Below, in pieces: positions 1-45,853 of a DNA stretch of 45,853 bases. How positions within the stretch are numbered: the first letter of the stretch is position 1; each line of letters starts with the position of its first letter. The stretch spans positions 1 to 45,853 of the forward strand of contig JAFDWM010000010.1 of assembly GCA_018268455.1 (NCBI GenBank). The letters run 5' to 3'. The translations under genes and the position numbers were made by a program. This stretch comes from Actinomycetota bacterium. GTDB taxonomy: Bacteria; Actinomycetota; Actinomycetes; Actinomycetales; Microbacteriaceae. The notes under the pieces were generated by a model that saw only the letters and a program-made list of their open reading frames with translations, ran no database searches and had not been told where the DNA came from.

Positions 1-36
1 GTCGGCGGGTGAGCGCGGGTCGGCGGGTGAGCGCGA
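1..36. repeat. Two tandem copies of an 18-bp repeat
   Basis: The unit GTCGGCGGGTGAGCGCGR occurs twice head to tail at the window edge and may continue outside it. No coding role is seen. Confidence 0.7.
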
Positions 37-52
37 GTCTGCAGGCGCGCGG

Positions 53-125
53 GCGTGAGAAACCACTTCCTGCATGAGACATCACGCCTGGCGGTGGGTT
101 TCGTGTAGAAAGTGGTGTTTCGCCG
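53..125. repeat. 73-bp palindromic element, family R3, copy 1
   Basis: The left side contains GAGAAACCACTTCC and the right side AGTGGTGTTTCGCC, so the ends can pair as a long imperfect hairpin. The element aligns without gaps to the 73-bp palindrome at 44650-44722, including the shared GAGAAACCACTT and TGGTGT segments. Copy 2 lies beside a nuclease-like gene. The gene to the left of this copy is outside the window, so its association cannot be judged. Confidence 0.75.
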
Positions 126-185
126 GGGCCTGGGCCTGGCAGGTGCCTGGAACGGGTGAGCCCGGGCTACGCGGGGCGGATCTGG

Positions 186-485
186 TCAGGCGGCGTTCGG
201 GCGGGAGTCCTCGTCGCCGGACTCGGCGTCCTCGATGTCCTCGTCGGAGGGAGCAGTGGATCGCGGCGCCTTCTCCGCGCGCTTCGCGTAGATCGCGCGC
301 GATGCATCGGAGAGCGGGTTGCGCAGGAACAGCAGGGAGATGCTGATGCCGATGAGGGCCGCGAAGAGCGCGGCGAGCCACCAGAACTCGCGGAAGATGG
401 GGAAGAAGAACCACAGGATCCCCAGCGGCACGAGGAACGCCAGCAGGCGCAGCACCGAATAGACGAGCAGGGGAGGAAGCTTCAC
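186..485 (-). CDS. DUF4229 family small membrane protein
   Basis: This is a 99-residue protein with two predicted membrane segments, at about residues 8-26 and 36-53. A short basic stretch with RNPLSDASRAIYAKR follows, and then an acidic tail rich in Asp, Glu and Ser. The arrangement matches the actinobacterial DUF4229 family, which often lies near menaquinone genes; its function is not known. The GTG start at 485-483 is chosen because a TAGACT -10 box ends 6 nt upstream, as expected for a leaderless mRNA. The gene is divergent from the PLDc_N gene. Confidence 0.85.
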   Translation of the reverse strand: MKLPPLLVYSVLRLLAFLVPLGILWFFFPIFREFWWLAALFAALIGISISLLFLRNPLSDASRAIYAKRAEKAPRSTAPSDEDIEDAESGDEDSRPNAA

Positions 486-491
486 CGCTCC

Positions 492-497
492 AGTCTA
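492..497 (-). promoter_or_regulatory. -10 box TAGACT, leaderless promoter of the DUF4229 gene
   Basis: TAGACT lies 6 nt before the GTG start, which puts transcription initiation at or next to the start codon. No convincing -35 box is seen. Confidence 0.6.
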
Positions 498-583
498 CGA
501 GGGCGCGTGAGGGGTGCGCTGTGAGCCGGCTATGCCGCAGCCCCCGGGCCGCGGCAGTGCGGGCGCACGCGGCGGGGCAGCAC

Positions 584-665
584 GGGCGCACGGCAGCACA
601 GCGGGAAGCGGCGGCAGAGCGGGCGCACGGCAGCACGGCAGCACAGCGGGAAGCGGCGGCAGAGC
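584..665. repeat. Tandem repeat, two copies of about 37-45 bp
   Basis: A G/C-rich unit beginning GGGCGCACGGCAGCAC and ending GGCGGCAGAGC occurs at 584-620 and again at 621-665, where the second copy has an 8-bp internal duplication (CAGCACGG). It fills the space between two divergent genes. Confidence 0.75.
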
Positions 666-698
666 GGCTGCGAGGGCGCCCGAAGCCCGGCGCGAGCC

Positions 699-704
699 TA
701 GACT
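699..704 (+). promoter_or_regulatory. -10 box TAGACT, leaderless promoter of the PLDc_N-menD pair
   Basis: TAGACT is followed by GGAGGC and then GTG at 711. The GGAGG is too close to the start codon to act as a normal Shine-Dalgarno site, so a leaderless transcript is the better reading. Confidence 0.6.
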
Positions 705-710
705 GGAGGC

Positions 711-1073
711 GTGGCACGTTTCCTTGTGATCGGCGACTTCCTGGCCGCGGTCTTCTGGGTGTTCAGCATCGTCGACTGCGTCGTGCAGCCGGCGACGCGG
801 CACCGGGGCGTGTCCAAGGGCGTGTGGATCGCGATCGTGGTGCTGCTGCCGGTGATCGGCGGCGCGCTCTGGTTCACGATCGGCCGCACACGCAAGGGCC
901 GCACGGCCGATCAGGAGCGCTACCTCACGCTCGATGACACGCCGCCCGCGGCGGAGCGCATCAGTCCCGCGGAGCAGGAGCGCCTGATCCGCGAACTGCA
1001 GGAGGAGCTCGCCCGGTTCGACGACCAGGGCGATACGGGATCCCCAGGGACCACGCCCGGTACCCGTCCGTGA
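711..1073 (+). CDS. PLDc_N (phospholipase D nuclease N-terminal-like) membrane protein
   Basis: This 120-residue protein has two membrane segments, at about residues 5-25 (FLAAVFWVFSIVDCVVQ) and 40-60 (IAIVVLLPVIGGALWFTIG), followed by a basic turn and a charged amphipathic tail (about 85-105). The pattern fits the small PLDc_N family, which has no phospholipase catalytic domain; family members are membrane proteins of unknown function. Its stop overlaps the GTG of menD by 4 nt, so the two are probably translationally coupled. Confidence 0.82.
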   Translation: MARFLVIGDFLAAVFWVFSIVDCVVQPATRHRGVSKGVWIAIVVLLPVIGGALWFTIGRTRKGRTADQERYLTLDDTPPAAERISPAEQERLIRELQEELARFDDQGDTGSPGTTPGTRP

Positions 1074-2683
1074 CGTCGCCCGCCTCGCCCGCGACCGACG
1101 CCGCGGTGCGCCTGCTCGCCGGGCTCGTCGCCCACGGCGTGCGCGAGATCGTGCTGTCGCCGGGCTCCCGGTCGCAGGCGCTCGCCCTCGCCGCCGTGGC
1201 ACTGGCCCGCGCCGGATCCGTGCGCGTGCACGTGCGGATCGACGAGCGCGTCGCCGGATTCACCGCCCTGGGCCTTGCCCGCGAGTCTGGCGTTCCCGCG
1301 GCCGTGATCTGCACCTCCGGCACCGCCGCCGCCGGGTATCTTCCCGCGGCCATGGAGGCGTTCCACGCCGGCGTGCCGCTGATCCTGCTCACCGCCGACC
1401 GGCCGCCCGAGTTGCGCGGTGTGGGCGCGAACCAGGCCACGAACCAGCCCGGCATGTACGGCGCGTGGGTGCGGCTCGGTCTGGACGCGCCCGTGCCGGG
1501 GGAGACGGATCCCGAGACGTTCGCCGCGCTCGCCGCCGACGCGGTGTCCGCCGCGCGGGGCGTCACCGGCCAGGGTCTCGACGGTGTCGCCGGCCCCGTG
1601 CACCTGAACCTGCCCACACGCGAACCGCTCTCCGGCGCCCAGCCGGATCCGCTCCTCGCCACCGCCGGGCCGGCCCCCCGGCCGTCGGTCTCCGCGCCGC
1701 TGCGGGTCGCCGCCGGCGCACGCACGGTCGTCGTCGCCGGCGCCGACGCCGGGACGGACGCCGCACGCCTCGCCCGAGACGGCGGCTGGCCGCTGCTGGC
1801 CGAGATCGTCAGCGGCTCCCGGCTCGCCGACGCCAACGCGGTGCCCGACTACCGCGCGCGTCTGCGCGACCCCGAGCTCGCCGGCGGCATCGAGCGCGTG
1901 ATCGTGTGCGGGCATCCCACGCTGAGCCGCGAGGTCACCGGGCTGCTGCGTCGCACCGATCTGGGGATCATCGCCGTGCGTCGTGGCGGCGAGCGACTGA
2001 ACCTGTCCGGTGCGACCGTCGACGCACGCGGCATCGTGGTGGCGCCGGGCACGGCGGATGCAGACTGGCTCGCCGCGTGGCTGCGGCCGCTCGCCGCCGC
2101 GGACGAGGCAGACGTCGGGGCAGACATCCCCGCGGGCGCCCTCGACCGGCCGGGGCTCGTGCAGGCGGTGTGGGCGGCGAGCGGATCCGAGGACCGGCTG
2201 CTCTTCGGATCCTCCCGCCTGGTGCGGGTCGCCGACCAGGTGCTCGAGCCCGGAGCCGTGCGGGTGCACGCGAACCGCGGTCTCGCCGGCATCGACGGCA
2301 CGATCGCGACCGGCGTCGGCATCGCGCTCGCCGCGGCGGCGGGCGGATCCTCCGGCATCACCCGGGTGCTGCTGGGCGACCTGTCGTTCCTGCACGACGT
2401 CGGTGCGCTGCTGCTCCCCGCGGATGAGCCGGCGCCGCGGATCCAGGTGGTCGTCGGCAACGATGGCGGCGGCACGATCTTCGACGGGCTCGAGGTCGCC
2501 GGAACCGCCGGATCCGCCGCCCTCGACCGCGCCTTCTACACCCCGCAGTCGGTACGGCTCGACGCGCTGGCCTCGGCCTACGGCTGGGGTTTCCGCCGCG
2601 CCGCGACGCGCGCGGACCTCGACGCCGCTCTCGGCGCCGAGACGGCGCGCCCGCAGCTGATCGAGGTGCCGCTGCCACGCTGA
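1070..2683 (+). CDS. menD: 2-succinyl-5-enolpyruvyl-6-hydroxy-3-cyclohexene-1-carboxylate synthase
   Basis: This ThDP-dependent enzyme joins isochorismate and 2-oxoglutarate in the first committed step of menaquinone synthesis. At 537 residues it has normal MenD length. The N-terminal domain shows REIVLSPGSRSQALALAA and then DERVAGFTALGLA, whose Glu is expected to activate the ThDP ring. The middle domain is Ala/Gly rich. The C-terminal ThDP-binding motif begins LLGDLSFLHD and ends VVGNDGGGTIFDG. It starts at GTG 1070, overlapping the upstream gene by 4 nt. menF and menG are nearby, but menB, menC, menE and menA are not in the window. Confidence 0.95.
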   Translation: MTSPASPATDAAVRLLAGLVAHGVREIVLSPGSRSQALALAAVALARAGSVRVHVRIDERVAGFTALGLARESGVPAAVICTSGTAAAGYLPAAMEAFHAGVPLILLTADRPPELRGVGANQATNQPGMYGAWVRLGLDAPVPGETDPETFAALAADAVSAARGVTGQGLDGVAGPVHLNLPTREPLSGAQPDPLLATAGPAPRPSVSAPLRVAAGARTVVVAGADAGTDAARLARDGGWPLLAEIVSGSRLADANAVPDYRARLRDPELAGGIERVIVCGHPTLSREVTGLLRRTDLGIIAVRRGGERLNLSGATVDARGIVVAPGTADADWLAAWLRPLAAADEADVGADIPAGALDRPGLVQAVWAASGSEDRLLFGSSRLVRVADQVLEPGAVRVHANRGLAGIDGTIATGVGIALAAAAGGSSGITRVLLGDLSFLHDVGALLLPADEPAPRIQVVVGNDGGGTIFDGLEVAGTAGSAALDRAFYTPQSVRLDALASAYGWGFRRAATRADLDAALGAETARPQLIEVPLPR

Positions 2684-2704
2684 GCCCGTCGCCCGGCCGT
2701 CTCT

Positions 2705-2774
2705 CCCGTCTTCGACGTGTGCGCTTCGCCGCATTCCGCGCGCCGATGCAGCCAACGGCGCACATCGAAGAGGG
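2705..2774. repeat. Single palindromic element of about 70 bp
   Basis: The left arm, around TCTTCGACGTGTGCGC, pairs with the right arm GCGCACATCGAAGAG with a two-base bulge, and the ends CTC/GAG extend the stem. It lies between menD and the kinase gene and could act as a terminator. No second copy was seen in the window. Confidence 0.5.
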
Positions 2775-2830
2775 GATCCAGTCTCCGTGAGGGACTCGAA
2801 TCCGGGCGACCCATGCGGCAGGATGAGCGG

Positions 2831-3688
2831 ATGAGTGCTCACTCCGCAGGATGGACCGCGCCCGCCTCGACCGTGCTCCGCGTGCCGGCCGGGGGATTGG
2901 CCGCCGTCGACCCCGACGCCACGCCGGGATACGACGGAGGCAAGGATCACGGCGCGGTGAGCCTCGCCTCCGGTCTCGCGGCGCTGAGCCCGCTGCAGGA
3001 GCGGCTGTTCGCGCAGGCCGCGACCGGCACGGCGACAGGCCGGGTGCTGCTCGTGCTGCAGGCGATGGACTCCGCAGGCAAGGGCGGGATCGTGCGGCAC
3101 GTGGTCGGCGGCGTGGATCCGCAGGGCGTCGCGCTCGCCGCGTTCAAGGCGCCGACCGCCGAGGAACGGGAACACGACTTCCTCTGGCGTGTGCAGAAGC
3201 GCGTGCCTGCGCCCGGCATGATCGGCGTCTTCGACCGTTCGCACTACGAGGACGTGCTCATCGCGCGGGTGCGCGCGCTGGCGCCGGCGGAGGAGATCGA
3301 GCGCCGCTACGGTGCGATCGTCGACTTCGAGCAGCGCCTCGCCGATGAGGGCACGCGCATCGTGAAGGTCATGCTGCACATCTCCCGCGATGAGCAGAAG
3401 GACCGCCTGATGGAGCGGCTCGACCGTCCGGACAAGCACTGGAAGTACAACCCCGGCGACGTCGATGAGCGCCTGCTCTGGGATCAGTACATGGCGGCGT
3501 ACGACACCGTGTTCGCGCGCACCTCGACGGATGCGGCGCCGTGGCACGTCATTCCGGCGAACCGCAAGTGGTACGCGCGGCTCGCCGTGCAGGAGCTGCT
3601 GCTGGGTGCGCTGGAGGACATCGATCCGCAGTGGCCGGTCGCCGACTACGACGTCGAAGCAGAGAAGAAGCGCCTCGCCGCAAGCTGA
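2831..3688 (+). CDS. PPK2 family polyphosphate:nucleotide phosphotransferase
   Basis: The product has 285 residues, typical of single-domain PPK2 enzymes, which move phosphate between polyphosphate and nucleotides. Visible motifs are a Walker A (LQAMDSAGKGG), the Walker B region (VFDRSHYEDVLIARVR), the lid region (KHWKYNPGDVDER) and the C-terminal WHVIPANRKWYARLAVQELL. The start ATG 2831 is chosen because the conserved region begins soon after it; an earlier in-frame ATG at 2813 would add a non-conserved tail. A weak -10-like CAGGAT ends 6 nt before ATG. The substrate class (AMP, ADP or other) cannot be set from sequence reading alone. Confidence 0.9.
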   Translation: MSAHSAGWTAPASTVLRVPAGGLAAVDPDATPGYDGGKDHGAVSLASGLAALSPLQERLFAQAATGTATGRVLLVLQAMDSAGKGGIVRHVVGGVDPQGVALAAFKAPTAEEREHDFLWRVQKRVPAPGMIGVFDRSHYEDVLIARVRALAPAEEIERRYGAIVDFEQRLADEGTRIVKVMLHISRDEQKDRLMERLDRPDKHWKYNPGDVDERLLWDQYMAAYDTVFARTSTDAAPWHVIPANRKWYARLAVQELLLGALEDIDPQWPVADYDVEAEKKRLAAS

Positions 3689-3763
3689 GTCCGGGTCTCG
3701 GGCCGTCCGAACGCGGACCGGCGTCCGACGCGGACGGGTGTCCGAGCCGGACCGGCGACGGGA

Positions 3764-5074
3764 TCAGGCCAGGGCGTCGACGATCGGGCGGAACTTCACC
3801 CGGGTCTCGAGCAGCTCGGCCTCGGGGTCGCTCCCGGCCACGATGCCCGCGCCGGCGTACGCGGTGAGCGTGATCGGCGCATCCGATGCCGGACTCGGTC
3901 CCGCATCGGATCCGGGCCCCGATGCCGCATCGGATCCAGCGCCGGCGATCTCGAACTGCGCGCAGCGCAGTGCGATCGACCACTCGCCGTTGCCGTCGGC
4001 GTCGAACCAGCCGACCGGTCCGGCGTAGCGGCCGCGGTCGAACGGCTCCAGCTCGCGGATCGCGGCGATGGCGACCTCGGTCGGCGTGCCGGCGACGGCG
4101 GCGGTCGGGTGCAGCGCCATCGCGAGATCGAGCGCGGATGCGCCGTCGGCGAGCCGGGCCCGCACGTCGGTGGCGAGATGGAACAGGTTCGGCAGCTCGA
4201 GGACGAACGGCCCGCCGGTGGCGTCGAGCTCGTCGGTGTGCGGGGTGAGCGAGGCCACGAGGCTGCGCACCGCGAACGCGTGCTCGTCGTTGTTCTTGGG
4301 GCTGTCGGCGAGGCCCGCGGCCGCGCGCGCGTCGGCCACGGCGTCGGCGCCGCGCGGAGCCGTGCCGGCCAGCACGCGCGCGGTCACCTCCCCGTCGTGC
4401 ACGGTCACGAGCGTCTCCGGGCAGGCGCCGATGAGCCCGTCCACGGCATACGTCCACGTGTCGGGGTACTCGGTGCTGAGCGCACGCACCAGCCGGCGCA
4501 AGTCGGATCCGGCGGGCACCGTGCCGACCAGATCGCGCGCGAGCACGACCTTGCCGTAGCGGCCGTCGGCGATCTCGGACAGCGCCGCCCGCACGGAGGC
4601 CTGATAGCCCTGCGCGGTCTGCGCGCCGGGGCCGAGCGTGCCGGCCCAGTGCGGGCCCAGCGCTGTGGGGGCGGGGTCGGGGGTCGCGTCCGGATCGGCG
4701 GCCATACGGATGCGGGTGATCCAGGTCTGTCCGCCGTGCCGGCCGATCACGGTGCGCGGCACGATGAGCACGCTGTCGGCGGCGGATCCCTCATCGAACA
4801 CGAGCGCCGCGAAGGCGACCAGGCCGGATCCGGGCAGGTGCACCGCGTCGTCGACGACCGCCGACTCGCGGATCTCCTCCCAGGCCCGGGCGAGCGCGAC
4901 GGAGCGCGGTTCGGGCCCGGCCGGCACCCGCACGACGTGCGCGACCTCGGATCCGACGCCGACGATGCCGTCGCCGCGGCGCAGCCACGCGCGCGGATCG
5001 GCCGGATCCGCGTAGGCCAGCAGGTCGTCGGCGGGCTCGAACGCGTGCGACTGCACGAGGAGACCGAGACTCAC
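3764..5074 (-). CDS. menF: Isochorismate synthase
   Basis: This enzyme converts chorismate to isochorismate, the substrate of MenD. The 436-residue protein has the chorismate-binding fold in its second half: GACPETLVTVHDGEV, ARVLAGTAPRG, ALHPTAAVAGTPTEVAI, RGRYAGPVGWFDADGNGEW and, near the end, AYAGAGIVAGSDPEAELLET. The start is GTG 5074, 6 nt after TAGGCT. About residues 378-400, between two core strands, there is a Gly/Ser/Asp/Ala/Pro-rich insertion encoded by GGATCC-rich DNA, which looks like a late expansion. EntC/DhbC of siderophore synthesis has the same fold; the menD/menG context favours MenF. Confidence 0.92.
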   Translation of the reverse strand: MSLGLLVQSHAFEPADDLLAYADPADPRAWLRRGDGIVGVGSEVAHVVRVPAGPEPRSVALARAWEEIRESAVVDDAVHLPGSGLVAFAALVFDEGSAADSVLIVPRTVIGRHGGQTWITRIRMAADPDATPDPAPTALGPHWAGTLGPGAQTAQGYQASVRAALSEIADGRYGKVVLARDLVGTVPAGSDLRRLVRALSTEYPDTWTYAVDGLIGACPETLVTVHDGEVTARVLAGTAPRGADAVADARAAAGLADSPKNNDEHAFAVRSLVASLTPHTDELDATGGPFVLELPNLFHLATDVRARLADGASALDLAMALHPTAAVAGTPTEVAIAAIRELEPFDRGRYAGPVGWFDADGNGEWSIALRCAQFEIAGAGSDAASGPGSDAGPSPASDAPITLTAYAGAGIVAGSDPEAELLETRVKFRPIVDALA

Positions 5075-5080
5075 AGCACC

Positions 5081-5086
5081 AGCCTA
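5081..5086 (-). promoter_or_regulatory. -10 box TAGGCT, leaderless promoter of menF
   Basis: TAGGCT is followed by 6 nt (GGTGCT) and the GTG start of menF on the minus strand. Confidence 0.6.
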
Positions 5087-5228
5087 ATGTCCCGCCGCGA
5101 CGCCGTTCGCGAGCCCCGCCTGCGGTGGCCGCGGGAGAGGTCGGGATCCTCGACCCGAGGTGCGGAGGGGCGGCGCCGGCCGGGCTCGCCAAGGCCGGGG
5201 CTCGCCGGGGCGGATCCGCATCTCGCCG

Positions 5229-5234
5229 TAGAGT
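5229..5234 (+). promoter_or_regulatory. -10 box TAGAGT, leaderless promoter of the DUF402 gene
   Basis: TAGAGT is followed by 6 nt (GGCACG) and then GTG at 5241. Confidence 0.6.
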
Positions 5235-5240
5235 GGCACG

Positions 5241-5828
5241 GTGAGCGAGCAGCGACCGGAGCCCGGAACCGCGGTGATCTTCCAGTTCCGCAAGTGGGAC
5301 GGCTCACCGCACTGGCGGCACGAGAGCGTCTACCTCGGCGAGGACGAGTGGGGCATCTGGCTCGGCCAGCCGACCGGGTGGGGCAGCTCACGCCCCGGGC
5401 GCTCGTTCATCGGATCCGGACCGTTCGTCACGCTCCTCTCGCCGAGCGGGGACTGGGCGATGACCGCGAACCGGCATCGCCGCGACGGCATGCGCGTGTA
5501 CGTCGACCTCACCTGGGACGTGCATCCGGGCGCCGTGGACGGATCCCCGGACCCGCTCCTGTTCACCGGCATCGACATGGATCTGGACGTCGTGCGCACC
5601 GAGGGGGAGCGCGGCACCTGGATCGACGACGAGGACGAGTGGGCCGAGCATCGCGTGCAGTACGGCTACCCGGATGACGTGCAGCGGCATCTGGAGGCGC
5701 TCGCCGCAGCACTCGAACAGCGGGTGCGGGCACAGGCGGGTCCGTTCTCGGAGGCCGTGTACGGCCCGTGGCTGGACCGGGTGCGGTCCCTCGGGCTCGA
5801 ACGGCCCGCTGCCGGATCCGACGACTGA
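5241..5828 (+). CDS. DUF402 domain protein
   Basis: This 195-residue soluble protein has the DUF402 pattern: an N-terminal barrel-like part (GTAVIFQFRKWDGSPHW), then YVDLTWDVHPG, FTGIDMDLDVV and the acidic DDEDEWAEHRVQYGYP. Acidic residues in this fold bind metal in characterised relatives, some of which hydrolyse nucleoside diphosphates (FomD-like) or act on RNA ends. Which reaction applies here is not visible. It starts at GTG 5241 behind a leaderless -10 box and is divergent from menF. Confidence 0.85.
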   Translation: MSEQRPEPGTAVIFQFRKWDGSPHWRHESVYLGEDEWGIWLGQPTGWGSSRPGRSFIGSGPFVTLLSPSGDWAMTANRHRRDGMRVYVDLTWDVHPGAVDGSPDPLLFTGIDMDLDVVRTEGERGTWIDDEDEWAEHRVQYGYPDDVQRHLEALAAALEQRVRAQAGPFSEAVYGPWLDRVRSLGLERPAAGSDD

Positions 5829-5911
5829 CGTCCACGGCCTCGCGCCCGGGGCCCGGCACGCGGGCGCCGGAGACGAGAGCACGCGCCCACGGCGCGCCGG
5901 GCGTTCCTGCG

Positions 5912-5917
5912 TAGACT
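5912..5917 (+). promoter_or_regulatory. -10 box TAGACT, leaderless promoter of menG
   Basis: TAGACT is followed by 7 nt and the GTG start at 5925. Confidence 0.6.
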
Positions 5918-5924
5918 CGACCGG

Positions 5925-6650
5925 GTGAGTGCGAACGAGCAGCCCAACCGCGCCGACCTCGGCAAGGATCCGTCGCGTGTGAGCGGCATGTTCGACCAGG
6001 TCGCCGCGGGATACGACCGCACCAACACGGTGATGACCGTCGGCAACGACGCCCTCTGGCGCGCGGCCACGACGCGCGCGGTCGCTCCGAAGCGCGGAGA
6101 GCGGATCCTCGACCTCGGCGCCGGCACCGCGTCGTCGTCCGCGTCGCTCGCCCGCAGCGGGGCCGAGGTGGTCGCGGCCGACTTCTCGCCCGGCATGCTC
6201 GCCGAGGGCCGGCGTCGGCACGGCGACCTGCCGAATCTCAGCTTCGTCGAGGCCGACGCGATGAACCTGCCGTTCGACGACGCCTCGTTCGACGCCGTGA
6301 CGATGTCGTACAGCCTGCGCAACGTGCAGCAGCCGAAGAAGGCGCTCGCCGAGTTGTTCCGCGTGACCAAGCCCGGCGGGCGCGTCGTCATCAACGAGTT
6401 CTCCACGCCTCCCGCACCGCTGCTGCGCGGCTTCTACCGCTTCTACAACGGGCAGGTGCTGCCGCGGGTGGCCCGCGTCGCCGGCACCAACAGCGAGGCC
6501 TACGACTACCTGAACGAGTCGATCCGCGACTGGCCCGACCAGCGCACGCTCGCGCGCTGGATGCGCGAGGCCGGGTGGATCGACGTGGCCTGGCGCAACC
6601 TGTCGTTCGGCATCGTCGCGCTGCATCGCGCCCGCAAGCCGCTCGCCTGA
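5925..6650 (+). CDS. menG: Demethylmenaquinone methyltransferase (UbiE/MenG family)
   Basis: This enzyme methylates demethylmenaquinone with S-adenosylmethionine in the last step of menaquinone synthesis. The 241-residue class I methyltransferase shows motif I (RILDLGAGTASSSASLA), the following acidic strand (VVAADFSPGMLAEGR), EADAMNLPFDDASFDAVTM, SLRNV and FRVTKPGGRVVINEFSTP, in the order usual for MenG. It starts at GTG 5925 in a leaderless context. The neighbouring polyprenyl diphosphate synthase probably makes the side chain of the same quinone. Confidence 0.93.
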   Translation: MSANEQPNRADLGKDPSRVSGMFDQVAAGYDRTNTVMTVGNDALWRAATTRAVAPKRGERILDLGAGTASSSASLARSGAEVVAADFSPGMLAEGRRRHGDLPNLSFVEADAMNLPFDDASFDAVTMSYSLRNVQQPKKALAELFRVTKPGGRVVINEFSTPPAPLLRGFYRFYNGQVLPRVARVAGTNSEAYDYLNESIRDWPDQRTLARWMREAGWIDVAWRNLSFGIVALHRARKPLA

Positions 6651-6660
6651 GCGCGCATCC

Positions 6661-6745
6661 GCGGATCCGGGCCTGCGATCCCGGATCCCGGACCTGCGAT
6701 CCCGGATCCCGGGTCACGGGTCCCGGATCCCGCTCCGGCACCCTG
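6661..6745. repeat. GGATCC-rich tandem degenerate repeat
   Basis: A unit of about 20 bp (CCTGCGATCCCGGATCCCGG) is repeated with variation, each copy carrying GGATCC. It is the first part of the 334-bp gap between menG and the prenyl synthase gene. Confidence 0.65.
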
Positions 6746-6771
6746 GTCCCGCTCGCCGCGTGCCCTGGTCG

Positions 6772-6896
6772 CACGCTCGCGCTGTCGATTCCTGGTAACG
6801 CTGCACAGTTATCTGGCGCGGTTTCAGGAACGAGCAGCGCGAGCGTGGGGTGGCTCAGGTATCTGGCGCGGTTTCAGGAAAGAGCAGCGCGAGTGC
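6772..6896. repeat. 76-bp palindromic element (R4) plus a second copy of its right half
   Basis: At 6772-6847 perfect 13-bp ends, CACGCTCGCGCTG and CAGCGCGAGCGTG, enclose an imperfect stem (TCCTG with CAGGA). The right half from TATCTGGCGCGG to GCAGCGCGAG is repeated 50 bp later, at 6860-6896, with one or two changes. No nuclease-like gene is adjacent. The element lies just upstream of the polyprenyl synthase promoter. Confidence 0.75.
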
Positions 6897-6971
6897 ACAC
6901 CGCAACCCCCGGCGTCAGCCCGCACAGATCCCCCGGCGCGCGGGCAGGACTTCGCCATACCCGAGCCCAGG

Positions 6972-6977
6972 TAGGCT
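6972..6977 (+). promoter_or_regulatory. -10 box TAGGCT, leaderless promoter of the polyprenyl synthase gene
   Basis: TAGGCT is followed by 7 nt (GGAGGAT) and GTG at 6985. Confidence 0.58.
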
Positions 6978-6984
6978 GGAGGAT

Positions 6985-8046
6985 GTGACTTCGAGCCCCG
7001 CCGCCACGGGTTCGCGACTTGCGAGCCGCCTCGGCTTCAGTGACCGCGTCTTCGTCGGCCCCGCCGCGCGCAAGCTCGCCCGCGAGATCGAGGCCGGACT
7101 CGACCTGGTCGAAGCCGGTCTGGTCGAAGACCTGCACGTCGCCGACTCGGTCGCCGACGCCGCCACCCGCTACCTGTACGACGCGGGCGGCAAGCGCGTG
7201 CGCCCCGTGCTCGCCCTGCTCACCGCGCAGCTCGGCGAGGGCAACGTCCCGGCCGTGATCGACATCGCCAAGGCGCTCGAGCTCACGCATCTCGGCTCGC
7301 TCTACCACGACGACGTCATGGACGGCGCCGACCGCCGCCGTGGGGTGCCCGCCGCGCACGCCGTGTGGGGCAACAACGTCGCGATCCTCACCGGCGACAT
7401 CCTGTTCTCCCGTGCCAGTCAGCTCATGTCGCACCACGGTGACCAGGCGATCCGGCTGCAGGCCGACACCTTCGAGCGCCTCGTGCTCGGGCAGATGCAC
7501 GAGACCGTGGGGCCCAAGGAGAGCGACGACCCGATCGCGTTCTACATCCAGGTGCTGGCAGACAAGACCGGATCCCTCATTGCCGCGGCCACGCAGGCCG
7601 GCGCGATCTTCTCCGGCGCATCGGATGCCTACCACGAGCCCCTGCGGGTGTACGGCGAGAAGGTCGGCGTCGCCTTCCAGCTGCTCGACGACGTGATCGA
7701 CCTGTCGGCCAGCCCCGAGGACACCGGCAAGGTGCCGGGCACGGATCTGCGTGCCGGCGTTCCGACCATGCCGTCACTGCTGCTCGGCGCCGAGACCGAC
7801 GAGGCCTCCGTCGCGCTGGCCGCGGAGATCGCGGACGGGGTCGAGCGGATCGCCGCGGGCGAGGATCCCGCCATCCTCGACGACGCCCTGGCGCGCCTGC
7901 GCGATCACGCCGTGACCCAGAAGACGCTCGATCTCGCCCGCCAGTGGACGCAGGAGGCGATCGCCGAGCTCACGGTGCTGCCCAAGGGGCCCGTGCGCGA
8001 GGCGCTGACCCGGTTCGCCGAGTCGCTCGCCGACCGCAGCAGCTGA
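6985..8046 (+). CDS. Long-chain polyprenyl diphosphate synthase
   Basis: This trans-prenyltransferase extends allylic diphosphates with isopentenyl diphosphate and probably makes the menaquinone side chain. The 353-residue protein has the GGKRVRP substrate motif, the first Asp-rich motif DDVMD (D109-D113, in LYHDDVMDGADRRRG) and the second, DDVID (D235-D239). The start is GTG 6985, because conserved sequence begins soon after it and a -10 box lies 7 nt upstream; a longer reading back to 6850 would run through the R4 repeat. Chain length cannot be read with confidence. Heptaprenyl to nonaprenyl products are usual in this family. Confidence 0.92.
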   Translation: MTSSPAATGSRLASRLGFSDRVFVGPAARKLAREIEAGLDLVEAGLVEDLHVADSVADAATRYLYDAGGKRVRPVLALLTAQLGEGNVPAVIDIAKALELTHLGSLYHDDVMDGADRRRGVPAAHAVWGNNVAILTGDILFSRASQLMSHHGDQAIRLQADTFERLVLGQMHETVGPKESDDPIAFYIQVLADKTGSLIAAATQAGAIFSGASDAYHEPLRVYGEKVGVAFQLLDDVIDLSASPEDTGKVPGTDLRAGVPTMPSLLLGAETDEASVALAAEIADGVERIAAGEDPAILDDALARLRDHAVTQKTLDLARQWTQEAIAELTVLPKGPVREALTRFAESLADRSS

Positions 8047-8068
8047 GCGCTGCCGGAAAGGAACACGC

Positions 8069-9442
8069 ATGACCAAGCTCAGGCTCGCCATCGTCGGAGC
8101 CGGCCCGGCGGGCATCTTCGCCGCCGACCTGCTGCTGAAGGCCGAACGACGCTTCGACGTGTCGATCGACCTGTTCGAGCAGCTCCCCGCGCCCTACGGA
8201 CTGGTGCGCTACGGCGTCGCGCCCGACCACCCGCGGATCAAGGGCATCATCACGGCGCTGCGCGATGTGCTCGACCGCGGCGACATCCGCATCTTCGGCA
8301 ACGTGCACTTCGGCACCGACATCACGCTCGACGACCTCAAGCGGCACTACAACGCGGTGATCTTCGCGACCGGCGCGCGCCGCGACACGTCCATGGACAT
8401 CCCCGGCATCGACGCGCTCGGATCCTATGGCGCCGCTGACTACGTGAGCTGGTTCGACGGGCACCCCGACGTGCCGCGCGAGTGGCCGCTCGATGCCCCG
8501 AGCGTCGCGGTCATCGGCAACGGCAACGTCGCCCTCGACGTGTCGCGCATGCTCGCGAAGCACGTGGAGGACCTGCACGTGACCGAGGTTCCGGAGAACG
8601 TGTACGAGGGGATGAAGCACAGCGCCGTCACCGACGTGCACGTGTTCGGCCGCCGCGGCCCGGCGCAGGTGAAGTTCACCCCGCTCGAGCTGCGCGAACT
8701 CGGCGAGCTGCGCGACGTCGACCTGGTCGTCTACGACGAGGACTTCGAGTACGACGAGGCGTCCCGGGACGCGATCGCCAGCAACAAGCAGGTCATGGTC
8801 ATCGACCGGGTGCTGCAGAGCTGGCGTCAGCGCGAGTCGGTGAACAACGCCGGCGGATCCGCGTCGCGTCGGCTGCACCTGCACTTCTGGGCGCGCCCCG
8901 TCGAGGTGCGTCGCGACGAGGACGGCCGGGTCGCGGCCCTCGTCTACGAGCGCACCAAGCCCGATGGTGGCGGCGGCGCGGTCGGCACGGGCGAGCTGCG
9001 CGAGGTGCCCATCCAGGCGCTGTACCGTGCGGTCGGCTACTTCGGATCCCCGCTGGACGGGGTGCCGTTCGACAAGAAGCACGGCATCATCCCGAACCGC
9101 GAGGGACAGGTGCTCGCGAAGGATTCGAACCAGCGCGTGCCCGGGATCTACGCCACCGGCTGGATCAAGCGCGGCCCGGTGGGCCTGATCGGGCACACCA
9201 AGTCCGACGCGATGGAGACCGTGCGGCACCTGATCAACGACCAGGGTTCCTGGTGGCAGCCGGAGGATCCGTCCGAGGCCGCGATCCCGGCGCTGCTCGC
9301 CGAGCGCGGCGTGCGCTGGACCGACCTCGACGGCTGGCACCGCCTCGACGCGCACGAGATCGCGCTGGGCGAGCCCGAGGGCCGCGCCCGCGTGAAGCTG
9401 GTCCCGCGCGAGGACATGGTGCGCGTCTCCCGCGGGGAGTGA
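8069..9442 (+). CDS. FAD-dependent ferredoxin/adrenodoxin-type NADP reductase (FprA-like)
   Basis: This 457-residue flavoprotein has an N-terminal FAD site (LAIVGAGPAGIFAADLLL), the family sequence APYGLVRYGVAPDHPRIKGI, a central NADP site (VAVIGNGNVALDVSRML, near residue 150), GRRGPAQVKFT, and a C-terminal FAD-contact region (YATGWIKRGPVGLIGHTKSD). The layout matches the mitochondrial-type adrenodoxin reductase family known in actinobacteria as FprA, which passes electrons from NADPH to ferredoxins. It begins 22 nt after the prenyl synthase gene with a good ribosome site (GGAAAGG), so it is probably cotranscribed. The redox partner is not in the window. Confidence 0.9.
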   Translation: MTKLRLAIVGAGPAGIFAADLLLKAERRFDVSIDLFEQLPAPYGLVRYGVAPDHPRIKGIITALRDVLDRGDIRIFGNVHFGTDITLDDLKRHYNAVIFATGARRDTSMDIPGIDALGSYGAADYVSWFDGHPDVPREWPLDAPSVAVIGNGNVALDVSRMLAKHVEDLHVTEVPENVYEGMKHSAVTDVHVFGRRGPAQVKFTPLELRELGELRDVDLVVYDEDFEYDEASRDAIASNKQVMVIDRVLQSWRQRESVNNAGGSASRRLHLHFWARPVEVRRDEDGRVAALVYERTKPDGGGGAVGTGELREVPIQALYRAVGYFGSPLDGVPFDKKHGIIPNREGQVLAKDSNQRVPGIYATGWIKRGPVGLIGHTKSDAMETVRHLINDQGSWWQPEDPSEAAIPALLAERGVRWTDLDGWHRLDAHEIALGEPEGRARVKLVPREDMVRVSRGE

Positions 9443-9482
9443 CGGCGCGGCCAGTGACGTCGCGGCCAGTGACGGCGCGGCC
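9438..9482. repeat. Three tandem 15-bp repeats over a stop codon
   Basis: AGTGACGGCGCGGCC occurs three times in a row (the middle copy has GTC for GGC). The TGA stop of the reductase gene is inside the first copy. Confidence 0.8.
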
Positions 9483-9501
9483 CCTTCGTCGGGTTGAGCA
9501 G

Positions 9502-9530
9502 AGCCCGGCCGGAGCCGGGCCCGCCGGGCT
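9502..9530. terminator. GC-rich hairpin between convergent genes
   Basis: AGCCCGGC at 9502-9509 pairs with GCCGGGCT at 9523-9530. It lies between the convergent reductase and lipoprotein genes, touching the lipoprotein stop codon, and could end transcription from either side. There is no T-run. Confidence 0.45.
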
Positions 9531-9963
9531 ACTTCTTCTCGGTCACCGTGACGGTGAATGTGACGTGCTTGCCGGAGACGCTGTTGTCGAGTGTGACCTT
9601 CGTCGTTCCCGTGCTGATCGGGCTGAGTCCAGGGTTGAATTGGGCGGATCCGTCGTCCTTACCGGGGGTGAACGACACGATCGTCGGATCCTCGATCGTC
9701 GCGGCCCAGCTCTTGTAGTCGGTCTTGTCCCCGGTGAGGACGATCACGTTGTCCAGCGGCACGGTGACCGTCGTGCCGTCGACCGTCGTGAGGTCGGCCA
9801 TGATCGGCGGCAGCTGCTGGGCGGACGCGCCGGCCTCGCTCGGGGTGGCGGAGGTCGTCGCGCCGGGCGTCGACGGGGCCGAGCAGGCGGCGAGACCGAG
9901 CGTCGCGCCGAGAAGCAGGATCGCGGATGCGGCGGCGGCGCGGCGGGTGAGCGGACTGTGCAA
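9529..9963 (-). CDS. Small secreted lipoprotein of unknown function
   Basis: This 144-residue protein has a lipoprotein signal peptide: two Arg near the start, a hydrophobic stretch (AAAASAILLLGATLG) and the lipobox LAAC. A Ser/Thr/Pro/Ala linker follows, then a beta-rich domain of about 95 residues (TVTVPLDNVIVLTGD, DPTIVSFTPGKDDG, KHVTFTVTVTEKK). The start is TTG 9963 because GAGGAGG lies 5 nt upstream; no ATG or GTG fits as well. The domain looks Ig-like, but I do not recognise a family. Confidence 0.8.
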   Translation of the reverse strand: MHSPLTRRAAAASAILLLGATLGLAACSAPSTPGATTSATPSEAGASAQQLPPIMADLTTVDGTTVTVPLDNVIVLTGDKTDYKSWAATIEDPTIVSFTPGKDDGSAQFNPGLSPISTGTTKVTLDNSVSGKHVTFTVTVTEKK

Positions 9964-9993
9964 GGGAGCCTCCTCGTGGCGGTGCGTGGCACC

Positions 9994-9999
9994 AGCGTA
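9994..9999 (-). promoter_or_regulatory. -10 box TACGCT of the lipoprotein gene
   Basis: TACGCT lies about 30 nt upstream of the TTG start, which allows a short leader that contains the GAGGAGG ribosome site. Confidence 0.45.
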
Positions 10000-10044
10000 G
10001 CGACCGATGCCCGCTCGCCTCCGGATCGTGCACGCGGCCGTCGG

Positions 10045-10050
10045 TACGCT
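10045..10050 (+). promoter_or_regulatory. -10 box TACGCT, leaderless promoter of the hydrolase gene
   Basis: TACGCT is followed by 6 nt (GAGCGG) and ATG at 10057. Confidence 0.6.
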
Positions 10051-10056
10051 GAGCGG

Positions 10057-11100
10057 ATGAGCACCCCGCCGGATCCGCACGACTGGATCCCCGATGTGCT
10101 CGGCGACGGGTTCGAGCAGCTCACTCTGCCCCTCGGATCCGACGACGAGGGCGAGGTGGTCGCGACCCTCGTCCGTGCGCTTCCCGTGCGGACGCTGGGC
10201 CAGCGCCTGTTCGGCGACCGCCGCCCGCTCGCCGACGCCGACGTGCTGTACGTGCACGGCTGGTCGGACTACTTCTTCCAGAAGCGCCTGGCCCGGTTCT
10301 GGACCGCACGCGGCGCCCGGTTCTTCGCCCTGGACCTGCGCAAGTACGGCCGCAGCCTGCGCCCGCACCAGACCCCGGGATACATCGCCGATCTCGGCGA
10401 GTACGACGCCGACATCGCGGCCGCCCTTGCCGCGATGCAGGCGGGATCCGGCGCGGTCGGGCGCCGGCTGGTCGTGCTCGGCCACTCCACGGGTGGGCTG
10501 ATCCTCAGTCTGTGGGCGGCGCGCAACCCGGGCGTCGCCTCCGCGGTGATCCTGAACAGTCCGTGGCTGGAGTTCCAGCTCTCCCGGTTCACGCGCGAGA
10601 CCATCACGCCGCTGGTGGGGCTGCGCGCCAAGCGCCGCCCGCTCGATCGCGCACCGCAGGTCGACCTCGGCTTCTACACGCGCGCGCAGGAGGAGGTCGC
10701 GGATCCGGCCGATCCGGTGGACGTGAACCTCGACTGGCGGCCGGCGCAGACCATGCCGGTGCATGCCGGGTGGCTGCATGCGATCCTCGCCGGGCACGCC
10801 GCCATCGCGGCCGGGATCTCGATCACCGCACCCGTGTGCGTGCTGCTGTCCGCGCGCAGCGCCGTGCCGACGGCCTGGTCGGATGCGCTCACCCGTGCCG
10901 ACAGCGTGCTCGTCGTGGACGACATCGCGCGGGCCGCGCTGAAGCTCGGCTCGTCGGTCACGATCGAGCGCATCGACGGCGCGCTGCACGACGTGTTCCT
11001 GTCGCGGCATGAGGCCCGGGAGGACGCGTACGCGCGCCTGGGGTACTGGGTCGACGGCTGGTCGGCCGCCGACACGGCCCGGCGACGCGCCCGGCGCTGA
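10057..11100 (+). CDS. Alpha/beta hydrolase (serine hydrolase, lysophospholipase-like)
   Basis: This 347-residue cytosolic protein has an alpha/beta-hydrolase core. YVHGWSDYFFQ forms the oxyanion-hole region and VVLGHSTGGLI holds the nucleophile Ser144 in a GHSTG elbow. A late His in DGALHDVFLS completes the usual triad. Features such as FFALDLRKYGRS and ILNSPWLE resemble the serine aminopeptidase S33/monoglyceride lipase group. No signal peptide is present. The substrate is unknown, and nothing in the neighbourhood suggests one. Confidence 0.88.
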   Translation: MSTPPDPHDWIPDVLGDGFEQLTLPLGSDDEGEVVATLVRALPVRTLGQRLFGDRRPLADADVLYVHGWSDYFFQKRLARFWTARGARFFALDLRKYGRSLRPHQTPGYIADLGEYDADIAAALAAMQAGSGAVGRRLVVLGHSTGGLILSLWAARNPGVASAVILNSPWLEFQLSRFTRETITPLVGLRAKRRPLDRAPQVDLGFYTRAQEEVADPADPVDVNLDWRPAQTMPVHAGWLHAILAGHAAIAAGISITAPVCVLLSARSAVPTAWSDALTRADSVLVVDDIARAALKLGSSVTIERIDGALHDVFLSRHEAREDAYARLGYWVDGWSAADTARRRARR

Positions 11101-11167
11101 GGGGTCGTCCTCGCCCGGCTGGATCTGCGACGGATCGCGCTGACCGGGTCGGACGAGGCCCGGCCGC

Positions 11168-11350
11168 GCGAGCCTGACCCTGCGACGCATGCACGATCGT
11201 GCGACGGATGCACGACGGATCCGGGGGATCGGTCGTGCAGGCGTCGCCGGGTCGTGCAGGCGTCGCCGGATCCGGGTCGCGAGGATCCAGATCCGGGATC
11301 CGCCCCCATGACCCGGGATCCGCGATTCGGGATCCGGATCCGAAGGCCGG
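11168..11350. repeat. Left copy of a direct repeat (R5) with a nested 85-bp palindrome
   Basis: The segment begins GCGAGCCTGACCCTGCGACG and ends GAAGGCCGG. Its core at 11182-11266 has two left arms (GCGACGCATGCACGA and GCGACGGATGCACGAC) and two right arms (GTCGTGCAGGCGTCGC twice), so two hairpins are nested. GGATCC-rich DNA follows. A diverged copy in the same orientation lies at 12371-12580, on the other side of the CPBP gene. Confidence 0.85.
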
Positions 11351-11384
11351 AATCCTGACTCGCCGCCAGAGCTGCCCCGGGAAC

Positions 11385-12236
11385 TCAGGCGAGTGCGTTG
11401 CGTGGGTGCACGCGCCCCTTCACAAAGAACAGCATGATGAGACCGGCGACGAGGAACACGTATCCGAACATGCTCGCGATGAGCAGGAGCGGGCCCGAGC
11501 TCGCGCTCGCCGCGGCCTCGCCCAGGCCGCCGAGGCTGCCGGAGGAGAGCGCGGTGGTCGGGTCGGTCGCGGCGTGCAGCAGGATGGGCCAGATGATGGA
11601 TCCGGTCACGCGGAGCACGAGGTACATCATGAGCCCGAAGCCGAAGGTGTACGGCAGTTCGAGCAGCGTGAGCAGCGGCGGCTGTCCGCCGATCATGTTC
11701 TGCATGTGCAGGAGGGCGAAGATCACGGACGACAGCACCATCACGGCCTTCTCGCCGTAGCCGGCCTTGCGGAGGAGGTTCACGGCGAGTCCGCGTGTGA
11801 GGAGCTCCTCGGCGGCGCCGACGCCCAGCCCCATCACGAGGTAGGCAACGATCACGCCGGCGGAGAGCTCACCCCAGCGGGTCGAGGAGAGATGGATGAC
11901 GATCGGTACCAGCACGAGTGCGACGGCGATCCACATCCAGCCGCTGCCCTTGATCGGCTGACGTCCGAAGATCTCGTGCCACCAGCCTGCGGACCAGATG
12001 AACAGCAGCAGGAGGGCAGCGCCGAGCAGCACCGGCAGCGCGAATCCGAAGAAGATGCTGACGCCGTTGGAAGTGGGGCTCTTGGCATCGATCATGCCGC
12101 TGAACAGCGTGCTTGTCAGCGCGCTGATCCCGAGGAAGGCGGCGATGTAGACGACGGCCAGCAGCACGGCGCGCCACCATCCGTCGCGGTTCCAGAAGCG
12201 GCGCCAGGCGGATTCGACAAGGGAGGGGTCGGTCAC
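11385..12236 (-). CDS. CPBP family intramembrane glutamic protease (Abi/CAAX-like)
   Basis: The 283-residue protein has several hydrophobic segments and the three CPBP motifs: EELLTRG (E143, E144, R148), FALLH (F173, H177) and HAATD (H221). Family members cut within membranes; in bacteria they include bacteriocin-immunity and signalling proteases as well as proteins annotated Abi. The GTG 12236 start (VTDPSLVESAW) is preferred because the upstream reading frame runs into repeat DNA. A TAGGAT at 12278-12283 could be its -10 box, giving a leader of about 35 nt. The gene stands alone between two direct repeats, which is unusual. Confidence 0.88.
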   Translation of the reverse strand: MTDPSLVESAWRRFWNRDGWWRAVLLAVVYIAAFLGISALTSTLFSGMIDAKSPTSNGVSIFFGFALPVLLGAALLLLFIWSAGWWHEIFGRQPIKGSGWMWIAVALVLVPIVIHLSSTRWGELSAGVIVAYLVMGLGVGAAEELLTRGLAVNLLRKAGYGEKAVMVLSSVIFALLHMQNMIGGQPPLLTLLELPYTFGFGLMMYLVLRVTGSIIWPILLHAATDPTTALSSGSLGGLGEAAASASSGPLLLIASMFGYVFLVAGLIMLFFVKGRVHPRNALA

Positions 12237-12370
12237 GGGGAGGGCCCTTCGGTCGTTTTCGAAGACGGAGCATCCGAATCCTATTGGCCGACCCGGGCGC
12301 GTGAGCCACCCACGCTCTCGCGGCGTGGTGCGTGTGGCGCGGTGCGGCGGTCGCGGCCGGGACCTCGATC

Positions 12371-12580
12371 GCGAGCCTGACCCTGCGACGTCTGCACGAT
12401 CCGGCGACGGATGCACGACGGATCCGGGGGATCGGTCGTACAGGCGTCGCAGAGTCGTGCAGGCGTCGCGAGATCCGGGTCGCGGGGATCCAGATCCCGG
12501 ATCCGCCCCCATGACCCGGGATCCGGGATCCGCACCCACGACCCGGGACCCGAAGACCGGGATCCGGATCCGAAGACCGG
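12371..12580. repeat. Right copy of the R5 direct repeat
   Basis: This copy repeats 11168-11350 with small changes, including the 85-bp nested palindrome (here 12385-12469, with one GTCGTACAGGCGTCGC arm) and the following GGATCC-rich part. Together with the promoter region it fills the gap between the GntR and CPBP genes. Recombination between the copies would remove the CPBP gene. Confidence 0.85.
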
Positions 12581-12593
12581 GCGTCGCGAGGCG

Positions 12594-13250
12594 TCAGGCC
12601 ACGAGGTGCATCGCGCGCACGAGACGCTCGGCCGCGGGGCCGTCGCCGATGAGGATCGCGTCGGCGAGGTCGCGGTGGATCCGCTGCATCTGCTCTCGGT
12701 CGTCGTCGCTCGCCGACCACTGCCGCAGGTTGCGGGTGACCGGCATGCTCGTCTCCTGCAGCACGGAGCGCAGCAGATCGTTGCCGCACCGCTCGGCGAG
12801 GAACTGCACCAGCGCCATGCGCGCCGCCGAGAGTGCGACCCCGTCGTCGAGCGCGTCGTCGAGCGCCCGCGCCAGAACGGCGGCCTCCTCGCGTTCGGCG
12901 ATCGTGAGCCGCGGCACGGCGGTCGCTGCCACGGCCCCGCCCAGATAGCCGACGAACTCCAACGTCTTCTCCGTCAGCTCCGGCGGCACGTGCGTCACCT
13001 GCGTGTACCGGCTCGGATACATCTCGACCAGCCCCGCGCGTTCCAGGCGCTGCAGAGCCTCCCGGATCGGCATGCGCGAGACGCCGAACTGCGCGGCGAG
13101 CTCGGCATCGCGGATCCGCGATCCCGGCGGCAGGGTGCCGTCGATGATCGACGCCCCCACGCGCTGATAGACCTCTTCAGCCAGAAGCTGCTTCGTGCTC
13201 CCCAGCGGTGCACGATCCATGGCGATCACGGGACCGCGTTCGTCCATCAC
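12594..13250 (-). CDS. GntR family transcriptional regulator (FCD-type)
   Basis: The 218-residue protein has an N-terminal winged helix at about residues 20-80 (IIDGTLPPGSRIRDAELAAQ, VSRMPIREALQRLERAGLV) and a helical FCD-like ligand-binding domain from about 90 to the end. Such regulators respond to small carboxylic acids or similar metabolites. GTG 13250 fits a leaderless start 7 nt after TACTTT; ATG 13247 is the alternative and lacks one residue. The region TACTACTTTGGGGGTAGT upstream has the short inverted repeat ACTAC/GTAGT, a possible autoregulatory site. No target gene is evident. Confidence 0.88.
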   Translation of the reverse strand: MMDERGPVIAMDRAPLGSTKQLLAEEVYQRVGASIIDGTLPPGSRIRDAELAAQFGVSRMPIREALQRLERAGLVEMYPSRYTQVTHVPPELTEKTLEFVGYLGGAVAATAVPRLTIAEREEAAVLARALDDALDDGVALSAARMALVQFLAERCGNDLLRSVLQETSMPVTRNLRQWSASDDDREQMQRIHRDLADAILIGDGPAAERLVRAMHLVA

Positions 13251-13257
13251 TACCCCC

Positions 13258-13263
13258 AAAGTA
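13258..13263 (-). promoter_or_regulatory. -10 box TACTTT of the GntR gene with overlapping ACTAC/GTAGT inverted repeat
   Basis: TACTTT is 7 nt before GTG 13250. The same bases lie between ACTAC and GTAGT, so a bound regulator could block initiation. Confidence 0.45.
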
Positions 13264-13384
13264 GTAACCCCAGAACAGCACTATCCCACGTTCCGGCGGG
13301 CGTCCGCAGTCGATTCAGGATGCGATTCGCTCACGTCTGCATACCGATGCGGTCGCGGCGTGCGGCCGCATCGGTCCAGGCACG

Positions 13385-13420
13385 CGAGAGGCCGACGGGC
13401 TCGAACCCGTCGGCCTCTCG
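13385..13420 (-). terminator. 15-bp perfect hairpin downstream of yajQ
   Basis: CGAGAGGCCGACGGG pairs perfectly with CCCGTCGGCCTCTCG across a 6-nt loop, just after the yajQ stop and before the GntR promoter. There is no T-run, as is common in high-GC actinobacteria. Confidence 0.75.
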
Positions 13421-13446
13421 GTAGCGTGCGTGCGGATCCGCCGCCG

Positions 13447-13935
13447 TCAGCGGAAGTTTATGAACTGGAGATCGAGGTCGAGGTCGGATCCCTTGAGCAG
13501 CGCGATCACGGCCTGCAGGTCGTCGCGGCTCTTCGACTGTACGCGGAGCTCGTCACCCTGGATCTGCGACTTGACCGACTTGGGACCCTCGTCGCGGATG
13601 ATCTTGCCGATCTTCTTCGCGTTCTCCGAGCTGATGCCCTCCTTGAGCGTCGACTCGAGGCGGAACTCCTTGCCGCTGGCGGTGGGGTCACCCGACTCGA
13701 GGCTCTTCAGCGAGATGCCGCGCTTGATGAGCTTGGATTGGAACACGTCCAGCACCGCGCGGGCGCGCTCGTCGGAGTTCGCGAGGATGACGATCTTCTC
13801 GCCGCTCCACGCGATCGAGGCGCCGACCCCCTTGAAGTCGTAGCGCTGCTCGATCTCCTTGCGGGCCTGGTTGAGCGCGTTGTCGGCTTCCTGCCGATCC
13901 ACCTTGGAAACGATGTCGAATGAGCTGTCAGCCAT
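13447..13935 (-). CDS. yajQ: YajQ family nucleotide-binding protein (UPF0234/DUF520)
   Basis: At 162 residues this matches YajQ length and sequence: [20 protein letters not shown] at the start, [49 protein letters not shown] in the middle and [11 protein letters not shown] at the end. Members bind nucleotides such as cyclic di-GMP in some proteobacteria and have been linked to translation and RNA binding; the role in actinobacteria is unclear. It starts at ATG 13935, 6 nt after TACACT. Confidence 0.93.
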
Positions 13936-13941
13936 ACCGGC

Positions 13942-13947
13942 AGTGTA
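13942..13947 (-). promoter_or_regulatory. -10 box TACACT, leaderless promoter of yajQ
   Basis: TACACT is followed by 6 nt (GCCGGT) and the ATG start on the minus strand. Confidence 0.6.
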
Positions 13948-14081
13948 TCGAGGGGCGGATCCGGCTGAGCCCCGCCGCGTCGCCGCGCCCGCCCGGCCAC
14001 GTCGGCCGGCACGACGCCTCCCACAGACGTCGCCGGCGCTGAGCCCGGGCACACGCCCTCGTGCACGGATGCGCCGCCGAG

Positions 14082-14087
14082 TAGCGT
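14082..14087 (+). promoter_or_regulatory. -10 box TAGCGT, leaderless promoter of the GH13 gene
   Basis: TAGCGT is followed by 8 nt (GGGGGAGC) and GTG at 14096. Confidence 0.52.
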
Positions 14088-14095
14088 GGGGGAGC

Positions 14096-15985
14096 GTGAC
14101 CGCCCTGCTGCCGCACCACGACGGATCCCCGCTGCACGTCTCCGACGATGCTCCCGCCCTCGGCGACGTGGTGCGGGTGCGCCTGCGCGTGCCCGCCGGC
14201 TACGGCCCGCTCCGCGCCGTGCGCACCCGCTCCAACCCCGACCACGAACCGGCGTGGACAGACGCGGCGCTCGTCGGCACGATCGACGGCTGGGACTGGT
14301 GGGAGGCGCCGGTCACCGTGCGCAACCCGCGCCACGGCTACCGGTTCCTGCTGCTGCACCGCGACGGCCGGCGGGAATGGCTGAACCAGACCGGGATCCA
14401 CACCACAGAGACCCTCGACGCCGAGGACTTCGCGCTGGTCGCCGCGCCGGCGGCTCCCGCGTGGCTGCACGAGTCGGTGATGTACCAGGTGTTCCCCGAC
14501 CGGTTCGCGCGCTCGGCGCAGGCCGACGAACACCCGACGCCGGACTGGGCGATCCCGGCGAGCTGGGACACCCCGGTGGATCCGGTCATGCCCGGGCGCG
14601 CCGCGCAGTTCTACGGTGGCGACCTGCCCGGCGTGATCGAGCATCTCGACCACCTCGTCGACCTCGGCGTGAACCTGCTCTACCTCACGCCGGTGTTCCC
14701 GGCCGCGAGCAACCACCGCTACGACGCGTCGAGCTTCTTCGGGGTGGATCCGCTGCTCGGCGGTGACGAGGCCTACGCGCGGCTGATCCGCGAGGCGCAT
14801 GCGCGCGGGATCCGCGTGATCGGCGATCTCACGAGCAACCACTCCGGCGACCGGCACGAGTGGTTCCGTGCCGCGTACCGGCATCCCGGTGCGCCCGAGG
14901 AGGAGTTCTACTACTTCACCGACGCCGAGAACACCGCGTACGAGAGTTGGCTCGGCTACGCCAGCCTGCCCAAGTTCGACTGGTCGAGCGAGGAGCTGCG
15001 GCGGCGCTTCATCACGGGGGACGACGCGGTCGTCGCGCACTGGCTGAAGGATCCGTTCCGCGCGGACGGCTGGCGCGTCGACGTCGCCAACATGACCGGA
15101 CGCCTCGGCGCGATCGACCTCAACCCCGAGGTGCGGCGGCTGCTGCGCGAGACCGTGCGGCGGATCGACCCCGACGCGATCCTGCTCGGCGAATCGACCA
15201 ACGACGCCGCGAGCGACCTGCAGGGCGACGGCTGGGATGGGGCGATGACCTACCCGTCGTTCACCCGCCCGGTGTGGGGCTGGCTGAGCGAGGCAACCGG
15301 GGCGCCGTATCTCACCGCCGACGGCTCGGTGCAGACCGATGCGTGGTTCTTCGGGCAGCCGACCGACGGCATCCCGCGCTACACCGCACAGGAGTTCGTC
15401 GAGGCCGTGACCCGCTTCACGGCGGGGATCCCGTGGCGGATCCGCATCAGCAACATGCAGCCGCTCGACACGCACGACACCGCCCGCTTCGCGACCAACG
15501 CGGCGCCCGGCACGATCCCGGTCGCGGTCGGCCTGTCGATGACGCTGCCCGGACTGCCGGTGGTGTTCGCCGGCGACGAGTTCGGGCTCACCGGCGCCGA
15601 CGGCGAGTCCAGCCGCACGCCGATCCCGTGGGGGAGCGAGGCGGATCCGGCCGTCGCCGAGCGGCTCGCCCTGTATCGCGAGCTGGTGGGGCTGCGCCGG
15701 GCGCACCCGGTGCTCGGCACGGGCGGCCTGCGCTGGCTGCATGTCGATGACGCCTGCGTGGTGTTCGTGCGCGAGTCCGCCGCCGAATCAGTGCTCGTGC
15801 TCGCCGCCCGCGGCGACGTCGATGTCGAGCTGGCATCGGGCGCGGTGCCCGGGGCAGCGGCCGCCGAGGCGCTCGTCGGCGACGCCACGTTCGGGGTCTC
15901 CAGCGACGGCGCCGTCGCGCTCGCCGCGGACGGACCGGTGTTCGCCGCGTGGGCCCTGCCCGGCGTGCGGGTGCCGGGGGTGTGA
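14096..15985 (+). CDS. Glycoside hydrolase family 13 protein (alpha-glucan hydrolase)
   Basis: The 629-residue enzyme starts with a beta-rich domain of about 100 residues like those in maltodextrin-degrading GH13 enzymes. The catalytic barrel follows (from [11 protein letters not shown]) and then a short C-terminal beta domain. The four GH13 regions are present: D244 in DLTSNHSG, nucleophile D329 in WRVDVANM, acid/base E366 in LLGESTND, and H460-D461 in LDTHDTARF. No signal peptide is seen, so it probably acts on imported maltodextrins or storage glucan. Neopullulanase, cyclomaltodextrinase or maltogenic specificity is possible. It is divergent from yajQ, and the start is GTG 14096. Confidence 0.92.
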
Positions 15986-16081
15986 CGGCCCGCGGGTCCT
16001 CGGATCTCGCGGCGGTGGCGGATCCGGCGGTGGGGGAGCCGGGTGCCCGCGAGCCTCGGCCGTGGTGGGCAGCCGCGCTCG

Positions 16082-16087
16082 TACGCT
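16082..16087 (+). promoter_or_regulatory. -10 box TACGCT, leaderless promoter of a small membrane protein gene
   Basis: TACGCT is followed by 6 nt (CGGAGC) and ATG at 16094. Confidence 0.55.
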
Positions 16088-16093
16088 CGGAGC

Positions 16094-16237
16094 ATGGCAC
16101 GGATCGGCGGCAGGAACGCGGTGCTCGCGTGGCTTGTCGGCGTGCTCTGCGCCGGCGTGATCGCGGGGCTCCTGTACCTCGCGGCGCCCATGGGCCCGGT
16201 GATGATGCAGTACGTCTCGAGCCTGCTCGGGCAGTGA
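16094..16237 (+). CDS. Small single-pass membrane protein (47 residues)
   Basis: The protein has a basic start (MARIGGRNA), one hydrophobic stretch (VLAWLVGVLCAGVIAGLLYL) and a short Met-rich end. ATG 16094 is preferred over 16043 because a -10 box lies directly before it. I do not recognise a family. The clean leaderless promoter context and the hydrophobic design support a real gene. Confidence 0.62.
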   Translation: MARIGGRNAVLAWLVGVLCAGVIAGLLYLAAPMGPVMMQYVSSLLGQ

Positions 16238-16296
16238 TCCGCACGCGGCATCCGCGTTTTCCGGCATGCCTGCGCGAGGCGGAACCGCGCCGGAGC

Positions 16297-16302
16297 TAGC
16301 CT
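16297..16302 (+). promoter_or_regulatory. -10 box TAGCCT of the four-helix membrane protein gene
   Basis: TAGCCT lies about 31 nt before ATG 16334, leaving a short leader with a strong GGAGGAG ribosome site. Confidence 0.5.
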
Positions 16303-16333
16303 CGAACGACAGCATCCATATGGAGGAGCTCCC

Positions 16334-17464
16334 ATGAGTGACCACGAGGTTTCGAAGCCGGCGCAGGCGCACGACGTCGACGACGCCGTGGACGCCGCGT
16401 CGCCCGGTGACGCCGGATCCGCCGCGGAGCACGGATCGGACGCTGCCGCCGAGGCCGCACCCGATGCCGCCGCGGTGGCCGAGAGCGCGAACGAGGGCCT
16501 CGCCGAGGCCGCGCGCGCCGCCGACGATGCGACCGCCGCTGCAGGCGCGACCGCTGCCGGAACGCAGGACGCCGCCGCCGACGCGACCGCAGCCGCCGAT
16601 GAGCCGGCCGCAGACGCCCCGGCCGCGACGGCCGAGAAGAAGGGCGCGGCGGATCCGGATCTCGCCGCGTTCGAAGAGGCCGAGGCCGCCTTCCCCGGCA
16701 CCTTCGGCGGTGGCACGTTCACCCCGCCGCCGCCCGCTGCTCCCGCGGCGGACTCGGCGCCCGCAGCCGAGACGGCGGCCTACGCGCCGACCACGCGGGT
16801 GGACACCGACGCCGACGCCCCCACGCAGGTGCTTGCACCCGCCGCGACGGCTGCCGCGACCGCCGCGGCCGCGACCGCCTCCGGATCCGCTGACGCACCC
16901 CTGCCGATCTTCGTGCAGGCGCCCGAGGCCCCGCGCGAGCGCAGCAACCGCGGCGCGATCTTCGGCATCGGTCTGCTCGCCGCGGTCGCGTTCGCGATCC
17001 TCTACCTCGGCACGGCCGTCGGCATCGCCGCGTTCGACGGCAAGGTCAGCGCCGACAACATCGGCACGTACCTTCTCGACCAGCTCCGCAGCGCCGGCCT
17101 CTGGGTGCCCGTGGTGGTCTTCGCCATCGGATTCTGGCTGCTCGGCGCGATCATCAACCGCGGGCGCTGGGGCTTCTGGGTGGTCTTCGGCATCATCGTC
17201 GGCGTGTTCGCGTACGCCGGGCACGTGCTCGGGGCCGTGGGCGCGGTCGAGTTCTGGAAGCTCAGCGGATCCCAGCTCGCCGACACCGTGAACGGCCAGC
17301 TGCTCGCGCCCCTCGCGATCGCCGCCTTCATCTTCGGCCGCGAACTGACGATCTGGTTCGGCGCCTGGGCGGCCCGCACCGGCGCCCGCCGGACGGTGCA
17401 GAATGAAGAGGCACAGCGCGAGTACGAGCGGGTCCTCGAGGCGGGGCCCCAGTTGCCGCGCTAG
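16334..17464 (+). CDS. Membrane protein with a long disordered Ala/Asp-rich N-terminus
   Basis: The 376-residue protein has about 195 low-complexity residues rich in Ala, Asp, Glu and Pro, then four predicted membrane helices between about 205 and 355 (GIGLLAAVAFAILYLGTAVG, WVPVVVFAIGFWLLGAII, FWVVFGIIVGVFAYAGHVLG, APLAIAAFIFGRELTIWFGA) and a short charged tail. A GGAGGAG site lies 5 nt before the ATG. I do not recognise a family or a function. The cytoplasmic disordered arm may be a tether or an interaction region. Confidence 0.85.
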   Translation: MSDHEVSKPAQAHDVDDAVDAASPGDAGSAAEHGSDAAAEAAPDAAAVAESANEGLAEAARAADDATAAAGATAAGTQDAAADATAAADEPAADAPAATAEKKGAADPDLAAFEEAEAAFPGTFGGGTFTPPPPAAPAADSAPAAETAAYAPTTRVDTDADAPTQVLAPAATAAATAAAATASGSADAPLPIFVQAPEAPRERSNRGAIFGIGLLAAVAFAILYLGTAVGIAAFDGKVSADNIGTYLLDQLRSAGLWVPVVVFAIGFWLLGAIINRGRWGFWVVFGIIVGVFAYAGHVLGAVGAVEFWKLSGSQLADTVNGQLLAPLAIAAFIFGRELTIWFGAWAARTGARRTVQNEEAQREYERVLEAGPQLPR

Positions 17465-17509
17465 CCCCACGCCCGCTCCGATCGGGAGAACGCCACGAAC
17501 GATTCCACG

Positions 17510-17545
17510 CCGAACCCCCGCGCGCCCCGGCCCGCGGGGGTTCGG
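17510..17545. terminator. 13-bp perfect hairpin between two membrane protein genes
   Basis: CCGAACCCCCGCG pairs perfectly with CGCGGGGGTTCGG across a 10-nt loop. It may end transcription of the upstream gene. It also lies just before the only standard start codon of the downstream gene, so it could affect that gene's translation. Confidence 0.6.
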
Positions 17546-17548
17546 CCT

Positions 17549-17998
17549 GTGCTCGCCTGGGTGATCGGCACGGTCTTGTTCTTCGCTCTCGCGATCATGG
17601 GGCTCGGCATGCTCTCCCTGTTCACCGAGCAGGACATCATCTCGCTGCCGCGACTCGGGCAGCTCCCGGGCATCGTCGGCATGGCGTTCGCCGTGCTCGC
17701 CTTCGCCATGGTGCTCTGGCTGGTGCTGGCGGATCCGCGTCCCTCGTTCGTCGCCAGCGTCTTCCTCGCACTGATCGCCGCACTCGTGCACGTCGGCGGG
17801 GTGTGGGCGGTGGCCGTCATCGAGCACGCGGGCGCCGTGAAGGCGACCGCGGTCGCCGGCCAGCTCGTGCTCGGCGGCGCGAGCGCGGTGATCGTCGTGG
17901 CCGCGCTCCTCGCGGCGTGGGTCGCGATCGCTCTGCGCCGCACGACCGCCCGGGCGCCGCACTGGCCCTGGGAGAACGGCGACGACCGCCGGGACTGA
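17549..17998 (+). CDS. Four-helix membrane protein of unknown function
   Basis: From GTG 17549 the product has 149 residues with four hydrophobic helices (LAWVIGTVLFFALAIMGLGM, IVGMAFAVLAFAMVLWLVLA, VFLALIAALVHVGGVWAVAV, VLGGASAVIVVAALLAAWVA) and a short basic/acidic tail. The same frame stays open upstream to 17465 and could encode a polar Pro-rich start (TNDSTPNPRAPRPAGVRP) from a non-standard ACG at 17495, which follows GGGAG. GTG 17549 lies directly after a strong hairpin, so the true start is uncertain. I do not recognise the family. Confidence 0.75.
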   Translation: MLAWVIGTVLFFALAIMGLGMLSLFTEQDIISLPRLGQLPGIVGMAFAVLAFAMVLWLVLADPRPSFVASVFLALIAALVHVGGVWAVAVIEHAGAVKATAVAGQLVLGGASAVIVVAALLAAWVAIALRRTTARAPHWPWENGDDRRD

Positions 17999-18025
17999 GG
18001 CGGGTCGGTGTGATGTCGGGCCGCC

Positions 18026-18220
18026 GTGCGGCGGGTGCTGCCGGCGGATCCGGTTTCGCGTGCCGGTGTCGTGCGGCGGGTGCCGCGGGTCGCGCACGGC
18101 GGGTCGTGTCGTTAGGCGGGTGCCGCGGCGAGTGCTGCCGGCGGATCCGGTACCGCGGCCTCGGCGTCCTGCGGGGCGCTGTGCGGCGGGGGCCGCGGCG
18201 GATCCGGTTTCGCGTGCCGC
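18026..18220. repeat. GC-rich degenerate repeats upstream of a hypothetical gene
   Basis: A segment like GTGCGGCGGGTGCTGCC followed by GGCGGATCCGGTTTCGCG occurs around 18026, in part around 18125, and again around 18181. No gene or clear hairpin function is seen in this gap. Confidence 0.55.
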
Positions 18221-18244
18221 GGGCGCCCGGGCGTGTCCGCACCG

Positions 18245-18250
18245 TACCCT
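18245..18250 (+). promoter_or_regulatory. -10 box TACCCT, leaderless promoter
   Basis: TACCCT is followed by 6 nt (GGGACT) and GTG at 18257. Confidence 0.55.
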
Positions 18251-18256
18251 GGGACT

Positions 18257-18904
18257 GTGGAGCGCTCGCTGGAGACCCAGGTGGATCAGGCCGTGGAGGC
18301 CTGGCTGCGCTGGGTGCCGCGCTGGGAACCGTCCACGCACCGGGGCCGCGTCGCGCCGTGCCGCCGGTGTCTGGGCTCTCCCGTGCTGTCCGCGGCGGGG
18401 ATCGGCGCGAACGTGCCGCACGGTGTGCAGCACGGCCTGTCCACCCGGGTGAAGGCGATCGTCGACCACGCCGTGGCCGAATACACCGCGCTGAACCTGC
18501 CGATGCTGCAGGGCGAGCTCGACCAGCAGGCCGCCCGCAACCGCGCCCGTGCGTACCGTCCGACGGAGGATCTGGAGCCGGAGTACGAGGGCATGCCGCT
18601 CGATCCGGATCCGATGCCCGGCGCCCCGTTCCTGTTCACCCTCGCCGGCATGGCGGACGAGGACGCAGGCGAGCTGCCCCCGCTGCCGCCGCTCAGCGAG
18701 GACGCGAAGGCCGCGCTGCGCCGCGAGGTCGCCCTCGCAGACGACTACGCCAACGTGATCGGCCGGGAGATCTGCGGCCTGCTGCTGCGCCACCGGCTGC
18801 GCGTGCAGGCGGCGATCAGCGAGTACGTCGAACCGCAGATCGAGGCGATGCTCGCCGAGCTCACGCAGGCGCTGGACTCCCCGTTCGACTCCGACACGCT
18901 CTGA
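18257..18904 (+). CDS. Conserved-looking soluble protein of unknown function
   Basis: The 215-residue protein contains a Cys pair in RVAPCRRCLGSP early on, an amphipathic middle, an acidic Pro-rich linker (about 110-150: EDLEPEYEGMPLDPDP) and a helical C-terminal half (RREVALADDYANVIGREICG). There is no signal peptide or membrane segment. GTG 18257 is taken as the start because it follows a -10 box by 6 nt; GTG 18233 would add 8 residues. I do not recognise a family. Only one CxxC pair is present, so a zinc site would need other ligands. Confidence 0.75.
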   Translation: MERSLETQVDQAVEAWLRWVPRWEPSTHRGRVAPCRRCLGSPVLSAAGIGANVPHGVQHGLSTRVKAIVDHAVAEYTALNLPMLQGELDQQAARNRARAYRPTEDLEPEYEGMPLDPDPMPGAPFLFTLAGMADEDAGELPPLPPLSEDAKAALRREVALADDYANVIGREICGLLLRHRLRVQAAISEYVEPQIEAMLAELTQALDSPFDSDTL

Positions 18905-18985
18905 CCCGCCCGGCCGCGTTGTCGGATCCGCTCGATCCGTGCGATCTGCCGCGCTGTCCTGACGTGTATCCGGGCGACCACAATC

Positions 18986-19204
18986 GCTCCCGTCGCACAA
19001 ATTGTCGGTCGGGCGCGGTCCGAGCGGCATCCTTTGCGACGGGAGCACCTCGTCGGCTAGCTCCCGTCGCAGAAACTGTCGGTCGTGCGCGGTCCGAGCG
19101 GCATCTTTTGCGACGGGAGCGTCAACGCGCTCGGGATCAGATCGCTCCGGTCGCAAATGATGCCCGTCGAGTCGTACAGGAGCCGCACTTTCTGCGACCG
19201 GAGC
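18986..19204. repeat. Palindromic repeat family R1, left cluster (three 61-bp units)
   Basis: The units lie at 18986-19046, 19060-19120 and 19144-19204. Each is exactly 61 bp and bounded by 12-bp inverted arms: GCTCCCGTCGCA and TGCGACGGGAGC in the first two, GCTCCGGTCGCA and TGCGACCGGAGC in the third. Both arms of unit three changed together, so pairing is kept. The first two units are in the opposite orientation to the third and to the four units at 20358-20670. The units lie 3' of the nuclease gene and fill most of a 410-bp gap. Confidence 0.93.
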
Positions 19205-19314
19205 GGCCTGGTGACGGGACCTGTCCCGGAATCAGACCCGGCGTCGTCGGCGACCAGCTCGGGCGGTGTCCCGACGACGTCGAGGCGGTCGGATCCGCGG
19301 GTGCCGCTCCGGAG

Positions 19315-20295
19315 TCACGAGCGCTGCGCGAGCGCCCGCCGCACGCGGCGTACGAGTTCTGCCTGCTCCTTGACGAGCTCCGCGGTGACTTCGATCACGA
19401 TCCATCCGGCGTGGCGCAGCGCAGCCATGCGCTCGACGTCGGCCGCATAGTGGTCGCTGTGCAAGATTCCGTGGTATTCGATCGCGATGCGCAGATGTGG
19501 ATAGGCGAGGTCGACGCACCCCAGGAACTTCCCGGCCTCGAACACGTCGATGTTCAGCTCAGGCTCCGGCAGACCTCGCGTCACGAGGATGCAGCGCACG
19601 AGTGACTCCCGCGGCGACCAGGAGTCCTCCCGGATGAGTTCGAGTCCCTCACGCAGGTTCGCCACCCCCACCCGTCGACCGGCCCCGACCGCCGCGCGCA
19701 GCTCTTCGATCGTCGCCAGCGGCGGACGACCCGGATCCTTGCGTCCCACACCCTCACGCCAGCGCCGGCAGAAATAGTCGCCCAGCGCGACGAGGTCCAT
19801 CAGCGGCAAGGAGGCGCCCATGCTCGCCCAGGTGCTGGCGGCCGACATGACCGAGACGCCGTCGAGATCCACGATATGCGTGGTGCGCGCGAGCGCGCGA
19901 TGGCCGCGGACCCCCCGCACGCGTGGGAGGGGAGCATCACCGAAGACGCCGACGTGCACCGGCAGCGCACGGCCGTCTGCGATTCTGCCGTCTGTCATCG
20001 CGAGCGGGAGCGGAGCACCCCAGCGGACAGCGGCCGAGTCGTGCGTGAAGAACTGCCCGGGGGTCAGTCGCGGGACGTACTCGTCGGTGCGCGCGCGACG
20101 CTGGGCAGACTGGATCTCATACGGGTCGGCACCCGGATCCGACGCCGTCGCCGGCGTGGAGCGACGTCGAACCCCGTGGAAGGGACTGCTGAGATCGGGG
20201 CTCCGCAGACGACCGGCGTTCACTCCCGCGTCGCGCGCAGCTGACACGTGGAAGACGTCACCGAGGCCGGCGGGGATATCACGACGCGTTGGCAT
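19315..20295 (-). CDS. DUF559/Vsr-like PD-(D/E)XK nuclease with AbiEi-like N-terminus
   Basis: In this 326-residue protein, residues 1-50 (VSAARDAGVNAGRLRS, SPFHGVRR) resemble the DNA-binding start of AbiEi-type antitoxin domains. The C-terminal 90 residues match the DUF559/Vsr-like endonuclease fold: VDLAYPHLRIAIEYHG, with D262 and E273 as probable metal ligands, and then ALRHAGWIVIEVTAELV. It is a clear paralogue of the gene at 30017-31033 (shared STWAS, GRRVGV, LREG and AGW segments). The minus-strand gene stands alone between two clusters of 61-bp palindromes. Nuclease activity is inferred from fold and residues; the biological role is unknown. Confidence 0.85.
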   Translation of the reverse strand: MPTRRDIPAGLGDVFHVSAARDAGVNAGRLRSPDLSSPFHGVRRRSTPATASDPGADPYEIQSAQRRARTDEYVPRLTPGQFFTHDSAAVRWGAPLPLAMTDGRIADGRALPVHVGVFGDAPLPRVRGVRGHRALARTTHIVDLDGVSVMSAASTWASMGASLPLMDLVALGDYFCRRWREGVGRKDPGRPPLATIEELRAAVGAGRRVGVANLREGLELIREDSWSPRESLVRCILVTRGLPEPELNIDVFEAGKFLGCVDLAYPHLRIAIEYHGILHSDHYAADVERMAALRHAGWIVIEVTAELVKEQAELVRRVRRALAQRS

Positions 20296-20357
20296 GTCGA
20301 GACTCTGTCATCTACGAGATGCCGCCGTCCGACGTTGTCCACAGGCCGGTGGCCGAT

Positions 20358-20670
20358 CCTCCCGTCGCAATGGATGTCGCTCGTGCCGGGTGGGAGCAGC
20401 GTTTTCTGCGACGGGAGCGGAGATGAGTTGGGGGCGTATCGGTTCCCGTCGCAATGGATGTCGCTCGTGTCGGGTCGGAGCCGCGTTTTCTGCGACGGGA
20501 GCGAAGATGAGTCCGGGGCGGATCGGTTCCCGTCGCAATGGATGTCGCTCGTGCCGGGTCGGAGCAGCGTTTTCTGCGACGGGAGCGAAGATGAGTTGGG
20601 GTCGGATCGGTTCCCGTCGCAATGGATGTCGCTCGTGCTGGGTCGGTGCAGCGTTTTCTGCGACGGGAGC
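20358..20670. repeat. Palindromic repeat family R1, right cluster (four 61-bp units, period 84 bp)
   Basis: The units lie at 20358-20418, 20442-20502, 20526-20586 and 20610-20670, separated by near-identical 23-bp spacers (GAAGATGAGTTGGGG with TCGGATCG). The left arms are G/C-TTCCCGTCGCA-like and the right arms are all TGCGACGGGAGC. The inner part carries ATGGATGTCGCTCGTG and GAGCAGCGTTTTC and can form a second short stem. Three units have GTTC at the left end, which still pairs with GAGC through a U-G pair in plus-strand RNA. The cluster is upstream of the minus-strand nuclease gene. Confidence 0.95.
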
Positions 20671-20806
20671 AAATCTGGATCCGGATCCCGGCCCACGACC
20701 GGGGCCCGGGCGGATCCCGGCCCCCGGGGCCCACGACCGGGACCGGGGCGGATCCACGGGGCGAAGCAGACCCGGCGCACCACCGCGGCGCGCCGTCGGT
20801 GTCCAT

Positions 20807-20836
20807 TTGACCGGGCGTGTTACCGCGCATTACCAT
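20807..20836 (+). promoter_or_regulatory. Promoter of the rpsL-rpsG-fusA operon
   Basis: TTGACC at 20807-20812 and TACCAT at 20831-20836 are 18 bp apart. The leader to rpsL would be about 160 nt and contains a GC-rich inverted region. Between the last R1 unit and this promoter there is only GGATCC-rich spacer. Confidence 0.6.
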
Positions 20837-21003
20837 AGAGCGGGTATGCGTGTGTCTTGACGCGCGCGTACCGGGCTCCGGCGTTCGCCGGCTCCGCCCC
20901 CACGGCATACCCACCATCCAAACGCACGTCGGTCCCGGCGTGCGGGTGGGTCTGATGTGAAAACCCATCGCGCTGTCACCGTGCAGCACAACAAGGAGAA
21001 GCA

Positions 21004-21372
21004 GTGCCAACTATTCAGCAGTTGGTTCGCAAGGGACGTTCGCCGAAGGTCACCAAGACCAAGGCTCCCGCCCTGAAGTCGAACCCGCAGCAGGCCGGCG
21101 TGTGCACCCGCGTGTACACCACCACCCCCAAGAAGCCGAACTCGGCGATGCGCAAGGTCGCTCGTGTGAAGCTCCGCAACGGCACCGAGGTCACCGCCTA
21201 CATCCCCGGTGAGGGCCACAACCTGCAGGAGCACTCGCTGGTGCTCGTGCGTGGTGGTCGTGTGAAGGACCTCCCCGGTGTCCGCTACAAGATCGTCCGT
21301 GGCGCCCTGGACACCCAGGCCGTCAAGAACCGTAAGCAGGCTCGTTCCCGCTACGGCGCGAAGAAGGGTTGA
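21004..21372 (+). CDS. rpsL: 30S ribosomal protein S12
   Basis: The 122-residue protein begins [14 protein letters not shown] and contains [17 protein letters not shown] and [17 protein letters not shown], the two decoding-centre segments where streptomycin-resistance changes occur. Both carry the usual Lys and Pro residues. GTG start with AAGGAGAAG upstream. First gene of the str operon. Confidence 0.98.
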
Positions 21373-21377
21373 GTTAG

Positions 21378-21848
21378 ATGCCTCGTAAGGGCCCCGCCCC
21401 CAAGCGCCCCGTCGTCAACGACCCGGTCTACGGCGCACCGATCGTCAGCCAGCTGGTCAACAAGATCCTCATCGACGGCAAGAAGTCGCTCGCCGAGGCC
21501 ATCGTCTACGGCGCCCTCACCGGCGTCGAGGCGAAGAACGGCCAGGATGCCGTCGCGACCCTGAAGAAGGCTCTCGACAACATCCGCCCGACCCTCGAGG
21601 TCAAGAGCCGCCGCGTCGGTGGTTCCACCTACCAGGTCCCGGTCGAGGTGAAGCCGCACCGCGCGAACACCCTCGCCCTGCGCTGGCTCGTGGGCTACGC
21701 CAAGAGCCGTCGTGAGAAGACCATGACCGAGCGCCTCCAGAACGAGATCCTGGACGCCTCGAACGGCCTGGGTGCCGCGGTCAAGCGCCGCGAGGACACT
21801 CACAAGATGGCCGAGTCGAACCGCGCCTTCGCGCACTACCGCTGGTAA
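21378..21848 (+). CDS. rpsG: 30S ribosomal protein S7
   Basis: The protein has 156 residues, the standard actinobacterial length, with [19 protein letters not shown] at the start, [15 protein letters not shown] in the middle and the Trp-containing end FAHYRW. It binds the 3' major domain of 16S rRNA and organises the 30S head. It begins 5 nt after the rpsL stop, so the two are cotranscribed. Confidence 0.98.
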
Positions 21849-21955
21849 TCATCCGGCGATCCGGGATCGGATCCGGAACCTTTCGGATCCGGTCCCGGAG
21901 CACCTCACGATTTTCCGTCGTCGCCTGACGACGGCAACAAGATAAGGACACCCCC

Positions 21956-24070
21956 GTGGCACAAGAAGTGCTCACCGACCTGAGCAAGGTCCGCAACATC
22001 GGCATCATGGCGCACATCGATGCCGGTAAGACGACGACGACCGAGCGCATCCTGTTCTACACGGGTGTGAACCACAAGCTCGGCGAGACCCACGACGGTG
22101 CGTCGACCACCGACTGGATGGAGCAGGAGAAGGAGCGCGGCATCACGATCACGTCTGCCGCCGTGACCTGCTTCTGGAACAAGAACCAGATCAACATCAT
22201 CGACACCCCCGGTCACGTGGACTTCACGGTCGAGGTGGAGCGCTCGCTCCGCGTGCTCGACGGTGCGGTCGCCGTCTTCGACGGCAAGGAGGGCGTCGAG
22301 CCCCAGTCCGAGACCGTGTGGCGTCAGGCCGACAAGTACAACGTCCCGCGCATCTGCTTCGTCAACAAGATGGACAAGTTGGGCGCCGACTTCTACTACA
22401 CGGTCGACACGATCGTGAACCGTCTGGGCGCCAAGCCGCTCGTGCTGCAGCTCCCGATCGGTGCCGAGAACGACTTCGTCGGCGTCGTCGACCTCATCGA
22501 GATGCGCGCGCTGGTCTGGCCCGGCGATGCCAAGGGTGACGTGACGATGGGCGCCTCGTACGAGGTGCAGGAGATCCCCGCCGACCTCCAGGAGAAGGCC
22601 GAGGAGTACCGTCAGGCACTGCTCGAGGTCGTCGCCGAGACCGACGACGCGCTGCTGGAGAAGTTCTTCGGCGGCGAGGAGCTCACGATCGATGAGATCA
22701 AGGGCGCCATCCGCAAGCTGGTCGTCGCGAGCGAGATCTACCCGGTCCTCTGCGGCTCCGCGTTCAAGAACCGCGGTGTGCAGCCGATGCTGGACGCCGT
22801 CGTCGACTACCTCCCCTCCCCGCTGGACGTGCCGGCCATCGAGGCTCACGACCCGAAGGACGAGGAGAAGATCATCGAGCGTCACCCCGACGCGAAGGAC
22901 CCCTTCGCGGCGCTGGCGTTCAAGGTCGCGGTGCACCCGTTCTTCGGTCGCCTCACCTACGTGCGCGTGTACTCGGGCGAGCTCGAGTCGGGCGCTCAGG
23001 TCATCAACTCGACCAAGGGCAAGAAGGAGCGCATCGGGAAGATCTTCCAGATGCACGCCAACAAGGAGAACCCGGTCGACAAGCTGACCGCCGGCAACAT
23101 CTACGCCGTGATCGGTCTGAAGGACACCACCACCGGTGACACCCTCGCCGACATCGCGCAGCCGGTCGTCCTCGAGTCGATGACGTTCCCGGAGCCGGTC
23201 ATCGAGGTCGCCATCGAGCCGAAGACCAAGGCCGACCAGGAGAAGCTGGGTCTCGCGATCCAGAAGCTCGCTGAGGAGGACCCGACCTTCCGCACGGAGC
23301 TCAACCCCGAGACCGGTCAGACGACCATCAAGGGCATGGGCGAGCTGCACCTCGACATCCTCGTGGACCGCATGAAGCGCGAGTTCAAGGTCGAGGCGAA
23401 CGTCGGCAAGCCGCAGGTGGCGTACCGCGAGACGATCAAGAAGTCCGTCGAGAAGCACGACTACACGCACAAGAAGCAGACCGGTGGTTCGGGTCAGTTC
23501 GCGAAGATCCAGTTCACGCTCGAGCCCCTCGAGGTGACGGCGGAGCAGAGCTACGAGTTCGTGAACAGCGTGACCGGTGGTCGCATCCCGCGCGAGTACA
23601 TCGAGCCGACCAACCAGGGCTTCCAGGACGCCATGGCGACCGGTGCACTGGCCGGCTACCCGATGGTGGGCGTGAAGGCGATCCTCATCGATGGCGCGTC
23701 GCACGACGTCGACTCCTCGGAGATGGCGTTCAAGATCGCCGGCTCGATGGGCTTCAAGGAGGCCGTCAAGCGCGCCAACCCGGTGCTGCTCGAGCCGCTG
23801 ATGGCCGTCGAGGTGCGTACTCCGGAGGAGTACATGGGCGACGTCATCGGCGACCTGAACTCGCGTCGTGGCCAGATCCAGTCGATGGAGGACGCCCAGG
23901 GCGTCAAGGTCGTGCGTGCGTCGGTCCCGCTGTCCGAGATGTTCGGCTACATCGGCGACCTGCGCTCGAAGACCTCGGGCCGCGCCGTGTACTCGATGGA
24001 GTTCGACAGCTACGCCGAGGTCCCGAAGGCCGTCGCCGACGAGATCATCCAGAAGACCAAGGGCGAGTAA
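21956..24070 (+). CDS. fusA: Elongation factor G
   Basis: This GTPase drives ribosomal translocation. The 704-residue protein has all G motifs: [13 protein letters not shown] (G1), [10 protein letters not shown] (G2), DTPGHVDF (G3), NKMDK (G4) and CGSAFKN (G5). Domains II-V follow, including [10 protein letters not shown] and [14 protein letters not shown] near the end. GTG start with AAGGA upstream. The 107-bp gap after rpsG holds GGATCC-rich sequence but no clear promoter. I see no GGATCC inside the gene, unlike most of the window. Confidence 0.98.
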
Positions 24071-24079
24071 GCCCTAGGA

Positions 24080-24118
24080 GCCTGGCGGATCCGGGATCGG
24101 ATCTCGGATCCGCCAGGC
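24080..24118 (+). terminator. 14-bp perfect hairpin between fusA and tuf
   Basis: GCCTGGCGGATCCG pairs with CGGATCCGCCAGGC across 11 nt, starting 10 nt after the fusA stop. It may end or reduce transcription from the str operon so that tuf uses its own promoter. Confidence 0.7.
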
Positions 24119-24147
24119 ACTCAGACAACTTCACATCGTCTCTCTAC

Positions 24148-24153
24148 TAAACT
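24148..24153 (+). promoter_or_regulatory. Possible -10 box TAAACT of tuf
   Basis: An unusually AT-rich stretch (TCTCTACTAAACTGAG) lies 75-90 nt before tuf and after the fusA hairpin. No good -35 box at normal spacing was found. Confidence 0.45.
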
Positions 24154-24229
24154 GAGAACCCTAAACCCGTAGGAAAGCGGTCACAATCCAGTGCCCGGTA
24201 CCCCTACATGACGTCCTGAGGAGGACCCA

Positions 24230-25423
24230 GTGGCTAAGGCCAAGTTCGAGCGGACCAAGCCGCACGTGAACATCGGAACGATCGGTCACGTCGACCACGG
24301 CAAGACCACGCTCACCGCCGCGATCTCGAAGGTGCTCGCCGACAAGTACCCGTCGGCCACCAACGTGCAGCGCGACTTCGCGTCGATCGACTCCGCTCCT
24401 GAGGAGCGTCAGCGCGGTATCACGATCAACATCTCGCACGTCGAGTACGAGACCCCGAAGCGTCACTACGCGCACGTCGACGCGCCCGGTCACGCCGACT
24501 ACATCAAGAACATGATCACCGGTGCGGCTCAGATGGACGGTGCGATCCTCGTGGTCGCCGCCACCGACGGCCCCATGGCGCAGACCCGCGAGCACGTGCT
24601 GCTCGCCAAGCAGGTCGGCGTGCCGTACCTGCTGGTCGCCCTGAACAAGAGCGACATGGTCGACGACGAGGAGATCCTGGAGCTCGTCGAGCTCGAGGTC
24701 CGTGAGCTGCTCAGCTCGCAGGACTTCGACGGCGACAACGCTCCCGTCGTGCGCGTCTCGGGCCTGAAGGCTCTCGAGGGCGACGAGAAGTGGGTCGAGT
24801 CGATCGTCGAGCTCATGAACGCCGTCGACGAGTCCATCCCGGACCCGGTGCGCGACAAGGACAAGCCGTTCCTGATGCCGATCGAGGACGTCTTCACGAT
24901 CACCGGTCGTGGCACGGTCGTCACGGGTCGCGCCGAGCGTGGCACCCTGGCGATCAACTCCGAGGTCGAGATCGTCGGCATCCGCCCGACGCAGAAGACC
25001 ACGGTCACGGGTATCGAGATGTTCCACAAGCAGCTCGACGAGGCCTGGGCCGGCGAGAACTGTGGTCTGCTGCTCCGCGGCACCAAGCGTGAGGACGTCG
25101 AGCGCGGCCAGGTCGTCGTGAAGCCGGGCTCGATCACCCCGCACACGGAGTTCGAGGGCACCGCGTACATCCTGTCCAAGGACGAGGGTGGCCGCCACAA
25201 CCCCTTCTACACGAACTACCGCCCGCAGTTCTACTTCCGTACCACGGACGTCACCGGCGTCATCACGCTGCCCGAGGGCACCGAGATGGTCATGCCCGGC
25301 GACACCACGGACATGAAGGTCGACCTCATCCAGCCGATCGCCATGGAAGAGGGCCTCGGCTTCGCGATCCGTGAGGGTGGCCGCACCGTTGGCGCCGGCA
25401 CGGTGACCAAGGTCATCAAGTAA
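24230..25423 (+). CDS. tuf: Elongation factor Tu
   Basis: This GTPase delivers aminoacyl-tRNA to the ribosome. The 397-residue protein has [15 protein letters not shown] (G1), RGITI (G2), DAPGHADY (G3) and NKSD (G4), followed by domains II and III ending [14 protein letters not shown] start with GAGGAGG upstream. Codon use is strongly biased to C-ending codons, as expected of one of the most abundant proteins. It is the only tuf in the window. Confidence 0.98.
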
Positions 25424-25437
25424 GCATCTGCTCGCGC

Positions 25438-25473
25438 ACAGCGGGGTCGGGCCTTCGGGTCCGGCCCCGCTGT
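25438..25473 (+). terminator. Terminator hairpin after tuf
   Basis: A 16-bp stem with two G-U pairs (ACAGCGGGGTCGGGCC and GGTCCGGCCCCGCTGT) closes on a stable TTCG tetraloop, 15 nt after the tuf stop. Confidence 0.85.
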
Positions 25474-25626
25474 CGTCTGCGGTGACGGATCCGCTCCCGC
25501 ACCATCCTCAGGCACGCGGGCGACGGCGGGCTTCCGGATCCGTCGGCGGGGGTTCCGTTCTCGCAAGGGTCCCGGCAGAATGGCGAGGGAAAGGGCGAGA
25601 GGCGCCCGGATGAGGGAGGGAAGCCC

Positions 25627-25851
25627 ATGGGTCTCGGAGACGCGATCAACGACGCGGTGAACAAGGGCAAGGAGTTCTTCGAGGAGAACAAGGACAAGGT
25701 CGAGGAGCTGCTGCACAGCGACCAGGCCGAGCAGGTCAGCGACCAGGTTCTCGGCGGCGCTGCCGACCTGGCCAAGAAGGTCGCCCCCGGAGCCGCCGAG
25801 CAGATCGACGGCGTTCGCGACAACCTGGACAAGCAGGTCGGCACGGAGTGA
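25627..25851 (+). CDS. Small charged helical protein, antitoxin/stress-protein-like
   Basis: The 74-residue protein is hydrophilic and helical, rich in Asp, Glu, Lys and Ala (INDAVNKGKEFFEENKDKVE, QVSDQVLGGAADLAKKV). It resembles short actinobacterial proteins annotated as Rv0909/MT0933-type antitoxins or CsbD-like stress proteins, but no toxin gene is next to it, so neither role is supported. ATG 25627 follows a strong GAGGGAGGGAAG site, and a hairpin terminator lies after the stop, so it is its own transcription unit. Confidence 0.75.
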   Translation: MGLGDAINDAVNKGKEFFEENKDKVEELLHSDQAEQVSDQVLGGAADLAKKVAPGAAEQIDGVRDNLDKQVGTE

Positions 25852-25870
25852 TCCGGATCCGTCGCAGCTG

Positions 25871-25912
25871 ACGACGAAGGGCGGGGAGCACGGACTCCCC
25901 GCCCTTCGTCGT
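25871..25912 (+). terminator. 18-bp perfect hairpin terminator
   Basis: ACGACGAAGGGCGGGGAG pairs perfectly with CTCCCCGCCCTTCGTCGT across a 6-nt loop, 20 bp after the small protein's stop codon. Confidence 0.85.
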
Positions 25913-26031
25913 GTGTGGAGCGCGGGAACACGCGCAGGTGGGGTGCGGAGCGCGTCGTCGTGCGGTGAGTGCGGACCAGCGCCGTGTCGGAGCCGGCCAC
26001 ATCGGCGTCGCTGACGGAAGGATCCGCTCGG

Positions 26032-26037
26032 TATACT
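26032..26037 (+). promoter_or_regulatory. -10 box TATACT of the BY-kinase operon
   Basis: TATACT is the closest match to the classical -10 in this part of the window. CTGACG lies 15 bp upstream as a possible -35. The leader to ATG 26087 is about 45 nt. Confidence 0.6.
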
Positions 26038-26086
26038 GCGACTGGCCCCGTGGGAGGGCGGAACGCAGACTGCTGCTGGGGAGCGG

Positions 26087-27607
26087 ATGAGCATCGAAGA
26101 CTATTGGCGCGTCGTGCGACGGCACTGGGCGGCCATCATCCTGAGCCTCGCGGCCGGCGTCGTCGTCGCCTTCGGCGTCAGCCTGCTGATGCCGAAGGTG
26201 TACACCGCCGATGCGAGCGGCTTCGTCGTCTCGCAGAGCAGCGGATCCACCGGCATCGCGTCGCTCGGAGACACCTACGCGAAGTCCCGCGCGAAGTCGT
26301 ACGTCGAGATCGCGAAGAACCGCACCGTCGCGCAGGCGGTGATCGACGACCTCAAGCTCACAACGACCCCTCAGGCGCTGGTCAACCAGATCTCCGCATC
26401 CGTGCCGCTGGACACCGTGACGCTGCGGGTCACGGCGCAGGCGGCGAGTCCGCAGGAGGCGCAGAACCTCGCGAACGCGTGGATCCGCGCCCTCGCCGCC
26501 GAGGTGAAGAAGCTCGAGAGCGGCCAGGCGCTCGGCGCGGCGGACGGCTCGGCGCCGGCGGCGGACGGCTCGGCGCCGGCAGCGGACGGCGACGGGACGA
26601 CCGACGCCGCGGTGGTCGCGCTCGTGCCGGGCGACACCGCCGTTCTGCCGAGCGCGCCGTCGTCGCCGAACGTGAAGCTGAACCTGCTGCTCGGCGGCCT
26701 CATCGGGCTCGCCCTGGGCATCGCGTGGGCGCTGGTGCGCAACGCCTCCGACCGCCGGATCCGCTCGGCTGCCATCGTGGAGAGCACGTTCGGCGTGTCC
26801 GTGGTCGGAACGCTGCCGGTCGACGACGTGCTCGCGGGCAGTGACGCACGGCTGATCCGCACCTCGACGGCCCGTGCCGACAACGAGCATCTGCGCATGG
26901 CGGAGGCGCTGCGGGAGCTGCGCACGAACATCCAGTTCCTGCACGTGGACAACCCGCCGCGGGTGATCGTGCTGACCAGCCCGGTGCCCGGCGACGGCAA
27001 GTCGACCGTGGTCGCCAACCTCGCGCTCGCGATCGCGGAGTCGGGGCGCAAGGTGGTGCTGGTCGACGGCGACCTGCGTCGTCCGACGGTCGCGGACAGC
27101 TTCGGCATCAGCGGCGCCGCAGGACTCACCGACGTGCTCGTCGGCAACGCCGCCATCGGCGATGTGCTGCAGCGCACCCGGATTCACAAGAATCTCTTCC
27201 TGCTGAGCGCGGGCACGGTGCCGCCGAACCCGAGTGAACTCGTCGGCACGCAGGTGATGCGCGACCTGCTCGGCACGCTCAGCGAGCACGCGATCGTGCT
27301 CGTGGACGCGCCGCCGCTGCTGCCGGTGACCGATGGCGCGATCCTCGCGAACCAGGCCGACGGCGCGATCATCGTGGTGCGCGCAGGGCGCACGCACATC
27401 GACGAGCTGGGGAAGGCACTGTCGAACCTCGAGAAGGCCGGTGCCACGCCGCTCGGGGTGGTCATCAACCGGATCCCCGTGAAGGGCATGGACCCCGCGG
27501 GGTACGGGTACTACGGCGGCGGCTACGTCGGCAAGACGCCGGGATACGTGCCCTCGCAGAAGTCGCCGGGGCTGCTCGACGACATGCTCACCAAGGCAGA
27601 GCGGTGA
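26087..27607 (+). CDS. Wzz-BY-kinase fusion, polysaccharide synthesis tyrosine autokinase
   Basis: The protein controls chain length or export of a cell-surface polysaccharide. The 506 residues hold an N-terminal Wzz domain with membrane helices at about 15-37 and 199-220, and a C-terminal BY-kinase domain: Walker A PGDGKST (K305), Walker A' VVLVDGDLRRPT, Walker B VLVDAPP and a Tyr cluster near 471-486 (GYGYYGGGYVGKTPGY) for autophosphorylation. Residues 149-165 contain a repeated DGSAPAA from a short DNA duplication. No glycosyltransferase or Wzx/Wzy gene is in the window, so the kinase is separated from any polysaccharide cluster. It overlaps the next gene by 4 nt. Confidence 0.92.
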   Translation: MSIEDYWRVVRRHWAAIILSLAAGVVVAFGVSLLMPKVYTADASGFVVSQSSGSTGIASLGDTYAKSRAKSYVEIAKNRTVAQAVIDDLKLTTTPQALVNQISASVPLDTVTLRVTAQAASPQEAQNLANAWIRALAAEVKKLESGQALGAADGSAPAADGSAPAADGDGTTDAAVVALVPGDTAVLPSAPSSPNVKLNLLLGGLIGLALGIAWALVRNASDRRIRSAAIVESTFGVSVVGTLPVDDVLAGSDARLIRTSTARADNEHLRMAEALRELRTNIQFLHVDNPPRVIVLTSPVPGDGKSTVVANLALAIAESGRKVVLVDGDLRRPTVADSFGISGAAGLTDVLVGNAAIGDVLQRTRIHKNLFLLSAGTVPPNPSELVGTQVMRDLLGTLSEHAIVLVDAPPLLPVTDGAILANQADGAIIVVRAGRTHIDELGKALSNLEKAGATPLGVVINRIPVKGMDPAGYGYYGGGYVGKTPGYVPSQKSPGLLDDMLTKAER

Positions 27608-28413
27608 CGACGGGATCGACCGGATCCGCGACGCAGGTCACGGAGCGGGCGTTCGGCGACGTACGGGTGCGGCTCACGCGGGCGACCGGTGGTGTGCTCG
27701 CGCTGACGGCGGATGACGGCGTCCTGGTGGTGCACGGCGTGCGGCGCGGTCGAGTCGCTGTGCGGGGCGGGTCCGCGCCGTTCGAGGTGACGCAGAACGG
27801 CGCGATGCTGATGTCGGCGTCCACCGCCATGGCGGCCGTGCTGCGTCCGAGTGAGCTGATCTCGATCAGCGTTCCAGTGCCGGCGGGGGAGGACGTCGCG
27901 ACCGTGGTGCGCCCCGCATCCGGCGGCGACACGCTGCTGAGCGGGGTGATCGCGTTCGCGTCCGAGGTCGTGACGGCCGTCGACCGCGAAGCCGTGGTCG
28001 AGGCGCACCCGCACATCGAGCTGCTCATCCGCGACATGGTCGCGCGGCTGCTGACGGTTGAGGCCGTGCAGGAGACGCCCAGCCCGATGCGCCGGGCGCT
28101 GGCCGTGATCATGCGGCTCTATGCGGATCCGCAGCTCAGCTCCCGCAGGATCGCCGAGGCGGTGAACCTGTCGGTGCGGCAGCTGGAGCGGCAGTTCCGC
28201 GCGCAGGGCACCACGATCGCGCGCGAGGTGCGCAACGTGCGTCTGGACGCGGCGGTGCGGATGCTCGGCGAGGATCCGACCGGCACGTCGAGCATCGACG
28301 AGATCGCGCACCGCGTCGGGTTCTCCGGCGGATCCCCGCTCGCGCGGGCCATGGTGCGCGAAGGGCTGCCCGTCCCGTCCGCCGTGCGCACGGGGGTCCG
28401 GCTCGCGGGGTGA
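27604..28413 (+). CDS. AraC-type helix-turn-helix regulator
   Basis: In this 269-residue protein the C-terminal 100 residues form an AraC double HTH (SSRRIAEAVNLSVRQLERQF, IDEIAHRVGFSGGSPLARAM). The N-terminal region is beta-rich, then helical, and may sense a ligand or bind a partner. GTG 27604 overlaps the BY-kinase stop by 4 nt, so the two are probably translated together. This suggests the regulator controls genes of the same surface-polysaccharide process, or the secreted protein downstream. The N-terminal domain is not a clear cupin of the arabinose-binding type. Confidence 0.85.
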   Translation: MTTGSTGSATQVTERAFGDVRVRLTRATGGVLALTADDGVLVVHGVRRGRVAVRGGSAPFEVTQNGAMLMSASTAMAAVLRPSELISISVPVPAGEDVATVVRPASGGDTLLSGVIAFASEVVTAVDREAVVEAHPHIELLIRDMVARLLTVEAVQETPSPMRRALAVIMRLYADPQLSSRRIAEAVNLSVRQLERQFRAQGTTIAREVRNVRLDAAVRMLGEDPTGTSSIDEIAHRVGFSGGSPLARAMVREGLPVPSAVRTGVRLAG

Positions 28414-28765
28414 GGTGCGGGCGGGGGCCCGGGCGGGTGCTGGTCGCGTCTTCGGTCGGGTGGGTGCGGTTCGCGGGTGCGGGTGCGGGTACGGCGTGCA
28501 GGGTGTCGGGTGGGATGCCGATGTCGGATGTCCGGGCTGCCCGCGACCGCCGGCGGCGGCCGTTAGCGTGGAGCAGAGCGGATCCGACCTCCGTGCCGGA
28601 TGCGACACCAATCCGTCCGGATGCGTCGTTTCGAGCGTATCGATGTCGCGAGAGCGATGATCATGCGCTGTCATGAGTGCGGGACACGACGCGCTGGGGC
28701 GTCGAGCATCCAGGGACCGGATGCGAAGCGAATCGATGTGGCCGTCGTGCCATCTGGGAGACACC
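28414..28765. other. 352-bp gap with GC repeats and a possible promoter
   Basis: The first half is a G/C-rich simple-sequence tract (GGTGCGGGTGCGGGTACGG). TAGCGT at 28564-28569 could be a -10 box for the secreted protein gene, leaving a leader of about 190 nt. No gene is supported here. Confidence 0.45.
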
Positions 28766-29596
28766 GTGACTGAGAACGCAGGAATCAAGCGCCGCACTGT
28801 GCTCAAGGGCGCTGCCTGGAGCGTTCCCGTCGTGGCCGCCGCGGTTGCGACGCCGTTCGCGGCGGCGAGCGTGACGCTTGAGGGTGTGGGAAACACGCTC
28901 AGCCAGAATTGCGGCAAGTACCGCCTCGACGTCTGGCCGGAAGACAGCAACTTTGGCAAGCTCCCCATGACGGGCGCCACTGTCACCTTCGTACTCGAGG
29001 GGGATCTCAGCAGCCTGAACCCCACATTCAGTGGACTCAGCATTACCGGCGACGACCACGGATCCCCGCGGACGATCACCGGTACCGCGACTGCCGACAC
29101 GGTCTCGATCTTGGGAGACCAGCAGGGCAATTTCACCTCGAGCGTGAAGATCTCATTCCCATCCGGGCCGAACGCCGGAAAGTCCGTCAGTGCGAACTTC
29201 GGCATCGGGCCGCAGTACGTGAGCGGTTGCAACCCGTCGCGTAACGTCGTCAAGAGTTCGTCGAAGGTGGGTGGCGGCAGTGGAAACGGTTGGCGCGAGG
29301 CACAAACCACCTTCAGCATCGCAAATGCCATCGGTTCCGGGGTATCGCTGCAAAACGCCACGATCTGGATCGAGTTCCTTGATTCAGAGGAATTCCGGAA
29401 CGTGACATCGGTCACCGGAGGAACGTGGACGGGTCGGGCGGGGACCCGAATCTACGACCTCAGCGGCAACACTGCGAATGAGGTGAAGTTCACAGCTGAG
29501 TACAAGGCAGTGACTACCGCGCGGGTGAAGATCAACGTGAAGCTCGCGGGCAGCAACGCCGTCGTGTCGGTGATCGAGACCATTACCGGACTCTGA
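28766..29596 (+). CDS. Tat-type secreted protein of unknown function
   Basis: The 276-residue protein begins with a twin-arginine signal (IKRRTVLKGAAW), a hydrophobic stretch (SVPVVAAAVATPFAAASV) and a likely cleavage site near residue 36. The mature part is Ser/Thr/Gly/Asn rich and beta-like, with two apparently related halves split by a Gly/Ser linker (SSSKVGGGSGNGWREAQ). GTG 28766 has GGGAG 6 nt upstream. Its DNA has fewer C-ending codons and lower G+C than its neighbours, and the synonymous usage suggests later acquisition or relaxed selection. I do not recognise the mature domain; surface adhesin or matrix protein are possibilities. Confidence 0.82.
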   Translation: MTENAGIKRRTVLKGAAWSVPVVAAAVATPFAAASVTLEGVGNTLSQNCGKYRLDVWPEDSNFGKLPMTGATVTFVLEGDLSSLNPTFSGLSITGDDHGSPRTITGTATADTVSILGDQQGNFTSSVKISFPSGPNAGKSVSANFGIGPQYVSGCNPSRNVVKSSSKVGGGSGNGWREAQTTFSIANAIGSGVSLQNATIWIEFLDSEEFRNVTSVTGGTWTGRAGTRIYDLSGNTANEVKFTAEYKAVTTARVKINVKLAGSNAVVSVIETITGL

Positions 29597-29669
29597 GCGG
29601 CGAGACCCTCCGCGGACGCCTTGGGGTCGCGCCATCCCGTGGCCGCGTGGGTCTGGCCCTCGACATAGC

Positions 29670-29963
29670 GCTCGCCAGTCGCGAGTTGCCCATTCCCGGC
29701 GCTGAAGACGGCAATACGCGTCAGGCGAGCCGCGACGGAAGGGGCATTCTGAGCGCTGCTCTTCACGTTGCGCTCGCCTGACTCTCGTTGCCCATGCGGG
29801 GTCCCGCGGAGGGCATCGCGCGTCAGTCGAGCCGTGGTGAAAGGGCGTCTGGTGTCAGGCCAGCGCGCTGGCTGATGGGGTGGGACTCGCTGTTCACCTT
29901 TCGTTCGCCTGTCCCTCGTTGCCCATGCAGGGGTCTGGGGTGGGCAATACGCGTCAGGCGAGC
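29670..29963. repeat. Palindromic repeat family R2, left cluster (three 61-bp units)
   Basis: The units lie at 29670-29730, 29772-29832 and 29903-29963, each exactly 61 bp. The left arms read GCTCGCC or GTTCGCC and continue to GTTGCCC; the right arms run GGGCAATACGCGTCAGG and end in CGAGC. In the first unit 17 of 21 arm positions pair. Each unit is followed by an extra right-arm-like piece such as GGGCGTCTGGCGTCAGG. The sequence differs from R1, but the length and the GCTC/GAGC ends are the same. The cluster lies between the convergent secreted-protein and nuclease genes. Confidence 0.92.
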
Positions 29964-30016
29964 TGCGGTGGATGGGCGTCTGGCGTCAGGTCAGCGCCGG
30001 CCGACTACGCGGCGGC

Positions 30017-31033
30017 TCATGCCGTGCCGGGGCGCCAGCCGGCCTGGAGCAGCGCGTCGCGCACGCGGCGCGGGGCTTCACCGGTCTCGTGGAGGTGATC
30101 TGCGGTGATCTGCACGACGCGCCACCCGGCGGAGGCGTAGGCGTTGTACTTGTCGATGTCCTTCACCCACTGGCTCCGCTCGGTACGGTGCTGGTCGCCC
30201 TCGTACTCGACGGCGACCAGGTAGTCGGGGTACGCGATCTCGCTGCACCCGAGGTACACGCCCGCCGCGTAGACGTCGAAGTCGAGCGTGGGCGCGGGCA
30301 GGTCGGTGCCGGTGGTGAGCGCGAGGCGCAGTTTTGTCTCCTGTGGCGACGCGGATCCGATCCGGATCAGCTGTCGTGCCTCTCGGAGCGTCCGGATCCC
30401 GACCCGCCGTCCGGCGGCGATGACCGCATCGAGATCGTCGAACGTCGCGAGGGGAGCGTGCAGCACGCGGCCGTCCGGGCCGGGAATCCGCGGGATCCGC
30501 ACGAGGGCGTCGCCGACTGCGACGAGTTCGTCGAGAGTGAGTCGACTTGCCAGCGACGCCCAGGTCGCCGCCGGTGTCGACATCGGGATCCCTCCGACCA
30601 GGATGACCGGATCCAACGCCGCGACGGTCTCGTGACCGCGGATCCGCGCTCCCCGCGGCGCGCGCCCGGGGCGGTGCACGGCGGCTTCGATGAGCACGCG
30701 CTCTTCAAAGGGCAGTCCCCATCTGTTCCGCTGGGCGAAGCCGCGGTGCGGCAGCGGGATCTTGTAGTGCGCGGCCGCGGTGGAGTGGCTGAGGTGCGCA
30801 CCTGGCGGCATCACCAGCGCATATGCCGACGCGAGCGACTGCACGGCACGGATGACCGGATCCACGAACTTGTCCCGCTCGTCGGTCTGGGGATCCGCGT
30901 CCTGGATCCTGACCCCGCGAAACGGCGCAGCCAGATCCGCGCGACGCAGCTGCTTCTCGGACACCCCGGCGGCCCGAGCCTGGCGGAAGGTGAACGCGGT
31001 CGGCAGGTCGGGCGGCAGAGGGAGCGGGCGCAT
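30017..31033 (-). CDS. DUF559/Vsr-like PD-(D/E)XK nuclease, second paralogue
   Basis: The 338-residue protein is colinear with the protein at 19315-20295: N-terminal AbiEi-like region (FRQARAAGVSEKQLRRADLA, PFRGVR), middle (PAATWASLASRLTLDELVAV, GRRVGIRTLREARQLI) and C-terminal nuclease core SEIAYPDYLVAVEYEG with E265 and E276 at the same 11-residue spacing. The first acidic residue is Glu instead of Asp. ATG 31033 is preceded by GATGCT and 6 nt, a weak leaderless context. It stands alone between two R2 repeat clusters. Nuclease activity and role are inferred. Confidence 0.85.
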   Translation of the reverse strand: MRPLPLPPDLPTAFTFRQARAAGVSEKQLRRADLAAPFRGVRIQDADPQTDERDKFVDPVIRAVQSLASAYALVMPPGAHLSHSTAAAHYKIPLPHRGFAQRNRWGLPFEERVLIEAAVHRPGRAPRGARIRGHETVAALDPVILVGGIPMSTPAATWASLASRLTLDELVAVGDALVRIPRIPGPDGRVLHAPLATFDDLDAVIAAGRRVGIRTLREARQLIRIGSASPQETKLRLALTTGTDLPAPTLDFDVYAAGVYLGCSEIAYPDYLVAVEYEGDQHRTERSQWVKDIDKYNAYASAGWRVVQITADHLHETGEAPRRVRDALLQAGWRPGTA

Positions 31034-31170
31034 CCCGACAGCATCGCCACCGGCCAGCCGCAGTGGGACGTCGTCTACGGAACCCGTGTGAATCCCGGCC
31101 AAGTGCGCGATTGTGGAGGCCGATGCCCGGACAACTGCGCGCGGCAGTCCCGGTGCGCAGCGTCCACCGC

Positions 31171-31800
31171 GTGTTCGGTTGTCGCTGGTTGCCCTTGGCG
31201 GATCCTTCGCCTGTCGCTGGTTGCCCGTCGTAAGGCTCTGGAGGGGCAAGACGCGTCAGGGGAACAGCGGCGAGGGCAACACACGTCAGGGGAACGGCGG
31301 CGAGGGGCGGATTGCGTCTGAGGAACGACAGCGTGGGGCGGATTGTGTGTCAGGGGAGGCGGATCCGGCGCGCGAGGCCGCGGGCGCCGCGGGTTCGGCT
31401 GTCGCCGGTTGTCCTTGGCAGATCCTTCGCCTGTCGCTGGTTGCCCGTCATGAGGTTCTGGAGGGACAACTTGCGCCAGGGGAACGGCGGCGAAGGGCAG
31501 CATGCGTCAGGGGAACAGCGGCGAGGGCAACACACGTCAGGGGAACGGCGACGAGAGGCGGTTTGCGGCAGCGGAGGCGGATCCGGCGCGCGAGGCCGCG
31601 GGCGCCGTGGGTTCGGCTGTCGCTGGTTGTCCTTGGCAGATCCTTTGCCTGTCGCTGGTTGCCGGTGATGAGGTTCTGGAGGGGCAGCATGCGTCAGGGG
31701 TGCCGCGGCGAAGGCAGCAAGCGTCAGGGGAACGGCGACGAACGGCAACACGCGTCAGGGGAACGGCGGCGAAGGGCAACAGGCGTCAGGCGAAGGATCC
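31171..31800. repeat. R2 right array: three tandem blocks of about 219 bp
   Basis: The blocks start at 31171, 31391 and 31609. Each has two left arms (TGTCGCTGGTTGYCC, about 30 bp apart, the second preceded by GATCCTTCGCC) and then three or four right arms (GGGCAACACACGTCAGGGGA and variants) at about 30-bp spacing. The array starts and ends with inverted GGATCCTTCGCCTG and CAGGCGAAGGATCC. The arms match the 61-bp units on the other side of the nuclease gene, so this is an expanded form of the same family. Confidence 0.9.
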
Positions 31801-31889
31801 GCCGCGGCCCAACGTGACACCGCCGGCAGGGCCGCAGAGGCGCTTCCGCACCGCGACACGCCGGACACGCCGTCGCGACACGCCCGAGT

Positions 31890-31918
31890 TTGCGACACGC
31901 CCGGGCTGCACGTAGACT
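31890..31918 (+). promoter_or_regulatory. Promoter of the S10 ribosomal operon
   Basis: TTGCGA at 31890-31895 and TAGACT at 31913-31918 are separated by 17 bp, the best -35/-10 pair upstream of rpsJ. Confidence 0.65.
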
Positions 31919-31924
31919 ATGGAG

Positions 31925-32295
31925 GTTCCACATTCCGGTGCGCGTCCCGATGCGCGCCGGATCACTGTCACGGCAGTGCACAGACGGCGCCCCTCGCGGA
32001 GACATCCGATGACCGCGGCGCAGGGATCTGGGCCGCGGGCAGGAGAACGACAAAACCGACACCTCCTCACCGAGGCCCCGCCATGTGCGGGGGTCGGCTT
32101 CCGCGAGTCGTGAGGCTCCGGGCTGACAGCAGAACAGTGGTGCGCCCCTTCGACGGGCTCAGGGAGCAGATCCTCGGATCCGCGACACGAGCCAGGAGGA
32201 GGAGTGCGAAGGCGCAGAACGCGCCGTCGCGCGTCCAATGCCCCAGGATCACCCGGTCCTGGCAGGTACGACGCTTGAAGAGAGAGAGCAGACAA
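31925..32295 (+). other. Long untranslated leader of the S10 operon (about 370 nt)
   Basis: No credible gene lies between the predicted start site and rpsJ. The segment has several GC-rich inverted stretches, including one around the GGATCC at 32176, and ends in an A/G-rich tract (AAGAGAGAGAGCAGACAA) that may serve ribosome binding. A regulatory role is possible, but no known leader motif was recognised. Confidence 0.4.
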
Positions 32296-32604
32296 ATGGC
32301 GGGACAGAAGATCCGCATTCGCCTGAAGTCGTATGACCACGAGGTCATCGACACGTCGGCCCGCAAGATCGTCGACACCGTGACCCGTGCGGGCGCGACC
32401 GTCGTCGGCCCGGTGCCGCTTCCGACCGAGAAGAACGTCGTGTGCGTCATCCGGTCGCCCCACAAGTACAAGGACAGCCGCGAGCACTTCGAGATGCGCA
32501 CCCACAAGCGTCTGATCGACATCGTCGACCCGACGCCCAAGGCCGTCGACTCGCTGATGCGTCTCGACCTGCCTGCTGACGTCAACATCGAGATCAAGCT
32601 GTAA
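32296..32604 (+). CDS. rpsJ: 30S ribosomal protein S10
   Basis: The 102-residue protein has [19 protein letters not shown] at the start and the family segments [11 protein letters not shown] and [15 protein letters not shown]. It is part of the 30S head; in many bacteria it also acts with NusB in antitermination. First gene of the S10 operon, ATG 32296. Confidence 0.98.
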
Positions 32605-32614
32605 GGGGATCACG

Positions 32615-33274
32615 ATGGTCGACATCAACGCAAAGATTTCCAAGGGCCTGCTCGGCACGAAGCTCGGCATGACCCAGGTCTGGAACGAGAACGGCAAGCT
32701 CATCCCGGTCACCGTGATCGAACTCGCGCCGAACGTGGTCACCCAGATCCGCACCCCCGAGAAGGACGGCTACAACGCCGTGCAGATCGCGGCCGGTCAG
32801 ATCGACCCGCGCAAGGTCAACAAGCCGCTGACCGCCCACTTCGAGGCTGCCGGCGTCACCCCGCGTCGTCACGTCACCGAGATCCGCACCGCGGACGCCG
32901 GCGACTACGCGCTGGGCCAGGAGCTCACCGTTGACGGCACCTTCGAGGCCGGCCAGCTGGTCGACGTCGTCGGCACCAGCAAGGGCAAGGGCTTCGCCGG
33001 TGTCATGAAGCGCCACAACTTCAAGGGCGTCTCCGCCTCGCACGGTGCGCACCGCAACCACCGCAAGCCCGGTTCCATCGGTGCTTCCTCGACCCCGAGC
33101 CGTGTCTTCAAGGGCATGCGCATGGCCGGTCGCATGGGTGGCGAGCGCGTGACCGTTCTCAACCTCACGGTGCACGCCGTCGACGCCGAGAAGGGTCTGC
33201 TGCTCGTCAAGGGCGCCGTCCCCGGCGCGCGCGGTCGCATCGTCTACGTCCGCAACGCAGTGAAGGGTGCCTGA
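32615..33274 (+). CDS. rplC: 50S ribosomal protein L3
   Basis: The 219-residue protein includes [17 protein letters not shown] at the start and the long loop region [18 protein letters not shown] and [14 protein letters not shown] that reaches the peptidyl transferase centre. GTAAGGGGAT upstream provides a ribosome site. It begins 10 nt after rpsJ. Confidence 0.98.
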
Positions 33275-33279
33275 GTCCA

Positions 33280-33936
33280 ATGGCTGACACCACTCTGACG
33301 CTCGACGTGTTCGCCGGCGGCAAGAAGACCGGTACGGTCGACGCCCCCGCCGCGATCTTCGACGCCAAGACCAACGTTCCGCTGATCCACCAGGTCGTCG
33401 TCGCGCAGCTCGCCGCGGCACGCCAGGGCACCCACTCGACCAAGCGTCGCGGTGAGGTCTCCGGTGCCGGTCGCAAGCCCTTCAAGCAGAAGGGCACGGG
33501 TAACGCCCGTCAGGGCTCCATCCGCGCGCCGCACATGACCGGTGGTGGCATCGTCCACGGCCCGAAGCCGCGCGACTACTCGCAGCGCACCCCCAAGAAG
33601 ATGATCGCCGCCGCCCTCACCGGTGCGCTGAGCGACCGCTTCCGCGGTGAGCGCCTGCACGTCGTCGAGAGCTTCGGCATCGAGGGCAAGCCGTCCACCA
33701 AGACCGCTGCCGCCTACCTCAAGGCGCTCCCGGGCAAGAACGTCCTCGTGGTCCTCGACCGCGACGACGACCTGTCGGCCCTGAGCGTCCGCAACCTGGT
33801 CTCGGTGCACGTGCTGTACTTCGACCAGCTGAACGCCTACGACGTGGTCAACTCCGACGACATCGTCTTCACCAAGGCGGCCTTCGACGCGTTCGTCGCG
33901 CTGAAGTCCGACGCAACCGAGGAGGCCTCCGCGTGA
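33280..33936 (+). CDS. rplD: 50S ribosomal protein L4
   Basis: In this 218-residue protein the extended loop that lines the exit tunnel is visible ([20 protein letters not shown]). The C-terminal globular part includes [12 protein letters not shown]. The first nine codons follow rplC by 5 nt. Confidence 0.97.
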
Positions 33937-34250
33937 GCGACAACATCCTCGCCGCGGCTGCCAACAAGGATCCGCGCGACATCATCCTGAAGCCGGTCGT
34001 CTCCGAGAAGAGCTACGGCCTGATCGACGAGGGCAAGTACACCTTCCTGGTGGACCCCCGCGCGTCCAAGACCGAGATCAAGCTCGCGATCGAGAAGATC
34101 TTCGGCGTCAAGGTCGCCAGCGTCAACACGATCAACCGCGTCGGCAAGGCTCGCCGCACCCGCTTCGGCACCGGCAAGCGCAAGGACACCAAGCGCGCCA
34201 TCGTCGCCCTGAAGTCGGGCACCATCGACATCTTCACGGCAGTGAACTGA
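33933..34250 (+). CDS. rplW: 50S ribosomal protein L23
   Basis: The 105-residue protein has [18 protein letters not shown] at the start and the tunnel-side loop around [16 protein letters not shown]. It docks the signal recognition particle and trigger factor at the tunnel exit. GTG start, overlapping rplD by 4 nt. Confidence 0.97.
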
Positions 34251-34270
34251 CCGGGGGATAAGGACAGAAC

Positions 34271-35110
34271 ATGGCTATTCGCAAGTACAAGCCCACGACC
34301 CCGGGTCGCCGCGGCTCGTCGGTGGCCGACTTCGCCGAGATCACCCGATCGACGCCGGAGAAGTCGCTGCTGCGTCCGCTCAGCAAGACCGGTGGCCGCA
34401 ACAACCAGGGCCGCATCACGACCCGTCACATCGGTGGTGGCCACAAGCGCCAGTACCGTGTCATCGACTTCCGTCGCAATGACAAGGACGGCATCGACGC
34501 CAAGGTCGCGCACATCGAGTACGACCCCAACCGCACCGCGCGCATCGCGCTGCTGCACTACTTCGACGGCGAGAAGCGCTACATCATCGCGCCGAACAAG
34601 CTGAAGCAGGGCGACGTGGTCGAGTCGGGTCCCTCGGCCGACATCAAGCCGGGCAACAACCTGCCGCTGAAGAACATCCCGACGGGTACCGTCATCCACG
34701 CCATCGAGCTCCGCCCCGGCGGCGGCGCGAAGATGGCCCGCTCGGCCGGCGCCTCCGTGCGTCTGGTCGCGAAGGACGGCCCCTACGCTCAGCTGCGTCT
34801 GCCCTCGGGCGAGATCCGCAACGTCGACGCGCGCTGCCGTGCGACGATCGGCGAGGTCGGCAACGCCGAGCAGTCGAACATCAACTGGGGCAAGGCCGGC
34901 CGCAAGCGCTGGAAGGGCGTGCGCCCGACCGTCCGCGGTGTCGCGATGAACCCGGTCGACCACCCGCACGGTGGTGGTGAGGGCAAGACGTCCGGTGGTC
35001 GTCACCCCGTCACCCCCTGGGGCCAGGCTGAGGGACGCACCCGTCACGCCAACAAGGAAAGCGACAAGTACATCGTGCGTCGCCGTAACGCTGGCAAGAA
35101 GCGCAAGTAG
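34271..35110 (+). CDS. rplB: 50S ribosomal protein L2
   Basis: The 279-residue protein starts [16 protein letters not shown] and includes the C-terminal [19 protein letters not shown] stretch with the conserved His near the peptidyl transferase centre. The ribosome site GGGGATAAGGA is good. Confidence 0.98.
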
Positions 35111-35122
35111 GAGTAAGAGAAG

Positions 35123-35404
35123 ATGCCTCGCAGTCTTAAGAAGGGCCCCTTCGTCGACGAGCACCTGCTTCGCAAGGTGATCGGTCAGAACGAAGCCGGC
35201 ACGAAGAACGTCATCAAGACCTGGTCGCGCCGGTCGATGATCATCCCCGCCATGCTGGGACACACCATCGCCGTGCACGACGGACGCAAGCACATCCCCG
35301 TGTTCGTGTCCGAGACCATGGTCGGTCACAAGCTGGGCGAGTTCGCGCCCACCCGCACCTTCCGCGGCCACGAGAAGGACGACAAGAAGGGGCGGCGCCG
35401 CTAA
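35123..35404 (+). CDS. rpsS: 30S ribosomal protein S19
   Basis: The 93-residue protein has [17 protein letters not shown] and [17 protein letters not shown], with the C-terminal basic tail DDKKGRRR. It forms part of the 30S head next to S13. The stop overlaps the rplV ATG by one nt. Confidence 0.98.
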
Positions 35405-35784
35405 TGGTCGAATCCATCGCACGCGTGAAGCACATCCGCGTGACCCCGCAGAAGGCTCGTCGTGTCGTCGCCCTCATCAAGGGCAAGCAGGCGCAGGAAG
35501 CCCTCGCCATCCTGAAGTTCGCGCAGCAGAGCGCCTCCGAGCCGATCTACAAGCTCGTGCACTCCGCCATCGCCAACGCCCAGGTGAAGGCCGATCGCGA
35601 CGGCGAGTTCCTCGATGAGCAGGATCTCTACATCAAGAACGCCTTCGTGGACGAGGGGACGACGCTCAAGCGCTTCCAGCCCCGCGCCCAGGGTCGCGCG
35701 TTCCAGATCAAGAAGCGCACGAGCCACATCACGGTCGTGCTGGCCACCCCCGAGGTCGCCAAGAACGAGAAGGCGAGCAAGTAA
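35404..35784 (+). CDS. rplV: 50S ribosomal protein L22
   Basis: The 126-residue protein has [19 protein letters not shown] and the hairpin [19 protein letters not shown] that lines the exit tunnel and is a site of macrolide-resistance changes in other bacteria. No such change is evident by eye. Confidence 0.98.
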
Positions 35785-36539
35785 TGGGACAGAAGGTAAA
35801 CCCGTACGGCTTCCGGCTCGGCATCACCACGGACCACGTGTCCCGGTGGTTCTCTGACTCGACCAAGCCGGGTCAGCGCTACGCCGACTACGTGGCCGAG
35901 GACATCCGGATCCGCAAGCTGCTGCAGACGCAGCTCGACCGCGCCGGCGTCTCGAACATCGAGATCGAGCGCACCCGCGACCGCGTCCGCGTGGACATCC
36001 ACACGGCCCGTCCGGGCATCGTCATCGGCCGCCGTGGCGCCGAGGCCGAGCGCATCCGCGGCGACCTCGAGAAGCTCACCGGCAAGCAGATCCAGCTGAA
36101 CATCCTCGAGGTGAAGAACCCCGAGGCCGACGCTCAGCTCGTCGCTCAGGGCATCGCCGAGCAGCTGTCTGCTCGCGTGGCCTTCCGTCGCGCCATGCGC
36201 AAGGGCCTCCAGGGTGCCCAGCGCGCCGGCGCGAAGGGCATCCGGATCCAGGTCTCGGGCCGCCTCGGCGGCGCGGAGATGAGCCGGTCGGAGTTCTACC
36301 GCGAGGGTCGTGTGCCGCTGCACACGCTGCGCGCGAACATCGACTACGGCTTCTACGAGGCCAAGACCACCTTCGGCCGCATCGGCGTGAAGGTCTGGAT
36401 CTACAAGGGCGACCTCACCAACAAGGAGCTTGCTCGCGAGCAGGCCAACGCACCGAAGTCCCGTCGTGACGACCGTGGTGGCGACCGTCGCCGCGGCCCG
36501 CGCAACGAGGCTCCCGTCGCAGAAGGAGCGTCTGCCTGA
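35784..36539 (+). CDS. rpsC: 30S ribosomal protein S3
   Basis: The 251-residue protein has the KH RNA-binding segment ([20 protein letters not shown]) and the C-terminal domain [20 protein letters not shown]. The last 35 residues form a basic Arg/Asp/Gly tail ([16 protein letters not shown]) longer than in Escherichia coli, as is common in actinobacteria. It begins at the rplV stop. Confidence 0.98.
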
Positions 36540-36958
36540 TGCTTATCCCTCGTAAGGTCAAGTTCCGCAAGCAGCATCACCCCAAGCGTGATGGTGCGGC
36601 CACCGGCGGCACGAAGGTCTCCTTCGGCGAGTTCGGCATCCAGGCCCTCACCCCCGCCTATGTGACCAACCGTCAGATCGAGTCCGCTCGTATCGCGATG
36701 ACGCGTCACATCAAGCGTGGTGGAAAGGTGTGGATCAACATCTACCCCGACCGCCCGCTCACGAAGAAGCCGGCCGAGACCCGCATGGGTTCCGGTAAGG
36801 GTTCCCCCGAGTGGTGGGTCGCCAACGTCAAGCCCGGCCGCGTCCTCTTCGAGGTCGCCGGTGTCAACGAGCAGCTCGCCCGTGAGGCACTGCAGCGGGC
36901 AATCCACAAGCTGCCGCTCAAGGCACGCATCATCAAGCGCGAGGAGGGCGACGCGTAA
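36539..36958 (+). CDS. rplP: 50S ribosomal protein L16
   Basis: The 139-residue protein starts [19 protein letters not shown] and contains [19 protein letters not shown], near the A-site tRNA. It overlaps the rpsC stop by one nt. Confidence 0.98.
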
Positions 36959-37272
36959 TGGCGATCGGCACCAAGGAGCTCGGTGTGACCGAGCTCGACA
37001 CGTTCGAAGACCAGCGCCTCGTCGAGGAGCTGCGCAAGGCCAAGGAGGAGCTGTTCAACCTCCGTTTCCAGTCGGCCACCGGCCAGCTGGAGAGCCACGG
37101 CCGCATCCGCGCCGTCAAGCGCGACATCGCGCGCCTGTACACCGTGATCCGCGAGCGCGAGCTGGGCATCCGTGCGACGCCCGCTCCGGTCGAGGCTCCG
37201 GCCAAGAAGGCGTCCAAGGCAAAGGCGAAGAAGGCCGACGAGGCTGAAGCGCCGAAGGAGGAGGCCGAGTAA
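36958..37272 (+). CDS. rpmC: 50S ribosomal protein L29 with Lys/Ala-rich tail
   Basis: The 104-residue protein has a normal L29 core of about 75 residues ([32 protein letters not shown]). The last 30 residues are a low-complexity Ala/Lys/Glu tail beginning [20 protein letters not shown], which makes it longer than most L29 proteins. The tail probably sits on the ribosome surface. One-nt overlap with both neighbours. Confidence 0.96.
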
Positions 37273-37589
37273 TGGCTGAGAAGAAGGCTGCTGCGGCCGA
37301 GGCCGAGGCCGTCTCGCACGATGTGCGCGACGCCGACGCCCGCGGTTACCGCAAGTCGCGCCGCGGCTACGTCGTCAGCGACAAGATGGACAAGACCATC
37401 GTCGTCGAGGTCGAGGACCGCGTGAAGCACCCGCTGTACGGCAAGGTCATGCGTCGCACGACCAAGGTCAAGGCGCACGACGAGAACAACACCGCCGGCA
37501 TCGGCGACCTCGTTCTCATCAACGAGACCCGCCCGCTGAGCGCCACGAAGCGCTGGCGTCTGGTGGAGATCCTGGAGAAGGCAAAGTGA
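37272..37589 (+). CDS. rpsQ: 30S ribosomal protein S17
   Basis: The 105-residue protein has the OB-fold core [20 protein letters not shown] and [19 protein letters not shown]. It has an N-terminal extension of about 25 residues starting [14 protein letters not shown]. It binds 16S rRNA early in 30S assembly. Confidence 0.97.
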
Positions 37590-37954
37590 TCCAGACCGAG
37601 TCCCGCCTCAAGGTCGCCGACAACACCGGCGCCAAGGAGCTGCTCACCATCCGCGTGCTCGGCGGCTCCAGCCGTCGCTACGCCGGCCTGGGTGACATCA
37701 TCGTCGCCACGGTCAAGGACGCGATCCCGGGTGGAAACGTGAAGAAGGGTGACGTCGTCAAGGCGGTCGTCGTCCGCACGAAGAAGCAGACCCGCCGTCC
37801 CGACGGCTCGTACATCAAGTTCGACGAGAACGCCGCCGTGATCCTGAAGAACGACGGGGAGCCCCGCGGCACCCGCATCTTCGGACCGGTCGGTCGTGAG
37901 CTTCGCGACAAGAAGTTCATGAAGATCGTTTCGCTCGCCCCGGAGGTGCTGTAA
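37586..37954 (+). CDS. rplN: 50S ribosomal protein L14
   Basis: The 122-residue protein has [19 protein letters not shown] at the start and the end [23 protein letters not shown] 37586 overlaps the rpsQ stop by 4 nt. Confidence 0.98.
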
Positions 37955-37957
37955 CTC

Positions 37958-38317
37958 ATGGCGAACATCAAGAAGGGTGACCTGGTTCAGGTCATCTCCG
38001 GCCGCAAGCAGGACAAGGGCGGCGACCGCGGCAAGCAGGGCAAGGTCCTCGAGATCCTGCCCGAGACCAACCGCGTGATCGTGGAGGGCGTGAACTACGC
38101 CACGAAGCACACGCGTGTCGGCCAGACCCAGCGCGGTACCAAGACGGGCGGCATCGAGACCATCGAGGCCCCCATCCACATCTCGAACGTCGCCCTGGTC
38201 GACCCCGAGACGAAGAAGCCGACCCGTGTCGGTCACCGCGTCGAGGAGCAGGTCAAGGACGGCGTGAAGCGCACGGTTCGCGTGCGCTACGCGAAGAAGA
38301 GCGGTAAGGACCTCTGA
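37958..38317 (+). CDS. rplX: 50S ribosomal protein L24
   Basis: The 119-residue protein contains the KOW motif [18 protein letters not shown] and [20 protein letters not shown]. It helps start 50S assembly. The stop overlaps rplE. Confidence 0.97.
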
Positions 38318-38907
38318 TGGCGGCTGCTGACGCCGCGGGCGCTGTCAAGGTGCAGCCCCGCCTGAAGGCGAAGTACAACAACGAGATCAAGAAGGCGCTG
38401 CAGGACGAGTTCGGCTACGAGAACGTCATGCAGATCCCCGGCCTGGTCAAGGTCGTCGTCAACACCGGTGTCGGTGAGGCTGCGCGCGACTCCAAGGTGA
38501 TCGATGGTGCGGTCGACGACCTCACCAAGATCACCGGCCAGAAGCCGATCGTCACGAAGGCCCGCAAGTCCATCGCGCAGTTCAAGCTGCGCGAGGGTCA
38601 GGCCATCGGCGCGCACGTCACCCTCCGCGGCGACCGCGCGTGGGAGTTCGTGGACCGCCTCGTCAACCTCGCACTGCCCCGTATCCGCGACTTCCGCGGT
38701 CTCTCGGACAAGCAGTTCGACGGCAACGGCAACTACACCTTCGGTCTCACGGAGCAGAGCGTGTTCCACGAGATCGATCAGGACAAGATCGACCGCGTGC
38801 GCGGCTTCGACATCACCGTGGTCACCACGGCGAAGAACGACGACGAGGGCCGGGCTCTGCTCCGCCACCTCGGCTTCCCGTTCAAGTCGAACGAGGCGCA
38901 GGCGTAA
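38317..38907 (+). CDS. rplE: 50S ribosomal protein L5
   Basis: The 196-residue protein has [40 protein letters not shown] and [19 protein letters not shown]. It contacts 5S rRNA and P-site tRNA. In most bacteria rpsN follows here, but in this window a terminator-like hairpin follows instead. Confidence 0.98.
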
Positions 38908-38917
38908 GTCATGCGTT

Positions 38918-38958
38918 GAAGACCGGATCCTGGGGGTACTCCTCGGGATCCGGTCTTC
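38918..38958 (+). terminator. 13-bp perfect hairpin between rplE and rpsH
   Basis: GAAGACCGGATCC pairs perfectly with GGATCCGGTCTTC across a 15-nt loop, 10 nt after the rplE stop. It lies exactly where rpsN would be in other genomes. Confidence 0.75.
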
Positions 38959-38977
38959 GGGCGTGTCGCACGTGACG

Positions 38978-38983
38978 TACAAT
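38978..38983 (+). promoter_or_regulatory. -10 box TACAAT before rpsH
   Basis: TACAAT stands in an AT-rich stretch (GTACAATTGAAAATTGCG) that is unusual for this genome. It lies after the rplE hairpin and about 76 nt before rpsH. No clear -35 box. Confidence 0.6.
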
Positions 38984-39058
38984 TGAAAATTGCGTGCTCA
39001 TCGCAGGCCGTCTGCCGTGTAACGGCAGCCGGAACCTCATGAACGAAAGAAGACAACT

Positions 39059-39457
39059 ATGACGATGACAGACCCGGTCGCAGATCTGCTGACCCGTCTG
39101 CGCAACGCGAACTCGGCGCACCACGACTCCGTGACCCTGCCGTCGAGCAAGCTGAAGACCCACATTGCCGAGATCCTCCAGCAGGAGGGCTACATCTCCG
39201 GCTGGGAGGTCTCCGACGCCCGCGTCGGCAAGAACCTCACCATCTCGCTGAAGTACGGCCCGAACCGCGAGCGGTCGATCGCCGGCATCAAGCGCGTCTC
39301 GAAGCCCGGCCTGCGCGTGTACGCGAAGTCGACCGAGCTGCCCAAGGTCCTCGGCGGCCTCGGCGTGGCGATCCTGTCCACCTCCTCCGGTCTCCTCACG
39401 GACCGTCAGGCAGAGCAGAAGGGCGTGGGCGGAGAAGTTCTCGCCTACGTGTGGTGA
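39059..39457 (+). CDS. rpsH: 30S ribosomal protein S8
   Basis: The 132-residue protein has [20 protein letters not shown] at the start and ends [20 protein letters not shown]. It binds the central domain of 16S rRNA. GAACGAAAGAAG precedes the ATG. First gene of the second part of the spc cluster. Confidence 0.98.
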
Positions 39458-39463
39458 TCTGAA

Positions 39464-40000
39464 ATGTCGCGTATCGGACGACTTCCCATCGAGATCCCCG
39501 CGGGCGTGACCGTTTCGGTCGACGGCCGCCAGGTCTCGGTGAAGGGCCCCAAGGGCGAGCTCTCGCTCACCGTGGCCAACCCGATCGAGGTGTCGGTCGA
39601 GGAGAACCAGGTTCTCGTCACCCGCCCGGACGACGAGCGCGCCTCGCGCTCGCTGCACGGCCTGACCCGCACCCTCATCAACAACGACATCATCGGCGTG
39701 ACCCAGGGCTACTCCAAGGGCCTCGAGGTCGTCGGCACCGGTTACCGCGTGCAGCAGAAGGGCAGCTCGGTCGAGTTCGCCCTCGGCTTCTCGCACCCGG
39801 TCCTGATCGACCCGCCCGCCGGCATCACCCTGACGGTCGAGGGCAACAACAAGCTCACCGTCAGCGGCATCAGCAAGCAGGCCGTCGGCGAGGCGGCTGC
39901 GAACATCCGCAAGATCCGCAAGCCCGAGCCGTACAAGGGCAAGGGTGTGCGCTACGCCGGCGAGGTCGTGCGTCGCAAGGCCGGAAAGGCTGGTAAGTAA
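39464..40000 (+). CDS. rplF: 50S ribosomal protein L6
   Basis: The 178-residue protein has [16 protein letters not shown] and [11 protein letters not shown] at the start and the C-terminal [20 protein letters not shown]. It lies near the factor-binding site of the 50S subunit. Confidence 0.98.
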
Positions 40001-40002
40001 TC

Positions 40003-40362
40003 ATGGCTGTGAAGTCGAAGTCCGACGCCCGCGCGCGTCGTCACGCCCGCCTTCGCAAGAAGATCCAGGGCACCGAGGTGCGCCCGCGCCTGGTCGTCAC
40101 CCGTTCGGCCCGCCACGTCTTCGTGCAACTGGTCGACGACAGCAAGGGCCACACCGTGGCCAGTGCCTCCACCCTCGAGACCGACGTGCGCGGCTTCGAC
40201 GGTGACAAGACCGCCAAGGCCCGCAAGCTCGGCGAGCTCGTCGCCGAGCGTGCGAAGGCCGCCGGCGTGTCCGAGGCCGTGTTCGACCGCGGCGGCAACC
40301 GGTACGCCGGTCGCGTCGCGGCCATCGCCGATGGCGCCCGTGAGGGAGGGCTGGCACTGTGA
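40003..40362 (+). CDS. rplR: 50S ribosomal protein L18
   Basis: The 119-residue protein contains [19 protein letters not shown] and [20 protein letters not shown]. It binds 5S rRNA together with L5. The end overlaps rpsE by 4 nt. Confidence 0.98.
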
Positions 40363-41048
40363 GTGACATCAAGGAGAACGAAGTGACCGAGACGGCTCCT
40401 GCCGCCGAGAACGCGGCCGGTTCCGAGGCTCCGCAGCGCGATGAGCGCCGCGGCGGCCGTGGTGGCCGCGACCGTGGCCAGGGCGGCCGCGACCGCAACT
40501 CCCGCGACCGTGGGGACAACCAGTTCCTCGAGCGCGTGGTGACCATCAACCGCGTGTCGAAGGTCGTCAAGGGCGGTCGTCGCTTCAGCTTCACCGCGCT
40601 CGTCGTGGTGGGTGACGGCAACGGTCTCGTGGGCGTCGGCTACGGCAAGGCCCGCGAGGTTCCCCTCGCCATCTCGAAGGGTGTCGAGGAGGCCAAGCGC
40701 AACTTCTTCCGCGTGCCGCGCTCCGCGTCGACCATCCCGCACCCGGTGCAGGGCGAGGCCGCTGCCGGCGTCGTGCTGCTGCGTCCGGCCGCTGCCGGTA
40801 CCGGTGTCATCGCCGGTGGTCCGGTGCGCGCCGTGCTCGAGTGCGCCGGGATCCACGACGTGCTGTCGAAGTCGCTCGGCTCGTCGAACACGATCAACAT
40901 CGTGCACGCGACGGTGGAGGCCCTGAAGCAGCTCGAGGAGCCCCGTGCGGTCGCCGCGCGTCGTGGCCTCGAGTTCGACCAGGTCGCTCCGGCGCGTCTC
41001 GTCCGCGCAGAGGCTGAGGCCATCGCTGCGCAGAAGGCAGGTGCCTGA
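40359..41048 (+). CDS. rpsE: 30S ribosomal protein S5
   Basis: The 229-residue protein has the RNA-binding domain [20 protein letters not shown] and [20 protein letters not shown]. The first 50 residues are a disordered Arg/Gly/Asp-rich extension ([17 protein letters not shown]). GTG 40359 is used. Confidence 0.97.
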
Positions 41049-41233
41049 TGGCTGCGCGCCTCAAGGTCACGCAGGTCAAGTCCAAGGTGAGCGAGAAGCA
41101 GAACCAGCGCGACACGCTGCGTTCGCTCGGCCTCAAGCGGATCGGCGACTCGGTCGTCCGTCCCGACGACGCCCAGACCCGCGGCTACGTCCGCGCGGTC
41201 GCTCACCTCGTCAAGGTTGAGGAGATCGACTAA
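41048..41233 (+). CDS. rpmD: 50S ribosomal protein L30
   Basis: The 61-residue protein has [19 protein letters not shown] and [20 protein letters not shown]. It matches the usual short bacterial L30. It overlaps both neighbours by one nt. Confidence 0.97.
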
Positions 41234-41754
41234 TGGCTGAGAAGAAGGAAGCGGCCACCAAGACCGCCGCCAAGAAGCCGGCCGCCAAGAAGGCCGAGGA
41301 GACCACCGTCTCCCGTCCCGGCGTCCTGAAGGTGCACCACCTGCGTCCGGTCCCCGGCGCCAACACCGCCAAGACCCGCGTGGGTCGCGGTGAGGGCTCC
41401 AAGGGCAAGACCGCCGGTCGCGGCACCAAGGGCACCAAGGCCCGCAACACCGTTCGCGTCGGTTTCGAGGGTGGGCAGATGCCGCTGCACATGCGCACCC
41501 CGAAGCTGCGCGGGTTCAAGAACCCGTTCCGCGTGGAGTACCAGGTCGTGAACCTGGAGAAGCTCGCCGAGCTCTACCCGGCCGGTGGCGACGTGACCGT
41601 CGCCGACCTGGTCGCCAAGGGCGCGGTCCGCAAGAACGAGAAGGTCAAGGTTCTGGGCAACGGCGACATCGCCGTGGCACTGACCGTGTCGGTCGACAAG
41701 GTCTCCGGCTCTGCGGAGCAGAAGATCGTCGCCGCCGGCGGATCCGTCAAGTAG
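41233..41754 (+). CDS. rplO: 50S ribosomal protein L15
   Basis: The 173-residue protein has [20 protein letters not shown] and [21 protein letters not shown] Lys/Ala-rich N-terminal extension of about 28 residues ([20 protein letters not shown]) precedes the core. Last ribosomal protein gene of this run; a strong terminator follows. Confidence 0.97.
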
Positions 41755-41763
41755 CACTCGTCG

Positions 41764-41793
41764 AGAGGGGCCGGAGATTTCTCCGGCCCCTCT
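41764..41793 (+). terminator. 14-bp perfect hairpin terminator after rplO
   Basis: AGAGGGGCCGGAGA pairs with TCTCCGGCCCCTCT across a two-base turn, followed by TTGCGTT. It separates the ribosomal genes from secY. Confidence 0.85.
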
Positions 41794-41796
41794 TGC

Positions 41797-41811
41797 GTTA
41801 CCCTGGGTAAC
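41797..41811. promoter_or_regulatory. Perfect 15-bp palindrome over the secY -10 box
   Basis: GTTACCCTGGGTAAC is a perfect 7-1-7 palindrome that contains TACCCT, a likely -10 box for secY. A bound protein would block initiation. Confidence 0.5.
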
Positions 41812-41856
41812 TGACTGCCCCTCGTCGGGCATCATCCCTTTCAGGAAGGCAAGCTT

Positions 41857-43179
41857 TTGTTCAGCGCCATCGCGCGGATCTTCCGCACGCCGGATCTTCG
41901 ACGCAAGATCGGCTTCACGATCGCGATCATCGCGATCTACCGCCTCGGATCAACCGTGCCGGCTCCGTTCGTGAGCTTCCCCAACGTCACCGAGTGTCTC
42001 GCGCAGAACAGCGGCACCGACGGCCTGCTCGGGCTCGTCAACCTGTTCTCCGGCGGCGCGCTGCTGAAGCTGTCGATCTTCGCGCTCGGCGTGATGCCGT
42101 ACATCACGGCCTCGATCATCACGCAGCTGCTGCGCGTGGTCATCCCGCACTTCGAGACGCTGCACAAGGAGGGCCAGGCCGGTCAGGCCAAGCTCACCCA
42201 GTACACGCGGTACGTCACCATCGCGCTCGCGCTGCTGCAGTCGACCACGCTGGTCACCGTCGCGCGCACCGGCCAGCTGTTCGGCCAGACCGGCGTCGCG
42301 GCCTGCAACCAGCTGCTCACCAACGACGTGTGGTGGGCGCAGCTGCTGCTCATCATCACGCTGACGGCCGGCACCGGCCTCATCATGTGGTTCGCCGAGC
42401 TCGTCACCGAGAAGGGCATCGGCAACGGCATGTCGCTGCTGATCTTCACCTCGATCGCGGCCACCTTCCCCGGCGCCATGTGGTCGATCTGGCAGACCAA
42501 GGGCTTCGAGGTCTTCCTGCTCGTGCTGCTCATCGGAATCGTCGTGATGACCGCGGTGGTCTTCATCGAGCAGTCGCAGCGTCGGATCCCGGTGCAGTAC
42601 GCCAAGCGGATGGTCGGTCGGCGCACTTACGGCGGCACCAACACGTACATCCCGATCAAGGTCAACATGGCCGGTGTGATCCCGGTCATCTTCGCCTCGT
42701 CGCTGCTGTACATCCCGATGCTGATCGCGCAGTTCAACATCCCGCAGGACGGCAAGACGCCGCCGGCGTGGGCGACGTGGATCATGACGTACTTCGTCAA
42801 GGGCGACCACCCGATCTACATGCTGACGTACTTGCTGCTCATCATCGGGTTCACGTACTTCTACGTGGCGATCACGTTCAACCCGACCGAGGTCGCCGAC
42901 AACATGAAGAAGTACGGCGGCTTCATCCCGGGCATCCGCGCGGGCCGTCCCACGGCCGAGTACCTCGACTACGTGCTCACCCGCATCACGTTCCCCGGAT
43001 CCCTCTACCTCGGCGTCGTCGCGCTGATCCCGCTGATCGCGCTGGCGACGGTCGGGGCGAACCAGAACTTCCCGTTCGGCGGCGCCTCGATCCTCATCAT
43101 CGTCGGCGTCGGTCTCGAGACGGTGAAGCAGATCGACGCACAGCTTCAGCAGCGACACTACGAAGGGCTTCTCCGATGA
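41857..43179 (+). CDS. secY: Protein translocase subunit SecY
   Basis: This is the channel of the Sec translocon. The 440-residue protein begins FSAIARIFRTPDLRRKIGFT and has ten hydrophobic helices in the usual spacing. The plug region follows FVSFPNVTECLA. Cytoplasmic loops carry the conserved SQRRIPVQYAKRM and KKYGGFIPGIRAGRPT, which contact SecA or the ribosome. The start is TTG 41857 with AGGAAGG upstream, a weak codon that may limit synthesis. The stop overlaps adk by 4 nt. Confidence 0.97.
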   Translation: MFSAIARIFRTPDLRRKIGFTIAIIAIYRLGSTVPAPFVSFPNVTECLAQNSGTDGLLGLVNLFSGGALLKLSIFALGVMPYITASIITQLLRVVIPHFETLHKEGQAGQAKLTQYTRYVTIALALLQSTTLVTVARTGQLFGQTGVAACNQLLTNDVWWAQLLLIITLTAGTGLIMWFAELVTEKGIGNGMSLLIFTSIAATFPGAMWSIWQTKGFEVFLLVLLIGIVVMTAVVFIEQSQRRIPVQYAKRMVGRRTYGGTNTYIPIKVNMAGVIPVIFASSLLYIPMLIAQFNIPQDGKTPPAWATWIMTYFVKGDHPIYMLTYLLLIIGFTYFYVAITFNPTEVADNMKKYGGFIPGIRAGRPTAEYLDYVLTRITFPGSLYLGVVALIPLIALATVGANQNFPFGGASILIIVGVGLETVKQIDAQLQQRHYEGLLR

Positions 43180-43790
43180 CGGCATCCGCACAGACCACTG
43201 CTCGCCTTCTGATCGTCGGCCCGCAGGGCTCCGGCAAGGGCACGCAGGGCGTGCGGATCTCCGAGGCGCTCGGGATCCCCGTCGTCTCGACCGGCGACAT
43301 CTTCCGCGCCAACATCAAGGCCGGCACCGAACTGGGTCAGCAGGTCACCGCGATCCTGCAGGCCGGCGACCTCGTCTCGGACGAGCTGACCGGTGCGCTG
43401 GTGCGCGACCGCCTGGCGCAGCCCGACGCGGTCAACGGGTTCCTGCTCGACGGGTACCCGCGCAACGCCGCGCAGGTGGTGCAGCTCGACGACCTCCTCG
43501 CCGAGTCCGGCACCGCGCTCGACGCGGTGATCCTGCTCGACGTGCCGCGCGACGAGGTGTTCGCGCGTCTCAAGATCCGTGCCGCGGAGCAGGGGCGTGC
43601 CGACGACACCGACGAGGGCATCACGCACCGTCTGGACATCTACGAGCGCGAGACCACGCCGATCCTCGAGGCGTTCGGCGCCCGCGGCCTCGTCGACCGG
43701 ATCGACGGCGTCGGCGGTCTCGACGAGATCACCGAGCGCATCTTCGCGGCGCTGGCGGCGCGCGGCATCGTCGACGGCGCCGCGGCCTGA
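43176..43790 (+). CDS. adk: Adenylate kinase
   Basis: This enzyme interconverts ATP, AMP and ADP. The 204-residue protein has a P-loop VGPQGSGKGTQGV, the NMP-binding STGDIFRANIKAGTELGQ, and DGYPRNAAQV. The lid (IRAAEQGRADDTDEGITHRL) is short and has no Cys, so no zinc site is present, as in other actinobacterial enzymes. It overlaps secY by 4 nt. Confidence 0.96.
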   Translation: MTASAQTTARLLIVGPQGSGKGTQGVRISEALGIPVVSTGDIFRANIKAGTELGQQVTAILQAGDLVSDELTGALVRDRLAQPDAVNGFLLDGYPRNAAQVVQLDDLLAESGTALDAVILLDVPRDEVFARLKIRAAEQGRADDTDEGITHRLDIYERETTPILEAFGARGLVDRIDGVGGLDEITERIFAALAARGIVDGAAA

Positions 43791-43791
43791 C

Positions 43792-44640
43792 GTGGCGTTC
43801 CGCCGCTCCATCTACAAGAGCCGCGCCCAGCTCGAGCTGATGCGCGAGCCGGGCCTGATCACCGCCGCGGCCCTCGCCGCCGTGCGTGACGCGGTGCGCC
43901 CGGGGATCACCACCGGCGAGCTCGACGCGATCGCCGACCGGGTGGTCGCCGATCGCGGCGCGGAGTCGAACTTCAAGCTCGTGCGCGGCTACCGCCACAC
44001 CACCTGCATCTCGGTCAACGACCAGGTCGTGCACGGGATCCCCGGATCCCGGGTGCTGCAGGCCGGCGACATCGTCTCGATCGACGCGGGCGCGCAGTTC
44101 AAGGGCTGGAACGGCGACAGCGCGATCACGGTCGTCGTGCCTGGTTCCGATGACGCCGGCCTCACGAGCGCACGCCAGGCGCTGTCCGACGTGACCGAGG
44201 GCTCGATGTGGGCCGGTGCCGCCGCGATGGCGACGGCGAAGCACCTGGGCGACATCTCCGCCGCGATCGAGGACCACATCCTCGGCGCGGGCCCGTCTGC
44301 CCTGGGCGTGCCCTACGGGATCCTGCGCGATTACGTCGGCCACGGCATCGGACGCAAGATGCACGAGGCTCCGAGCCTGTTCAACTACCGCACGCCCGAC
44401 CGTGGCGCCGAGGTGCGCCCGGGCCTGGTGCTCGCGATCGAGCCGATGGTCACGGCCGGATCCGACCAGACGTTCGTCGAGGACGACGACTGGACCGTCA
44501 CGACGACCGACGGATCCGACGGCGCGCACTGGGAGCACAGTGTCGCCCTGCACGACGGCGGCATCTGGGTGCTCACCGCCCCCGACGGCGGCGCCGCAGG
44601 CCTCGCGCCCTTCGGCGTGACCCCGGTCCCGCTGGGCTGA
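43792..44640 (+). CDS. map: Methionine aminopeptidase, type I
   Basis: This enzyme removes the N-terminal Met from new proteins. The 282-residue protein has all metal ligands: D98 (SIDAG), D109 (NGDSA), H184 (GHGIG), E217 (AIEPM) and E248 (HWEHS). The start is GTG 43792, 2 nt after the adk stop. In many actinobacteria infA, rpsM, rpsK, rpoA and rplQ come next; here a palindrome and a nuclease-like gene intervene. Confidence 0.96.
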   Translation: MAFRRSIYKSRAQLELMREPGLITAAALAAVRDAVRPGITTGELDAIADRVVADRGAESNFKLVRGYRHTTCISVNDQVVHGIPGSRVLQAGDIVSIDAGAQFKGWNGDSAITVVVPGSDDAGLTSARQALSDVTEGSMWAGAAAMATAKHLGDISAAIEDHILGAGPSALGVPYGILRDYVGHGIGRKMHEAPSLFNYRTPDRGAEVRPGLVLAIEPMVTAGSDQTFVEDDDWTVTTTDGSDGAHWEHSVALHDGGIWVLTAPDGGAAGLAPFGVTPVPLG

Positions 44641-44649
44641 CGGCCTGCC

Positions 44650-44722
44650 CCGCGAGAAACCACTTCCCGCACGAGACCCACGCCCTCGACGTGGGTCTCG
44701 TGCTGTATCTGGTGTCTCGCGG
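44650..44722. repeat. 73-bp palindromic element, family R3, copy 2
   Basis: Two 33-bp arms, beginning CCGCGAGAAACCACTT and ending CTGGTGTCTCGCGG, pair at 28 of 33 positions across a 7-nt loop (CCCTCGA). It lies between map and the 3' end of the nuclease-like gene and could terminate transcription from both. Copy 1 is at 53-125. Confidence 0.9.
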
Positions 44723-44766
44723 TTTCGGCTCGGCGCCGAAGCGGCCGGCGCCCGCACGACGAGCGC

Positions 44767-45753
44767 TCAGCCCTGATCGCGCGGAACGTCGCGGCGGAAG
44801 TCGCGGAGCGTCGCGAGCATGAGGCGATCCGCGGGGCGTGCGAGCGGGACGCCGGCAGCGGCGAGTGCCTTCTGCAGCGGCGTCACGCGCCAGGCGTCCG
44901 CGAGATCCCACCGCCCGAATGGATGGCCATGCCGGCGCAGCCGATCCTCGCGGCGCTTCTCCGAGCGCAGGTTGGCGGCGGCCTTCTCCGGCTCGGTGAG
45001 CTGATACTTGCCCCAGCCGTCGGCCTCTCCGATGACGCCGACGGACGGGAAGTAGAAGTCGACGCGGTCTTCCTCGCCCTCATAGCGGAACACCTGCTGG
45101 AGCGTCGGCTCCGGGAATCCGCACCACTCGATCACGGCGCGGCTGACGCTCTCCGCGGGCGATTCGGCGCGCCCGTCCGCGTGGTCCCACAGCCAGCGAA
45201 GCCGAGCGGATCCGCGAGACGTGACCTGATCCGCGCCGTGTCCGCGCAGCGCAGCGAGATCGAGGCCGCCGCCTTGCGACGCGGAGATCGCCGCATCGAA
45301 CACCGCGAGCGCCCTCGCCGGGGGAAGTATGCGACCGAGATCGGTGACCGTGTCCATCAGCGAGGTGACGAGGATCCCGCCGCGCCGCTCGAAGTCTCGT
45401 GGATTCGCGCTCGTGTGCACGGCCACGTCGCCGAAGCGGCGGGACTTCGGCCGCTCGGCGCTGTGCACATGGATGTCGCGGGTCTCGTCGAAGACCGGCA
45501 GCCCGTGAACGACGGCCGCCGACTCGAGGCACAGCGGGACGTCCGGATGCGCGCGAGCGAACGCGTGCACGCGGACCACGTAGCGCTCCCACCGCCCCAG
45601 CTTCTCGAAGGCCGCGCGGTTCGCGTAGATGCCGGGCCTGATCCGGATGAAGGAGCTGCTGCGGATCCGGATCCCGAACGACCTGGCCTCGTCCGTCGTC
45701 ACCAGCGGTACGGGCGAGACGGTCGCGGCGCGATCAGAGAGGAGGAGCGGCAT
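44767..45753 (-). CDS. AbiEi/DUF559-like protein with a Vsr-type nuclease core
   Basis: In this 328-residue protein the N-terminal 110 residues (VTTDEARSFGIRIRSS, RIRPGIYANRAAFEKL, LCLESAAVVHGLP) match the AbiEi-type winged-helix region. The C-terminal part has RVDFYFPSVGVIGEADGWGK with D232 and E243 at the same 11-residue spacing as in the two DUF559 proteins. It is more divergent and lacks the paired GRRVG motif. ATG 45753 is chosen over 45768 because CACGAT, a weak -10, ends 6 nt upstream. Role and activity are unknown. Confidence 0.8.
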   Translation of the reverse strand: MPLLLSDRAATVSPVPLVTTDEARSFGIRIRSSSFIRIRPGIYANRAAFEKLGRWERYVVRVHAFARAHPDVPLCLESAAVVHGLPVFDETRDIHVHSAERPKSRRFGDVAVHTSANPRDFERRGGILVTSLMDTVTDLGRILPPARALAVFDAAISASQGGGLDLAALRGHGADQVTSRGSARLRWLWDHADGRAESPAESVSRAVIEWCGFPEPTLQQVFRYEGEEDRVDFYFPSVGVIGEADGWGKYQLTEPEKAAANLRSEKRREDRLRRHGHPFGRWDLADAWRVTPLQKALAAAGVPLARPADRLMLATLRDFRRDVPRDQG

Positions 45754-45853
45754 CCCCTCATCGTGCGGCATCGACGGCACCGGATCCGCGCCTCGCCCGC
45801 AACCGGTGCACAACCCCGTGCCACCGCCGATTCCGCGGATCGAAGCGGCGCCG

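Follow-up and report, generated by a model that had tools for sequence, protein, structure and literature searches.

Seven palindromic units of 61 bp surround a DUF559-like nuclease gene

Why should a single nuclease gene lie between two clusters of palindromes that all have the same length? In the window (the whole 45,853-nt stretch of DNA that was analysed), this arrangement is formed by a 326-aa DUF559 gene on the minus strand (19315..20295) and seven units of 61 nt, which proved real at the positions that the sequence-only reading had given. Three units lie on the downstream side of the gene: unit 1 (18986..19046, 70.7 bits with the covariance model R1 described below) and unit 2 (19060..19120, 74.7 bits), both on the plus strand, and unit 3 (19144..19204, 64.4 bits) on the minus strand, which carries the variant CTCCGGTCGC in both arms. 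The upstream side holds four minus-strand units, namely unit 4 (20358..20418, 71.6 bits), located 62 bp before the DUF559 start codon, unit 5 (20442..20502, 73.8 bits), unit 6 (20526..20586, 75.2 bits) and unit 7 (20610..20670, 69.8 bits). The inversion of two units (those at 18986 and 19060) relative to the other five and the 84-bp period of the four right-hand units were likewise borne out, and the left-hand units start 74 and 84 bp apart. With at most one mismatch, the end motif TGCGACSGGAGC has 16 matches in the window against 2.4 expected, a number that none of 100 shuffles reached, and 14 of these 16 matches are ends of the seven units. The window units start with GCTC, GTTC or CCTC, and pairing is almost complete over the outer 12 positions. 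Since the first base outside the unit, read outward, is G in 76% of 62 flanks, the true unit may be 63 bp long. GATC was seen within 10 bp of the unit ends in 15 of the 62 flanks, and a GC-rich 28-nt sequence (GGCCCACGACCGGGGCCCGGGCGGATCC) occurs twice as a direct repeat at 20690-20755, between unit 7 and the rpsL promoter.

The window gene matched the DUF559 profile with an E-value of 5e-4 and 20.4 bits, below the 20.6 cut-off, and is termed DUF559-like; Pfam, NCBIfam and PADLOC searches gave little beyond DUF559. A protein model predicted an AbiEi-like N-terminal region followed by a nuclease domain of the Vsr/I-Bth0305I (EDxHD) type. Across 27 aligned proteins (alignment A3, excluding L301 and L304, which are cut short, and L280 and L299, with one in-frame TGA each), E230, E273, H279 and D286 are invariant, and at the aspartate position of VDLAYP 22 proteins have D and five have E. 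By analogy, these conserved E/H/D residues form a putative active site.

The window also contains a second DUF559-like paralog (30044..31018, minus strand), which is the same kind of gene and 38% identical to the first. It has its own repeat family, distinct from that around the first gene, on both sides, with 12 copies of a 22-mer such as ACGGCAATACGCGTCAGGCGAG between 29647 and 31794, arranged in a downstream cluster (29647..29976) and an upstream cluster of the same family (31157..31794).

The units form a dispersed family of fixed length in the host genome

A pattern search that let the gap vary over 30-50 recovered 16 units from the 3.6-Mb genome, all of a single length, and 15 of them (all but one without a locus) made up the alignment for R1 (A1). 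Searching the genome (310 contigs) with R1 gave 97 strand matches at 49 places, a lower bound, as 150 of 6207 first-look candidates were scored. Among these at least 49 unit places, 48 measure exactly 61 nt and one 62 nt. The notion that the units keep away from other genes was wrong: 42 of the 49 lie on other contigs, beside genes that resemble ordinary ones such as dnaJ, hemB, hemL and dhaK (named by eye). Gene context was assigned to 30 sites with a home-made gene caller, which also shortened the DUF559 gene; 11 sites were convergent, 10 tandem, six divergent, two undetermined and one overlapped a gene end, so that 27 of 30 place the presumably cognate copies between two called genes, i.e. 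extragenically. The central bases of the dispersed copies vary at constant length, and, judged by eye, single units have unrelated flanks. Across the 310 contigs, every exact copy of the end motifs belonged to a unit, with a single exception in coding sequence that was identified by eye as rpsC. Target-site duplications were sought in the flanks of 23 single units; direct matches of 2-9 bp were no commoner than in shuffled sequence, and no such duplication was found.

Several of the dispersed units are arranged in arrays, with start spacings of 73, 74 or 84. In one array of five tandem units (L036, 2011-2363), four units have CGACCCGAGC instead of CGACGGGAGC in one arm, an uncompensated change carried along the array; judging by this shared change, tandem arrays seem to grow via duplication.

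Palindromes accompany DUF559 genes across lineages

Only seven of the 49 units are located at the DUF559 gene, and no unit occurs on the contigs that carry the genome's four remaining Pfam DUF559 matches. The sequence-only reading had named units scattered without any link to DUF559 genes as the outcome that would speak against it; inside the own genome this is literally what was found, and from that genome alone the link looked refuted. Examining relatives reversed this, and at the level of the protein family the link is real. A DUF559 protein match was present in 49 of the 58 genomes searched, the own genome included. Within the genus, a long palindrome lies no more than 450 bp from 24 of 31 DUF559 loci (two of them from the own genome) and on both sides of 10; in other families of the same order, the corresponding counts are 13 and seven of 19 loci, these being hand-picked as 20 from 39 matches, with L347, which gave no match, dropped before counting. 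Control genes of 600-1500 nt from sampled stretches, not cleared of DUF559 genes, had a palindrome beside them in 31 of 357 cases and random positions in 15 of 300, and neither set yielded a single both-sided case (0/357 and 0/300). The Fisher p-values for a palindrome on any side, relative to the control genes, are 3e-17 for the same-genus loci and 2e-9 for the other families. The palindrome criterion is strict: of the four units upstream of the window gene, three fall short of it by one pair.

The flanking palindromes differ in sequence among lineages and are often the same on both sides of one gene. When the similarity of the upstream and downstream flanks was scored without the palindrome criterion, it exceeded the highest of 150 random controls at 21 of the 31 and 15 of the 19 loci. 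For 120 mismatched locus pairs, the mean flank similarity was 12.0 and the maximum 23.0, the top three being pairs of the AGTGTCC type described below.

Repeat type follows enzyme lineage and paralog, with exceptions

A pattern derived from the flanks of six DUF559 genes, the AGTGTCC type, gave 192 forward matches in nine of 35 same-genus genomes and none in the 23 other genomes, and the reversed pattern had no matches. R1 matches were found in 12 same-genus genomes, the own included, the counts in relatives being minimum values, as 93 candidates were scored in each genome under stricter filters; there is no overlap between these 12 genomes and the nine of the AGTGTCC type. Genome G021 has two DUF559 paralogs, each enclosed by a fixed-length family of its own; the 500-kb sample, which deliberately included the gene loci, contained two and five further copies of these families. 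Nine arm patterns were run on stretches of seven genomes: four matched, each solely in the genome from which it was derived, a fifth produced one weak pair in a genome not its own, and the remaining four had no matches, the samples being small.

Mapping the repeat-type labels onto the protein tree took 14 changes, where 12 is the smallest number possible and shuffled labels averaged 20; none of 200 shuffles was as low. This test comprised 27 proteins and 13 labels assigned by hand from flank palindromes or repeats; its clustering signal is carried by three groups, and another three, each of two rows, do not cluster. As far as these sequence comparisons go, repeat type thus follows enzyme lineage and paralog, with G002, G005 and G029 as exceptions. 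G002 has R1 matches and no DUF559 match. For G005 and G029, three dispersed units per genome were inspected, and none is of the type found next to that genome's DUF559 gene. In G038, 400 kb held only the two flanking copies and no dispersed ones.

Units are absent from the orthologous sites examined in relatives

The gap between the upstream gene and rpsL measures 2099 bp here versus 215-499 bp, in the same arrangement, in eight of 16 relatives; among the others, one has an inverted upstream gene, two have gaps of 1991 and 2888 bp and in five no upstream gene was seen. No DUF559 match at E 1e-4 was detected in the 5 kb examined in the 16 relatives. The lineage-specific insertion between the two genes spans approximately 18905..20800, the boundary near 20800 being set by eye from the rpsL promoter sequence. 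Empty and occupied sites, the comparison proposed from the sequence alone, could also be set side by side at two dispersed sites, and at both the units are missing in relatives (read by eye): the dnaJ-hspR unit is absent from 20 of 20 relatives' loci and the five-unit hemL-hemB array from 22 of 24, the remaining two being one locus without a left flank match and one with masked bases.

The hemL-hemB gap of three relatives, G016, G009 and G006 (L404, L406 and L407), holds a palindrome of different sequence where the own genome has its array, with the ends GAGGGGTC in L404 and L406 and GTGAGTCGCC in L407. G018 has an AGTGTCC-type unit (G018:C3:368958-369009) in a neighbourhood that it shares with the window cluster, ~310 bp upstream of its rpsL match, and the spot upstream of rpsL may be favoured for insertion.

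The arms resemble inverted half-sites rather than a selected stem

The earlier argument for selected pairing relied on unit 19144. The identical C/G change in both of its arms is indeed present; however, arm changes elsewhere lack a compensating partner (L032 and four of the five units of L036), and one compensated pair is therefore insufficient to demonstrate selection. At positions 13-25 of the own units, pairing was no better than with re-dealt arms, both for 16 units and for 48 of the 49 (367/624, z -0.3; the 62-nt own unit and L443, also 62 nt, were left out), and selected base-pairing at these positions within genomes was rejected. Within genomes, the arms vary mostly independently. Positions 26-30 displayed a slight excess (93/240, z 2.7, with 11 of 3000 re-dealings as high). 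In 51 AGTGTCC-type units, none of three tested stretches paired beyond re-dealt arms, and position 8 was Watson-Crick in just 26 of the 51; these are hand-picked 51-nt units, near-duplicates and other lengths excluded, found with a pattern that fixes the outer ends only. AGTGTCC-type units of other lengths, outside this test, have CGCCG in both arms. Twenty units from relatives covary strongly (z 7.3), but the model used to select them favours paired arms. Overall, the unit is best described as two inverted half-sites at a fixed distance, like the half-sites of a protein rather than a selected stem.

As RNA, eight sequences folded with -24.7 to -60 kcal/mol, and single-strand folding was strong for most sequences tried. 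A plus-strand RNA had been favoured on account of the U-G compatible GTTC ends. This found no support, as T.G on one strand is C.A on the other; the mostly independent arms within genomes and the occurrence of units in convergent, tandem and divergent gaps also speak against it. No Rfam family reached its gathering score in the window.

A REP/REPIN-like reading and its alternatives

Among the three roles first considered for the units, the nuclease recognition array and the non-autonomous mobile element gain support, probably together, because most DUF559 homologs examined adjoin a palindrome and the dispersed units are missing at the orthologous sites compared; the plus-strand RNA does not. 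In the reading that we favour and regard as reasonably probable, this is a REP/REPIN-like system with an EDxHD nuclease, in which the palindromes are cognate sites of the DUF559 protein and are spread by the nuclease. Here, we infer binding, cleavage, dimer geometry and unit movement by this protein. The unit would be a dyad of two inverted half-sites of ~25 bp around an 11-bp centre, its 61-bp length fixed by the spacing need of a dimeric nuclease. The DUF559 protein would bind the dyad and then nick or cut it, which would let the dyad spread into intergenic DNA as a tiny non-autonomous element, and the copies on both sides would bind the gene to its own repeats. Such a system would work like REP/REPIN-RAYT with an unrelated enzyme. 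We give about even chances to a bolder form of this reading: REP-like mobile DNA of a class that is widespread in the host's order, in which REPIN-like populations arose a second time around a non-HUH, EDxHD/Vsr-type nuclease, the fixed-length dyad is cut by its own nuclease, and an AbiEi-derived recognition module and its palindrome diverge in step.

The promoter of AbiEi contains inverted repeats to which AbiEi itself binds, and the units might accordingly be operators of the AbiEi-like N-terminus only, serving autoregulation and perhaps genome-wide binding, and multiplied by ordinary duplication rather than moved by the nuclease. The AbiEi-like fold in the protein model, the distance of 62 bp between the nearest upstream unit and the start codon, and the mostly independent half-sites all fit this proposal, which we nonetheless consider unlikely: copies are also present on the downstream side and in convergent gaps, there are at least 49 of them, two sites are without units in relatives, and plain duplication leaves the unrelated flanks of single units (by eye) unexplained. 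A still lower probability applies to RNA or ssDNA hairpins acting as bidirectional terminators or mRNA stabilisers, with the nuclease link secondary. The hairpins are stable as RNA over the range of folding energies given above, of the 27 sites for which both neighbouring genes were called, 11 are convergent, and pairing exceeds expectation at positions 26-30 of the own units and in the 20 units from relatives; against this stand the 16 sites that are not convergent, the missing excess at positions 13-25 of 48 own units and in the 51 AGTGTCC-type units, the exact 61-bp length, which a terminator does not need, and the lack of an Rfam family at gathering score in the window.

Slightly less probable again is that the units are MITEs copying the ends of an unrelated transposon, with the DUF559 genes as passengers. 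Terminal inverted repeats, intergenic position and patchy distribution would be typical of this origin, which is difficult to reconcile with central bases that differ among dispersed copies at constant length, the absence of target-site duplications, exact end motifs that in the own genome lie in units with one exception, and palindromes whose type follows the lineage and paralog of DUF559. That the association reflects chance, or intergenic hairpins of a generic kind near DUF559 genes, is very improbable: control genes and random positions do have palindromes too (31/357 and 15/300), but the Fisher p-values of ~3e-17 and 2e-9, the lack of any both-sided case among the 357 controls and the similar sequence on both sides of a gene all point away from it.

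Relation to known systems

REP/REPIN elements occur widely among bacteria, and in the cited parts of the literature the associated enzymes are HUH RAYTs (PMC2817692, PMC3116915, PMC3733652). The system described here resembles REP/REPIN-RAYT, as far as the same parts describe it, in its palindrome-flanked gene, dispersed copies, matching of lineage and paralog, and tandem clusters near the gene (PMC2817692, PMC3116915, PMC3733652). The flanking feature is present at the window gene and at both G021 paralogs and is not universal (both-sided at 10 of 31 and seven of 19 loci). It differs in its modelled enzyme, EDxHD/Vsr-type with an AbiEi-like N-terminus rather than an HUH Y1 transposase, and in its single fixed-length dyad of ~61 bp, which has no unpaired GTAG (or CGTC) end tag. 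We therefore call the system REP/REPIN-like and not a member, since its architecture is that of REP-RAYT but its enzyme is different. RAYT as a mobiliser was rejected, as no Y1 transposase (Y1_Tnp, PF01797) was detected in the 35 same-genus genomes; two of all 58 genomes searched had a match. CGTC-tagged REPs are also dispersed palindromes, for which, in the portion of the source cited, no dedicated transposase was found; they differ in their tag and in their hosts, predominantly alpha-proteobacteria (PMC3733652).

The modelled nuclease domain shares its fold with Vsr and with the EDxHD homing endonuclease I-Bth0305I, which is reported to dimerise on a target of nearly 60 bp (PMC3943268). Unlike these, the enzyme described here is encoded by a free-standing gene between palindromes in intergenic DNA, with tens of dispersed target-like copies and an AbiEi-like N-terminus. 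A homing endonuclease gene enters the target allele that its product has cut, usually within an intron or intein; a lineage-specific insertion is present before rpsL here, but in intergenic DNA. In contrast to AbiEi type IV antitoxins, the AbiEi-like region here is fused to a nuclease domain. In the open-licence literature (preprints and most subscription papers fall outside its scope), no title or abstract start among the matches listed ties DUF559 or Vsr-like proteins to dispersed palindromes. If the favoured reading is true, a second enzyme class with the same architecture would suggest independent origins of such systems, DUF559, a domain of unknown function, would gain a testable role, and the types within one genus, two of them in one genome, would offer many natural enzyme-site pairs for studying how nuclease specificity changes.

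Matches in other records

A wider contig scan and one viral scan used a pattern that was too loose, and most matches listed look like chance; seven loci of the contig scan were scored with the model. Among the matches listed, L062, L119, L074 and L115 scored 24-59 bits with R1, L063 22.6 and L077 15, and L053 gave no match. The named records with R1 matches, again among those listed, are Microbacterium galbinum (L074) and, weakly, Microbacterium sp. ASV49 (L063); the window itself may come from Microbacterium. Loci L062 and L119 (55-59 bits to R1) belong to the Actinomycetota MAG SZAS-4, a differently named lineage, and their units may be a sign of wider spread or transfer.
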